DNA of 51,065 nucleotides, from assembly GCF_900070205.1 (NCBI RefSeq), contig NZ_FAOO01000014.1, positions 1-51,065 on the forward strand, read 5' to 3'. Made by a program: the position numbers and the translations under genes. The stretch's first letter is position 1, and every line of letters starts with the position of its first letter. Source of the DNA: Candidatus Thermokryptus mobilis (GTDB lineage: Bacteria; Bacteroidota; Ignavibacteria; Kryptoniales; Kryptoniaceae). Of the stretch, positions 1 through 51,065 are shown piece after piece. The notes below the pieces were generated by a model. That model had not been told where the DNA came from, did not search any database, and was given only the letters and a program-made list of their open reading frames with translations.

Positions 1-1481
1 GAAGCGGAATTTATATCTAAACTCTTTTCAACACTTACATACTTCTCCTTTGAAACATTTATAGTATAAGCTCCAAAAGGAAGCTCAATTTTAAGCTCAT
101 CCCCTTCCATCTTAAAAGCCTTTGAAGTTCCGTATTCCTTATCCTTTATCACAACATCAGCATCTGGAACACTTGATTTAATAAATACCGTAGCTAAAAG
201 TTTCTCAAGATTAACACTTATCGTTGTATCAGAGTATACAAAAATTTTCCTCCTTAGTTCGCTATATCCTTGTTTCATAACAATTACATCATGTTCACCT
301 TTACGAACTTTAAAATAAGATGGGGTTGTCCCTGCTTTAGTCCCATCAATATAAACATCAGCAAAACCAGGTTCGCTCTTTATGTAAATTGAAACCAAAG
401 CAGGTTCAAGCCGATAGTGGAAAGAATTATCAAATGACTCACCGACTTCAAAAACATCTATAAATGTCTCATAATCTTGCTTTGATATCTCAATATTGTA
501 TCTCCCGGGTTCCAATCTCAAATTAAGAGGTGTTTTCCCATAGGCTTGTCCATTTATCTTAACATCTGCACCTGATGGTTCAGATTCAATTGAGACATCA
601 AACATTTTAACAATCGCACCAACAGGTATGAAAACAAAATCACCCCCCATATCACCAGCAAGTATCCCATATTCAGGCGTTTGAGCCCTGTTTGATTCAG
701 CTGTAACACGGGGAGCAACATATTCATTTAATTCACCGCTTGTTATCATGCCATCACGATTTAAATCAGCACTACCATTCTTCAGTCCATCAATAAGATA
801 ATATGTGAAAACACTATGACCACCAGGACCGGTATCAAAAACTGTTTGGTCTCTACCTCCAGCTGTGAGCGCCTTTCTTGCCCTCCTTGTTGATATAATC
901 TCAAGATAATCAAGCGCAGTTGGTGAAATTGGCTGCGCACGCGCAAATATCAAACCACCATAACAAGCATCCATTATAAAAAGCAAATGCTTTGCCCTTA
1001 TTAACTGGCTTATCTCATTTAACTGATCCGTTGAAATCGCACTCGTTATCAACTCATCTTGCGAACCATCAACAGGAAGGATATATCCCTTCTCCCTACC
1101 ATCTGGAAGTGTGACAGTTATCCCATGACCAGCAAAAAATATCAAAACTCTGTCATCTTTATCCGCTACAGAGCGAATCCTTTCAAAAGCCCTCATTATA
1201 TTTTCCCTCGTAGCTTCCCTATCAATTAACTTTATGATATTCTCTCGCTTGAAACCATAATAGTTGACCAAAACTTCCATAAATTCTTCAACATCCCTAA
1301 CAGCATACCTTAACTTCGGAGCTTTGATGTAATTGTTTATACCAATCAAAACAGCCCACGACTCCCTGTAAAATGATTTAAGCTCAACCCTTCCACTCTC
1401 TCTTAACCCAATCCCCCTTTGCTGTGAAAATGAAAAAGAAAACAAAACTAAAACAAAAGAAAATATCTTTAAAAACCTCAT
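1..1481 (-). CDS. Secreted caspase-like (C14) peptidase with PEGA repeats, partial at left edge
   Basis: Translated by hand from the ATG at 1481, which follows a GGGAGG ribosome site; the frame stays open to the window edge (493 codons seen). Residues 1-20 are a signal peptide ending SFSQ. Residues 40-230 form a caspase/metacaspase fold: the catalytic His is in FFAGHG (about 119) and the catalytic Cys in DACYGG (about 173). An EF-hand-like loop, DLNRDGMITSGEL, lies at 239-251. Three PEGA-type beta repeats follow at about 294-360, 362-427 and 429-493, the last cut by the edge. PEGA domains usually bind surface components, so an exported envelope protein is likely; cleavage specificity (often Arg/Lys in this family) and substrate are unknown. 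It lies 17 bases after a cohesin-like lipoprotein gene and is probably co-transcribed with it. Confidence 0.88.
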   Translation of the reverse strand, partial: MRFLKIFSFVLVLFSFSFSQQRGIGLRESGRVELKSFYRESWAVLIGINNYIKAPKLRYAVRDVEEFMEVLVNYYGFKRENIIKLIDREATRENIMRAFERIRSVADKDDRVLIFFAGHGITVTLPDGREKGYILPVDGSQDELITSAISTDQLNEISQLIRAKHLLFIMDACYGGLIFARAQPISPTALDYLEIISTRRARKALTAGGRDQTVFDTGPGGHSVFTYYLIDGLKNGSADLNRDGMITSGELNEYVAPRVTAESNRAQTPEYGILAGDMGGDFVFIPVGAIVKMFDVSIESEPSGADVKINGQAYGKTPLNLRLEPGRYNIEISKQDYETFIDVFEVGESFDNSFHYRLEPALVSIYIKSEPGFADVYIDGTKAGTTPSYFKVRKGEHDVIVMKQGYSELRRKIFVYSDTTISVNLEKLLATVFIKSSVPDADVVIKDKEYGTSKAFKMEGDELKIELPFGAYTINVSKEKYVSVEKSLDINSA

Positions 1482-1498
1482 GGCTATAACCTCCCTCT

Positions 1499-2355
1499 TT
1501 ATTTTACATTTACAACTCCCCTTGTTGCCTCCTGTATGGATATCTTATTCCCAGAGTAATCAAAAATGTTAACATCCGAAAAATTAAGAAAACTCTGACC
1601 TAAGGCAGTTCCCCTAAACCTTAAAACAACTATATCACCACTTCCACTTAAATAAGGTAAATCAGTCGGATAAGAAGCGAAGAAAGCATAACCCCAGTTG
1701 TTATCTCCACCTCACCTTTAGTGTTTGCTTCATCTATCACTTTTTGAACACCAAAATCAGGAACTATCACCTGCTCAAGCCGATTTTCCTGAGCAAATCT
1801 ACCCCTTTGAACCCCAACAAACCTCAAAAAGTTGCGGTTAAACCCGACCTTGAAGCTACCACTTTTAAAACTTTGAACATCCTCAAGCCAAACCTCAACA
1901 CTAAACTCATCCCCACTTGAAACATCATTTCTCAATCTGAAAAATTTCAAAGTCGGACCCTTTATCCAATCAACACTAAAAGAACGGCTCAACTCAAAAA
2001 CCTCATCTCTGTCCTCATACTTAGTTTGAAGCCTAAAAACATACCTTATGTCATCAAGATAATCAAATGTAACTTGTTTCGCCTTTGACCAATTCGTCCA
2101 GTCCTGATAAACAATTGAATCATTACCCCTATAACCAACAAGTTTATATCTGAACAAGTTTATGTCCGAATTCCCCTCCCAAGAAAAAGTAACACTCCCG
2201 GATGTAATCGTTTCATCCTCACCTGGCGCTGAAATTAATCTGGCAGATGGATATTCATAATTTGGCGATTCAGGGTCAAATGGATTTGAAAACTCCTTCT
2301 TGCAGGATGAGAAGATGAAAAAGAGAAACGCAAGGGTAATAAACTTAATTTTCAT
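1499..2355 (-). pseudogene. Lipoprotein with fibronectin-like and cohesin-like domains, single frameshift
   Basis: The start MKIKFITLAF and lipobox IFSSC (Cys18) mark an outer-envelope lipoprotein. Residues about 35-125 look like a fibronectin/Ig-type domain. From about 130 the pattern (FSVEVWLEDV, then FNRNFLRFVGVQRGRF) resembles a cohesin domain. The first frame ends at 1648, but the next frame continues the domain from about 1696 to a stop at 1499, reading GYAFFASYPTDLPYLSGSG and later LNFSDVNIFDYSGNKI, the expected end of a cohesin fold. The break is at the CCCC run 1692-1695 (GGGG in the sense strand); one additional G restores a full protein of about 285 residues. It is either a sequencing or assembly error, or a real recent mutation. 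The partner of the cohesin-like domain is unknown; no dockerin was recognised here. Confidence 0.75.
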
Positions 2356-2529
2356 ATCTCAACCCATATCTTTTCTTCCTGTCGTTAATTTAAAAAATTC
2401 AAATTTTTTTGTCAAAAGTTCATAGAGCAAGCCCACGCCCTTATCAAAAATTTCATACAGGGAAACTTTGGAAATTTAAACTTTCATACATAAATTATTT
2501 TGCAACAAAAACTAAACCACGCCATTCCT

Positions 2530-4251
2530 ATGGATATCAAAGGAAAATCAGTTCTAATCCTTGGAGCTTGGGGGCTTGTGGGCTCAGCCGTCACAAGGAG
2601 AATAGTTCAAGAAAAACCAAGAAATGTAATCATTGCTTCCCTCAAACAGTGGGAAGCTGAAGAAGCAGTTGAAGCTTTGAGAAAGGAATTCCCGGAATAT
2701 GACAGAAATTTTTTCATCCCATGGTGGGGCAACATCTTCGTCCGCGATGAATTCAAAGACATGAGCCGTGAGGAAATACTCTCAAATCCTGAATATCGCA
2801 GAGTTTTAATCAATGATATCCTCGGAGAATTAACTGAGGACACCTTGAAACAATCCGCCTTATACAAACTTTTAAACAGGTTTTCCCCAGAGATAATAAT
2901 TGATTGCATCAACACCGCAACTGCTATTGCTTATCAAGATATCTTCACAACGAGCATTGAAGTTATGCAAGCAATTGATAGGTTTAAAGCGAGTGATAAT
3001 ACGAAAGATAAAGAAGCTTTAATTGAGGTAACGGAACGACTTCTTGCGACGCTTTATGTTCCACAGTTGATAAGACATGTTCAAATACTTTATCGCTCTA
3101 TGCAAGAGGTTGGGACGAAAATATATGTTAAAATTGGGACGAGCGGAACAGGTGGAATGGGACTGAATATACCTTATACACATAGCGAGGAAAGACCTTC
3201 AAAAGTTTTACTTAGCAAGTCAGCCGTTGCTGGAGCTCATACACTTCTTCTTTTCTTGATGGGGAGGACGCCAGACGCTCCGATTACAAAAGAGATAAAG
3301 CCAACAGCTGCGATTGCGTGGAAAAAAATTGGTTTTGGTGAAATTAAACGACAAGGCAGACCAATTGAATTAATTGATTGCCCACCTGAAAAAGCATTCA
3401 AATTAAATGGAATAATTGAGTTAAAAATTACGGAGGATAATTTTGAAAAGTTGAACGAGACACTTCATTCCGTCTTCATTGATACAGGTGAGAACGGGCT
3501 CTTCTCAAGAGCTGAATTTGAAACGCTATCAACACCAGGTCAAATGGAATATGTCACCCCTGAAGAAATAGCCGAGGTCGTTGTCTTTGAAATCAAAGGT
3601 GGAAACACCGGTCACGATATAATCAACGCCCTTGACCATGCCACGCTTGAACCAACATATAGAGCAGGCTTCCTTACGGAAACAGCATTGAAACGAATGA
3701 GAGAGCTTGAACAAAAATACGGCGTTGAAAGTGTTGCATTTGAACTTCTTGGACCACCAAGATTGACAAAACTTTTATACGAGGCACACCTTCTAAAACT
3801 CGCATACGGAAGCATTGAGAACGCAGCGAAACAAAATCCAAAAGATATGAGCCAAAAATGCGAAGAAATAATTAAAACAAACAAAAAATTAAGATCGCAA
3901 ATAATCTCAATCGGAATTCCAATCCTTATGCCTGACGGTGAAACTCTAATACGTGGAAACGAAATCAAAATCCCACCTTATAGAGGCGAAAATAAAGTAG
4001 AAATTACACCGGAAAAAATCAATCAATGGGCTTATGATGGCTGGGTTGATTTAAGACCAGAAAATATGGAAATTTGGAAGAAGAGATTCCAAAAGATAAT
4101 GGAAGAGGTCAACTTAATTCCCGCTACTGACACAAGCTCAAGATATGTCAGGACAAGGGAGTACTGGGAGGATTTCAAAACGATAAATGAAGGAAAAATC
4201 GCTGGCTGGATACTTGACCGAGAGGAACACGGAATGAGAATGAAATCATAA
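2530..4251 (+). CDS. Large NAD(P)-binding Rossmann protein, function unknown
   Basis: About 573 residues. The N-terminus MDIKGKSVLILGAWGLVGSA has the dinucleotide-binding glycine pattern GxxGxxG of extended short-chain dehydrogenases/epimerases. A middle segment (about 210-250: TSGTGGMGLNIPYTHSEERPS, then LSKSAVAGAHTLLLFLM) sits where the active-site region of an SDR would lie, but no clear YxxxK pair is visible. The C-terminal 250 residues match no family I recognise. I chose the ATG at 2530 because the Rossmann strand starts directly after it; an in-frame non-ATG start at 2500 is possible and neither has a clear ribosome site. It heads a row of same-strand genes followed by an isochorismatase-like and a PHP hydrolase, suggesting small-molecule metabolism. 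No reaction can be named. Confidence 0.8.
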   Translation: MDIKGKSVLILGAWGLVGSAVTRRIVQEKPRNVIIASLKQWEAEEAVEALRKEFPEYDRNFFIPWWGNIFVRDEFKDMSREEILSNPEYRRVLINDILGELTEDTLKQSALYKLLNRFSPEIIIDCINTATAIAYQDIFTTSIEVMQAIDRFKASDNTKDKEALIEVTERLLATLYVPQLIRHVQILYRSMQEVGTKIYVKIGTSGTGGMGLNIPYTHSEERPSKVLLSKSAVAGAHTLLLFLMGRTPDAPITKEIKPTAAIAWKKIGFGEIKRQGRPIELIDCPPEKAFKLNGIIELKITEDNFEKLNETLHSVFIDTGENGLFSRAEFETLSTPGQMEYVTPEEIAEVVVFEIKGGNTGHDIINALDHATLEPTYRAGFLTETALKRMRELEQKYGVESVAFELLGPPRLTKLLYEAHLLKLAYGSIENAAKQNPKDMSQKCEEIIKTNKKLRSQIISIGIPILMPDGETLIRGNEIKIPPYRGENKVEITPEKINQWAYDGWVDLRPENMEIWKKRFQKIMEEVNLIPATDTSSRYVRTREYWEDFKTINEGKIAGWILDREEHGMRMKS

Positions 4252-4318
4252 AGGAAACAATAGAGTGTTTTGACTTGTTTTAATTTTTGAAAAATGAAAA
4301 ATAATATGGAGGTGCGCC

Positions 4319-4984
4319 ATGATTAGAGAAATAATTTTCTGGGATGTTGATACACAATATGATTTTATGATGAAAGACGGCAAGCTTTATGTGCCAAACG
4401 CCGAAGAGATTATACCGAACTTGAAAAAACTCTATGACTATGCGAGAAAGAATGAGATTCAAATCATGGGCTCGGCTGATTATCATACCCTAAACGATGA
4501 GGAAATCTCCGACAATCCCGATTATTTAAATACATTTCCACCGCACTGCTTACAGGGAACGCCCGGCTGGGAACGGATTGATGCCACAAAACCACTGAAT
4601 CCGCTATGGATTGACAGCAAAAAATATACCGAGAAAGAACTTGAAGGGATGATTAAAAATCATACTGGAGAGATAATTTTCCGCAAGCAAAAGTTTGATG
4701 TCTTTTCAAACCCAAATGTTGACCCTGTGCTTGAAATCATAAACCCAAGGGAAATAGTCGTCTTCGGCGTTGCCCTTGATGTATGCGATGCGTATGCAAT
4801 TGAAGGATTTTTAAAAAGAGGAAAATATCAAATCTATCTTGTTGAAGACGCAGCAAAACCAATTTATGAAGACAGAGGAAAACAACTCATTGAAAAATGG
4901 AGTTCTGAAGGCGTTAAAATTGTTAAGACAGATGACATCGTTGAGAAAAACATCTTGCTTGAAAAATACATCAGCCAAAAATAA
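4319..4984 (+). CDS. Isochorismatase-family cysteine hydrolase, nicotinamidase-like
   Basis: 221 residues, preceded by GGAGGTGCGCC directly before the ATG. The start IIFWDVDTQYDF carries the conserved Asp of the family. ADYHTLND and FPPHCLQGTPGWE match the metal and substrate loop of nicotinamidases, although the usual D-x-H-x(n)-H spacing is not strictly kept. VVFGVALDVCDAYAIEGFL contains the cis-peptide and the nucleophilic Cys. The family hydrolyses nicotinamide, ureidoacrylate, N-carbamoylsarcosine and similar amides; the HCLQGTPG loop favours a nicotinamidase-type role in NAD salvage, but the substrate is inferred. The stop overlaps the next start by one base (TAATG), so the two genes are probably translationally coupled. 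Confidence 0.85.
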   Translation: MIREIIFWDVDTQYDFMMKDGKLYVPNAEEIIPNLKKLYDYARKNEIQIMGSADYHTLNDEEISDNPDYLNTFPPHCLQGTPGWERIDATKPLNPLWIDSKKYTEKELEGMIKNHTGEIIFRKQKFDVFSNPNVDPVLEIINPREIVVFGVALDVCDAYAIEGFLKRGKYQIYLVEDAAKPIYEDRGKQLIEKWSSEGVKIVKTDDIVEKNILLEKYISQK

Positions 4985-6051
4985 TGTTTGAATACATCGG
5001 CGTCATCCATGTCCATTCAATTTATTCAGATGGGACTGGAACGATACCTGAAATAGCAAAATCTGCAAGCGAACTTGGTCTTGACTTCGTGATGATGACT
5101 GATCACAATACTTTGAAACCGAAATATGATGGATATGAAGGTTGGTATGGCGATACGATGATAATAATTGGCTACGAATTGAACGACCCAGATGATAAAA
5201 ACCATTATCTTGTTTTTGGCGTTGATGAGGTTTTTTATCCGAATAAATCAGCAAGGGAATATGTTGAGAAAATAAAAAATTTAAACGGAATCGGCATAAT
5301 AGCACATCCAGATGAAAGAAGAAATAGTTTCCCCGAATATCCTCCTTATCCTTGGAACGCATGGGATGTTGACGGATTTACAGGGATTGAGATATGGAAC
5401 CATATGTCTGAATGGGTTGAGGGATTAACACAGGAAAATAAATTTCGCAGATTTATTCACCCACTAAAATCGTTAAACGGACCTTACCCAGAAACACTAA
5501 AACGCTGGGATGAACTATCCCGAAAGAGAAGAGTCGTCGGTATAGGTGGGGTAGACGCCCACGGACATAAATATAAAATTTGGCAACTATTTGAAGTAGA
5601 AGTTTTTCCCTACAAAGTCATGTTCAGAGGCATAAGAACGCATGTCCTACTTGATGAACCAATTGATAAAAGCAAAAAGGAAAATTTTGAAATATATAAG
5701 CGTAAAATTTTCTCCGCAATTGAAAACGGAAGATGCTTCACGACTTACTCCTACTTCGCTGACCCAAGAGGTTTTAGATTTGTAGCTGAAAAAAACGGCA
5801 ATATTTATCAAATGGGTGATTACATTGAACTTGATGAGAACCCAATTAAATTGAAAATTAAATTGCCACAAATATCTAACGATACGGTGACTTTTCTTTT
5901 AAGAAATGGAGAAGTGATAACGAAAACATTTAATAACGAATTAATTTATGAAGTTGGTGAGACAGGTGTTTATAGAGTTGAGTCATATTTCAACGGCAAG
6001 CCATGGATTTTTTCAAACCATATAAGAGTCGGAAAGAAAGGGATAATTTAA
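4984..6051 (+). CDS. PHP-domain metallo-hydrolase (CehA/McbA-like)
   Basis: 355 residues. The N-terminus has the PHP metal-binding series: HVHSIYSDGTG, then MTDHNT, then GIIAHPDE and, near residue 190, GGVDAHGH. These are the His/Asp ligands of the polymerase-and-histidinol-phosphatase fold, which binds two or three metals and hydrolyses phosphoesters or, in the CehA/McbA branch, carbamates. A C-terminal beta-rich domain (about 255-350) ends with a strand pattern common in this branch. No signal peptide is seen. It is coupled to the isochorismatase-like gene before it, and purF starts two bases after it. A link between the two hydrolases in breaking down one compound is plausible but not shown. 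Confidence 0.85.
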   Translation: MFEYIGVIHVHSIYSDGTGTIPEIAKSASELGLDFVMMTDHNTLKPKYDGYEGWYGDTMIIIGYELNDPDDKNHYLVFGVDEVFYPNKSAREYVEKIKNLNGIGIIAHPDERRNSFPEYPPYPWNAWDVDGFTGIEIWNHMSEWVEGLTQENKFRRFIHPLKSLNGPYPETLKRWDELSRKRRVVGIGGVDAHGHKYKIWQLFEVEVFPYKVMFRGIRTHVLLDEPIDKSKKENFEIYKRKIFSAIENGRCFTTYSYFADPRGFRFVAEKNGNIYQMGDYIELDENPIKLKIKLPQISNDTVTFLLRNGEVITKTFNNELIYEVGETGVYRVESYFNGKPWIFSNHIRVGKKGII

Positions 6052-6052
6052 A

Positions 6053-7534
6053 GTGTGCGGTATATTTGGAATTTACGGACACCCCCAAGCATCGCTTATA
6101 ACATATTACGGACTTTATGCACTTCAACACAGGGGACAAGAATCAACAGGAATAGTATCCTGTGAAAGGGATGATTTAACTGGGAGGACGAGATTTAATT
6201 ATCACAAAGGTATCGGTCTTGTCGCAGATGTTTTCAAAGATGAAAAAATTATCAACGAGCATTTAAAGGGGGATTCCGCAATCGGTCACAATCGGTATTC
6301 AACTACGGGTGCGTTAAACAAGTCAAACATTCAACCTTTCGTAGTACATTACAAAAATGGAAACCTTGCAATAGCTCACAACGGTAACTTAACAAACACG
6401 AGAACTCTACGAAATAAGCTTCAATCAGAAGGAACGATTTTCCAATCATCAACGGACACAGAGATAATTTTGCATCTTATAGCAAAAAGTCAAAAAGAGG
6501 ATCAAATTGAACAAATAAAAGATGCTTTAAGTCAAGTTGAGGGGGCGTATTCGCTTGTCATACTAACGGATGATAAACTCATAGCTGTGCGTGACCCATA
6601 TGGATTTAGACCGCTTGCACTTGGGATAATGCCAGATGGGGCTTATGTAATTGCATCTGAAACATGCGCCTTTGATCTGATAAATGCCAAGTATATCCGT
6701 GATGTTCTCCCCGGCGAAATACTTGTAATTGATGATGAGACCATCGCAACTGGTAAGTTGAAATCGTATTGGATTGATAAAAAAGTTGAGAGACAAGCTT
6801 TTTGTATTTTTGAGTTTATTTACTTTTCACGACCAGACAGCAAAATCTTTGGGGAAAATGTTGATAAAGTAAGGCGAAAACTTGGCAAACTTTTGGCTCA
6901 CGAACATCCTGCCCCACAATCAACGGAAAACGACAAAGTCATAGTTATAAATGTCCCTGACTCAAGCAACACCGCAACTCTTGGATTTGTCACCGAAAGC
7001 AATAAGCTTGGAAATAATGTTAAAATTGAAATCGGCTTGATAAGAAGTCATTATGTTGGAAGGACATTTATTCAACCTCAGCAAAATATGAGGGAATTAA
7101 AAGTTAAAGTTAAATTCAACACCGTCAAAGGTGTCCTTGAAAACAAAAGGGTTGTCATAGTTGATGATTCAATCGTTCGTGGGACGACATCAAAGGCGCT
7201 CGTCAAGTTGATAAAAGAATCTGGAGCACGAGAAGTTCATTTCAGGGTTGCCTCGCCACCGATAAAATTCCCCTGCTACTACGGGATGGACTTCCCAAAG
7301 CAAGAAGAATTGATAGCCTCAAGATTAAATGGTGATGTTGAAGCCATAAGACAAGAACTTGGAGTTGAATCGCTTGGTTATCTCTCGGTTGAGAAACTCC
7401 TTGAATCCGCCCCGAAAAATTTAAGTTTCTGCACAGCTTGTTTCACAGGGAATTATCCAACACCCATTGACGAGAAACCAGAAAAATATGAACACGAAAT
7501 GCACATAAAGGACGCAACTGAAAGATTTGATTAA
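6053..7534 (+). CDS. purF: Amidophosphoribosyltransferase (PurF)
   Basis: Catalyses the first committed step of purine synthesis, PRPP plus glutamine to phosphoribosylamine. The GTG start is followed by CGIFGIYG, so Cys2 becomes the N-terminal nucleophile after Met removal. The glutaminase domain covers about 1-235 (HNRYSTTG, AHNGNLTN, SSTDTEIILH). The PRPP loop is VVIVDDSIVRGTTSKALV near 365-380. Cysteines at QAFCIF, FPCYYGMD and FCTACF match the four Fe-S ligands of the Bacillus-type enzyme, so a 4Fe-4S cluster is expected. Length 493 is slightly above the usual range. It starts two bases after the PHP gene and is followed two bases later by pgsA. No other purine gene is nearby. Confidence 0.97.
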   Translation: MCGIFGIYGHPQASLITYYGLYALQHRGQESTGIVSCERDDLTGRTRFNYHKGIGLVADVFKDEKIINEHLKGDSAIGHNRYSTTGALNKSNIQPFVVHYKNGNLAIAHNGNLTNTRTLRNKLQSEGTIFQSSTDTEIILHLIAKSQKEDQIEQIKDALSQVEGAYSLVILTDDKLIAVRDPYGFRPLALGIMPDGAYVIASETCAFDLINAKYIRDVLPGEILVIDDETIATGKLKSYWIDKKVERQAFCIFEFIYFSRPDSKIFGENVDKVRRKLGKLLAHEHPAPQSTENDKVIVINVPDSSNTATLGFVTESNKLGNNVKIEIGLIRSHYVGRTFIQPQQNMRELKVKVKFNTVKGVLENKRVVIVDDSIVRGTTSKALVKLIKESGAREVHFRVASPPIKFPCYYGMDFPKQEELIASRLNGDVEAIRQELGVESLGYLSVEKLLESAPKNLSFCTACFTGNYPTPIDEKPEKYEHEMHIKDATERFD

Positions 7535-7536
7535 GT

Positions 7537-8118
7537 ATGCGGGAAAAAATTTTCAACATCTCAAACTTTCTTAGTTTCAGTCGTTTCATAATTTTAATCC
7601 CAACAATTTATTTCCTGACAAACGACTCTGGCGAAATTGTATTTGAGCAATATGGCTTAAAATTGACTTTGAACAGAGCAATTTCAATACTTTTTATGTT
7701 AAGTTTGTATTTAAGCGATTTGGCGGATGGTTATCTTGCTAGGAAATTCAATCAAATAACAGAATTTGGCAAAATTATTGACCCACTGGCTGACAAAGTA
7801 TGCATTGGATTGATCGTTTTAAGCTTGGTTCAACAGGGTGATCTACCAATTTGGTATGTTGGGATTGTGATAGGAAGGGATTTAATAATTTTAGCAGCAG
7901 GCGCATATTTAAGCTCAAAAATAAAATTTGTTCTGCCATCAAATAAACTCGGTAAATACACTGTCACATCAATTGCATTAGTGATAGCTCTTGCTATGCT
8001 GAAAGCAAAAGGTTTATTGCTTAACTTATTTATCTTTATAAGCGTCGTTATGATTTTTGCTTCACTCTATGTATATGGTAGAAGATTTTTTGAGCACTTG
8101 AAAATAAAACAGATTTAA
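7537..8118 (+). CDS. pgsA: CDP-diacylglycerol-glycerol-3-phosphate 3-phosphatidyltransferase (PgsA)
   Basis: Inner-membrane enzyme that makes phosphatidylglycerol phosphate from CDP-diacylglycerol and glycerol-3-phosphate. The CDP-alcohol phosphotransferase signature is complete: DLADGYLARKF, then GKIIDPLADKV (pattern DGxxAR-x8-GxxxDxxxD), with the Asp residues binding metal. About five to six hydrophobic helices are visible in 193 residues. A cardiolipin- or inositol-type enzyme of the same family is possible, but length and the FLSFSRFIILIPTIY start suit PgsA. It lies between purF and ftsY with spacings of 2 and 5 bases, so it is part of one transcript. Confidence 0.92.
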   Translation: MREKIFNISNFLSFSRFIILIPTIYFLTNDSGEIVFEQYGLKLTLNRAISILFMLSLYLSDLADGYLARKFNQITEFGKIIDPLADKVCIGLIVLSLVQQGDLPIWYVGIVIGRDLIILAAGAYLSSKIKFVLPSNKLGKYTVTSIALVIALAMLKAKGLLLNLFIFISVVMIFASLYVYGRRFFEHLKIKQI

Positions 8119-8123
8119 CTTTT

Positions 8124-9071
8124 ATGGGGATACTTGACAAAATTGGCTTTCAAAAAATAAAAGACGGCTTAACAAAAACAAGGAACAACCTAATTGATAA
8201 AATTTCAAACCTTCTAAACACTTCAAGGACAATTGACGAAAGATTTTTCACTGACCTTGAAGAAATTTTGATCGGGGCTGATGTTGGAGTCTGGATGACA
8301 TCTGAACTGATCTCAAAATTAAAGGAGAGGGTAAAAATTGAGAAGTTAACTCAGCCAGAAGAATTAAAATTCGCTTTGAAAGATGAACTTGAAAAAATTT
8401 TGAAATCGCCGTTTGATTCACAAAATTTTGATCCATTCTCAATCCCCGAGGATAGGAAGCCATTTGTTATAATGATCGTCGGTGTCAACGGCGTTGGAAA
8501 GACAACAACCGTTGGTAAACTTGCCTATAATTTCAAGTCAAGGGGGAAAAAGGTCTTAATCGGAGCTGGCGATACTTTCAGAGCAGCAGCGAACGAGCAA
8601 CTTGAAATATGGGCCAAAAGAGCAGGCGTTGATATAATCCAACAACAAAAAGGTTCAGACCCAGGAGCCGTAGCATTTGATACCGTTAAATCTGCATTAG
8701 CAAGGGACATTGATATCGTCTTAATTGATACCGCTGGACGACTACATACAAAGACAAATTTGATGGAGGAACTAAAAAAAGTCAAAAGAGTTATTCAAAA
8801 ACTAATACCAAGAGCTCCTGATGAGATTTGGCTTGTCCTTGATGCAACGATAGGACAAAACTCAATCCAGCAAGCAAGACAATTCCATCAAGCTTTGGGC
8901 ATAACTGGGCTTATAATAACGAAACTTGACGGGACAGCAAAGGGTGGCGTTGTCTTTGCAATTGCAAATGAACTTAAAATACCCGTTAAATTTATCGGCG
9001 TCGGTGAAAATATAGACGACCTACAACCTTTTGACCCAGAGTCATTTATAAATGCACTCTTTGAAAAATAA
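8124..9071 (+). CDS. ftsY: Signal recognition particle receptor FtsY
   Basis: SRP-type GTPase that docks ribosome-SRP complexes at the inner membrane. The helical N domain covers about 1-105. The G domain follows with GVNGVGKTTTVGKLA (P-loop, about 118), DTFRAAANEQL, DTAGRLHTKTNLMEEL and TKLDGTAKGG. The end, FIGVGENIDDLQPFDPESFINALFE, is the standard FtsY/Ffh closing motif. At 315 residues it is the short form without the acidic A domain, as in many non-proteobacterial species. It lies five bases after pgsA. Ffh has the same GTPase but a Met-rich M domain, which is absent here. Confidence 0.97.
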   Translation: MGILDKIGFQKIKDGLTKTRNNLIDKISNLLNTSRTIDERFFTDLEEILIGADVGVWMTSELISKLKERVKIEKLTQPEELKFALKDELEKILKSPFDSQNFDPFSIPEDRKPFVIMIVGVNGVGKTTTVGKLAYNFKSRGKKVLIGAGDTFRAAANEQLEIWAKRAGVDIIQQQKGSDPGAVAFDTVKSALARDIDIVLIDTAGRLHTKTNLMEELKKVKRVIQKLIPRAPDEIWLVLDATIGQNSIQQARQFHQALGITGLIITKLDGTAKGGVVFAIANELKIPVKFIGVGENIDDLQPFDPESFINALFEK

Positions 9072-9081
9072 AAGAGAAAAT

Positions 9082-10749
9082 ATGGGAAAACTCAAAAAAT
9101 TTTTACCCTTTCTTCTCTTATCCTTCTTTATAATTGTCAGGTTTTATAATCTTGGCTTCAAAGAAATTCAAATGTGGGACGAAGCCTTATATGCGGTAAG
9201 GGCTAAAGCAATTTACTATTTCAACTGCTGGTTAGATCAAACCGATTATGCGGATGGTGGCTTGTATTCATCTTCACATCCACCCCTTTACATTTGGCTT
9301 ACTGCATTGCTTTATAAATTTTTCACGATAAACGAATTCACAAGCCGTTTCTTTTCCGCCCTCTTTTCATCTCTATGTTTAGTTTTGACATATCTACTTA
9401 TAAAAAAATTTTTCAACAGAAAATCTGCGCTAATCTCCATCCCCTTTCTCGGTTCAATTTATCTTTTTATTTTTTATTCAAGACAGGGACAACTTGACAT
9501 CGCATATATCTTTTTCATCACCCTGTCAATTTACTTTTATCTTGAATTTTTAAGTAGCGGAAGGAAAAGATATATTTTAATTTCAGGAATTTCATTCGGC
9601 TTCGCTTTGATGACAAAAATAATCGTCGGCTTCTTTGCTATTATAACCATCTCCATTTTCCTATTCATTGAGTTGATAAGAAAGAATGTCAAATTCAAAG
9701 AAATTTTATCACAGATTGCAACACTAACTCTTACAGGTTTAATTCTCGCCTCACCTTGGCATATATTTATGTTAAAAATCCACGGCGGAAACTTTATTAA
9801 TACTTTCTTTAAGTTTCACATCATTGAAAGGTTATCCGAAGGCGTTGAAGGTAATATTCCGGAGCTTGGCTATTTTTATATCTTGAATCAATTGGTTGTA
9901 CAATTTCCTCCTGTAGTTCTGGTTTTCTTTGATTTATTTGAGAACTTGAAAAAACTTAAAACAACGGACAGCAAAAAATTACTTTTACAATCCTGGTTTT
10001 GGACTACTTTTTTGATCACATCAATTTCAAAAACGAAGATACCAACCTACACCCTGCCTTCTTTTATACCGGCAGTTATAATTTCCTCGGTTTATATAGT
10101 TGAGCTCACCGAGAAAAAACAAAACTCGCTTGCACTTTCAACTGTTTTAATTTCAATTATTTGGTCTTCAAGTCAGAATTTAAGAAATGGCGTCAAAGAA
10201 TTTTTGAAGTTTCACATCAGCAATTTCTCAATAACACAGACGACTTTATTTTTAATTTCGCTTGTGATTTCACCATTTTTAGTTTCAATTGTCAAGTCAA
10301 AGGTAAAATCACTAAATGATTTTATTTTTTTCGTCACTTTATCGCTTTCAACTTTCGTCGTATTTAAGACGATAATTTTCACCGATTATGAACGATTTAA
10401 CGACGGCGCCGAAAAAGTGGCTAATTTCATTGACAATTCAAATTATCAAACTATTTTTTATCTTTACACTCCACATTCAACCGAAGGGATGAACCCGCAA
10501 CTTACTTTTTACTCATTTAAAAAACTTTCCCATTCAATAAAATGGATTGAGATAAAGCGAAGCGATTTTAATGAAATTGCCGATCAACTGCGTAATGTAA
10601 AAGATGCTCTCGTTTTAATTGAAAAAACATCTAAAGATAAAAGTGAGAGAAAAGAAGAGTTTGAAAATGTTAAGAAAATTTTGAGCCAATTTAACTTTGC
10701 TGAAATTTTGATTACGAAACGATACTCACTTTTCGTTAGAAAACTTTGA
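9082..10749 (+). CDS. Membrane glycosyltransferase of the ArnT/GT39 type
   Basis: About 555 residues with some ten to twelve hydrophobic segments. The first periplasmic loop has the acidic pair MWDEALYAVRAKAIYYF and then SSHPPLYIW, typical of polyprenyl-phosphate-sugar-using GT-C enzymes, where the Asp-Glu pair is catalytic or metal-binding. A C-terminal periplasmic part from about 430 (NDGAEKVANFIDNSNYQTIFY) is usual in the family. It probably moves a sugar from a lipid carrier to a lipid or protein outside the inner membrane; the acceptor is unknown. I chose the ATG at 9082 rather than an in-frame upstream codon inside ftsY because the signal-anchor helix begins just after it. It differs from the GT117-like protein at 15885-18581. 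Confidence 0.85.
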   Translation: MGKLKKFLPFLLLSFFIIVRFYNLGFKEIQMWDEALYAVRAKAIYYFNCWLDQTDYADGGLYSSSHPPLYIWLTALLYKFFTINEFTSRFFSALFSSLCLVLTYLLIKKFFNRKSALISIPFLGSIYLFIFYSRQGQLDIAYIFFITLSIYFYLEFLSSGRKRYILISGISFGFALMTKIIVGFFAIITISIFLFIELIRKNVKFKEILSQIATLTLTGLILASPWHIFMLKIHGGNFINTFFKFHIIERLSEGVEGNIPELGYFYILNQLVVQFPPVVLVFFDLFENLKKLKTTDSKKLLLQSWFWTTFLITSISKTKIPTYTLPSFIPAVIISSVYIVELTEKKQNSLALSTVLISIIWSSSQNLRNGVKEFLKFHISNFSITQTTLFLISLVISPFLVSIVKSKVKSLNDFIFFVTLSLSTFVVFKTIIFTDYERFNDGAEKVANFIDNSNYQTIFYLYTPHSTEGMNPQLTFYSFKKLSHSIKWIEIKRSDFNEIADQLRNVKDALVLIEKTSKDKSERKEEFENVKKILSQFNFAEILITKRYSLFVRKL

Positions 10750-10809
10750 TTTTTAAACATTTGTTATTAAGTTTGGAATGCTAACTTTAAAATAAATCCA
10801 AATTCACCG

Positions 10810-11892
10810 ATGAGCAAGACAGATGAAATCATTGAGGCATTAAAACAAATTCAAGACCCCGACCTTCACCGCGATATTGTTTCACTTGGTTTTGTAAAAG
10901 ATGTTCAAGTTGATTCAAACAAAGTTTATGTCAGAATTGAACTAACAACGCCAGCTTGTCCAGTTCGCGATAGATTAAAGGATGAAGCGATTGAGAGGAT
11001 AAAGAAACTCGGTTTTGACAATGTGCAGGTTGAGATGACCGCGCAAGTTCCCAAACATTTAAATCCACAAAAAGATGCGCTTCTTCCAAATGTCAAAAAT
11101 ACCATTGCTGTTGCAAGCGGTAAAGGTGGGGTTGGTAAATCAACCGTTGCTGTCAATCTTGCGGTTTCCCTCGCACTTGAAGGGGCAAAAGTTGGATTAA
11201 TTGACGCAGATGTCTACGGTCCAAATGTCCCAATTATGCTTGGTATAGATCAAAAGCCAGGACTAGCTCCTGATGGGAAGAAAATCTTGCCCGTCCAAAA
11301 GTACAACATAAAAATTATTTCAATTGGATTACTTCTTGACGACCCTGATACCGCATTAATCTGGCGAGGACCGATCGCAAGCGGAGCGGTGAAACAATTT
11401 ATGACAGATGTTGAATGGGGTGACTTAGATTATTTAATTTTTGATTTGCCACCCGGGACAGGTGATATTCAATTGACACTTGTTCAAACTTTACCACTCA
11501 CAGGTGCGGTTATAGTGACAACGCCACAAGATGTAGCTCTTGCTGATGTTAGAAAGGCAATAAAGATGTTTCAACGCGTAAATGTCCCAATACTTGGAAT
11601 AGTTGAAAATATGAGTTACTTCATCTGCCCGCATTGCGGAAAAAGGGACGATATATTTGACCACGGCGGAGGTAAAAAAGCAAGCGAAAAATTCAATGTT
11701 CCTTTTCTCGGAGAGATACCAATAAACACAAGAATTAGATTAAGCGGTGATTTAGGAAAACCCGTTCCAATTGCCTATCCCGAAAGCGAGGAGGCGAAGA
11801 TAATTAGAGAGATAGCCAAGAAACTCGCTGCACAGGTTAGCATACAAAGCTTCAAACAACAAGCGATCCCAAAAATTCAAATCAAATTATGA
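10810..11892 (+). CDS. apbC: Iron-sulfur cluster carrier ATPase Mrp/ApbC
   Basis: 360 residues. Residues about 1-90 form a MIP18/DUF59 domain (IIEALKQIQDPDLHRDIVSLGFV). Then comes the deviant Walker A of the MinD/Mrp class, ASGKGGVGKSTVAVNLA, and the Walker B region YLIFDLPPGTGD. The CxxC that bridges a 4Fe-4S cluster between monomers is in YFICPHCGKRDD near 275. The protein delivers Fe-S clusters to target enzymes in the cytoplasm. The next gene, a NifU-like scaffold, starts four bases before this one ends, which supports a joint Fe-S role. Confidence 0.95.
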   Translation: MSKTDEIIEALKQIQDPDLHRDIVSLGFVKDVQVDSNKVYVRIELTTPACPVRDRLKDEAIERIKKLGFDNVQVEMTAQVPKHLNPQKDALLPNVKNTIAVASGKGGVGKSTVAVNLAVSLALEGAKVGLIDADVYGPNVPIMLGIDQKPGLAPDGKKILPVQKYNIKIISIGLLLDDPDTALIWRGPIASGAVKQFMTDVEWGDLDYLIFDLPPGTGDIQLTLVQTLPLTGAVIVTTPQDVALADVRKAIKMFQRVNVPILGIVENMSYFICPHCGKRDDIFDHGGGKKASEKFNVPFLGEIPINTRIRLSGDLGKPVPIAYPESEEAKIIREIAKKLAAQVSIQSFKQQAIPKIQIKL

Positions 11893-12137
11893 CTTATAAA
11901 GAAAATTTGAAAGAAAGGGTTTTAAAAGCACTTGAAATCGCAAGACCTTATTTAAAGGCTGACGGTGGAGATGTTGAACTCGTTGAAATTACTGATGACA
12001 ATATAGTGAAAGTAAAATTGATTGGTGCTTGTGGCTCGTGCCCACTATCAATGATGACTTTAAGAGCAGGGATTGAAAGGATAATCATAAGAGAAGCCCC
12101 GGAAATTAGAAGAGTAGAGGCAGTGTTCAGCTATTAA
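11889..12137 (+). CDS. NifU-like C-terminal domain protein (Fe-S scaffold)
   Basis: 82 residues forming a single Nfu domain. The conserved stretch RPYLKADGGDVELVEI is followed by GACGSCPLSMMTLRAGIE with the CxxC that holds a 4Fe-4S cluster. It probably assembles or carries clusters together with the Mrp ATPase encoded just before it (overlap ATGA). Stand-alone Nfu domains of this size are common in this group of bacteria. Its 3' end overlaps the convergent pgeF by 11 bases, so no separate terminator fits between the two genes. Confidence 0.93.
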   Translation: MTYKENLKERVLKALEIARPYLKADGGDVELVEITDDNIVKVKLIGACGSCPLSMMTLRAGIERIIIREAPEIRRVEAVFSY

Positions 12138-12849
12138 GCCCGAACACTGCCCACATCCTTCCTGATTTATCTCCATCCCTTCGGTAAGAGTGAAACAATT
12201 TATCCTCACAAATCGTGCAATGCTTACTAACACTTATATTCCAAAATTTAACGCCCGAATTAACAAGCTGAGCGTAAATTTCACCTTTCAAATCAAAATG
12301 ATATTTCCTATCCCGCTTAAATCTTAAAAATCTTGGGTTGAAAAATTTTTCAAATTCAAAATCAACCTCATAGCAACAAACAGATGCACAAGCACCAATG
12401 TAAGCAATCATATCGGAAGGATTTGAACCAAATGAGTCCCACATACCATAAATAGTTTTTTCAACTATTTTCTCCTTTGCACCTCTCCAACCACAATGAA
12501 TTAAAGCGATCGCTTTTTTAACCGGGTCAAAGACAAAAACAGGAGCACAATCCGCAACGCTTACAACAAGATAAATACCCGTTTTATTTGTCATTAAAGC
12601 ATCACAACTTTCATAAATTCCCGGGGAATTTACAACACAAAAATTCGCACTATGTATTTGTTTTGGGATAGCAAGTTGTTCCTCGGAAACGCCAATCTGG
12701 GCGAGAAAAATTTTCCTGTTTTCTTTTACAAGCTCGGGATTTGCGTTGTCAGTAAAGTTTAAATTCAAATCTTTTGTTGACATAACTGCAAGAATAGCAT
12801 CAAAATTTGAGAAAACTTCCGGCTTCAGCAAGAGAGGCAATTTTTTCAC
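12127..12849 (-). CDS. pgeF: Peptidoglycan editing factor PgeF / laccase-domain protein (YfiH family)
   Basis: 240 residues with the family landmarks: KQIHSANFCVV, VADCAPVFVFDP, IHCGWRGAKEKIVEKTI and GACASVCCYEVDFEF; the His and Cys residues of these blocks form the metal/active site. In E. coli the protein removes wrongly inserted L-Ser from peptidoglycan precursors, while others are described as purine nucleoside-cleaving enzymes or polyphenol oxidases, so the name is by homology only. The start is GTG at 12849 because no in-frame ATG precedes the conserved region; it lies 11 bases after the PLP enzyme stop. Confidence 0.88.
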   Translation of the reverse strand: MKKLPLLLKPEVFSNFDAILAVMSTKDLNLNFTDNANPELVKENRKIFLAQIGVSEEQLAIPKQIHSANFCVVNSPGIYESCDALMTNKTGIYLVVSVADCAPVFVFDPVKKAIALIHCGWRGAKEKIVEKTIYGMWDSFGSNPSDMIAYIGACASVCCYEVDFEFEKFFNPRFLRFKRDRKYHFDLKGEIYAQLVNSGVKFWNISVSKHCTICEDKLFHSYRRDGDKSGRMWAVFGLNS

Positions 12850-12860
12850 CCAATTTCATT

Positions 12861-14267
12861 TTAAATACGAGCAAGCCCTTCGCTCAAATCAAGTATTATA
12901 TCATCAACTTTCTCCAGTCCAATTGATAACCTTATACCACCTGGATCAATTCCCTTTTTCAATTGTTCCTCTGCTGGGATTGTAGCGTGAGTCATTGACC
13001 CGGGATGCTCAATCAATGTCCTTATATTCCCCAAGCTCACAGCCAGAGTTATAGTGTAAGCGTTTTTAGCTAGATAATTTATCAGTTTTTCTGCCTTCCG
13101 TCTTCTTCCCTCTGGGGATTCATCTTTAACTATGAAATAAATCAAAGTCCCTGGAGCAAAGTTTCCCTCATAATCAACCATCTGTTTTTTTGCAAGTTCA
13201 TATTGTGGGAAAGTGTGTAATCCGGGATAGCTTACATACTGAATTTTCGGATGCGAACAAAGATATCTCGCAACTTCAAGTGCTGTTTTTTCCTGCTGGC
13301 GAACTCTAAGAGCAAGTGTTGGCAAACCATATACAAGGATTGCCCAGGCACTTTTAGTTCCTAAAACCCCACCGAAGTCCTTGCGATAAAGCAAAAGTTG
13401 ATCCCTGCTCCATTTTGGACCGATGACGGCTCCACCCATATCTGTGCCGAAACCGCCGATGTTTTTCGTCAGCGAATGAACCACAAAGTCAGCTCCGAGC
13501 ATTAAAGGTCGCTGACAGAAAGGAGTGGCAAATGTATTATCAACAACGATATAAATCCTTTCATTCGGTTTACGCTTCTTATTTTCCTCCCTAACGATCT
13601 CAGATACACCAGCAATATCAATCAATTCAAGTGTTGGATTCACAGGTGTTTCAAAATAAACAATCCTTGTCTTCGGCGTTATCGCTTTTTTAAGATTTAA
13701 AGTATTACGAAGGTCAACGAATTTTGTCGTAATTTGATATCTCGGATACCAGTATGTTAAAAGTTCATATGTGCAACCATATAAAAGTTTATGAGCGATG
13801 ATTTCATCGCCTGCCTTTGTCAAAATTCCAAGAACAGCTGACACAGCACCCATTCCAGATGCAAAAGTAACGGCTGATTCACCTTGCTCAGCATAAGCGA
13901 GATATTCCTCAAGCATTTCTTTGTTCGGTTCACCGAGACGATCATAAATATAAATCGGAGCTTTCAGTTCAACTTCTTCATCGTTAATTGTGTGAGCGAA
14001 GCGCAAAAATCCAAGCGCTCCCCTTTGAGCAGATTCAAGGCGAAATGTCGCAGAAGCTGAAATAGGTGGAACAACATGATGCGAATACTCCCATTTCGGT
14101 GTGAATGAACGACCATAAATGAGGTGGGTCTCCATTGAATACTTTGATTCATTGATTAACTTTTTCCTCGGGGACTTTTCCCGAGCCGAACCAATTGAAC
14201 CATTTTCCATTTTCTTCGGGGACTTTTCCCGAACCGAACTCGCTGTTCCATTTGGTTTTTTAGACAT
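12861..14267 (-). CDS. PLP-dependent Cys/Met metabolism enzyme (cystathionine gamma-synthase family)
   Basis: 468 residues. The core from about 45 matches the trans-sulfuration family: YDRLGEPNKEMLEEYLAYAE, GESAVTFASGMGAVSAVL, VVDNTFATPFCQRP and HSLTKNIGGFGTDMGG with the PLP lysine near 268. The C-terminal GIDPGGIRLSIGLE is also typical. Cystathionine gamma-synthase, O-acetylhomoserine sulfhydrylase and methionine gamma-lyase cannot be separated by eye. The start is well supported: AAGGGAGG lies eight bases before the ATG. This makes the first 44 residues an extra N-terminal tail holding two copies of the repeat REKSPKK/REKSPRK, which at DNA level are two hairpins (see 14167-14233). metE in this window shows that methionine is made locally. 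Confidence 0.9.
   Translation of the reverse strand: MSKKPNGTASSVREKSPKKMENGSIGSAREKSPRKKLINESKYSMETHLIYGRSFTPKWEYSHHVVPPISASATFRLESAQRGALGFLRFAHTINDEEVELKAPIYIYDRLGEPNKEMLEEYLAYAEQGESAVTFASGMGAVSAVLGILTKAGDEIIAHKLLYGCTYELLTYWYPRYQITTKFVDLRNTLNLKKAITPKTRIVYFETPVNPTLELIDIAGVSEIVREENKKRKPNERIYIVVDNTFATPFCQRPLMLGADFVVHSLTKNIGGFGTDMGGAVIGPKWSRDQLLLYRKDFGGVLGTKSAWAILVYGLPTLALRVRQQEKTALEVARYLCSHPKIQYVSYPGLHTFPQYELAKKQMVDYEGNFAPGTLIYFIVKDESPEGRRRKAEKLINYLAKNAYTITLAVSLGNIRTLIEHPGSMTHATIPAEEQLKKGIDPGGIRLSIGLEKVDDIILDLSEGLARI
14167..14233 (-). repeat. Two-copy hairpin repeat inside the N-terminal tail of the PLP enzyme
   Basis: Two copies 48 bases apart, at 14215-14233 and 14167-14185. In gene sense they read TTCGGGAAAAGTCCCCGAA and CTCGGGAAAAGTCCCCGAG, each a perfect 6-bp stem with a 7-base loop. 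The shared block extends to about 25 bases with only two differences. Those two are the outermost paired bases (T-A versus C-G), so pairing is kept, although the codons change Val to Ala and Lys to Arg. No further copy was noticed in the window. Confidence 0.8.
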
Positions 14268-14304
14268 AAATTTTACCTCCCTTTAAGTAGGTTTGTTTGC
14301 ATCC

Positions 14305-14336
14305 TTAATTTAAGAAATCAAGTAAAATTTTACAAA
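14305..14336 (-). promoter_or_regulatory. Candidate promoter with internal palindrome for the PLP enzyme
   Basis: On the minus strand TTTG (14336-14333) is followed after 20 bases by TAAATTAA (14312-14305), a two-mismatch form of the Bacteroidota TAnnTTTG element. The palindrome GTAAAATTTTAC (14322-14333) begins at the last base of the TTTG box and fills the first half of the spacer, where a repressor could bind. The predicted leader to the ATG at 14267 is about 30 bases. Confidence 0.4.
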
Positions 14337-14375
14337 GCGATTTTTTACCTTTGCATAGGTTGATTTAGATAAAAC

Positions 14376-14406
14376 TTGTTTTTGAAGATTTAAAATGTTA
14401 AATTTG
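14376..14406 (+). promoter_or_regulatory. Bacteroidota-type promoter for tRNA-Thr
   Basis: TTG at 14376-14378, a 20-base spacer, then TAAATTTG at 14399-14406, a perfect match to TAnnTTTG. The tRNA begins seven bases later, so transcription would start almost at its first base. Confidence 0.55.
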
Positions 14407-14412
14407 TAAAAA

Positions 14413-14484
14413 GCTGGCGTAGCTCAGCGGTAGAGCAGCTGATTCGTAATCAGCAGGGCGTGGGTTCAAATCCCACCGCCAGCT
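14413..14484 (+). tRNA. tRNA-Thr (CGT)
   Basis: Acceptor stem GCTGGCG pairs with CGCCAGC. The anticodon arm CTGATTCGTAATCAG gives anticodon CGT, decoding ACG (Thr). The T arm contains GGTTCAAATCC and the discriminator is T. CCA is not encoded. It is separated from tRNA-Arg by a foreign-looking gene on the opposite strand. Confidence 0.96.
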
Positions 14485-14581
14485 CTAATGCTTATCTGTT
14501 TTATTCCCTGTATACTGAGAAGACGGAGGAAATGTATAATGCCAATCGTTTGCTTTTCTACGGAAGGGGAATGGTATAATA

Positions 14582-15760
14582 CTAATTTATCATCCGATGC
14601 ATCAACGCTATGTAATCCTTTAAATGTCTTATTATTAAAAAGCGGTGCTTTACTGTTTCCTTGGCATAAAATCCCATCCTATCTCTTAGCTCCTTGTTAG
14701 CAAGTAGCTGCCTTGCCCTATGAGCCGCGCCCTCCGACGAATCAACCAAAAATCCATTTATACCATCCAATATCTGTCTCTTTATGCCCCCAACATTGCT
14801 ACCTATCACAGGTTTTCCTTTCCACATCGCTTCCGAAACAACTAAACCAAAACCTTCCCTTATAGACTTCTGAAATACTACATATGCAGAGCGTTGAAAG
14901 GCATTTACCTCAATGTGACTGTTAGGGGGGAGATTCAACACAAAAACATCTTTATCATCTGAAGTGATGTTTAGGACTTCCCTGTAAACCTCCTCCCCCT
15001 CTGGGTCATCGCTGGCATAAGAGCCCACCAGCACAAGCTGACACGGGTATTTGTTCTTTACCAGCTTGTAAGCCTGATACACACCTACATGCTCAAATTC
15101 TCCAAGGGTGTGGTCTATACCGAGTACCCTTGATAAACTCCTTAAAAAGTTTATAGTATATTCATAGGTGTGAAAACCTATCAAATCAGCTCCTAAAAGA
15201 CCTTCCAGAAGTTCCCTTCTCCAAGGTAGCTGAGCGAAAACCTCAGGTGGCGGAAAGGGTATATGCAGGAAAAAACCCACCTTTGCCTCAGGAAGAACAT
15301 TCCTTATCATACCTGGCAGTAGCATAAGATGGTAGTCATGTATCCATATGTAAATTTCTTTATCGGTTTGAGTGTTTTCCAGAATAGCTTCTAAGAATAT
15401 CTTGTTTACTTCTAAATAGCTTTCCCATGCGGTCTTCTCATAAGTTGTGAGCGCAGGCATGCTGTGAAAGAGTGGCCACAAAGTTCTGTTGCAAAAGCCA
15501 TTGTAGAACTTTTCCATAAGCTTTTCTGGTACATAAACCGGCACATAGTTGTGCTCTTGGAAAAGATGAGCATTTATCCTCTGCATTTCTCTTTTTGGTA
15601 GGCTAGTACCAGGCCAACCTATCCATAGCCAGGAGGATAAACTTGCTTTTTTAATAAATGTCTCTATGGCCGATACCAAGCCACCGGGGCTTTTCTGAAA
15701 CTCTATAGGGTCAATACTTTTAATGCTTATGGGAAGTCTGTTGGAAACTATTATAAGCAA
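14582..15760 (-). CDS. Chimeric glycosyltransferase: OtsA N-terminal half joined to TreT C-terminal half
   Basis: The first half is trehalose-6-phosphate synthase (GT20): LIIVSNRLPISI, GGLVSAIE, WIGWPG, NRTLWPLFH, WIHDYHLMLLP, GFFLHIPFPPPEVF and GFHTYEY, ending at RVLGIDHTLGEFE. From about 15091 it switches to the C-terminal domain of trehalose glycosyltransferring synthase TreT (GT4): QLVLVGS, SDDPEGEEVY, VNAFQR, SIREGFGLVVSEAMWKGKPV and RHLKDY. Missing are the last part of the OtsA N-domain, the whole OtsA donor domain and the first strand of the TreT donor domain, which normally carries the Arg/Lys pair of SRFDPWK. An active enzyme is therefore doubtful. The frame is open further to 15835, into tRNA-Arg, but the OtsA similarity begins at the TTG at 15760 and no ATG or ribosome site is present. 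Two sampled 60-base lines are about half G+C, against a third in a flanking line. Confidence 0.8.
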   Translation of the reverse strand: MLIIVSNRLPISIKSIDPIEFQKSPGGLVSAIETFIKKASLSSWLWIGWPGTSLPKREMQRINAHLFQEHNYVPVYVPEKLMEKFYNGFCNRTLWPLFHSMPALTTYEKTAWESYLEVNKIFLEAILENTQTDKEIYIWIHDYHLMLLPGMIRNVLPEAKVGFFLHIPFPPPEVFAQLPWRRELLEGLLGADLIGFHTYEYTINFLRSLSRVLGIDHTLGEFEHVGVYQAYKLVKNKYPCQLVLVGSYASDDPEGEEVYREVLNITSDDKDVFVLNLPPNSHIEVNAFQRSAYVVFQKSIREGFGLVVSEAMWKGKPVIGSNVGGIKRQILDGINGFLVDSSEGAAHRARQLLANKELRDRMGFYAKETVKHRFLIIRHLKDYIALMHRMIN

Positions 15761-15767
15761 TTTAAAC

Positions 15768-15799
15768 TTGCAAATTTCTTTTAAAAATTTTATATTTTT
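15768..15799 (+). promoter_or_regulatory. Candidate promoter of tRNA-Arg
   Basis: TTG at 15768-15770, 20 bases, then TATATTTTT from 15791, the same TATATTTT form as before tRNA-His and the 33517 operon. It lies just outside the OtsA-like segment, so the native tRNA promoter appears to have survived the insertion. Confidence 0.45.
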
Positions 15800-15808
15800 A
15801 TTGCTTGC

Positions 15809-15881
<73 letters not shown>

Positions 15882-15884
15882 CTC

Positions 15885-18581
15885 TTATTTTTTATTCTCC
15901 TTCATCTTCTCTTCAAGTCGTGATATTCTCTCCTTTACTAAATGTTGATATTGCTGAGGATAATAAACAAGAACCCTGTTTAAAATATCTATCGCCTTTT
16001 TATATTCTCCCATCATCTCATATAAATTCACAAGAATTACATACGGATTATACTCTCCATAAATGTTCATCGGCTCACGATTTATCTGTTCCAAAGCTAT
16101 CGGCTCTATCTCCTTGGCTATCTTCATAAATTTCTCCTTTGCCCCAACGATATCATACAAACGAGCAACATCATATCTAAGTCTATAATCCATTGGTAAA
16201 ACATCATTTGGAATTTTGCTTTCCATTCTATCAAGCACTTCAATAACTTTTGCGGTATCGCGCCCGTTTTCGTAATAATAAATTGCGAGTTTCAGAAAAG
16301 CATTCCTATAATTCTGCATCAAATTCCTATCTGTCTCAAAGAAATGAACATTTGGATTGTTTAAATTCCTAAATTTAAAGCCATATCTTGGTTCACGATA
16401 GAAACCTTCCGGTTCATTAAATAAACATTCTTTCATAACTTCTTCCTCCACAAATGTCGGTGAGCCCTTTGGGTTTTTAAACGGAACAACTCTATAAGCA
16501 AGTCCTTCCATACGCAGATACTCATCAAGCCCAATGAAATTGTCAGGCGAAACTGTGACAGCAAAATATATCGGTCTTTCCCACTTATTTGTCTCAATTA
16601 TATCACGAACCATAATATCCTGAACTCTTATTGCTTTTATCTCCCCAAACTGAATAGTATTGGGCATTCGGAATGTAATTTTACCCTGATTTATAATTGA
16701 AGTATCTTTTATCCCGAATTTTTCATAAACTTCCCTCGGCACAGGTATTGAAACATCACGCGGTTCCCACTGGACAAGACCCAGTCGCCTGATTATGTTA
16801 TCGCTCAAACTAATTGGAACTTTCTTTGCCCCGTGTGGTTCTTCATGCTTTAACTGAAGTATATACCAATCAGTGTTCAGCAAGCTTAAATTTACAACCC
16901 TTATATCTGTCCTGATGCCCTCAACCTCTTGTAGATACCAAAGCGGGAAGGTATCATTATCTCCGTTAGTGAACAGAATCGCGTCTTTCTCGCAACTCTG
17001 AAGCAAATTATAAGAATAATCCCAGGGGACATAATTTCCACTTCTATCGTGGTCATCCCAGTTTTGAATTGCCATATTCACGGGAACAACAAAAATTGCA
17101 ACCGCAAGAACTCCAACAGAATAAATTTTCTTCATCTTCTCCGATTGAATTAAATCGCTTATTAACTCAATCAAACCAGCTGTGCCGATGCCGATCCAAA
17201 TTGAAAAAGCGAAAAAAGAACCAGCAAAAACATAATCCCTTTCCCTTGGTTGTGGTTCAGGCATATTAAGATAAACCGCAAGACCAATACCTGTCACAAG
17301 AAACAAAGCAAGATATGATAAAAACATCTTCCAATCTTTTCTGTAATGATAATATAATCCAAAAATCCCCAATAAAAGTGGCAGTGCGAAATATCTGTTT
17401 GGGAATTCGCTCGGTTTTCCCCAACCGCTTTCGGACTTCAAGAAGACAGCAGGCGCATCTTGAACATCACCAGCACGACCAACGAAGTTCCAGAAGAAAT
17501 ATCTAAAAAACATATGATTTAACTGATATCTCAAAAAGAAATCCCAATCACTTTGATATTTCTGATAATTTTCCTGATGCGTTGGTTCCTGACTCCAACG
17601 CCTTTTAAATGGTGAAGGTTGTTCACCATATTGCTCCCTTTCAAGATATTTGACAAATTTAACAAGATTATCAGGAGCGTTCTCATTTATAGCAGGCTTA
17701 TCATTTGCCCTTATTATTATCAACGCATAAGTCGTATACCCGAGAAAAACTAAAAAAATACCCATCAAAAAGTTGAATAAAATTCTTTGCTTATTCCTAT
17801 ACGAATAATAAATCCCGTATGAAACGACAAGTGCAATAACCGCAGGAACAGCTGGCATATCATCAAGCATTGAAGGTATCCAAAAAATTATAACCTTATA
17901 GATCAGAAAGAATATACCGACAGCGATTATCCCCATCACTGTAAAACTTTTAATATCAACCTTTTCCCTAAACCTAAAATATACAAGCATCGCCAGCGTG
18001 AAAATCGTAAGTATGCTCAAAAGATGAACACCGATTGACAAACCGATAACATAAGCTATCAAAAGAATCAACCTGTCGCTTTCAATTTTATCTGCCTTTT
18101 CAAACCAGACCATACCAAGCCATATTGCAAAGCTCATCAAAAACAAGCTCGTTGCATAAACTTCCGCTTCAACCGCGTTGAACCAAAAAGTATCACTGAA
18201 AGAAAGCGCCAAAGCTCCAACCACAGGTGCGCCATAAACGATAAGCTTATCAACGAAATCTTGTGGATTTGCCTTCCATCTTAATATCAATCTAACCGTG
18301 ATAAGATAAAGGAACATAACCGTTAAAGCACTTACAAAAGCGCTTACCAAATTAACCCTTTTAGCGATGTCTTCAGCTATAGGCAATAAAGTTGCAATTC
18401 TGCCAAGAATTATAAAAAATGGCGCCCCAGGTGGATGTGGAACCCCAAGCGTATAACTTACAGCGATGAATTCACCACAATCCCAAAAAGGAACGCTCGG
18501 TTGAACAGTTAAAGCAAAAACTACTAACGAAATCAAAAACAAAACAAAAGCGACAACGTGATTTAACTTTAACTTTCCCAT
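15885..18581 (-). CDS. DUF2723 membrane protein (GT117/TMEM260-like) with C-terminal TPR
   Basis: 898 residues. The N-terminal block TVQPSVPFWDCGEFIAVSYTLGVPHPPGAPFF is the signature of DUF2723, with the Asp-Cys-Gly-Glu that corresponds to the GT-C acidic site. About twelve hydrophobic helices follow to residue 500. A soluble domain from about 505 has GDNDTFPLWYLQEVEGIRTD, also strongly conserved. Residues 755-890 are helical and TPR-like. The animal relative TMEM260 is a protein O-mannosyltransferase, and Bacteroidota members are thought to glycosylate secreted proteins; that role is inferred. It would fit the type IX-secreted proteins coded elsewhere here. It overlaps hemW by 13 bases, suggesting coupled translation. 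Confidence 0.93.
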   Translation of the reverse strand: MGKLKLNHVVAFVLFLISLVVFALTVQPSVPFWDCGEFIAVSYTLGVPHPPGAPFFIILGRIATLLPIAEDIAKRVNLVSAFVSALTVMFLYLITVRLILRWKANPQDFVDKLIVYGAPVVGALALSFSDTFWFNAVEAEVYATSLFLMSFAIWLGMVWFEKADKIESDRLILLIAYVIGLSIGVHLLSILTIFTLAMLVYFRFREKVDIKSFTVMGIIAVGIFFLIYKVIIFWIPSMLDDMPAVPAVIALVVSYGIYYSYRNKQRILFNFLMGIFLVFLGYTTYALIIIRANDKPAINENAPDNLVKFVKYLEREQYGEQPSPFKRRWSQEPTHQENYQKYQSDWDFFLRYQLNHMFFRYFFWNFVGRAGDVQDAPAVFLKSESGWGKPSEFPNRYFALPLLLGIFGLYYHYRKDWKMFLSYLALFLVTGIGLAVYLNMPEPQPRERDYVFAGSFFAFSIWIGIGTAGLIELISDLIQSEKMKKIYSVGVLAVAIFVVPVNMAIQNWDDHDRSGNYVPWDYSYNLLQSCEKDAILFTNGDNDTFPLWYLQEVEGIRTDIRVVNLSLLNTDWYILQLKHEEPHGAKKVPISLSDNIIRRLGLVQWEPRDVSIPVPREVYEKFGIKDTSIINQGKITFRMPNTIQFGEIKAIRVQDIMVRDIIETNKWERPIYFAVTVSPDNFIGLDEYLRMEGLAYRVVPFKNPKGSPTFVEEEVMKECLFNEPEGFYREPRYGFKFRNLNNPNVHFFETDRNLMQNYRNAFLKLAIYYYENGRDTAKVIEVLDRMESKIPNDVLPMDYRLRYDVARLYDIVGAKEKFMKIAKEIEPIALEQINREPMNIYGEYNPYVILVNLYEMMGEYKKAIDILNRVLVYYPQQYQHLVKERISRLEEKMKENKK

Positions 18582-19735
18582 TTCATAACAAATTTTATTT
18601 TTGAAATTAACCTTAACACAATTTCATCACAAAGAAGAAAACCTTTTGGTGTAAGCTTAATAAAATCACCATTAATGGATATATAACCAGCTCTCTCAAA
18701 TTCTTTAATCTCGTCCTTAATATCGCCATCCACAAACTCAAAACCAAATTTTTCTTTGAACCTCGCAACATTAATTCCTTTACTTCTCAAACCAAGATAA
18801 ATAAATTCTTCAATCATCTTTTCCTCGTCTAAAATTTCAAAATTCGCCACGGGTATTTTCCCCAAATCAATCGCATTTATATACTTGTTCAAGTTAGCGT
18901 AATTCCACCACCTTTTATTGATCCAAAACGAATGAGCCGATGGACCAAAGCCAATGTAATTTTCATATTGCCAATATTTTAAATTATGCCTACACTCAAA
19001 CCCATCAAAAGCATAATTTGACACCTCATAGTGAACATATCCGGCATTTTCAAGAAAATCTATTGTCTTTTCATAAAGTTGAGCTTGTATTTCATCCTCT
19101 GGAATCTCAACTTTACCAAGTGAAACGAGCTCATGAAGTGGTGTGCCCCTTTCAACTATTAAATTATACGCCGAAATATGAGATACATTTAAAGAGACAG
19201 CAAACTTCAAATTTTCCAACCATTTTTCAACCGTCTGCCCAGGCAAACCAAAAATCAAATCAATGCTCACATTTTCAAAGCCAACATCAAAGCTATCATT
19301 TATGCATTTAAAAGCATCTTCACTTGTGTGAATCCGCCCGAGAAATTTCAAATCATCGTCAAAGAAAGATTGAACGCCAAAACTTATCCTATTCACGCCC
19401 AAATTCTTAAACTCAAGAAGTTTTCTCTTGTCAACTGTCCCGGGATTCGTTTCAAGTGTAATTTCAGCGTTGGATGAAATTTTGAACCTTTGCGATAATT
19501 CGTTCAGGATTTTTGCAATTTGTGCGGGTTCAAGTAGTGAAGGAGTACCCCCACCGAAATAGATAGTATCAAAAATTGAATCATTGAAAAAATCCGTCTC
19601 AATTGAAAAAATTTCAATTTCTTTCAAAAGTGATTCAGTGAATCTATCAATCAAATTTAAATTTTCAACCGAATAAAAATCGCAATAAATGCACTTCCTT
19701 TCACAAAAAGGTATGTGAATATAAATTCCACTCAT
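18569..19735 (-). CDS. hemW: HemW-type radical SAM protein
   Basis: 388 residues. The N-terminus SGIYIHIPFCERKCIYCDFYS has the CxxxCxxC cluster motif of radical SAM enzymes plus the following Cys-free DF(Y/S) pattern of HemW. IYFGGGTPSLL, ETNPGTVD and GVQSFFDDDLKFLGRIH are typical, and a C-terminal winged-helix-like HemN_C part follows. Relatives bind haem and act in haem delivery to respiratory proteins; they are often mislabelled as coproporphyrinogen III oxidase. The start overlaps the lepB stop (ATGA) and the end overlaps the DUF2723 start, so the block is transcribed together. Confidence 0.93.
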   Translation of the reverse strand: MSGIYIHIPFCERKCIYCDFYSVENLNLIDRFTESLLKEIEIFSIETDFFNDSIFDTIYFGGGTPSLLEPAQIAKILNELSQRFKISSNAEITLETNPGTVDKRKLLEFKNLGVNRISFGVQSFFDDDLKFLGRIHTSEDAFKCINDSFDVGFENVSIDLIFGLPGQTVEKWLENLKFAVSLNVSHISAYNLIVERGTPLHELVSLGKVEIPEDEIQAQLYEKTIDFLENAGYVHYEVSNYAFDGFECRHNLKYWQYENYIGFGPSAHSFWINKRWWNYANLNKYINAIDLGKIPVANFEILDEEKMIEEFIYLGLRSKGINVARFKEKFGFEFVDGDIKDEIKEFERAGYISINGDFIKLTPKGFLLCDEIVLRLISKIKFVMKWES

Positions 19736-20622
19736 TTAATTCCCTTGCCTATCCTTTCCCATCTAATTGATTTTATTTTTTCAGTTAAATTTATCAATGA
19801 TATATTTGAATCCCAAGACCAATAGATTAAGCACGCACGCCCAATGATATTTTCGGTAGGGACGAATCCCCAAAATCTGCTATCCAAACTATTGTTTCTA
19901 TTATCGCCCATCACGAAGACATAATCCTTTTCAATCACATACTCATCAGTTTGAACGCCATCTATATAAATTTTTCCATCAGCGACATCAATCTTATGCC
20001 CTTCTCTTTCAATTAAAATTCTCCATCGTTTTAAATTACCCTGGTCAAGTTTAACGCTCATACCTTTATAAGGGACGATAATTGGTCCGTAATTATCCTC
20101 ATTAAAGTTTGAACCCTCTGGGAAGATATACGGATTTTCCAAGCCCTTTGGCACAACATATTCATAATTGACCTTAACGGTGGAGGGCTCTTTAAATCTT
20201 TCGCCATTTACGAAGATAACTTTATCTTTTATCTGAACGATATCCCCGGGCAAACCGATTAACCTTTTTATATAATTCACTTTTTCCCTGGGTTTAACTT
20301 CGTTTTTCTCACCTGGAAAATGAAAAACTATTACATCTCCCCTTTTAATTGGTGAAAAACGAGGAATTATCGTCACTTGTGGAATTTCAATATTTGTAAA
20401 AGGAATCCTTTTTGGTGTTTTCACTTCAAATCCAAATTTACAAACTATAATAAAGTCCCCGGGTAACAATGTATCTTCCATTGAACCGGAGGGAATTCTA
20501 AAAGCTTCAAAGGCAAATGTTTTCACGAAAAAAGCGACAATAACCGCAATTAAAATCGGTTTTAGCCAATCCCTTGAATTGACATTTTCCTCGGCAAAAA
20601 TTTCTGGCTTGCTTTCCTCCAT
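19732..20622 (-). CDS. lepB: Signal peptidase I (second of a tandem pair)
   Basis: 296 residues with one N-terminal membrane helix (LKPILIAVIVAFFVKTFAF). The catalytic Ser is in RIPSGSMEDTLLPGD and the general-base Lys in NYIKRLIGLPGD. Box E, GDNRNNSLDSRFWGFV, is intact. It cuts signal peptides on the outer face of the inner membrane. An inserted region (PEGSNFNEDNYGPIIVPYKG) is shared with the neighbour and common in Bacteroidota. It begins 12 bases after the other lepB ends. Confidence 0.95.
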   Translation of the reverse strand: MEESKPEIFAEENVNSRDWLKPILIAVIVAFFVKTFAFEAFRIPSGSMEDTLLPGDFIIVCKFGFEVKTPKRIPFTNIEIPQVTIIPRFSPIKRGDVIVFHFPGEKNEVKPREKVNYIKRLIGLPGDIVQIKDKVIFVNGERFKEPSTVKVNYEYVVPKGLENPYIFPEGSNFNEDNYGPIIVPYKGMSVKLDQGNLKRWRILIEREGHKIDVADGKIYIDGVQTDEYVIEKDYVFVMGDNRNNSLDSRFWGFVPTENIIGRACLIYWSWDSNISLINLTEKIKSIRWERIGKGIK

Positions 20623-20634
20623 TTTTAGGAAGAA

Positions 20635-21540
20635 TTATTTTATTATCATACCTATTCTACTGAACTTGATTGAAGAAATTTTAGCGAAGATATTGTAGAT
20701 TGGAATTTCCGGATTCCAAGACCAATAAACTATAATGGGTGTGCCAACGATGTATTTATCCGGGACGAACCCCCAAAATCTACTATCCAAACTATTGTCC
20801 CTGTTATCTCCCATCATAAAGTAATAATTATGTTTAACCACATACTCATATTTTTCAACGTCATCAATAAAAATTTTGCCATCTCTTAACTCAATGTTAT
20901 GTCCCTCCCTTTTCACGAATGTCTCCCACATATCATAATTTGAAATGCTTAACCTAATAGTATCACCCTTTTTAGGAACGATGATCGGACCGTAATTATC
21001 TTCATTAAATGGCGCTCCTTTGGGGAAAATTCTTGGGTCGGGTTGGTCCTTGGGGAATACATACGGTCTTTCAAATTTAACATATTTCGGATTTGGGAAA
21101 ATTTCCCCATTTACATAAACCACTTTATCAATTATTTGAATTGTATCCCCGGGAACACCAATACATCTTTTTAAGTAATAAATCATCGCTGGATGCCTTA
21201 CCTCATCTCTATATCCTGGGAACTCAAATACGACGACATCTCCACGCTCAACTTTCCACAAACTTGGAATAACGACATAGGGAAGCCGTATAGAAGTAAG
21301 CGGTATGTTTCGCGGTGTGGCGAGATTATAAATAAATTTATTCACAAACAAAAAATCACCAGCCATAACTGTATCTTCCATTGATGAAGTTGGAACCTCA
21401 AACGATGCAATGACGAAACTGTTAAGAACAATGAAAATCCCGAACACAACAACGAATTCCTTTATGAAATGATATATTTTTTCTTTTAATGTTTCTGGTT
21501 TTTTCTTTGATTTTGAAGAGGGTTTACTTTTTGCGGGCAT
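20635..21540 (-). CDS. lepB: Signal peptidase I (first of a tandem pair)
   Basis: 301 residues. The Lys-rich N-terminus is followed by one membrane helix (EFVVVFGIFIVLNSFVIASF). The catalytic Ser is in VPTSSMEDTVMAGD, the Lys in YYLKRCIGVPGD, and box E is GDNRDNSLDSRFWGFV. All catalytic residues are therefore present in both tandem copies, so neither is a decayed duplicate. The two differ in the residues around the Ser (TSS versus SGS), which may reflect different substrate choice. It lies 18 bases after lepA. Confidence 0.95.
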   Translation of the reverse strand: MPAKSKPSSKSKKKPETLKEKIYHFIKEFVVVFGIFIVLNSFVIASFEVPTSSMEDTVMAGDFLFVNKFIYNLATPRNIPLTSIRLPYVVIPSLWKVERGDVVVFEFPGYRDEVRHPAMIYYLKRCIGVPGDTIQIIDKVVYVNGEIFPNPKYVKFERPYVFPKDQPDPRIFPKGAPFNEDNYGPIIVPKKGDTIRLSISNYDMWETFVKREGHNIELRDGKIFIDDVEKYEYVVKHNYYFMMGDNRDNSLDSRFWGFVPDKYIVGTPIIVYWSWNPEIPIYNIFAKISSIKFSRIGMIIK

Positions 21541-21558
21541 TTGAATTTTTATTTTGTT

Positions 21559-23373
21559 TTAATCGTTATCTATTGTTAAAACTGCGAGGAAAGCTTCTTG
21601 CGGGACCTCAACCCTTCCTATTTGCTTCATTCTTTTCTTCCCCTCCTTTTGCTTTTCAAGAAGTTTTCTCTTCCTCGTGACATCACCGCCGTAACACTTT
21701 GCAAGGACATTTTTCCGCAATGGTTTAATCACATCCCTTGCAATAACTTTACTTCCAATCGCTGCTTGAATCACAACCTCAAAAAGTTGTCTCGGTATAA
21801 GCTCCCTTAGTTTTGAACATAATTTCCTACCGTAGTCATAAGCTTTGCTTCTATGCACGACAAATGAAAGTGCATCAACTGGCTCACCATTTAAAAGTAT
21901 ATCTAACTTAACAAGGTCTGACTCTCTATATTCAATGAACTCATAATCAAAAGAAGCATATCCTTTTGAAACCGATTTCAGCTTGTCATAAAAATCAAAA
22001 ATTATCTCAGAAAGTGGCAATTCATATTCAAGTATAGCTCTATCAGCGGAGACATAATGTGTTGTTTTGTAAATTCCCCTTCTATCGGTGCAGAGTTTCA
22101 TCAAAGCCCCGATAAATTCAGATGGTGTTATAATTTGCGCCCTAACATACGGTTCTTCAATATGGTCAATTTCACCAGGATTTGGCATTTGAGTTGGATT
22201 GTTGATGTAAGTTACATCTCCATTTCGCTTCACAACTTTATAGACGACATTTGGAACAGTCGTTACAATATTAAGCCCGAATTCCCTTTCAAGACGCTCT
22301 TGAACTATTTCCATGTGAAGAAGACCGAGAAAGCCACATCTAAATCCGTGACCCAATGCGGTTGAACTTTCCGGCTCAAAGACGATCGCTGCATCGTTTA
22401 ACCTCAATTTTTCAAGGGCATCCCTTAACTCTTGATAATTTTCCGAGTCAGCGGGATAAAACCCTGCATAAACCATCGGTTTTACTTCACGATAACCCGG
22501 AAGCGGTTCCTTTGCTGGATTATTTGCGATAGTCACCGTGTCCCCAACTCTCGTATCGTGTACATCTTTAACGCCAGCGATTAAATATCCAACCATTCCA
22601 GTCGTGAGTTTACCTGTCCTTACTCTATCAAGTTTTAAAATCCCAACTTCCTCAGCTTCAAAGACCTTTCCGTTAGCAAAAAACATAATTTTATCACCTT
22701 CTTTTAATTCGCCATCAAAAACCCTAAGATACACAACGACGCCACGATAAGAATCATATTTTGAATCAAAAATTAAGGCGCGCAAAGGTGCTTGTGGGTC
22801 TCCTTTTGGAGGTGGAATCCTTTGAACGATCGCCTCAAGAAGTTCGTCAACCCCGAAACCTGTCTTTGCGCTGACAAGTAAAATCTCATCTTCCTTGCAT
22901 CCGATTAAATCAATAATCTGACCCTTCACTGTCTCAATCATCGTTTGAGCAGCCGGTAAATCAATTTTATTTATCACCGGTATTATCTCAAGCCCCGATT
23001 CAACAGCAAGATAAAGGTTACTTATAGTTTGAGCTTCAACACCTTGAGTTGCATCAACGACGAGAATCGCGCCTTCACTTGCAGCAAGAGCGCGCGAAAC
23101 TTCATAAGTGAAATCAACATGTCCTGGTGTGTCAATTAAATTAAATGTATACTCATTGCCATCTTTTGCGATGTATTTCATTTGAACGGGATGTGATTTA
23201 ATCGTTATACCGCGCTCCCTCTCAAGGTCCATATTGTCAAGAACTTGCTCAACCATTTGCCTTGGCGGGATCGTCCCCGTTTTCTCAAGAAGGCGATCCG
23301 CAAGAGTTGACTTCCCGTGATCAATATGCGCTATAATGCAAAAATTTCTTATCCTCGTGACATCCATCTTCAT
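21559..23373 (-). CDS. lepA: Elongation factor 4 (LepA)
   Basis: About 604 residues. Translational GTPase with [16 protein letters not shown] (P-loop), [14 protein letters not shown] (switch I), [20 protein letters not shown] and SAKTG. The LepA-specific C-terminal domain ends the protein ([45 protein letters not shown]). It acts on stalled or initiating ribosomes. Three starts in a row are possible (TTG 23376, ATG 23373, ATG 23367), none with a clear ribosome site; I took the first ATG. Linkage of lepA to lepB is widespread in bacteria. Confidence 0.97.
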
Positions 23374-23453
23374 CAATGACTTGGAGTTTTGTTTGGAACT
23401 CTTTACATAAATTTATTGAAAAATATAAAAACAGCACCGTAAAAATTCAAAAT

Positions 23454-24095
23454 TTAAACCCCGATCAATTTACTTGTCCTAAAGTGTATCTTTGCGACAC
23501 TAATCAATTCTTCCCTTCCATATCTCTTGACAAAATCACCAGCAACCTCAACAACTTTTGAAGAAGCCCCACGCGGAAATTCCATTTTGTACTTTTCTGA
23601 TAAAAGCTTCAATCGGGATAAAAATTCATTTCTCGCCAAAATTGAAGCAGATGCAACAGCTGGGTCTGTTTCAGCTTTATGTCTTTGAACGAGTTCAATT
23701 CTCCTACCTTTCGTCATTAAGGATTCAATAAGGTAATGCTCATCGCCAAATTTATCCGATATAGCCATAGTGCAAACAATTTTCCCCAATTCGGCTTTTT
23801 CCAAAAGATTTTCTATCACTCGCGCATGACCCCAAGCAAGTATACGATTAAGGTTTAATTTCTGGGTAAGCTCGTTATATCTTTTCGGATTAATCACAAC
23901 GATTTCGTAAATGCAAATTTTTTTGATCTCCTGCGCAAGTTCAGCGATTTTCTTATTTGAAAGCTTTTTTGAATCCCTGACGCCAAGCATAATTAACTTT
24001 TGATTGACCTCATCATTTGAGATAATTCCAGCGATCACAAGCGGTCCAAAGAAATCACCTTTTCCTGATTCATCAACACCGATGTAAAAATTCAT
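23454..24095 (-). CDS. rnhC: Ribonuclease HIII-type protein lacking the usual N-terminal domain
   Basis: About 213 residues. The start MNFYIGVDESGKGDFFGPLVIAG is the HIII form of the RNase H active site, with the first Asp-Glu pair and GKGD. RDSKKL, then QRHKAETDPAVASASILAR and the end AKIHF follow the HIII pattern. It degrades the RNA strand of RNA/DNA hybrids. Classical RNase HIII proteins are about 300 residues and begin with a TBP-like substrate-binding domain, which is absent here. I used the ATG at 24095; a TTG at 24107 is also in frame. A plain RNase HII is less likely because of the GKGDFFGP block. Confidence 0.85.
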   Translation of the reverse strand: MNFYIGVDESGKGDFFGPLVIAGIISNDEVNQKLIMLGVRDSKKLSNKKIAELAQEIKKICIYEIVVINPKRYNELTQKLNLNRILAWGHARVIENLLEKAELGKIVCTMAISDKFGDEHYLIESLMTKGRRIELVQRHKAETDPAVASASILARNEFLSRLKLLSEKYKMEFPRGASSKVVEVAGDFVKRYGREELISVAKIHFRTSKLIGV

Positions 24096-24132
24096 TTCTC
24101 CAGCCAATTGACTTTTTGAAAAATTAAAAAAA

Positions 24133-24165
24133 TTTGCAAAACAGAAAAAAATTTTCTATATTTTG
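24133..24165 (+). promoter_or_regulatory. Candidate promoter of the tRNA-His/tRNA-Glu pair
   Basis: TTTG at 24133-24136, 20 bases, then TATATTTTG at 24157-24165. Compared with TAnnTTTG it has one added T, a form also present before the 33517 operon. The first tRNA base follows after about ten bases. Confidence 0.5.
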
Positions 24166-24175
24166 ATTGTCCTAC

Positions 24176-24250
24176 GGTGAGTATAGCTCAACTGGTCAGA
24201 GCGCCAGGTTGTGGCCCTGGAGGTTGCGGGTTCGAGCCCCGCTACTCACC
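24176..24250 (+). tRNA. tRNA-His (GTG)
   Basis: The anticodon arm CCAGGTTGTGGCCCTGG gives anticodon GTG. The acceptor stem GTGAGTA pairs with TACTCAC, and an added G-1 (24176) faces discriminator C73 (24250), the identity pair of tRNA-His. CCA is not encoded. tRNA-Glu begins six bases after it. Confidence 0.96.
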
Positions 24251-24256
24251 CACGAT

Positions 24257-24329
24257 GCCCCCATCGTCTAGAGGCCTAGGACACAGGCTTTTCAAGCCTG
24301 GAACGCGGGTTCGAATCCCGCTGGGGGCG
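24257..24329 (+). tRNA. tRNA-Glu (TTC)
   Basis: Acceptor stem GCCCCCA pairs with TGGGGGC. The anticodon arm CAGGCTTTTCAAGCCTG gives anticodon TTC. The T arm contains GGTTCGAATCC and the discriminator is G. It is probably co-transcribed with tRNA-His. Confidence 0.96.
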
Positions 24330-24360
24330 CTACCTCACCCCCAAAAATCCCTCCAAAAAC

Positions 24361-24403
24361 TGACCTAAGTCAATGTTTTTTAAGCACGCGGAAATTAATT
24401 TTA
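24361..24403 (+). promoter_or_regulatory. FNR/DNR-like operator and promoter before the NO-response genes
   Basis: TGACCTAAGTCA (24361-24372) is a perfect dyad TGAC-N4-GTCA with the half-site spacing of FNR/DNR boxes (TTGAT-N4-ATCAA). TAATTTTA at 24396-24403 is one mismatch from TAnnTTTG. With a start near 24409 the dyad centre falls close to -42, the usual place for activation by this family. The regulator encoded at 27729 carries an FNR-like recognition helix. Confidence 0.5.
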
Positions 24404-24424
24404 TAGAAAAAAGGAATTTTTACC

Positions 24425-25183
24425 ATGAAAGCAACAGAACAACTCAAAAAGGAACACAATCTTATCCGCCTTGCAACCGTTCTGCTTGAAGCAACAAAGA
24501 ACAATGTTGAAGACACCGAAAAACTCCTTGATTTCTTCACTAATTTCACAGATAAATGCCATCATGGAAAAGAAGAAGGAATACTTTTCCCAGCGCTTGA
24601 AGAAGCAGGAATCCCAAAAGAGAATGGTCCAATACAAGTAATGCTCTATGAACACGAAATAGGTAGAGGTCTTCTTAGACAAATTAAAGAGTATATCCAG
24701 ATCTTGAAAATAAAGCAAGACGAAATATATAACGAGAGAATATCTCAAACCATATCAAACTATGTGAAACTTCTTGAAGAACACATTCAAAAAGAGAATA
24801 ATGTGCTTTTTGTAATGGCGAATATTCACCTTAGCGAAAAAACTCAGCATGAAATCTTTGATAAATTTGAAGAATTTGAAATAAAAGAAATTGGTGCGGG
24901 AAAACATAAGGAATACCATAAATTGATAGAAGAAATCAAGGAGAAAGTTTTCGGCAAGTCAAAAATTCTTGATGTGAGAGATGTGGAACCAGTTCAAAGA
25001 CATGGGATAATTTTTGGTGAATTTGATAAACTAAAAGGAGGTGAAAGTTTTATCCTTATCAACGACCATGACCCAAAACCGCTTTTTTATCAATTTCAAG
25101 CCGAAAGAGAAGGAAAATTTAAGTGGGAATATGTATTGACTGGACCGATCATTTGGTGTGTGAAAATAACTAAACAAGCATGA
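24425..25183 (+). CDS. Hemerythrin-like (HHE) protein fused to DUF2249
   Basis: 252 residues. Residues 1-150 form a hemerythrin four-helix bundle with the expected iron ligands in KKEHNLI, KCHHGKEEGILFPALEE, YEHEIGR and LEEHIQKENNVLF. Residues about 178-252 match DUF2249 (LDVRDVEPVQRHGIIFGEFDKL, then FILINDHDPKPLFYQFQAE), a TusA-like small domain. Such fusions occur in bacteria exposed to nitric oxide or low oxygen and are thought to bind NO or O2 or to help repair Fe-S centres. It leads a set with two NnrS-type proteins and an FNR-like regulator, behind a candidate operator. Confidence 0.9.
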   Translation: MKATEQLKKEHNLIRLATVLLEATKNNVEDTEKLLDFFTNFTDKCHHGKEEGILFPALEEAGIPKENGPIQVMLYEHEIGRGLLRQIKEYIQILKIKQDEIYNERISQTISNYVKLLEEHIQKENNVLFVMANIHLSEKTQHEIFDKFEEFEIKEIGAGKHKEYHKLIEEIKEKVFGKSKILDVRDVEPVQRHGIIFGEFDKLKGGESFILINDHDPKPLFYQFQAEREGKFKWEYVLTGPIIWCVKITKQA

Positions 25184-25186
25184 ATT

Positions 25187-26272
25187 ATGGAAAGGCGAAT
25201 TTTAAAGTTTTCAATGTTGATTGGCGCTTTGTCTTTTGTCCTTGCTATTGTGATCGGCGTTTGGAGGATCGCTTTAACGCGTGGGTTTTTGCTTCCGTCT
25301 ATACCGGAGTTTTTACCACCGCACGGGAATATAATGGTTGGTGCATTTCTTGGTACATTGATAATTTTTGAAAGGATGCTTGCTCTCCCTGTTAAATGGT
25401 TGCTTTGGGTTCCATTTCTCTGGGCTTTATCAAGCTTGACAGTCCACCTTGAACCTATCGTCTTTAAAGCAATTAATTTAATCTCACTTATTGGATGGGG
25501 AATTCACCGCTGGATAGCATACAGTACATTTAAACATTTATGGAACCCCCTTATTGAATTTATAGCATACATTCTTTTAAGTTTAGCCCTTATGAAAACA
25601 AACGGGCTTGCGGAAAGCCCGATTTCAGCTATCGCTGGTCTATCATTTGCTATATGTGTCATTGGAGTTGAAAGGATTGAGCTGATGCTTGGCTTTAAAA
25701 AATTTACAGCAAAGTTGGTTTATGCACTTTTAATTTTATACTCCGTCTTTTTGATTTTTAATTTGCTTGTTTATGAAATGGCAATTCAAATAATTGGGGT
25801 CGCTTTGATAATTACAACGATTGGGATGTTCTTCAACGACGCAAGTATGATGGCGAAATTTGGAGAAAATAAATTTAAAACGCCAATCTCAGGTCTCCAA
25901 AAATTTTCAAGGGAAACGCTGACAATTGCATATATCTGGCTTTTTCTTGCCGGTGTATTTCTGACGATTTGGAATTCAATACCGCTTGCAAAAGATGTAA
26001 TTTTTCATTCAATTGGACTTGGTTTCATTTTCACAATGATTTTGTCCCATGCTCCAATTGTTCTCGGCTCAACTCTCAAAAAAATGCCGAAGAAACCGCC
26101 ATCTCGTTTCCTTTTTTATCTATTTCAAGCAATGACAATCGCAAGATTAATAGGTGACTTTATCGCTCCTGTTTCTCTGGAACTTTGGAAATGGTCTGGT
26201 TGGATAACAGGGACATTTCACTTCGTGATTTTCATCCTTTACATTTTCAATGTCTTGAGAAACCTAAAGTAA
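25187..26272 (+). CDS. NnrS-like multi-pass membrane protein
   Basis: 361 residues with about ten to twelve hydrophobic helices. Two His-bearing helices stand out: PPHGNIMVGAFLGTLIIFERMLAL near residue 43 and HSIGLGFIFTMILSHAPIVL near 270. These resemble the HA.. and HApi helices of NnrS, the haem/copper membrane protein linked to NO tolerance. It is shorter and more divergent than the next gene, so the family call is less sure. It starts three bases after the hemerythrin stop and ends nine bases before the second NnrS gene. Confidence 0.7.
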   Translation: MERRILKFSMLIGALSFVLAIVIGVWRIALTRGFLLPSIPEFLPPHGNIMVGAFLGTLIIFERMLALPVKWLLWVPFLWALSSLTVHLEPIVFKAINLISLIGWGIHRWIAYSTFKHLWNPLIEFIAYILLSLALMKTNGLAESPISAIAGLSFAICVIGVERIELMLGFKKFTAKLVYALLILYSVFLIFNLLVYEMAIQIIGVALIITTIGMFFNDASMMAKFGENKFKTPISGLQKFSRETLTIAYIWLFLAGVFLTIWNSIPLAKDVIFHSIGLGFIFTMILSHAPIVLGSTLKKMPKKPPSRFLFYLFQAMTIARLIGDFIAPVSLELWKWSGWITGTFHFVIFILYIFNVLRNLK

Positions 26273-26281
26273 AGATAACTC

Positions 26282-27676
26282 GTGAAACAAAATCATCAAG
26301 AATTTCAGGTTGGTTTTATCTGGTGGGCGATTGGTATTGGAATTTTTGGTGGTTTTATGCTCGGTGCACATATTGCAATGCAAATTGGATTTAACCTCTC
26401 GCTTCCAAGGGCACTTGATGTATGGATTCAAACCCATGGACATTTACAACTTGCCGGATGGGTTGGTTTGTTTATAATCGGTGTAAGTTTGCACTTTATT
26501 CCAAGAATGACAAGTGTACCAATTGAAAAACGAAGCACTTTAAAAATAATTCTCTTCCTTACCGTTTCAGGGATTTTAATCAGGGCGAATTCGGAATTCT
26601 GGGCACCTTATGTTGAAAATGAAAAAATCTTGAAATTCTTTACTTTGTCATCAAAAATTGGGAATGTGATTGAATTCCTTGGAACACTTCTTTACCTTGC
26701 ACTTCTGTTAAAATCATTTTTAAAAGCAACCGAATTCAAAAGAAAGGGATTCAATTTAGTAAAACCTTATTTTATCTCTTTCATCATCGGGTGGCTAATT
26801 TACTGGCTCGTTCAACTCTTTGAAATTTTCCTTGACCGTTATGACTGGCTTGCGTGGAATAAGTGGAGCATAGATGTTTTTATGAGATTATCCCTTTTCT
26901 CCATTTCCTTTGCCTTTTCAATTTTAAACTTCCCACTTTACATACATCTTGCGCCTCCACGAAAAATTTTAAAACATCTCGGCTATGTCTATATCTTAAT
27001 CACACTCATTTACGAAATTTCAAGTGCGCCTATATATTACGAAGCACTGCAAATTTTTGATTCAAACCTATTTGCAATTTTGAGCGATGTTTTAATTTTA
27101 TCGCTTCTCTTTGTGTCTGGGATTATAGGGCGCGTTTTCTTACCAGATTTATACCTTGCGAAATCGCCATTTTGGCGAAGAGATGGAATAAACGAAGTGA
27201 TAACAAATATTGAAAAGAAACCGAGAAAGGGTTATTCAGATTACGGAGAGTTCGGCAAATTTGAACTTTTAATTTATTCGGCTTATATATGGCTGCTGAT
27301 TTCGCTTTTCCTTGACTTGTTAGCTCGCTGTTTTACTTTATTTGGATTATCAATTCATTATGGCGATGACCCGATTCGTCATTCGTTCTTGCTTGGTTTC
27401 ATCACGCTTTTAATTTTAGGAATGGCACAAAGGATGTTGCCGGGATTTATGCATAAAAATAAAATAGCACACAAAAAATTCGTCTTTTTGACTTTTTTAT
27501 TCGGAAATATCTCTGTAATTTCAAGAGTCCTGCCAACTTTGATACCACACTATTTGTCGGGGTTTGGTTATATCGTTACAAAATTTCTTCTAATACTTTT
27601 CGGTCTTTCCGGATTTATCAGCATAATTTCCCTCATCTTCTTATTTTTAAACCTGCGCTCAACCTTCAAGGGATAA
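26282..27676 (+). CDS. NnrS-family membrane protein
   Basis: 464 residues with about twelve hydrophobic helices. THGHLQLAGWVGLFIIGVSLHFIPR near residue 50 is the NnrS signature, with His residues likely to bind haem or copper. HSFLLGFITLLILGMAQRMLPGFMH near 365 is the second conserved helix. In proteobacteria NnrS protects against nitrosative stress by limiting iron-nitrosyl formation. A GTG at 26282 is the only start that keeps the first helix; the ribosome site is weak. Two different NnrS-type genes in a row suggest either division of labour or a heteromeric complex, which is inference. Confidence 0.85.
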   Translation: MKQNHQEFQVGFIWWAIGIGIFGGFMLGAHIAMQIGFNLSLPRALDVWIQTHGHLQLAGWVGLFIIGVSLHFIPRMTSVPIEKRSTLKIILFLTVSGILIRANSEFWAPYVENEKILKFFTLSSKIGNVIEFLGTLLYLALLLKSFLKATEFKRKGFNLVKPYFISFIIGWLIYWLVQLFEIFLDRYDWLAWNKWSIDVFMRLSLFSISFAFSILNFPLYIHLAPPRKILKHLGYVYILITLIYEISSAPIYYEALQIFDSNLFAILSDVLILSLLFVSGIIGRVFLPDLYLAKSPFWRRDGINEVITNIEKKPRKGYSDYGEFGKFELLIYSAYIWLLISLFLDLLARCFTLFGLSIHYGDDPIRHSFLLGFITLLILGMAQRMLPGFMHKNKIAHKKFVFLTFLFGNISVISRVLPTLIPHYLSGFGYIVTKFLLILFGLSGFISIISLIFLFLNLRSTFKG

Positions 27677-27728
27677 AATTTGCCCTCTTTGACATTTTTT
27701 GAATAACTTAAAAGAAAAAAGAAACGCA

Positions 27729-28400
27729 ATGCTCCCTGAAAGCGAATCTATATGGAACATCCCTTTTTTCTCTGAACTCTCACCAGACGAGCTAAGGGAA
27801 TTTATGCGTTTTTCAAAGCTGATGAACTTCAAAAAGAGGGAAACGATTTTTCTTGAGGGTGATCCATATCTTGGCTTCTTCATAGTCATAAAAGGGGTTG
27901 TTAGAGTTTACAAATCAAATCCGGATGGGCGTGAGATAACACTTCACATAATTGAGCCGTTTGGTTCATTTGCCGAGGTCCCGCTTTTTCTTGAAGAAAG
28001 CTTAACTTATCCAGCAAGCGCTCAAGCACTTGAAAACTCAACTTTAATTTTCATCCCAAAGGATGGCTTCTTAAAGATTTTGAAGAATAACACTGGGATA
28101 TGTCTTAAAATGTTGCATGGTTTTGCAAAACGATTGATAAGTTTAAATCAACAGATAGAAAACTTGACGCTTATGGATGTAAGTTCACGCCTTGCTGAAT
28201 ATCTTTACAGAGAGTATGAAAAATACGGTGTCAAAGAAATCATCGTTAAAAGGACAATCCTTGCGACTTATCTTGGCACTATCCCAGAGACGATTTCAAG
28301 GACATTGAGAAAATTTCACGAAGAAGGTTTGATAGAGGTAGAAGGGAAAAAAGTTAAATTGATAAAAGTAGAAAAGCTAAAGTCGTTATTTAGGCATTAA
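27729..28400 (+). CDS. CRP/FNR-family regulator, DNR-like
   Basis: About 223 residues. The cyclic-nucleotide-type sensor fold covers about 15-130 (IFLEGDPYLGFFIVIKGVVRVYK, HIIEPFGSFAEVPLF), followed by the dimer helix and a winged helix. The recognition helix reads PETISRTLRKFHEEGLI; E-x-x-S-R is the FNR arrangement that reads TTGA-type half-sites. The N-terminal cysteine cluster of FNR is missing, so it is not an Fe-S oxygen sensor; the NO-responsive DNR type, with haem as cofactor, fits the neighbours. I chose the ATG at 27729; a TTG at 27699 is also open. It probably controls the operon through the dyad at 24361. Confidence 0.88.
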   Translation: MLPESESIWNIPFFSELSPDELREFMRFSKLMNFKKRETIFLEGDPYLGFFIVIKGVVRVYKSNPDGREITLHIIEPFGSFAEVPLFLEESLTYPASAQALENSTLIFIPKDGFLKILKNNTGICLKMLHGFAKRLISLNQQIENLTLMDVSSRLAEYLYREYEKYGVKEIIVKRTILATYLGTIPETISRTLRKFHEEGLIEVEGKKVKLIKVEKLKSLFRH

Positions 28401-28409
28401 CAAATAGAA

Positions 28410-29075
28410 TCATTTTTGAAATTGAATGACATTGCTCTCAACATCCGGATATAGTTCATCAATTTCCTTCTGAATTTCAATCGTTAGGGCAATTGCGGTC
28501 GCAATAAGAATATAACGCTTTGGGTCATCCATATATCTACCTTTGCGATCTTTTAGATACTTACTTAAAACTTTATATCCACCGATTTGGTAATCCCACA
28601 TTTCAGGTGTGATTCCCTCAAAATACTTTTCTGAATTGATATACACCCGATGTTGAGATGAATCAAAAGCCACTCCGCCAGATTAGGTCGCTTTTCTTGC
28701 CGTAATATGTTTGGGGAGTCAGTGGAGGGGTAAAGGTAGAGGGGAAAAGCGTAACCGATCTCGCTGGTGTGGTTAGATACTAAGCACGACTCCAGTATTT
28801 TCGTGTAGATAATTTTGTGCGTAAAGATAAGCGAATTCATCTTCACTCAAGCCAGAAATTAAAAACTTTTTAAACGCCTCGTAAAACCCGTAGACATCCC
28901 TTTGCTTTTGCTGTAGTTCTGGACGAATAACCTCATCTCGTAAAAAACGTGTCCTCCTGGCAAGCTCTCTTGAAAGCGATTCCGCTGTTAATGCTGAAGG
29001 CAATACAAATGAAAAAAATCCTTCAAAACGGGCATCGCCACGACGGGTAATTTCAGAAATTTTATTGAGATACTC
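28410..29075 (-). pseudogene. Remnant of a type ISP restriction-modification enzyme
   Basis: This otherwise gene-free 740-base gap holds pieces of one large enzyme in three reading frames. The 29075-28776 piece has FEGFFSFVLPSALTAESLSR, ELARRTRFLRDEVI and SEDEFAYLYAQ, as found at the edge of the methyltransferase part. A piece near 28795-28680 has EIGYAFPLYLYPST and RPNLAEW. The last, 28673-28410, has VYINSEKYFEGITPEMWDY, QIGGYKVLSKYLKDRKGR and an intact stop. The last two belong to the C-terminal specificity domain of type ISP enzymes. The nuclease/helicase and methyltransferase core, normally over a thousand residues, is gone. No activity is possible. It marks a former defence gene beside the NO module. 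Confidence 0.75.
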
Positions 29076-29140
29076 TTAAAAATTTTCTCCATACCCACAT
29101 CAAGACATTTGTTCTAAATTTATCCTCATACATATTAAAC

Positions 29141-31942
29141 CTACTCAAAACCGACTGAAAATTGAAGGATGCTTGGACCCCAAAGCAATACATCTTGTTT
29201 CAATCTTTTGAAAATAAAACTTTTTCCAACTTTAAATCTCATTGCACCGATCGGCGTATCAAACCCCAATTCAATTCCAATTCCCTGTCTTAAATCTTTC
29301 CATCTAATGGCTTCAAACTTTCCCCAAACTGAACCAATATCATAACGCAGTGCGATGAAATTGTCAAATATAACTTTCATTGGAGTTTTAAATCTCGCTT
29401 CAACGCCAAGAGAAATTATCTGTCTTCCGTAATTTTCATCCTCTCTCATCCCGGAAAACGAATTTATACCAGTTATAGAGCCAAGGAAAAATTGCTGTGA
29501 CATGGGGGTTGATTCATCACACAAGCCGAACAAAAATTTAAATTTCAATGAGCCGTATTTAAAATAAGTGTTGTAATTTTCGTAATAGAAAAAAATTTTT
29601 GAGTAAGGTATATCTGATCCGAGAAATTTCTGCGCTGTTTCATAAAAAGCATTTAAATAAACACCGCGATTTGGGAAATATGCTTTATCTCTTGAATCAA
29701 TTTCTATGTTTAACCGCAGCTTGCCGATCAGGTTTTCCTCATTCTTGAAATCGGCGATGGATATGTTTTTGACAATTGCTTTTTCAAGCTGATATTTCAA
29801 AAGTGTGTTCCCTATCCTTTCAAATTGTCCACCTGTGGAAATCTCAAACCCCGCCCAAATAAATTTTACCTCACCGAGATTTGAAAGCGAAAAAGAGCGC
29901 TCCCCAAACGAAGTTTTATAAATGTAAACATTCCGCTCGTTATGGAAAAATCCAAAACGATATGTCAATATAGTTTTTAAAAGACGATCAACTTTGTATT
30001 CAATTTTTAAACTTGAATTCCTCATCCCGCCTTGAAAAGTCAATCCAAACTCATCGTTCAAACCGAATGAATTTTCATCTCTGAAATCAGAAAAAATTTG
30101 AGCGCCACGCTCGTTATCAACCCTTATACCAAGCCGTAAAAATTGAGATGCCGATTCTATAAAATCAATGAAAACTTTAACACTATCATTAACTTTGTAA
30201 TCAAGTTTGATCTGTGAGAAAAGATTAGTCGCCCATAAGTTTTTTAGCGTTTGAATTATTCCCCTCTCGGTCAAAATTTCACCTGGCTTAAATAAAACAT
30301 CTCTTAAAATCACATAACCCTTCGTTTTCTTATTCCCCGAAATTTCAACACCAGATACATAGCCGTCGGTGATATAAATTTTGAGAACTCCATTTAAACT
30401 ATCAAATTCAAAACCTTTTATCTTAACGAATGGATAACCTGCACTCCTAAAAACCTTTAGAACCCGTCTTTTTATTTCATTCGCATTTTCATCTGAATAA
30501 AAAAGTTTGTCCTTCGGATAAAAAATAAAGCTTGAATCGTTCGCTTCAAATGAGATGAAGCCGTTGTCTATGAAATCATCAGAACTTATTTGAAAGTTTT
30601 CAACGGATTGCGGGAAAACAGCAGCAACTTTTATCTCTGGATTAAGTTTGGTCCAGATTTCAACATCAAATGACGATTGTTTCTTCTTTACCTTAACATC
30701 AATTCGTTTGTATCCCCCTTTTAATTTAAGATCAATAAGCGCTTTTGCCATTTCTTCGGTTGAGAATCCATCTGCTTTGAAAATCTCATCAACGACATTT
30801 GCAGGTAATCCGTCGCCTTGAATTACCAAACGATAATTTGAAATCTTTACGGGTTCGTCATCACCGACAAGTAAAAATTTATTTTTTAACGCCGTGATAA
30901 TTTCAAAAATTTTTTCTTCGCCTGCTTCTTTCCCCTTTTCAATTATATATTTTGCCTTGTCAAAGTCCGATGCGGAAATTTCATCAAGTTTTGGTTTTAT
31001 AACTATATCCGAATTTTCAAGTTGAAATTTATTTGACAGTTGCATCATTATCCCGACAATTTGATCAGCCGTATTCCAAGGTAGTTGAATTTCCTCTGGT
31101 GTACGCAAAGGGCTTGTGGCGTCAACTGTCAAAACGATGTCACAGCCGAGGTTTCTTGCCACATCAGCCGGTATATTTGAAATTAAACCTCCGTCAACAA
31201 GGACGAGCGTGTCAATTACAACTGGTTGAAAGACGAGTGGAATCGTAGAACTTGCCCTGACGACATAAACAAGATTCCCACTTGAAAAAACAACCCTTTT
31301 CCCACTGACGAGATCGGTTGCGACAGAGAGAAATTTTGGTTTCAAACTGTCGTAATTTGTGATATAATGAAACGGCGTTTTGAAAAAAATTTTGAAAAGC
31401 GATTCAGTTATTCGTTGACCCGACACGACATAAGATGGAAGCAATGGTTTTAAACCTTTGAATCTGAAATAAAGGAAGCTCTTTTCAACTAAATACTTTC
31501 TTTCAAGAAAGAGATTTGCCCTATCTTCGCCCTCGCCTAAACTTAACACCTCTCTCCAATCCGTAGACAAGGCGATTTTTTCAATCTCTTCTGATTTAAG
31601 CCCAGCGCAGTATAACCCTCCAACAATACTTCCCATACTTGTTCCAACAACATAATCAATTGGGATGTTATATTTTTCAAGGACTTTTAAGACCCCGATA
31701 TGGCTCAAGCCCCTTGCCCCACCCCCACTTAAAACAAGAGCAACCGTTGGTCGTTTCAGCTCATAAGTTAGAATTTTTTCTTTATCCCCGTCGTAAAATT
31801 TTATCAAGATTTTATTTTCTGAGGCGGATGATTTACAAACTAAGACAAATAGAAAAGCAAGGCAAAAAATACGTATGAAGCTCCCATTAAAAATTTTTGA
31901 AAGAGGGAGGGATATAACCCTCCCAATTGATTCACTTAACAT
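29141..31942 (-). CDS. Patatin-like phospholipase fused to POTRA and BamA-type barrel
   Basis: About 933 residues. The N-terminus holds a hydrophobic signal segment (IFCLAFLFVLVCKSSAS). The patatin domain has the oxyanion loop SGGGARGLSHIG, the nucleophile Ser in GTSMGS (about 102) and the catalytic Asp in LVDGGLISNIP. POTRA-like repeats follow (about 380-610) and then a BamA/surface-antigen barrel ending LQFSVGFE. This is the PlpD/type Vd order: a lipase domain carried to the outer membrane by its own barrel. The frame is open to 32023 inside the aldolase gene. I chose the ATG at 31942, overlapping the aldolase stop by 11 bases; a rare non-ATG start nearer the signal segment (around 31890) is an alternative, because a terminator-like hairpin lies between. 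Confidence 0.88.
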   Translation of the reverse strand: MLSESIGRVISLPLSKIFNGSFIRIFCLAFLFVLVCKSSASENKILIKFYDGDKEKILTYELKRPTVALVLSGGGARGLSHIGVLKVLEKYNIPIDYVVGTSMGSIVGGLYCAGLKSEEIEKIALSTDWREVLSLGEGEDRANLFLERKYLVEKSFLYFRFKGLKPLLPSYVVSGQRITESLFKIFFKTPFHYITNYDSLKPKFLSVATDLVSGKRVVFSSGNLVYVVRASSTIPLVFQPVVIDTLVLVDGGLISNIPADVARNLGCDIVLTVDATSPLRTPEEIQLPWNTADQIVGIMMQLSNKFQLENSDIVIKPKLDEISASDFDKAKYIIEKGKEAGEEKIFEIITALKNKFLLVGDDEPVKISNYRLVIQGDGLPANVVDEIFKADGFSTEEMAKALIDLKLKGGYKRIDVKVKKKQSSFDVEIWTKLNPEIKVAAVFPQSVENFQISSDDFIDNGFISFEANDSSFIFYPKDKLFYSDENANEIKRRVLKVFRSAGYPFVKIKGFEFDSLNGVLKIYITDGYVSGVEISGNKKTKGYVILRDVLFKPGEILTERGIIQTLKNLWATNLFSQIKLDYKVNDSVKVFIDFIESASQFLRLGIRVDNERGAQIFSDFRDENSFGLNDEFGLTFQGGMRNSSLKIEYKVDRLLKTILTYRFGFFHNERNVYIYKTSFGERSFSLSNLGEVKFIWAGFEISTGGQFERIGNTLLKYQLEKAIVKNISIADFKNEENLIGKLRLNIEIDSRDKAYFPNRGVYLNAFYETAQKFLGSDIPYSKIFFYYENYNTYFKYGSLKFKFLFGLCDESTPMSQQFFLGSITGINSFSGMREDENYGRQIISLGVEARFKTPMKVIFDNFIALRYDIGSVWGKFEAIRWKDLRQGIGIELGFDTPIGAMRFKVGKSFIFKRLKQDVLLWGPSILQFSVGFE
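31905..31924 (-). terminator. Terminator-like hairpin after the aldolase gene
   Basis: GGGAGGG-ATATAA-CCCTCCC gives a perfect 7-bp GC-rich stem, starting eight bases after the aldolase stop codon. The following minus-strand bases, TCTTTC and later AAAAATTTTT, form only a weak T tract. It lies within the assumed first codons of the patatin gene. Confidence 0.45.
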
Positions 31943-33269
31943 ACTTGCAGACAAGGTCATAGGTGTTGACGACATTGAGCTTCTGAACAAGCAAACTAAA
32001 CTTTTTCTCAAGCGCAACTCCAATCTCTTCCTTTAATGATTGTGGCAAATCCCAAAATTCCTTTTTGAAAGGTCCAAAACCTTTCTTTCTTGTCTTGTAA
32101 ATAAATTGCTCCTCGGTATCTCCTGTTTTCCATTCATCTTTGAATTCCTTCTTTAAGAACTCATACACCTCACGCTTAAAATCATCTGGTAACATTGAGT
32201 AAATCATATTTTGAAACTCAGTCGCAAGGTGAATTTCGGCAGTTCCAACCTGGGGGAATTTATCAAATAATTCCTCAGGCAAAGTTGAAGCCCCGTGTTG
32301 AACTGCCCCGGATAATCCATATTCTTTCCTTGCCACTTCCGAGAGAACTCTCAATGTCTCAAAATCAATTTTAACCTGTGCTATCGTTCCATCAGGTAGA
32401 GGTATTCCACCGTGTGTTGTCCCTGTTTGAACGCTTATCTTACTTATACCTTTGTAATTTCCCCTCTCGGCTAAAAGCTTAAGATAACCTTGCATATAAG
32501 CCCTTAACTCTTCGGGTGTGCTATTTTTACCGCCCACCTCACCTATTTCTCCACCGACGGAAATTTCAATCCCTTGAGGTTGAAGTTTTCTTATGTATTC
32601 GGTCATTTCAACTGCAACTTCGTAATTTGGGCGTTGCTGTTCATCAAGCGTCGGCTTACTTAAATCAACAAGCGTTGAACTATCAATGTCAATGTTATAA
32701 AAATCAGATTCAATTTCCTCTTTGACAAGCTCTTTCAATGAGTTGATCTCTTTTTCTGGGTCCTCTTTATATTTTTTTGCGCTTACTTGAACATGGTCTC
32801 CTTGAATGAAAACGGGTCCTTGATAACCTTCTTTTATACATGCGGACAAAACACAAGCGGTATATTCGCTCGGTCTTTGGAAAGTGTAACCGATTTCGGA
32901 CTTGGCTATTTCAAAGATGAAAGCCCCGACATTATGTTTCTTTACCGCCCTTACATAAGCCCGAGCCACATCGTATGTTAATCCTCTTATATTTACCGCA
33001 GGAACAGTAAATCCACCAACTTCACCTCTTCCCATCGCCTCATAAAATGGCTGTATTGACGACGGTACTATCCCAAGTTTACGAGCGATTTTCCTTATCA
33101 AATTGCGAATTTCCATCTTCAAATTTTCATCAGGATTGAAAACAGCGTTATAAACAAGCTCATCAATTGCTTTCTCTCGTAATTTTACGGGGTCAAGGAT
33201 ATTGACATCGCCATTGAACTCAACGATACCAGTAAGATAATTTTTCAATTCAATTGAATCTTTGAACAT
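31932..33269 (-). CDS. Class II fructose-bisphosphate aldolase-family protein
   Basis: About 445 residues with a TIM-barrel pattern: GGFTVPAVNIRGLTYDVARAYVRA, QGPVFIQGDHVQ (first metal His), DSSTLVDLS, GGEIGEVGG (metal Glu region), ISVQTGTTHGG (metal His) and GAVQHGASTLP. These follow the class II aldolase metal site. The protein is longer than FbaA/GatY (about 280-360) because of an N-terminal helical part (1-90) and a C-terminal extension (about 340-445). The substrate may be fructose-1,6-bisphosphate or a tagatose/ketose phosphate. GGGAGG eight bases before the ATG at 33269 decides that start over the GTG at 33278. Confidence 0.88.
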   Translation of the reverse strand: MFKDSIELKNYLTGIVEFNGDVNILDPVKLREKAIDELVYNAVFNPDENLKMEIRNLIRKIARKLGIVPSSIQPFYEAMGRGEVGGFTVPAVNIRGLTYDVARAYVRAVKKHNVGAFIFEIAKSEIGYTFQRPSEYTACVLSACIKEGYQGPVFIQGDHVQVSAKKYKEDPEKEINSLKELVKEEIESDFYNIDIDSSTLVDLSKPTLDEQQRPNYEVAVEMTEYIRKLQPQGIEISVGGEIGEVGGKNSTPEELRAYMQGYLKLLAERGNYKGISKISVQTGTTHGGIPLPDGTIAQVKIDFETLRVLSEVARKEYGLSGAVQHGASTLPEELFDKFPQVGTAEIHLATEFQNMIYSMLPDDFKREVYEFLKKEFKDEWKTGDTEEQFIYKTRKKGFGPFKKEFWDLPQSLKEEIGVALEKKFSLLVQKLNVVNTYDLVCKYVK

Positions 33270-33305
33270 ATACCGCACCTCCCTTTGTGTTTAAGTTTTT
33301 GCAAG

Positions 33306-33360
33306 TTTGTTTTTTCAAATTTTTTGGTTATATTTTGGTGTAATTTACGAAAGAATTACA
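33306..33360 (+). promoter_or_regulatory. Candidate promoter and operator of the GTPase-argF-arcC-pyrB operon
   Basis: TTTG (33306-33309), 19 bases, then TATATTTTG (33329-33337). Directly after it the dyad TGTAATT-N8-AATTACA (33339-33345 and 33354-33360) covers the expected start site, a position suited to repression. The leader to the ATG at 33517 would be about 170 bases. Apart from a pyrimidine-rich run (33435-33465) no known riboswitch was recognised in it. Confidence 0.45.
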
Positions 33361-33516
33361 ATCTTTTCAAGCGACAATTCAATTATGTCCGCGAAACAAA
33401 GACAAATAATTGCGAAAGACCACAAAACTTAGGCACTTCCCTTTCACCTCTTTTCCCCCCGCTACAAATTCAATTTCTTTTATAACTCCAAAATCAAAAA
33501 CTTTTAAGGAGGTTTT

Positions 33517-34848
33517 ATGCCAAGGACAAAAGTCATTATCATGGGAGCTGCTGGTCGTGACTTCCATAATTTCAACATGTTTTACAGGGATAATCAAAAT
33601 TACGAAGTGATCGCCTTTACCGCAACACAAATTCCAAACATTGAAAATAGAAAATACCCGCCTGAACTTGCTGGCAAACTTTACCCAGAAGGAATTCCAA
33701 TTTATCCCGAGGAAAAGCTTGAAGAATTGATCAAGAAATTCAAAGTTGATGAAGTTGTGTTTTCGTATTCTGATGTTTCGCATCAATATGTTATGGAGAG
33801 AGCATCAAGGGTGATTTCCTCTGGTGCAAGTTTCAGATTGCTTGGGTTAAATCAAACAATGCTTGAAAGTAAAGTTCCAGTTGTGGCTGTTGTAGCTGTA
33901 AGAACGGGTTGTGGAAAGAGTCAAACATCAAGAAAGGTTGCAAAATTGTTAAGAGGAATGGGATTGAAAGTTGTCGTTGTAAGACATCCAATGCCGTATG
34001 GCGATTTGAGAAAACAAGTTGTTCAAAGATTCGCTTCAATTGAAGATATGATACGACAAAACTGCACAATTGAAGAAATGGAAGAGTATGAACCACATAT
34101 TGTAAATGGTGGAGTAGTTTATGCGGGCGTTGATTACGAAAAAATCCTCCGTCAAGCGGAAAGTGAAGCTGATGTTATAGTTTGGGATGGAGGAAATAAC
34201 GATATGCCATTTTTCAGACCAGATTTAACCATTGTGGTAACCGATCCACATAGACCCGGGCATGAATTAACTTACTACCCTGGTAGTTCAAATTTAAGAA
34301 TTGCTGATGTGGTTGTTATAAATAAGGTTGACTCTGCAAGACCCGAGGATGTTGAAACTGTGCGGAAAAATATAAGGGAGGTCAATCCAAAAGCAATAAT
34401 AGTTGAGTCAGCATCACCGATTTTTGTTGAAGATGGTGCGTTGATACGAGGCAAAAGAGCTCTTGCGGTTGAAGATGGTCCAACACTTACTCACGGAGAG
34501 ATGAGTTATGGTGCAGCGGTCTTAGCTGCGAGGAAATTCGGGGCAAAGGAACTCGTTGACCCTCGTGATTATGCTGTTGGTTCAATAAAAGAGACATTCA
34601 AAAAATACCCACAAATAAAAGATTTACTTCCAGCGGTTGGTTATGGGAAAGAACAAATAAAAGAGCTTGAAAAAACAATCAACAGAACACCAGCGGACAT
34701 AGTTATAATTGGAACTCCAATTGACCTGAGAAGGATTTTGAAGATGAACAAGCCAAGTGTCCGAGTTAGATATGAACTTCAAGAAATAGGTAAGCCAGAC
34801 CTACAAGACATACTTGAGGAATTCGTTAAAAAGAACATCAAAAAATAA
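33517..34848 (+). CDS. COG2403-type GTPase (cyclic 2,3-diphosphoglycerate synthetase-like)
   Basis: 443 residues with a strong AAGGAGG site before the ATG. The N-terminal Rossmann-like part begins VIIMGAAGRDFHNFNMFYRD. The nucleotide loop is AVRTGCGKSQTSRKVAKLL near 130, and VWDGGNNDMPFFRPDLTIVV and VVINKVDSA resemble switch and NKxD motifs. The family includes the archaeal cyclic 2,3-diphosphoglycerate synthetase, but bacterial members have no settled role. It starts an operon with ornithine carbamoyltransferase (14 bases later), carbamate kinase and aspartate carbamoyltransferase, so a function tied to carbamoyl phosphate or arginine metabolism is a reasonable inference. It is cytosolic, with no membrane segment. 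Confidence 0.85.
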   Translation: MPRTKVIIMGAAGRDFHNFNMFYRDNQNYEVIAFTATQIPNIENRKYPPELAGKLYPEGIPIYPEEKLEELIKKFKVDEVVFSYSDVSHQYVMERASRVISSGASFRLLGLNQTMLESKVPVVAVVAVRTGCGKSQTSRKVAKLLRGMGLKVVVVRHPMPYGDLRKQVVQRFASIEDMIRQNCTIEEMEEYEPHIVNGGVVYAGVDYEKILRQAESEADVIVWDGGNNDMPFFRPDLTIVVTDPHRPGHELTYYPGSSNLRIADVVVINKVDSARPEDVETVRKNIREVNPKAIIVESASPIFVEDGALIRGKRALAVEDGPTLTHGEMSYGAAVLAARKFGAKELVDPRDYAVGSIKETFKKYPQIKDLLPAVGYGKEQIKELEKTINRTPADIVIIGTPIDLRRILKMNKPSVRVRYELQEIGKPDLQDILEEFVKKNIKK

Positions 34849-34862
34849 ACTTGGGAAATTAA

Positions 34863-35786
34863 ATGCGAAACAAAGATTTTATCTCAATTCATGATTTAAC
34901 GATTGAAGAAATCAATCGGATTTTTGAGTTAACTAAGGAGATGAAATCAAATCCTAAAAAATTTTCAAACTCACTTGAGGGTAAAATCCTTGCTCTGATT
35001 TTTGAAAAGCCATCGCTGAGAACGCGGGTAAGTTTTGAAGTTGGAATCCGTCAGCTTGGTGGCGATGCGATTTATCTTGCTCCCTCAGATATTCAAATGG
35101 GCAAAAGGGAATCGGTTTATGATGTAGGTAAAACACTTGAGAGAATGGTTGATGCAATCATGATCAGAACATTTGCACATAAAATAGTCCTTGAACTTGC
35201 AAGGGCAGTTAAAATCCCGGTCATAAATGGTCTTACGGATCTCCTCCATCCGTGTCAAGCTATGGCTGACTATTTCACAATGATTGAAAAGAAGGGGGAC
35301 TTAAAAAAATTAAAGGTTGTCTTCATCGGTGATGGAAATAATGTTTGCCATTCACTGATGTTTGGAGCTGCGAAACTCGGTGTAAATTTCTGGGCTGTAA
35401 CACCAAAAGGTTATGAGCCAAAGCGTGAAATCTATCAACTTGCTATTGAAGATGCTAAGCTTACAGGTGCTAAAATAAACATCATAAATGATCCAACAGA
35501 AGGTATAAAAGACGCTGATGTTGTTTACACCGATGTCTGGGCAAGCATGGGGCAAGAAGCTGAAGCAGAGATAAGGAAAAAAATTTTCCAACCATATCAA
35601 GTAAATCAGGAACTTTTCTCACTGGCTAAACCAGATGCAATTTTTATGCACTGTCTTCCAGCGCATCGCGGTGAGGAAGTTACAGATGATGTAATTGATT
35701 CACCAAATAGCGTTGTATTTGAAGAGGCGGAAAATCGTCTGCATGTTCAAAAGGCGATAATGTATGAGTTGATGAAAGATAGATAA
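34863..35786 (+). CDS. argF: Ornithine carbamoyltransferase
   Basis: 307 residues. The carbamoyl-phosphate site is KPSLRTRVSFEVG (SxRTR form), with QMGKRESVYDVGKTL, HPCQAMADYFT and the ornithine loop FMHCLPAHRGEEV. It makes citrulline from carbamoyl phosphate and ornithine, or runs backward in arginine breakdown. The adjacent carbamate kinase permits both directions. No other arg or arc gene is in the window, so the direction cannot be decided from here; the symbol argF is by homology and arcB would be the name for a catabolic role. Confidence 0.95.
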   Translation: MRNKDFISIHDLTIEEINRIFELTKEMKSNPKKFSNSLEGKILALIFEKPSLRTRVSFEVGIRQLGGDAIYLAPSDIQMGKRESVYDVGKTLERMVDAIMIRTFAHKIVLELARAVKIPVINGLTDLLHPCQAMADYFTMIEKKGDLKKLKVVFIGDGNNVCHSLMFGAAKLGVNFWAVTPKGYEPKREIYQLAIEDAKLTGAKINIINDPTEGIKDADVVYTDVWASMGQEAEAEIRKKIFQPYQVNQELFSLAKPDAIFMHCLPAHRGEEVTDDVIDSPNSVVFEEAENRLHVQKAIMYELMKDR

Positions 35787-35803
35787 ACAAAAAATTTCAA
35801 AAT

Positions 35804-36748
35804 ATGGCATCAAAAAAAGCTCTTTTAGCCATTGGTGGGAACTCCCTTATAAGAGCAGGACAACGGGGAACAATAGAAGAACAATTTGAAAATGCTCAAA
35901 GGACAGCTGAATATATAGCCGAGCTAATTGAAATGGATTTTGATCTTGTGATAACTCATGGGAACGGACCTCAGGTTGGCGCTCAACTTATAAGGGTTGA
36001 AGCAGGAGCTGGACAAGTTTATTCTATGCCTCTTGATGTATGTGTGGCTTCAACGCAGGGCGAGATAGGTTATATACTTCAAAACTCAATTCAAAAGTCG
36101 CTCTGGAAAAGAGGGATTAAAAAACCAGTCATCACGATAATAACACAAGTTTTAGTAGATAAAGACGACCCTGGGTTTACTAAACCAAGTAAGCCAGTGG
36201 GTCCATTCTACACGAAAGAAGAAGCTGAAAGGAAAAAGACATTAGGATGGGAAATAATTGAAGATGCTGGAAGAGGTTATCGCAGGGTCGTCCCTTCCCC
36301 GAAACCAATAGACATAATTGAAAAGGAAGCGATCAAACAATGCGTTGAAGATGGTATGGTCGTAATAGCAGTAGGAGGTGGAGGCATCCCAGTCGTTAAA
36401 AAAGATGAACACTTTGCAGGGGTTGAAGCTGTAATTGACAAGGACAGGGCTTCGGCTGTTTTGGCGAAATATCTTGAGGTTGATTATTTTATCATATCAA
36501 CCGACACAGATAAAGTTTATTTGAACTATAAGAAACCGAACCAAAGGGCGCTTGATGTGATAAGTATTGAAGAGGCAAAAAAGTTTTATGAAGAGGGACA
36601 TTTCCCTGCTGGAAGTATGGGACCAAAAATTGAAGCCGTAGTTGATTTCATCGGTAATGGGGGCAATTGTGCAATTATAACTTCACCGGAAAATTTAGTT
36701 CAAGCAGTTCTTGGAAAGGCAGGAACAAGGATTGTCAAATCAAAATAA
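35804..36748 (+). CDS. arcC: Carbamate kinase
   Basis: 314 residues of the amino-acid kinase fold: LLAIGGNSLIRAGQ, VITHGNGPQVGAQL, AVGGGGIPVV, AGVEAVIDKDRASAVLA and HFPAGSMGPKIEAVVDF. It interconverts ATP plus carbamate with ADP plus carbamoyl phosphate. Placed between the two carbamoyltransferases (17 bases after argF, 10 before pyrB), it can either supply carbamoyl phosphate to both or recover ATP from citrulline. In hyperthermophilic archaea a closely similar enzyme works as a carbamoyl-phosphate synthetase; whether that holds here is inference. Confidence 0.95.
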   Translation: MASKKALLAIGGNSLIRAGQRGTIEEQFENAQRTAEYIAELIEMDFDLVITHGNGPQVGAQLIRVEAGAGQVYSMPLDVCVASTQGEIGYILQNSIQKSLWKRGIKKPVITIITQVLVDKDDPGFTKPSKPVGPFYTKEEAERKKTLGWEIIEDAGRGYRRVVPSPKPIDIIEKEAIKQCVEDGMVVIAVGGGGIPVVKKDEHFAGVEAVIDKDRASAVLAKYLEVDYFIISTDTDKVYLNYKKPNQRALDVISIEEAKKFYEEGHFPAGSMGPKIEAVVDFIGNGGNCAIITSPENLVQAVLGKAGTRIVKSK

Positions 36749-36758
36749 ATTTTGAAAA

Positions 36759-37682
36759 ATGCCAAGGTTAAATCATGTGATTGAATCGCAACAATTTACG
36801 CTTCCTCTTATTCACGAGGTTTTTCAAGTTGCGGATCAAATGGAAAAAATACTTGATAGGGGCGGAACCCTTGACTATCAAAACAAAATCATGGCTTCTT
36901 TATTTTATGCTCCTTCAACAAGGACAAGGTTCTCTTTTGAGTCGGCGATGTATCGCCTTGGCGGAAAAGTCATAACAACAGAGCAAGCCCATATGTTTTC
37001 ATCTGTCATTGGCGGTGAAACGCTTGAGGATACAATAAGGGTTGTATCAAACTTTGCAGATGTCATCGTCTTGCGACATACTGAAATTGGAGCTGCAAAA
37101 AGAGCATCTCTTGTCTCAAAAGTTCCCATAATAAATGCCGGCGATGGGAAAGGCGGACAACATCCAACACAAGCTCTTTTAGATCTTTACACAATTTATA
37201 AAGAGCTTGGCTACATTGATGGACTTAAAGTTGCATTTGTCGGAGACCTTGAACAAGGCAGAACCGTAAGATCGCTTGCTTACCTTCTTGGGAAATTTGA
37301 AAGGGTCATGCTTTACTTCATTGCGCCCGATTTCCTCCAGATAAAAGAGGATATACAAGATTATTTAACGAGACACAACGTTTGGTTCACGCTTGAAAAT
37401 GACTTAAACAAAGTCATATCTGAAGTTGATGTGGTTTATGTGACAAGGATTGAAAAGGAGAGATTCGGCGATAAAATTGAACTTTATGAGAAAACGGTTA
37501 AAAACTATTTCATTGATAAAGATATGCTTCAAAAGTTGAAACAAAGGGCAATAATAATGCACCCTTTGCCAAGGTTAAACGAGATATCAATTGAGGTTGA
37601 TGACGATCCACGGGCTGTTTACTTCAAACAAACTCGCAACGGACTACTTGTAAGAATGGCGCTTCTGACAATGGTTTTATGA
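36759..37682 (+). CDS. pyrB: Aspartate carbamoyltransferase catalytic chain
   Basis: 307 residues. The carbamoyl-phosphate loop is YAPSTRTRFSFESAM, followed by HPTQALLDLYT, FVGDLEQGRTVRSLAYLL and IIMHPLPRLNEIS, all typical of PyrB and distinct from the ArgF loop HCLPAHRG. It makes carbamoyl-aspartate, the first dedicated step of pyrimidine synthesis. No pyrI regulatory chain follows. As the last gene of the operon it ties arginine/ornithine and pyrimidine branches to one source of carbamoyl phosphate. Confidence 0.95.
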   Translation: MPRLNHVIESQQFTLPLIHEVFQVADQMEKILDRGGTLDYQNKIMASLFYAPSTRTRFSFESAMYRLGGKVITTEQAHMFSSVIGGETLEDTIRVVSNFADVIVLRHTEIGAAKRASLVSKVPIINAGDGKGGQHPTQALLDLYTIYKELGYIDGLKVAFVGDLEQGRTVRSLAYLLGKFERVMLYFIAPDFLQIKEDIQDYLTRHNVWFTLENDLNKVISEVDVVYVTRIEKERFGDKIELYEKTVKNYFIDKDMLQKLKQRAIIMHPLPRLNEISIEVDDDPRAVYFKQTRNGLLVRMALLTMVL

Positions 37683-37685
37683 GCA

Positions 37686-37717
37686 TTTGCAACTATTTCA
37701 AAATTTTTGTATAATTG
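37686..37717 (+). promoter_or_regulatory. Bacteroidota-type promoter of metE
   Basis: TTTG at 37686-37689, a 20-base spacer and TATAATTG at 37710-37717, one mismatch from TAnnTTTG. The predicted leader to the metE ATG is about 30 bases. This suggests that metE is transcribed apart from the pyrB operon. Confidence 0.55.
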
Positions 37718-37751
37718 CTACTAAATAAATAAAAACTAAATTCAACTGAGG

Positions 37752-40046
37752 ATGGCAATAAAAACGACCGCTTTCGGTTACCCCAAAATCGGTCCAAATA
37801 GAGAATTAAAAAAAGTAGTTGAAAGCTACTGGGCTGGTCAAATAACGAAAGAGGAACTTTACAAACAGACAGAAGAGATTCAAATTCAGCGTTTAAAGAC
37901 ACTGAAAGAAGCTGAACTTGACTACATTCCATCAAACGATTTTTCGCTTTATGATTTCATACTTGACATTTCAACAATGCTTGGTGTAATACCGAAAAGA
38001 TTTGGCGATAATTACGACATTGACACATACTTTGCAATGGCTCGTGGGAGTAAAACAGCTGTCGCTTGTGAGATGACGAAATGGTTTGACACAAATTATC
38101 ACTATATCGTGCCAGAGTTTGAAAATGAATTCAAACTTTTAAAAAATAGACCACTTGACTCGTATAAATTTGCGCTTGAAAAGGTCGGCGTAGAAACAAA
38201 ACCTGTCCTCGTTGGTCCATTTACTTATGTTTGGCTTGGCAAAGTCCCCAAGAAACAAGAGGGAACACTTTTAGTTCATATGGTCAAAGCGAGAGAGAGT
38301 GAACGCTTCAAAGAACTTGTTATAAATGCCTCAAAAATTTACAACCAAATTTTAAAAGAACTTGAGGCAAACGGAGTTAAAGCCGTTCAACTTGACGAGC
38401 CAGCGCTTGTCCTTGACCTTGAAGAAGATGATGTTGCAATTTTAATTGAGTCCTACAGGACTTTAACGCAAGGACTTAAAGATATTGAAGTTTTCGTCCA
38501 TACATATTACGAAAGTTTGTCAAGGTATGAAGAGATTGTTAATAATTTGCCTGTGAGTGGAATTGGACTTGATTTCACAGTCAACGATGAAAATCTTGAG
38601 AATTTGAAAAAGTTTGGATTTCCAAAGGACAAAAAATTAATCACGGGGATTGTCTCGGGCAGAGACCCATGGAAAATTGACTTTGCGAAAACCGTTGACT
38701 TAATAAATCAAATTTTAAATTTCGTCAGCGAAGATAAACTTATAATTTCAAACTCATCTCCGCTTTTCCACCTCCCGGTTTCAATAGAGTATGAAAAGGG
38801 ACATCTTGATGAGAGGTTGATTAACCTTTTATCATTTGCGAATGAACGGCTTGATGAATTGAAAACACTGAAAAAAATAATTAACGAGGGCTTTCCTGTA
38901 CCTTCACAAAATTTACAAGCGATAATGGATGAATTCAAAGATGAGCGGGTGCGAAGAAGAGTTGCAGAAATTGATGAGAATAAAATTGGCAGGAAAGATA
39001 ACTTCAAAGAAAGATACCAGAAGCAAATTTCACTACTTGGATTGCCGAAATTCCCAACAACCACAATAGGCAGCTTCCCGCAAACAAAAGAAGTCAGGAA
39101 AACAAGAGCTGACTTCGTTGCTGGTAAAATCTCACAAGATGAATATGAAAACTTCATAAAAGAGCAAATAAAAAATGTCATAAAAATTCAAGAGGAACTT
39201 GAACTTGATGTTCTCGTCCATGGCGAATTTGAAAGATCGGATATGGTTGAATTTTTCGGACAAAAGATGAAGGGCTTCGCATTTACGAAGAACGGTTGGG
39301 TTCAATCATACGGGACAAGATGCGTAAGACCGCCAATTATCCACGGAGATGTTTCAAGACCTGAACCGATGACTGTTAAGGAAATCTCTTATGCTCAGTC
39401 GCTCACTTCAAAACCAGTTAAAGGAATGCTCACTGGACCTGTTACGATTTTAAGTTGGTCGTTTTATAGAAAGGACATACCAAAAAAAGAAATCGCTTAT
39501 CAAATTGCACTTGCATTAAGAGATGAGGTTAGCGACCTTGAAAGAGCTGGGATAAAGGTAATTCAAATTGATGAACCGGCTTTTAGAGAAGGGCTTCCGC
39601 TTAAAAAGTCAAAGCAGAGGGAATATCTTGAATGGGCTGTTAACGCTTTTAAATTGACCAATGAACAAGTCAAACCGGAGACACAAATTCAAACGCATAT
39701 GTGCTATTCTGAGTTCAATGAGATCATTGAATACATCTATGCTATGGACTCTGATGTCATCTTGATAGAGGCATCACGAAGCAAGGGTGAAATACTTGAT
39801 GCATTTGAAAGGTTCAAATATGACCACGCAATCGGTCCCGGTGTCTATGATATCCACTCCCCACGCATTCCAACAGTTGAAGAGATGCTTGAGATAGCCG
39901 AGAGGTCAATAAAGTTAATTGACAAAAATTTGATATGGATTAATCCTGATTGCGGTCTTAAAACGAGAAATTGGGAAGAGGTTATTCCATCGTTAAAAAA
40001 TATGGTCACCGTGGCAAAAATTATGCGAGAAAGATATGGTGACTAA
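37752..40046 (+). CDS. metE: Cobalamin-independent methionine synthase
   Basis: 764 residues, the usual full length. The N-terminal barrel begins TTAFGYPKIGPNRELKKVVE. The C-terminal catalytic barrel has TTTIGSFPQTKEVR, VHGEFERSDMVEFF, LTGPVTILSWSF and QIDEPAFREGLPL. The zinc ligands are visible: His and Cys of QTHMCYSEF, Glu of LIEASRSKG and Cys of NPDCGLKTR. It transfers a methyl group from polyglutamyl methyltetrahydrofolate to homocysteine. GAGG precedes the ATG. It ends four bases into the convergent hydrolase gene. Confidence 0.98.
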   Translation: MAIKTTAFGYPKIGPNRELKKVVESYWAGQITKEELYKQTEEIQIQRLKTLKEAELDYIPSNDFSLYDFILDISTMLGVIPKRFGDNYDIDTYFAMARGSKTAVACEMTKWFDTNYHYIVPEFENEFKLLKNRPLDSYKFALEKVGVETKPVLVGPFTYVWLGKVPKKQEGTLLVHMVKARESERFKELVINASKIYNQILKELEANGVKAVQLDEPALVLDLEEDDVAILIESYRTLTQGLKDIEVFVHTYYESLSRYEEIVNNLPVSGIGLDFTVNDENLENLKKFGFPKDKKLITGIVSGRDPWKIDFAKTVDLINQILNFVSEDKLIISNSSPLFHLPVSIEYEKGHLDERLINLLSFANERLDELKTLKKIINEGFPVPSQNLQAIMDEFKDERVRRRVAEIDENKIGRKDNFKERYQKQISLLGLPKFPTTTIGSFPQTKEVRKTRADFVAGKISQDEYENFIKEQIKNVIKIQEELELDVLVHGEFERSDMVEFFGQKMKGFAFTKNGWVQSYGTRCVRPPIIHGDVSRPEPMTVKEISYAQSLTSKPVKGMLTGPVTILSWSFYRKDIPKKEIAYQIALALRDEVSDLERAGIKVIQIDEPAFREGLPLKKSKQREYLEWAVNAFKLTNEQVKPETQIQTHMCYSEFNEIIEYIYAMDSDVILIEASRSKGEILDAFERFKYDHAIGPGVYDIHSPRIPTVEEMLEIAERSIKLIDKNLIWINPDCGLKTRNWEEVIPSLKNMVTVAKIMRERYGD

Positions 40047-40837
40047 ATTTTCTGCAAGAAATTTAAAATCGCCCGATTAAATTCTTCAGCATTTTCAAGG
40101 TTGCTTAAATGCCCGGCGTTTGGAATGACGACGAGTTCGCTTTCCTTAATTTTCAAGTTGATTTCCCGAGCTAACGCAGGTGGTGTTAAGGCATCATCTT
40201 CGCCTACAATTATCAATGTGGGAACATCTATCTTCTCGAGCACGGAGGTTGTGTCCGTTCTCGTTGAAAGGGATATCAAATTTCCTGCGATTCCCTTCTC
40301 ATCATTTTCATATATCAATTTCTTTACAAACTCAACGACTTCATAGTTTCTTTCAAATGTCTTCTGTGAAAGAGCTGTTTTTACAAACTCATCAATAAAT
40401 TTTTCCTTCCCGTGAAATTTCAATATGTGAAGCATTTGATTTCTTCTTAATTTTGCTTCGTTCCCGTCGGATTCAGCCCTTGTATCGCATAATATCAAAG
40501 CATGGAAAAACGACGGATTTTTTTCATATGCTCTTAAAAGCACATATCCACCCATTGACAAACCACAGGCGATAACTTTTTCAATTTTTAAGCTCAGAAG
40601 CAACTCAATGAAATCATCCACATGATTTTCAAACATATATTGTCCATCACCGACCTCACTTTTACCGAAACCTCTAAGGTCATATGTAAGTATAGAAAAT
40701 TTATCCCGCAAAGCTTTAACCTGTCCTTCCCACATTTTTTGATTCAGCGGGAAGGCGTGAACGAAAACAACAACAGGGCTTGATTCAAGCTGATGGAGGT
40801 TATAATTAATTACAAAGCCATTTACTTTTATTTCCAT
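40043..40837 (-). CDS. Alpha/beta hydrolase
   Basis: 264 residues. The fold shows VVVFVHAFPLNQKMWEGQ (oxyanion region), YDLRGFGKS, the nucleophile elbow CGLSMGGYVL, the acid in VGEDDALTPPA and the His in NAGHLSNLENAEEF, so the catalytic triad is complete. It resembles the 3-oxoadipate enol-lactonase/esterase group, but the substrate is unknown. I took the ATG giving MEIKVNGF at 40837; the open frame upstream to 40876 runs into the permease gene. It is the last gene on the maltodextrin strand (19 bases after the second permease) and may belong to that transcript by position only. Confidence 0.85.
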   Translation of the reverse strand: MEIKVNGFVINYNLHQLESSPVVVFVHAFPLNQKMWEGQVKALRDKFSILTYDLRGFGKSEVGDGQYMFENHVDDFIELLLSLKIEKVIACGLSMGGYVLLRAYEKNPSFFHALILCDTRAESDGNEAKLRRNQMLHILKFHGKEKFIDEFVKTALSQKTFERNYEVVEFVKKLIYENDEKGIAGNLISLSTRTDTTSVLEKIDVPTLIIVGEDDALTPPALAREINLKIKESELVVIPNAGHLSNLENAEEFNRAILNFLQKI

Positions 40838-40856
40838 AATTGCGCCAAAATTTTTT

Positions 40857-41696
40857 TTAACCTTTAACGCTTCCAAGCGTAAGCCCAGAGATAAGATATC
40901 TACTCAAAATTAAAAATAGCAAAACAGCTGGTATACTTACAAAAAGAGAGCCTGCTGCATAAAGCCCCCATTGAGTTGCCATGCTTGACTCAAATTGTTT
41001 AAGTCCGATTGCAAGTGTGTAAAGTTCCGGCTCTTGTAGAATCTGTGCAGCAACGACATACTCAGCCCAAGACGACATAAAAGAAAAAAGCGCTGTTATG
41101 ACAAGAGCAGGAAGAGCCAATGGGAAGACAACTTTATAAAATGCTTGAAATTGATTGCATCCATCTATCCGTGCAGCTTCTTCCAAACTTACCGGAATCG
41201 TATCATAATATCCCTTCATCTGCCAAACACAAAAAGGTAAAGCAGTTGATGTATAAACAATGATCACGCCAAGATAACTGTTAAGCAGTTTAAGTTTTAT
41301 AAGCATTATGTAAAGGGGAAGCAAAAGCATTGTTGCGGGAAACATCTGCGTTATCAAAATTCCAATCATAACCGCCTTTTTTCCGAAGAACTTAAACCTT
41401 GACAGAGCATAACCAGCGGTTGAAGCAAGTGTAACCCCGGTTATCATAACTGCAAGAGAAATAAGCGTTGAGTTAAGAAGCCATCTCAAAAACGGCGTCT
41501 CTGTAAATAAAGAGATATAAGAACTTAAAGTTGCCCCCTCGGGGATTATGCTAAGTGAAGTTGAGAGAAGCTTGTCAGCGGGTCTTAAAGATATGCTCAC
41601 AACATTTAAAACAGGATAAATAGTTAAAGACGTGAAAATCACAAGGAAAAGATAGGCAGAGAAGTCAATCAAAATTTTTTTCACTTTTTCATTCAT
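40857..41696 (-). CDS. Sugar ABC transporter permease, MalG type
   Basis: About 279 residues with six hydrophobic helices. The EAA loop that docks on the ATPase reads VSLEEAARIDGCNQFQAFYKVVFPLALPAL. SRFKFFGKKAVMIGILITQMFPATMLLLPLY is the conserved MalG region. It forms the inner-membrane channel for a sugar together with the next-upstream MalF-type permease; the starts overlap as ATGAATGA, which fixes this ATG at 41696. No ATP-binding subunit is coded in the operon. Confidence 0.93.
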   Translation of the reverse strand: MNEKVKKILIDFSAYLFLVIFTSLTIYPVLNVVSISLRPADKLLSTSLSIIPEGATLSSYISLFTETPFLRWLLNSTLISLAVMITGVTLASTAGYALSRFKFFGKKAVMIGILITQMFPATMLLLPLYIMLIKLKLLNSYLGVIIVYTSTALPFCVWQMKGYYDTIPVSLEEAARIDGCNQFQAFYKVVFPLALPALVITALFSFMSSWAEYVVAAQILQEPELYTLAIGLKQFESSMATQWGLYAAGSLFVSIPAVLLFLILSRYLISGLTLGSVKG

Positions 41697-42576
41697 ATAC
41701 AGACTCAACCGCTCTTGTTTTCTTTAAGAAATACAGCCCTATGGCAAGCAGTATGAAAAATATCACGACCGATAAAGCTGAAGCATAACCATACCTGTAG
41801 AGGTTAAACGCTGCTTTATAAACATATGAGACGAGTATATGTGTTTGATCTGCCGGTTCCCCTCCATTTGAAACAAGCCAAACTATGTTAAGGTTATTGA
41901 ATGTCCATATAATGCCAAGGGTTATAGCTGGGGCCATAACAGGTCTTAAAAATGGCAGGGTTATATTTTTGAATTTCTGCCACGCTGATGCTCCGTCAAT
42001 TTCAGCTGCTTCATATAATTCTTGAGGAATGCTTTGCAGTCCACCTAAAGCAACAACCATCATAAAAGGAAAACCAAGCCAAACATTTGTTATTATACAA
42101 GCAGTAAAAGCTTCAAATGGTCTCAAAAGCCACTCAACTGGTGAAAGGTTCAAGTATTTTGCGATGAAGATATTAATTGCACCATATTCATAGTTAAACA
42201 TACTCCTCCAAGTAAGTGCAGTTATCACCTGAGGAATTGCCCAAGGTAAAATTAGAAGCGTTCTAAAAATTGGCTTAAATTTAAGTGATTTCCTATTCAA
42301 AACTAAAGCAAGAAAAACACCAATGAGAACATGAAATGAAACATTCACAAATGTCCAAATCAATGTCTTAAAGAAAACCGAATAAAAAATCCCCTCAGAG
42401 AAAACCTTGACATACTGCTTCAACCCAATTATCCTCCAATCGCGAAAGTGCCTCAAGCTCATATTTGAAAGCGAGATGACGATGTTATAAACAAATGGAT
42501 AAACGATGACTCCAAACATTACGATAACCGCTGGCAATAGAAAAGCAATTATAAAGATGTTTTGCCTTTTACTCAT
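41689..42576 (-). CDS. Sugar ABC transporter permease, MalF type
   Basis: 295 residues, six to seven helices. The EAA loop is LYEAAEIDGASAWQKFKNITLPFLRPVMAP, preceded by the usual LPWAIPQVITALTWRSMFN helix. NVWLGFPFMMVVALGGLQSIP is typical of MalF/UgpA-like subunits. The N-terminal periplasmic extension of E. coli MalF is missing, as in most thermophile and Gram-positive forms. It overlaps the binding-protein gene by eight bases and the MalG gene by eight. Confidence 0.93.
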   Translation of the reverse strand: MSKRQNIFIIAFLLPAVIVMFGVIVYPFVYNIVISLSNMSLRHFRDWRIIGLKQYVKVFSEGIFYSVFFKTLIWTFVNVSFHVLIGVFLALVLNRKSLKFKPIFRTLLILPWAIPQVITALTWRSMFNYEYGAINIFIAKYLNLSPVEWLLRPFEAFTACIITNVWLGFPFMMVVALGGLQSIPQELYEAAEIDGASAWQKFKNITLPFLRPVMAPAITLGIIWTFNNLNIVWLVSNGGEPADQTHILVSYVYKAAFNLYRYGYASALSVVIFFILLAIGLYFLKKTRAVESVYE

Positions 42577-43789
42577 TCATCTCTTCAATTTTTTTTATGG
42601 CGAGCTGTTGCATCTTTTCTGCTGCTTCTTCAGGTGAAATTGTGCCACCGAGCACCGCCTGATAATATGGTCTCATGGCATCCCATATCGCACGAAGTTC
42701 AGGCACAACTGGCATTGGCTTCCCAACTTCCATTTGAGAAATTGATGCTTGAATTAATGGATCAGCTTTCACAATCTCACTTTCAAGTGCTTTTTTATGA
42801 GTCGGGATAGTTCCAAGGGCTTTGGTATGTTCAAGCTGAACCTCCGGGCTGACAAGATACTTGAAGAGGTCAATCACATAAGGTAGTTTCCTTTCACTAA
42901 CATTGACATTGATTGAATAGCCCTTTATTGCAACCATAGGAGCTGGCCAAAGTCCTGTTTCATCAACCCTCGGAATTTTAGCTATTCCAAAATCAACCCC
43001 AGCTTTTTTATAACCACCAACTGACCAAGGACCGTTGATTAACATTCCTGCCCTTCCCTCTTTAAAAAGAGCATCAGCGGTATTGTAATCACACTCTCGC
43101 GGGACAATCTTATATTTATCTTTCAAATCACGAACAAATTGAAGTGCTCTAACAGTTGCTTCAGTGTTTAAAGTTGGATTTCCAGTTGAATCCATCACCC
43201 ATCCACCAAAGCCAGTTAAAAAAGGGATAAAGAAAAATGGCTCAGTGTAATTCCACACAAGCCCGTATTGATCTATCTTACCATCACCATCAATGTCCTT
43301 TGTCAATTCCTTCCCAATTCTAATCAACTCACTCATCTTTTCAGGTGGTTTTTTGACAAGTTTTTTGTTGTAAAGCAGAAAAAGATGATTTCCAATTTGA
43401 TCTCCTATTTGATACAAATGCCCTTTATACCAAAGCAATCCTCTCGGGTCAAATTGATTTATGAAACCAGTATCAAAAATTTCCTCAAGCGGTTTTATTA
43501 TTTCAAGAACTTCAAAAACCCCTATTTGATCGCTCGGTCCATAAACGATATCAGGTCCTTTTCCAGCAACCGCCGAAATTATATAAGCTGATCTTAATTC
43601 CTCCGTCTCTTTATACAAAACGATCACCTTAACATTTGGATGCTCCGCCATATATTTTTTTACGGCGGTTTCAAGCACTTCCCTTTCACCAGGCGGTTTT
43701 TGATGCCATATGACAATCCTGATCTCATCACTATTTTCTGAGCAAGAGGTAAAAAATAACAAAAGGAAAAGGAAACAAAAAGGTCTCAT
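42569..43789 (-). CDS. Extracellular sugar-binding lipoprotein of an ABC importer (family 1)
   Basis: 406 residues. The signal peptide ends in a lipobox, LLFFTSC, with the lipidated Cys at 16. IRIVIWHQKPPGEREVLETAVKKYMAEHPNVKV is the start of a maltose/maltodextrin-type (SBP_bac_1) domain, and VAGKGPDIVYGPSDQIGVF and FKEGRAGMLINGPWSVGGYKKAGVDFGIAKIP follow the family. It would bind maltodextrins in the periplasm and hand them to the two permeases. It overlaps the GH57 gene by four bases, so enzyme and importer are co-expressed. Confidence 0.93.
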   Translation of the reverse strand: MRPFCFLFLLLFFTSCSENSDEIRIVIWHQKPPGEREVLETAVKKYMAEHPNVKVIVLYKETEELRSAYIISAVAGKGPDIVYGPSDQIGVFEVLEIIKPLEEIFDTGFINQFDPRGLLWYKGHLYQIGDQIGNHLFLLYNKKLVKKPPEKMSELIRIGKELTKDIDGDGKIDQYGLVWNYTEPFFFIPFLTGFGGWVMDSTGNPTLNTEATVRALQFVRDLKDKYKIVPRECDYNTADALFKEGRAGMLINGPWSVGGYKKAGVDFGIAKIPRVDETGLWPAPMVAIKGYSINVNVSERKLPYVIDLFKYLVSPEVQLEHTKALGTIPTHKKALESEIVKADPLIQASISQMEVGKPMPVVPELRAIWDAMRPYYQAVLGGTISPEEAAEKMQQLAIKKIEEMNE

Positions 43790-45984
43790 CTCAAGCGCAG
43801 GATTGAATTGTTAAGAAATTCTGGGGTTTCAACTTTATAGCCAGCTTTTTGAAGGAATTTGTAAACATTTATCAAATGCGTTCTAAATCCTTCATCAAAC
43901 GGCTCATCTCCACCAAGACCTGTCTGGTCTTCGCCATACCACCAGAACCAATCGCTTCCTTCGGCGGAGTAAATTGACTCCCATGCTTTGAGCTCATAAT
44001 ATCTTTTTGTTCCCGGTTTTGGCGATTCAAAATTTTTTGGGCTCTTAACATTTAACTTCTCCATATCTTGTCTTACATAAAGCAAATATTCCCACGCTAA
44101 ATTCTCCTCTTCTTCACCGATCCAAGTATCAAAGTTAGCGTTAATCCAGCTCCCAGCCCAAAGTGGTTCAATTTCAGTGTGCTCAATTATCGGATGCGAT
44201 TTAATCCCTCGGTCTGGATTTCCATATATCCACTCGGACATCGTCACAGTAACAATTTGACCTTCTTTGTATAATTTACTCAATTTCCTGTAAAGCGCGT
44301 TTAAAAACCCCTTCCCATCTTCGTCCTTTCTATACCACTCCCAAGCATTTTCACCATCAAGTATCACTGATATCAATCTTTCTTCGCTTGAATCCTCGGG
44401 CGCAAAGCTCAAAACATAGCGTATAAAATCATCTGCAGCGACCTCAGGGTCATAATTTTGATAAACAAAACCAATCGCATCAGACAAATGGGTATCTCTA
44501 AAAACAATTAAAAGCGAACCGTTTTCATTATTATTCCCCTTAATTGTATCCTCATCAACGCGATATGGGAAGTAGAAAGGTAAACCCTTGGGATCAGAAT
44601 TTGAAAGTACTTTTTCATCAGTAGCAATCCACCTAATCCCATTCTTGACAAAGATTGATACAACCTGTTCAGATACTGCACCTTCAGCTGGCCACATTCC
44701 AAGCGGTTTTCTTCCAAAAATTTTATGATAATAATCCACCGCTTTTTTTACTTGCATATATGCATCATCAGGATAACTAAATCTTTGGGGAAGCTTGTCA
44801 AACGGCTGACAAATTCGCGCTACATCAGTATCATAAATTAAAGGCAAAATCGGATGATAAAATGGTGTAGTGATGATTTCTATCTGACCTTTTCTCGTTT
44901 TGAAATCATACATCAGCTTCTTGTGCACAGGGATAATTGACGACATCACCTTAAATGTCTCAGCAACGATTCTGTTACAGTCATCTTCTGTGATTTCCTT
45001 TTTGAGATAATACTTCCCCTCCCTTCGCTCAATCAAGTCGGTTAAATCAACTATTAATCCGTTTGGAAGTTTAACCTTCCCATTTAAAAAGTCGGGGTCA
45101 AAGTTCGCAAGATAAAAGAAAAATTTTATCTTCCTGATATCTGAAATGCTGTATTCATTCGGATTCTTTTCCTTTAGAGCTTTGTATTCTGGAAATCTAT
45201 CCAAAACAACTTCACTTACGCTGAAACAATTCCACGAATTCTTGTAAAGATATCCGAAGTCAACTTCTGTAAATTCCTCCGAGTTCTTCAACATCAAATC
45301 AATCCAAGGATCTATCCTGACGCCATCTTTGAAGTATCTTTTTGCATCAACTCTATTTCGTTCCAGGTTAACATAGGGCTTTAACCTTTTTACATAAAAT
45401 TCTTCAATTTGCAATAACAAAGATGAGGTCAAATTTATAGTCACATGGACATCAGGATATTTTTCAAGTATGCTCGCCATATCGTAATAATCTTTTGTGC
45501 CGTGCGTTCTAACCCAAGGACCGCGAAGTTCATCTCTTTCGGGATCAATATAAGAGGGCTGATGTTGATGCCAAATTATGTTAAGATAAATTTTGTTTGT
45601 TTTCGGGTAAATATCTTCAAGATTTGCCCTCGCATCAGGCTCAGATTGAAGCAAAATTTTCCAATCATAAGATAAAACGAAAACAGAGTTATAGTCGGTT
45701 CTGTTAAAGTTTTCAACCCTAACTGGGTTGCCAGGGTCGGTTATCCATTTATCATCAACGATAAACTTATACTGATAAAGCCCGGGTTTAATTTTAAATT
45801 TCCCTGTCCAAAATCCATTTTCATCCCTTGTCAAGAAATCATTTCTATTCCAACCGTTGAAGTCACCAGCTATTGCAACCTTTTTAGCTTCAGGTGCGTA
45901 AATTTTAAAGACGACATAGCCGTCTTCAAGCTTCGGTTGTGATAAAAGAGCAGTCGTCAGCAGAAAAAAGAGGAATTTTTTCAT
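43786..45984 (-). CDS. GH57 glycoside hydrolase (amylopullulanase-like) with CBM48-type module
   Basis: 732 residues. A signal peptide (FLFFLLTTALLSQ) is followed by a starch-binding CBM48/E-set module (about 20-105: VAIAGDFNGWNRNDF, GLYQYKFIVDDKWITDPGNP). The GH57 barrel starts with IIWHQHQPSY (139-145). The nucleophile Glu lies in GMWPAEGAVSEQ (about 430) and the acid Asp in VILDGENAWEWY (about 545). It should cleave alpha-1,4 and perhaps alpha-1,6 links in starch or glycogen. It has no type IX sorting tail, so it probably works in the periplasm on pieces made by the secreted GH13 enzyme encoded just upstream (14 bases between). Confidence 0.94.
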   Translation of the reverse strand: MKKFLFFLLTTALLSQPKLEDGYVVFKIYAPEAKKVAIAGDFNGWNRNDFLTRDENGFWTGKFKIKPGLYQYKFIVDDKWITDPGNPVRVENFNRTDYNSVFVLSYDWKILLQSEPDARANLEDIYPKTNKIYLNIIWHQHQPSYIDPERDELRGPWVRTHGTKDYYDMASILEKYPDVHVTINLTSSLLLQIEEFYVKRLKPYVNLERNRVDAKRYFKDGVRIDPWIDLMLKNSEEFTEVDFGYLYKNSWNCFSVSEVVLDRFPEYKALKEKNPNEYSISDIRKIKFFFYLANFDPDFLNGKVKLPNGLIVDLTDLIERREGKYYLKKEITEDDCNRIVAETFKVMSSIIPVHKKLMYDFKTRKGQIEIITTPFYHPILPLIYDTDVARICQPFDKLPQRFSYPDDAYMQVKKAVDYYHKIFGRKPLGMWPAEGAVSEQVVSIFVKNGIRWIATDEKVLSNSDPKGLPFYFPYRVDEDTIKGNNNENGSLLIVFRDTHLSDAIGFVYQNYDPEVAADDFIRYVLSFAPEDSSEERLISVILDGENAWEWYRKDEDGKGFLNALYRKLSKLYKEGQIVTVTMSEWIYGNPDRGIKSHPIIEHTEIEPLWAGSWINANFDTWIGEEEENLAWEYLLYVRQDMEKLNVKSPKNFESPKPGTKRYYELKAWESIYSAEGSDWFWWYGEDQTGLGGDEPFDEGFRTHLINVYKFLQKAGYKVETPEFLNNSILRLR

Positions 45985-45998
45985 CCCTTAAACCGAGA

Positions 45999-48900
45999 TT
46001 ATTTTAACAAAATCATTTTTTTAACATCTCTGAAATTCCCTGCTCTTAACTCATAAAAATAAATCCCGCTTGGCAATCCATCAGCGTGAAATTTAACCCT
46101 GAATCTTCCCGGGTTCAACTCACCTTGAAAAACTGTAGCAACTTCCCTGCCCAGCACATCATAAACGCTAATTTTTACATCACCTTTAATCGGAACTTCA
46201 AACTCAATCAATGTCTCCGGGTTAAATGGATTTGGGTAATTTTGATAAAGTTTAAACTCCAAAGGTATTTGACCAACTTCATCGGATGGCACTGAAACTA
46301 TTGGTGGAACTTGAAGAGTATCCCTTGTCAAAGACACTGTATAAACCGCTGAACCATATGGTTCAAGCGTAACTTGAACAGTTGAAAGTCCAGATCCGCT
46401 AATTTGTTGATTGATATTTCTAAACAGGTCATTCAAGTAATAATTTGCGTTGTCATTTACACCACCAGTAAAACTCACGAAATCTCTTATGTTAAGCGAT
46501 ACTGTCTTCGTTTGATCTGAAAAATTCAACACAACCAGCCCATTTTGATTCTCAAACCTTTTCACATAAGCATAGACCCTTGAATCGTTAGCATTTACCA
46601 TGATATGTTCTCTACTTCTAAAAGCTGGGAATTTTTCTCTTATCAGTGCAAGCCGTTGATAATGTGCTTGCAAAAGTTCTTTATCTGGGTCATTCCAATT
46701 TATTTTAAATCTTCTACCTTCAAACTCTCCCATTCCGTTGCCGAAACCAACTTCCTGTCCAGCATAAACGAGGGGAATCCCTGGGATAGTAAATAAAAGC
46801 GTAGCAAGTGGTTTTGTTTTTCTTAAATCACTCTGATAAACGAGCGCAATCCGCGTTTCATCTTGGTTTTCCATATATCTGAGATATTGAGAGTTCGGTC
46901 CAGGATAATAGCCGTAATTTGTGGCGATATTATTTAACTCATTTAAACTCATTGTGTAAGCATTTTTAAATGCGTTCCACATATTTCTGTCATATGCTGC
47001 ATCAACCCCACCTCCTTTGTCGGCATAGATTATCTCTGTTCCTAATCCAGTGCCAGCAGCTTCAGCAAGAAGCAATATATCTGGCTTAACTTTTTTAAGC
47101 GCCTTTCTTATCGGAACTCCAAAATTTTGCTCCCCATATCTCTTCTGTGGTCCCCAATAGACATCAAATCTAAAACCGTCAACCCCAACATCTTTTACCC
47201 ACCATTTCAGCATATCAATCATATAACTTCTTAAATCAATATCCGACCAATCAAGATTTGCAAGCGACCAATCAGCATATCTTACATAAACGGAATCTGG
47301 CGAATACGATTGAGGTAGTTCCTCACCGTGCGGGAAAATTGTGTGTTGGATAAAACTCCAATAAGGCGAGTTTTCCCTATATTGTCTTGCACTTTGAACC
47401 CAAGGATGACCATCAGCAACATGATTTACTGTCATATCAAGTATAACTTTGATCCCCAATGAATGCGCTTTTCTTAAAAACTCTTTAAAATCATCCATTG
47501 TCCCATATTCCGGTGCAATTTTGTAAAAGTCAACAATTCCATAACCACCCCCAACCGCATCAATTCTATATTGATTTAACATAATCGGCATAAGCCAAAT
47601 GACATTGTAGCCCATTGATTTTACATAGTCAAGCCGTGCGGTTGCTGCTCTAATAGTTCCTTCATCGGTAAAAGAGTGAAGGAAGATCAAATACATGCGT
47701 GCATTTTTTACCCAAGCAGGATTATCAGCATAACCTGGAAAATAAACAGAACCATCTGAATTTATAGTGAAATAATTCCTTGTGGTGTCAGCATTCCCAG
47801 ATGGATCACTTGCAATGAGCATGAAGAAATAATCCCCTGGTGTTTGGGGTTTTGAAATTGCAATAACATTTGAAGTTGAACCATTAACACCAGATATTAT
47901 CTCAGGATTTGTTGAATCAGCAAACCAAACGAAACTTAACACATCACCATCTGGATCGGTGCTTTCACTCGCATCAAGATATATCGTGTTGCCAGAAATT
48001 GAAAATTTTATTTTCGCATCCGGACGATGATCAACTATTCTATAAATGTTAACTTTGTTTGAATATCCCGACTTGTTATTTAAAGTCGCCTTTGCCTGCA
48101 TTATGTTATCCCCTTCAACCAGTGAGACATTTGCGGAAAACTTACCTCCAGATGCACCGTATGTCCCCTTGTTTCCATTTACGAAAAGTTCAATATATGT
48201 GACTTCACTTGCAAGCGTCCCATCAGGACGTCTTATTTCACCGTTTATAGTTATGCTTGATTTTCTAGTCCTCCTCGGTTGGGTCAGAATTTTAACTATC
48301 GGGATACCTTCAACATCAAATCCAAGCTGTTCGGGTCTTACTCCAGCGTAACCTCGCCATTCATTATCAATTCTTGAGTAAATCGGGCTCGAACCTGTGA
48401 CATAATAACTTAACATTTTTCTCTGAACCGCATCGTCAGAAAAAGCAATGTCAAATACATTCGGACTCCCATTTTCATCACTACCGCCATTTGAAGAAGT
48501 AATTTTAACAGCATTTCCATCTCCATCAATAAGGAAAGAATAAACCGTAACATAGAGCTTTTGAGTAACCGTCCCAAGATAGCTAGAGATATCATCAACC
48601 GAAAGTGAAAACTTTATCTTGTTTAAATCTATCGCTGAAGGATTAATCTGAACATTTCGCCACTTCGTCAAAGGTGAAACCTTGGTATAAATAGCGTTAA
48701 ATCTCGGGTCGCTTAATCCCGGAGCAAAAATCATATAAAAGCCACGGTCACTGAAATCCGAAATCTCCACACCAGCACCGAAAGGATCAACAACGAAATT
48801 GTCAATAGAGGTATTAATTGAAACAACCAGCGCGGTATTTATCGTGACATCGCGAAGTCCAACTTCAAAAAAGATTGTGTCCTTACTTGAGTTCAAATAC

Positions 48901-50246
48901 ATATCAAAACTTAAAATATCACACGAACCCGGCTGAAATCCATTTGGATAAACATAATCCCCATCCCCTACATCATCCGATGTATTATCAACATAATGAA
49001 AGCCCGAGCCCTGCGGGAAAATTCCAAACGATGAATAAGTTACCCCAGAATTTCCCTCTTTATCACTTGCCTCAAACCTTAACTCGTGTCTTCCAACAGT
49101 TAAACCCGAGACCTGTGCAGTTACAATCTTTGTCGCTGTATCATAATTTGACTGGATCAAATTCCCATCAAGATAAACTTTAACCGAACTTGGGTCTATC
49201 CCCTTCTCTCTTGAACTATCAAATACCTTCGCCAAGATGTTGATTGATTGTATCGTATCTCCAAAAATTGAACCATTATATGGGCTCATCACTTTAAAAT
49301 ACGGTTTAAGCTGTCTTCTCACATAAGCAACTGAATTTCCATATTGCCCCCTTGTAATTGGATTATCCGGGTCAGCAGTCCAAATTGAGTTGTTAAGGTA
49401 AAACTTGTACTCATATTCCCCCTCCGTTAACTTCAAAGTCTTAACCCAAACACCCCGTGTTGAATCAAACTGCATCGGGTCTTCCCCCCAACCGTTGAAT
49501 TCACCACGAAGCGCCACAGATGTGATGTTTTTATACGGATTCCTTGAACTTCTCGGATCAAAAATAAACTCATATTCAGCCTGATAAATCCTGTATGTGA
49601 CATCAACTGTAAATCTTGAAGTATCTTGACCGACTTTGCCAGTGGTAGTTTTAACTTCAAGCTTTATAAAATGCTGACCGTTTGAAAGTGGCTGTGGTGG
49701 AACATAACTGAACTTCTGACTTCCGGGGTTAAAATAACTTAATCCATTCGGGACAAGCTGACCATCTATGTAAAGATTTATCTCTGATATCGTTGTGCCA
49801 GAAGAATAAAATATATATGCTGAAATTTCAGGTTGGTCTCTGTTTGTAATTGAGCCATGCTTTGGGAGGAGATGGAAAACCATCGGATCGGTGACGATGA
49901 TGATTGAATTGTTATAATTTGAATAGTTGATCCTCGGATTGTTCGGATCGGTTATCCATGTTTCGCCATTACCGTCATTGTTTCTGTCCTCTACGAATTT
50001 ATATTCAAAAGTTCCAATTCCGAGATTTTCAACTTTATACCAAACCCCTGAATTAGGGTCATAGCTCATTTTAAATCTCACATCGGAAACGATGCCATTG
50101 ACATTGTTCCCCCAATTGTTGAAGCTCCCAGCAAGAAACACAGCGTTGACCGGGGTTTGAGGTTTATAATAAAATGTAACCGGGACAGTTTGAGAGAGTA
50201 AAAATTGAAAAAGCGAAAACATAAGCAGGGATAATCTTTTAATCAT
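45999..50246 (-). CDS. Type IX-secreted multidomain GH13 alpha-amylase/pullulanase-type enzyme
   Basis: 1415 residues. After a signal peptide come a CBM48-like module (about 20-115, FLAGSFNNWG), an Ig-like part, a second CBM48-like module (about 225-310, ALRGEFNGWGEDPMQF), another Ig part, a glucodextranase-type binding domain (about 415-640), further Ig/PKD-like parts (660-830), then the GH13 barrel (about 840-1250). Catalytic blocks: DMTVNHVADG, GFRFDVYWG (nucleophile Asp, about 1028), LLLAEAAG (acid Glu, about 1061) and MENQDETR (third Asp). In the last block the usual His of NHD is Gln. The C-terminus (about 1335-1415) has YQNYPNPFNPET and DVKKMILLK, a type IX sorting domain for export across the outer membrane. 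It heads the maltodextrin operon. Confidence 0.93.
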   Translation of the reverse strand: MIKRLSLLMFSLFQFLLSQTVPVTFYYKPQTPVNAVFLAGSFNNWGNNVNGIVSDVRFKMSYDPNSGVWYKVENLGIGTFEYKFVEDRNNDGNGETWITDPNNPRINYSNYNNSIIIVTDPMVFHLLPKHGSITNRDQPEISAYIFYSSGTTISEINLYIDGQLVPNGLSYFNPGSQKFSYVPPQPLSNGQHFIKLEVKTTTGKVGQDTSRFTVDVTYRIYQAEYEFIFDPRSSRNPYKNITSVALRGEFNGWGEDPMQFDSTRGVWVKTLKLTEGEYEYKFYLNNSIWTADPDNPITRGQYGNSVAYVRRQLKPYFKVMSPYNGSIFGDTIQSINILAKVFDSSREKGIDPSSVKVYLDGNLIQSNYDTATKIVTAQVSGLTVGRHELRFEASDKEGNSGVTYSSFGIFPQGSGFHYVDNTSDDVGDGDYVYPNGFQPGSCDILSFDMYLNSSKDTIFFEVGLRDVTINTALVVSINTSIDNFVVDPFGAGVEISDFSDRGFYMIFAPGLSDPRFNAIYTKVSPLTKWRNVQINPSAIDLNKIKFSLSVDDISSYLGTVTQKLYVTVYSFLIDGDGNAVKITSSNGGSDENGSPNVFDIAFSDDAVQRKMLSYYVTGSSPIYSRIDNEWRGYAGVRPEQLGFDVEGIPIVKILTQPRRTRKSSITINGEIRRPDGTLASEVTYIELFVNGNKGTYGASGGKFSANVSLVEGDNIMQAKATLNNKSGYSNKVNIYRIVDHRPDAKIKFSISGNTIYLDASESTDPDGDVLSFVWFADSTNPEIISGVNGSTSNVIAISKPQTPGDYFFMLIASDPSGNADTTRNYFTINSDGSVYFPGYADNPAWVKNARMYLIFLHSFTDEGTIRAATARLDYVKSMGYNVIWLMPIMLNQYRIDAVGGGYGIVDFYKIAPEYGTMDDFKEFLRKAHSLGIKVILDMTVNHVADGHPWVQSARQYRENSPYWSFIQHTIFPHGEELPQSYSPDSVYVRYADWSLANLDWSDIDLRSYMIDMLKWWVKDVGVDGFRFDVYWGPQKRYGEQNFGVPIRKALKKVKPDILLLAEAAGTGLGTEIIYADKGGGVDAAYDRNMWNAFKNAYTMSLNELNNIATNYGYYPGPNSQYLRYMENQDETRIALVYQSDLRKTKPLATLLFTIPGIPLVYAGQEVGFGNGMGEFEGRRFKINWNDPDKELLQAHYQRLALIREKFPAFRSREHIMVNANDSRVYAYVKRFENQNGLVVLNFSDQTKTVSLNIRDFVSFTGGVNDNANYYLNDLFRNINQQISGSGLSTVQVTLEPYGSAVYTVSLTRDTLQVPPIVSVPSDEVGQIPLEFKLYQNYPNPFNPETLIEFEVPIKGDVKISVYDVLGREVATVFQGELNPGRFRVKFHADGLPSGIYFYELRAGNFRDVKKMILLK

Positions 50247-50295
50247 CGCAATGCCTGATTATTTTTAAAATTACCTTAAATTATTTCAACCTTGC

Positions 50296-50317
50296 GGGAG
50301 AGGGTTAACCCTCTCCC
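50296..50317. terminator. Perfect 22-base palindrome between two secreted-protein genes
   Basis: GGGAGAGGGTT followed directly by its reverse complement. It lies 18 bases after the stop of the minus-strand gene at 50336 and 49 bases before the GH13 start. A T tract does not follow, so it may stop transcription weakly, stabilise the upstream mRNA 3' end, or act as a regulatory site. It resembles the hairpin at 31905-31924. Confidence 0.5.
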
Positions 50318-50335
50318 AACAAGAGAGAAGTTTTT

Positions 50336-51065
50336 TCACTTCATAAGCACCATCTTCTTCACATCCATAAACTCACCCGCCTGTAACCTATAGAAATAGA
50401 CACCGCTTGGATATCCAACAGCGTTCCACCTGACAGTTCTCCCATAACCAGCTTCCATATAACCATCATAAAGCACAGCGACACGCTCACCAAGCGAATT
50501 GAAAATCTCTATCTTAACATTGCCTGACTTCGGAAGGTCAAATTTTATCTCAGTCCCAGGGTTAAACGGATTAGGATAATTTTGATAAAGAACATATCTA
50601 TCTGGAATTTCAGCAACAACTCTGGCAGTTATTGAACCAAACTCTTGACGATTCCCGTTGAAATCAACAGAATAAATTTTGTATTCATATGTCATTCCAC
50701 TCTTCACATCGGTATCCGTGTAAGAGTATCTCTTGCCGTGCGGGCTTGTGCCAAGACCTCTAAGTTCTGGATTTGTTTGATAACCAGCGATGTATTTGAA
50801 CTCAACTTCACCTTCTGCCTTCCTGAAAATCTCAAATCCAGCGTTATTAAACTCGCTTCCCGTCTCCCAAACAAGCGTCACCTTTGAATTCCCCGTTAAG
50901 GCAACTAAAGAAACAAATTGAACAGGAAGTGATTGGTCTTTATTTCCACTACTATTTGGTGAAACACCGGCTGTAACAACAAATCCCCAATAATGTGTAT
51001 ACGTCTTGTTACCGGTTCCATCTGTCTGAGCATCATTAGGTGTAATACCATATTGATATCCACCG
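50336..51065 (-). CDS. C-terminal part of a type IX-secreted protein, cut by right edge
   Basis: The frame is open to the edge of the window (about 242 codons), reading GYQYGITPNDAQTDG at the edge. A fibronectin-like domain follows (TLVWETGSEFNNAGFEIFRKAEG to SYTDTDVKSGMTYEYKIYSVD, about 60-155). It ends with a sorting domain: YVLYQNYPNPFNPGTEIKFDLPK, then SGVYFYRLQAGEFMDVKKMVLMK. The WETGSEFNNAGFEIFRK unit is common just before such tails in this group. The catalytic or structural part of the protein lies outside the window. The GTG near 50881 is not its start. Confidence 0.88.
   Translation of the reverse strand, partial: GGYQYGITPNDAQTDGTGNKTYTHYWGFVVTAGVSPNSSGNKDQSLPVQFVSLVALTGNSKVTLVWETGSEFNNAGFEIFRKAEGEVEFKYIAGYQTNPELRGLGTSPHGKRYSYTDTDVKSGMTYEYKIYSVDFNGNRQEFGSITARVVAEIPDRYVLYQNYPNPFNPGTEIKFDLPKSGNVKIEIFNSLGERVAVLYDGYMEAGYGRTVRWNAVGYPSGVYFYRLQAGEFMDVKKMVLMK

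Follow-up and report, generated by a model that had tools for sequence, protein, structure and literature searches.

An open reading frame of Candidatus Thermokryptus mobilis joins parts of two trehalose enzymes in frame. It lies on the reverse strand at 14582..15760 of the window, by which we mean the whole stretch of 51,065 nucleotides that was analysed, and encodes 392 amino acids from a TTG start to a TAG stop at 14582–14584. This hybrid follows OtsA (GT20) as far as about residue 221 and continues in frame as TreT (GT4) from residue 226. We regard it as probably a recent, laterally acquired chimeric remnant, made by deletion and most likely inactive.

The first-pass annotation had named these two parents, placed their join at 15091 and held that the frame was kept across it, and all of this was borne out. 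Pfam Glyco_transf_20 (PF00982) matched hybrid residues 3–218 (E 2.9e-69, profile positions 4–224 of 473) and Glycos_transf_1 (PF00534) matched residues 226–368 (E 3e-22, profile positions 32–171 of 172). Since the latter match begins only at profile position 32, the hybrid lacks the first part of that domain. NCBIfam agreed on both parents, with OtsA at residues 2–224 and TreT at residues 215–389, and the OtsA and TreT matches were far above chance. When the organism's own genome was searched with intact Thermodesulfobacterium proteins, similarity to OtsAB stopped at 15095 and similarity to TreT started at 15091. The 392 codons from the TTG at 15760 contain no internal stop, and the frame stays open as far as a TTG at 15835, a codon within tRNA-Arg; the longest stop-free runs in the five other frames across this stretch are just 49–62 codons.

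The OtsA-derived half comprises residues 1–221 (15098..15760, reverse strand) and is a GT20 acceptor-side domain by its PF00982 match, its identity to relatives and the pLDDT of its model. It matches the homologues L035, L036, L037, L038 and L040 at 54–61%, and shares the whole acceptor-side domain of the OtsAB-type synthases of Thermodesulfobacteria and Hydrogenobaculum, with the motifs SNRLP, GGL, FYNGF..LWPLFH, HDYH and LHIPFP all intact. The join, residues 222–225 (FEHV; 15086..15097, reverse strand), was delimited by pairwise alignments to both parents and by the ends of similarity, and these four residues are assignable with certainty to neither parent. Residues 226–392 (14585..15085, reverse strand) belong to a GT4 donor domain and align to TreT residues 233–399, at 72–74% with L040, L037 and L155. 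The E-x7-E donor motif, EGFGLVVSE at hybrid residues 302–310, and the C-terminal helix are common to the hybrid and TreT.

Both parental enzymes are truncated. A full-length GT20 domain has about 470 positions, of which the hybrid holds only the N-terminal part given above, and its TIGR02400 score is 241.9 bits against a cut-off of 564.85. Similarity to the OtsA of L040 ends at residue 223 of that protein, before the SVDRLDYTKG segment. The OtsA sequence stops ahead of the interdomain linker, which is also lost, and the hybrid lacks the OtsA donor domain and OtsB. The donor-site residues Arg262 and Lys267 of Escherichia coli OtsA, which touch the ribose and the phosphates of the nucleotide (PMC3441724), have no counterpart, and the glucose 6-phosphate ligand Arg300 (PMC1769515) falls in the deleted part. 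On the TreT side the entire acceptor domain is missing, and the N-terminal domain PF21269, present in intact TreT, had no Pfam match in the hybrid. In a model of intact TreT, beta-1 of the donor domain spans residues 218–222, Arg224 and Lys229 lie in the next loop and a helix follows at 231–245. The hybrid keeps TreT only from Gly233, so beta-1 and the equivalents of both basic residues are lost, as had been supposed from the DNA. An active GT-B enzyme has two complete Rossmann-like domains; here the second is without its first strand. The initial description of an acceptor domain swapped onto a foreign donor domain therefore holds for the OtsA acceptor domain, which is intact, and not for the truncated TreT donor domain, so this is no clean swap. 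Engineered GT-B chimeras likewise place the acceptor-side domain of one enzyme before the donor-side sequence of another, but they unite whole domains (PMC10937113), whereas the cut in the hybrid lies inside the donor domain. A truncated TPS copy of M. loti is also a shortened, partly lateral TPS gene (PMC1769515); in the hybrid, unlike that copy, the truncation continues in frame into TreT.

The fold was modelled with AlphaFold2. Mean pLDDT per block was about 87 for hybrid residues 1–210 and about 45 for residues 231–390, compared with about 78 for the equivalent donor domain of intact TreT, the two models resting on shallow alignments that differ in kind (13 rows for the hybrid, 6 for intact TreT). 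The alignment used for the hybrid was set A2; set A1, with 80 rows, was dropped because the halves were mixed and misaligned. This contrast in pLDDT supports, without proving, an unfolded TreT half. Among the matches listed by Foldseek for the hybrid model, all were GT20-type synthases, with an rmsd of about 22 and a TM score of about 0.5, and the poor overall superposition would be consistent with a single folded half. Most likely, only the OtsA half of the product folds, and transferase activity is absent, since the Arg and Lys that contact the nucleotide phosphates and an intact donor domain are both missing.

The hybrid is not a family. Full-length homologues in many genomes, which would mark an established architecture, were sought among relatives, across the class and in contigs, plasmids and viral contigs, and were not found. 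The architecture was present in 0 of 60 relatives, and when 391 genomes of the class were searched, the window alone matched over the full length, the other matches at that threshold covering the OtsA half only. It was likewise absent from 59 genomes around its closest relative (G391) and, overall, from the other genomes among the about 450 searched with the hybrid protein, six congeners included, in sets that may lack the records nearest to the window's own genome, strains of its species among them. A scan of genome contigs returned 80 loci, all of them single-half or two-piece matches; no plasmid record reached 80% coverage of the hybrid by tblastn, and no viral contig carried it. Seven loci (L049, L058, L067, L074, L089, L096 and L110) with apparent matches to residues 2–392 were rejected as full-length hybrids: each consists of two separate tblastn matches, with treT preceding otsA, and these are therefore neighbouring genes. 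An apparent one-piece match of L035 to residues 2–264 was rejected as an ordinary OtsAB with a weak extension.

Gene order in other thermophiles points to the origin of the hybrid. In Thermodesulfobacteriaceae and Thermodesulfatator (L036, L037, L039 and L040), otsAB and treT lie on one strand, and the points equivalent to the join are about 2.83 kb apart. ORF lists place a small gene between otsAB and treT in L036, L037 and L040, which in L040 is DUF5752 by Pfam. The DUF5752 gene lies directly upstream of treT at L036:10162–10782, L037:2214–2837, L040:8158–8787 and L155:2706–3323, identified by Pfam in L040 and L155, and its product appears to be a conserved partner of treT in thermophile trehalose operons. 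The neighbouring otsA and treT genes expected by the first-pass annotation are thus near each other and on the same strand but not directly adjacent, as otsB and the DUF5752 gene stand between them. The proposed in-frame deletion needs the same amendment: a single deletion of about 2.8 kb would yield the hybrid, and it would have removed otsB and the DUF5752 gene as well. Judging from operon structure and phylogeny, the hybrid would be the remnant of a laterally acquired thermophile otsAB–DUF5752–treT operon, in which one in-frame deletion, in the donor or after arrival, joined otsA codon ~221 to treT codon ~233, taking out the OtsA donor domain, OtsB, DUF5752, the TreT acceptor domain and beta-1 of the TreT donor domain.

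In maximum-likelihood trees, the OtsA half was sister to L035 and the TreT half to L155, both from the uncultured genome G391, with supports of 89/80 and 91/91 and terminal branches of 0.21 and 0.20. With G391 as the sister of each half and with like branch lengths, one donor lineage suffices, and the similar terminal branches indicate that neither half evolved unusually fast. In G391, the closest relative found, one contig carries otsAB and another DUF5752-treT, and we therefore infer their adjacency in the actual donor from the Thermodesulfobacteria. The organism's own genome, which is 97.5% complete, yielded nothing further of OtsA, OtsB or the front of TreT when searched with intact Thermodesulfobacterium OtsAB and TreT. 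Three features of a pseudogene formed by in-frame deletion are found: the remaining parts are absent, the parental order is known and the gene is a singleton.

A full-length otsAB is present at an unrelated locus in the congener G001 (L139:6879–9092). The hybrid was considered as a decayed form of this native gene and the idea was rejected, because the locus differs, the sequences are only 47–49% alike and the G001 gene falls outside the clade of the hybrid. With otsAB in G001 and none in the genome of the hybrid, trehalose synthesis by the OtsAB route is patchy in the genus.

The hybrid is flanked by two host genes on the forward strand, tRNA-Thr (CGT; 14413..14485) at one edge and tRNA-Arg (TCT; 15809..15882) at the other. 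In five congeners, the 12861–14267 gene and tRNA-Thr lead not to the hybrid but to further host genes, of which the first is an amidase, and tRNA-Arg adjoins the 15885–18581 gene in the congener G002 too. Similarity to host sequence ends within about 25 nt of tRNA-Thr and, on the tRNA-Arg side, at 15806. The amidase is encoded elsewhere in the own genome (G000), mid-contig on C19 (L145:3375–4424), beside a LacI-type regulator and a TonB-receptor-like cluster, and this displacement makes a rearrangement at tRNA-Thr visible from both sides. On the side of tRNA-Arg that corresponds to the hybrid, G002 carries a CRISPR array (L133:3693–4770) in which GTGAGCATTGAACCAGTGTGGAATTTAAAC is repeated about 17 times, and Cas-like genes lie downstream of it. 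The tRNA-Arg spot looks like a recurrent site of insertion or rearrangement in the genus. Integration at the 3' end of a tRNA gene with duplication of an att site was rejected for want of a direct repeat. The GC3 values of the hybrid, 0.40 and 0.45, exceed the 0.30–0.34 of neighbouring genes in the window, as would be expected of a recent arrival.

The same setting gives rise to the main rival explanation, in which the organism has no such gene and pieces of a foreign otsAB–treT operon were linked to each other and to host DNA, either by the assembler or by template switching in whole-genome amplification. The hybrid sits exactly on a junction of the tRNA-Thr side with the tRNA-Arg side that is found in this assembly and in none of the congeners, its composition is foreign and it is a singleton, and these points speak for an artefact. 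Against this, no direct or inverted repeat of at least 14 nt was found within 14400–15900, the reading frame runs unbroken through the join, the two halves share one lineage of origin and the assembly contains none of the lost operon parts. In addition, the break between tRNA-Thr and the amidase is seen independently in the middle of C19, so a real rearrangement is likely. We consider an artefact rather unlikely.

If the deletion chimera is real, its expression is in question. No Shine-Dalgarno-like sequence was found in the 48 nt between the TTG at 15760 and tRNA-Arg, whereas a neighbouring gene has GGGAGG, and consensus matching revealed no promoter directed at the hybrid in this space. Most of this sole intergenic space upstream of the hybrid is occupied by a divergent promoter-like site, TTGCAA-17-TATATT (15768..15796, forward strand), identified by consensus match only (6 such sites found, 3.4 expected), which plausibly belongs to tRNA-Arg. 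Relatives start with Met one or two codons farther upstream; the hybrid carries AAA or TTT at those positions. Taken together, these features make translation of the hybrid doubtful, and, with neither a recognisable promoter nor a Shine-Dalgarno site, the hybrid is probably a pseudogene so young that its frame has yet to decay.

Considering the intact frame, a kept protein was weighed as well, in which the folded OtsA domain would serve as a sugar-phosphate binding or regulatory protein and the TreT piece would be a passenger. All motifs of the N-terminal half are intact, that half was modelled with high confidence, and of the columns conserved in at least 90% of relatives 0 of 36 are changed in it. 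In the TreT half 5 of 57 such columns are changed, mostly conservatively, and sister TreT proteins show 4–6 changes. A run of 392 codons free of stops, frameshifts and excess change would also be the pattern of a retained protein. However, an unbroken frame is just as well accounted for by recent origin: for a fusion that was neutral from its beginning, the age is bounded roughly at 0.015–0.025 substitutions per site, far below the 20–25% divergence from congeners at the DNA level, and the frame thus needs no selection. There is also no relative in which selection could show, the expression signals are missing and the glucose 6-phosphate ligand Arg300 (PMC1769515) is in the lost part, which makes a kept protein very unlikely. 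A natural GT-B domain-swap glycosyltransferase, with OtsA acceptor specificity and a shortened donor domain of TreT specificity, is very unlikely, as beta-1 and the Arg/Lys are missing from the donor domain, which is not modelled as folded, unlike that of intact TreT, and the interdomain linker is lost, even though engineered GT-B chimeras can be active (PMC10937113) and EGFGLVVSE is intact. That the hybrid is still functional, kept for binding or transferring sugar in a new way, is likewise very unlikely.

As a chimeric remnant, the hybrid carries little weight for trehalose biology unless its product is made and active. Automated annotation could nevertheless label it a trehalose synthase in a genome where otsA, otsB and treT were otherwise not found. 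Hybrid proteins are expected to arise from in-frame deletions between neighbouring genes, but such chimeras are seldom caught while their parents and operon order are still recognisable. The hybrid of Ca. T. mobilis would be a clear case of such a chimera, derived from a laterally acquired operon and seen in a young state.
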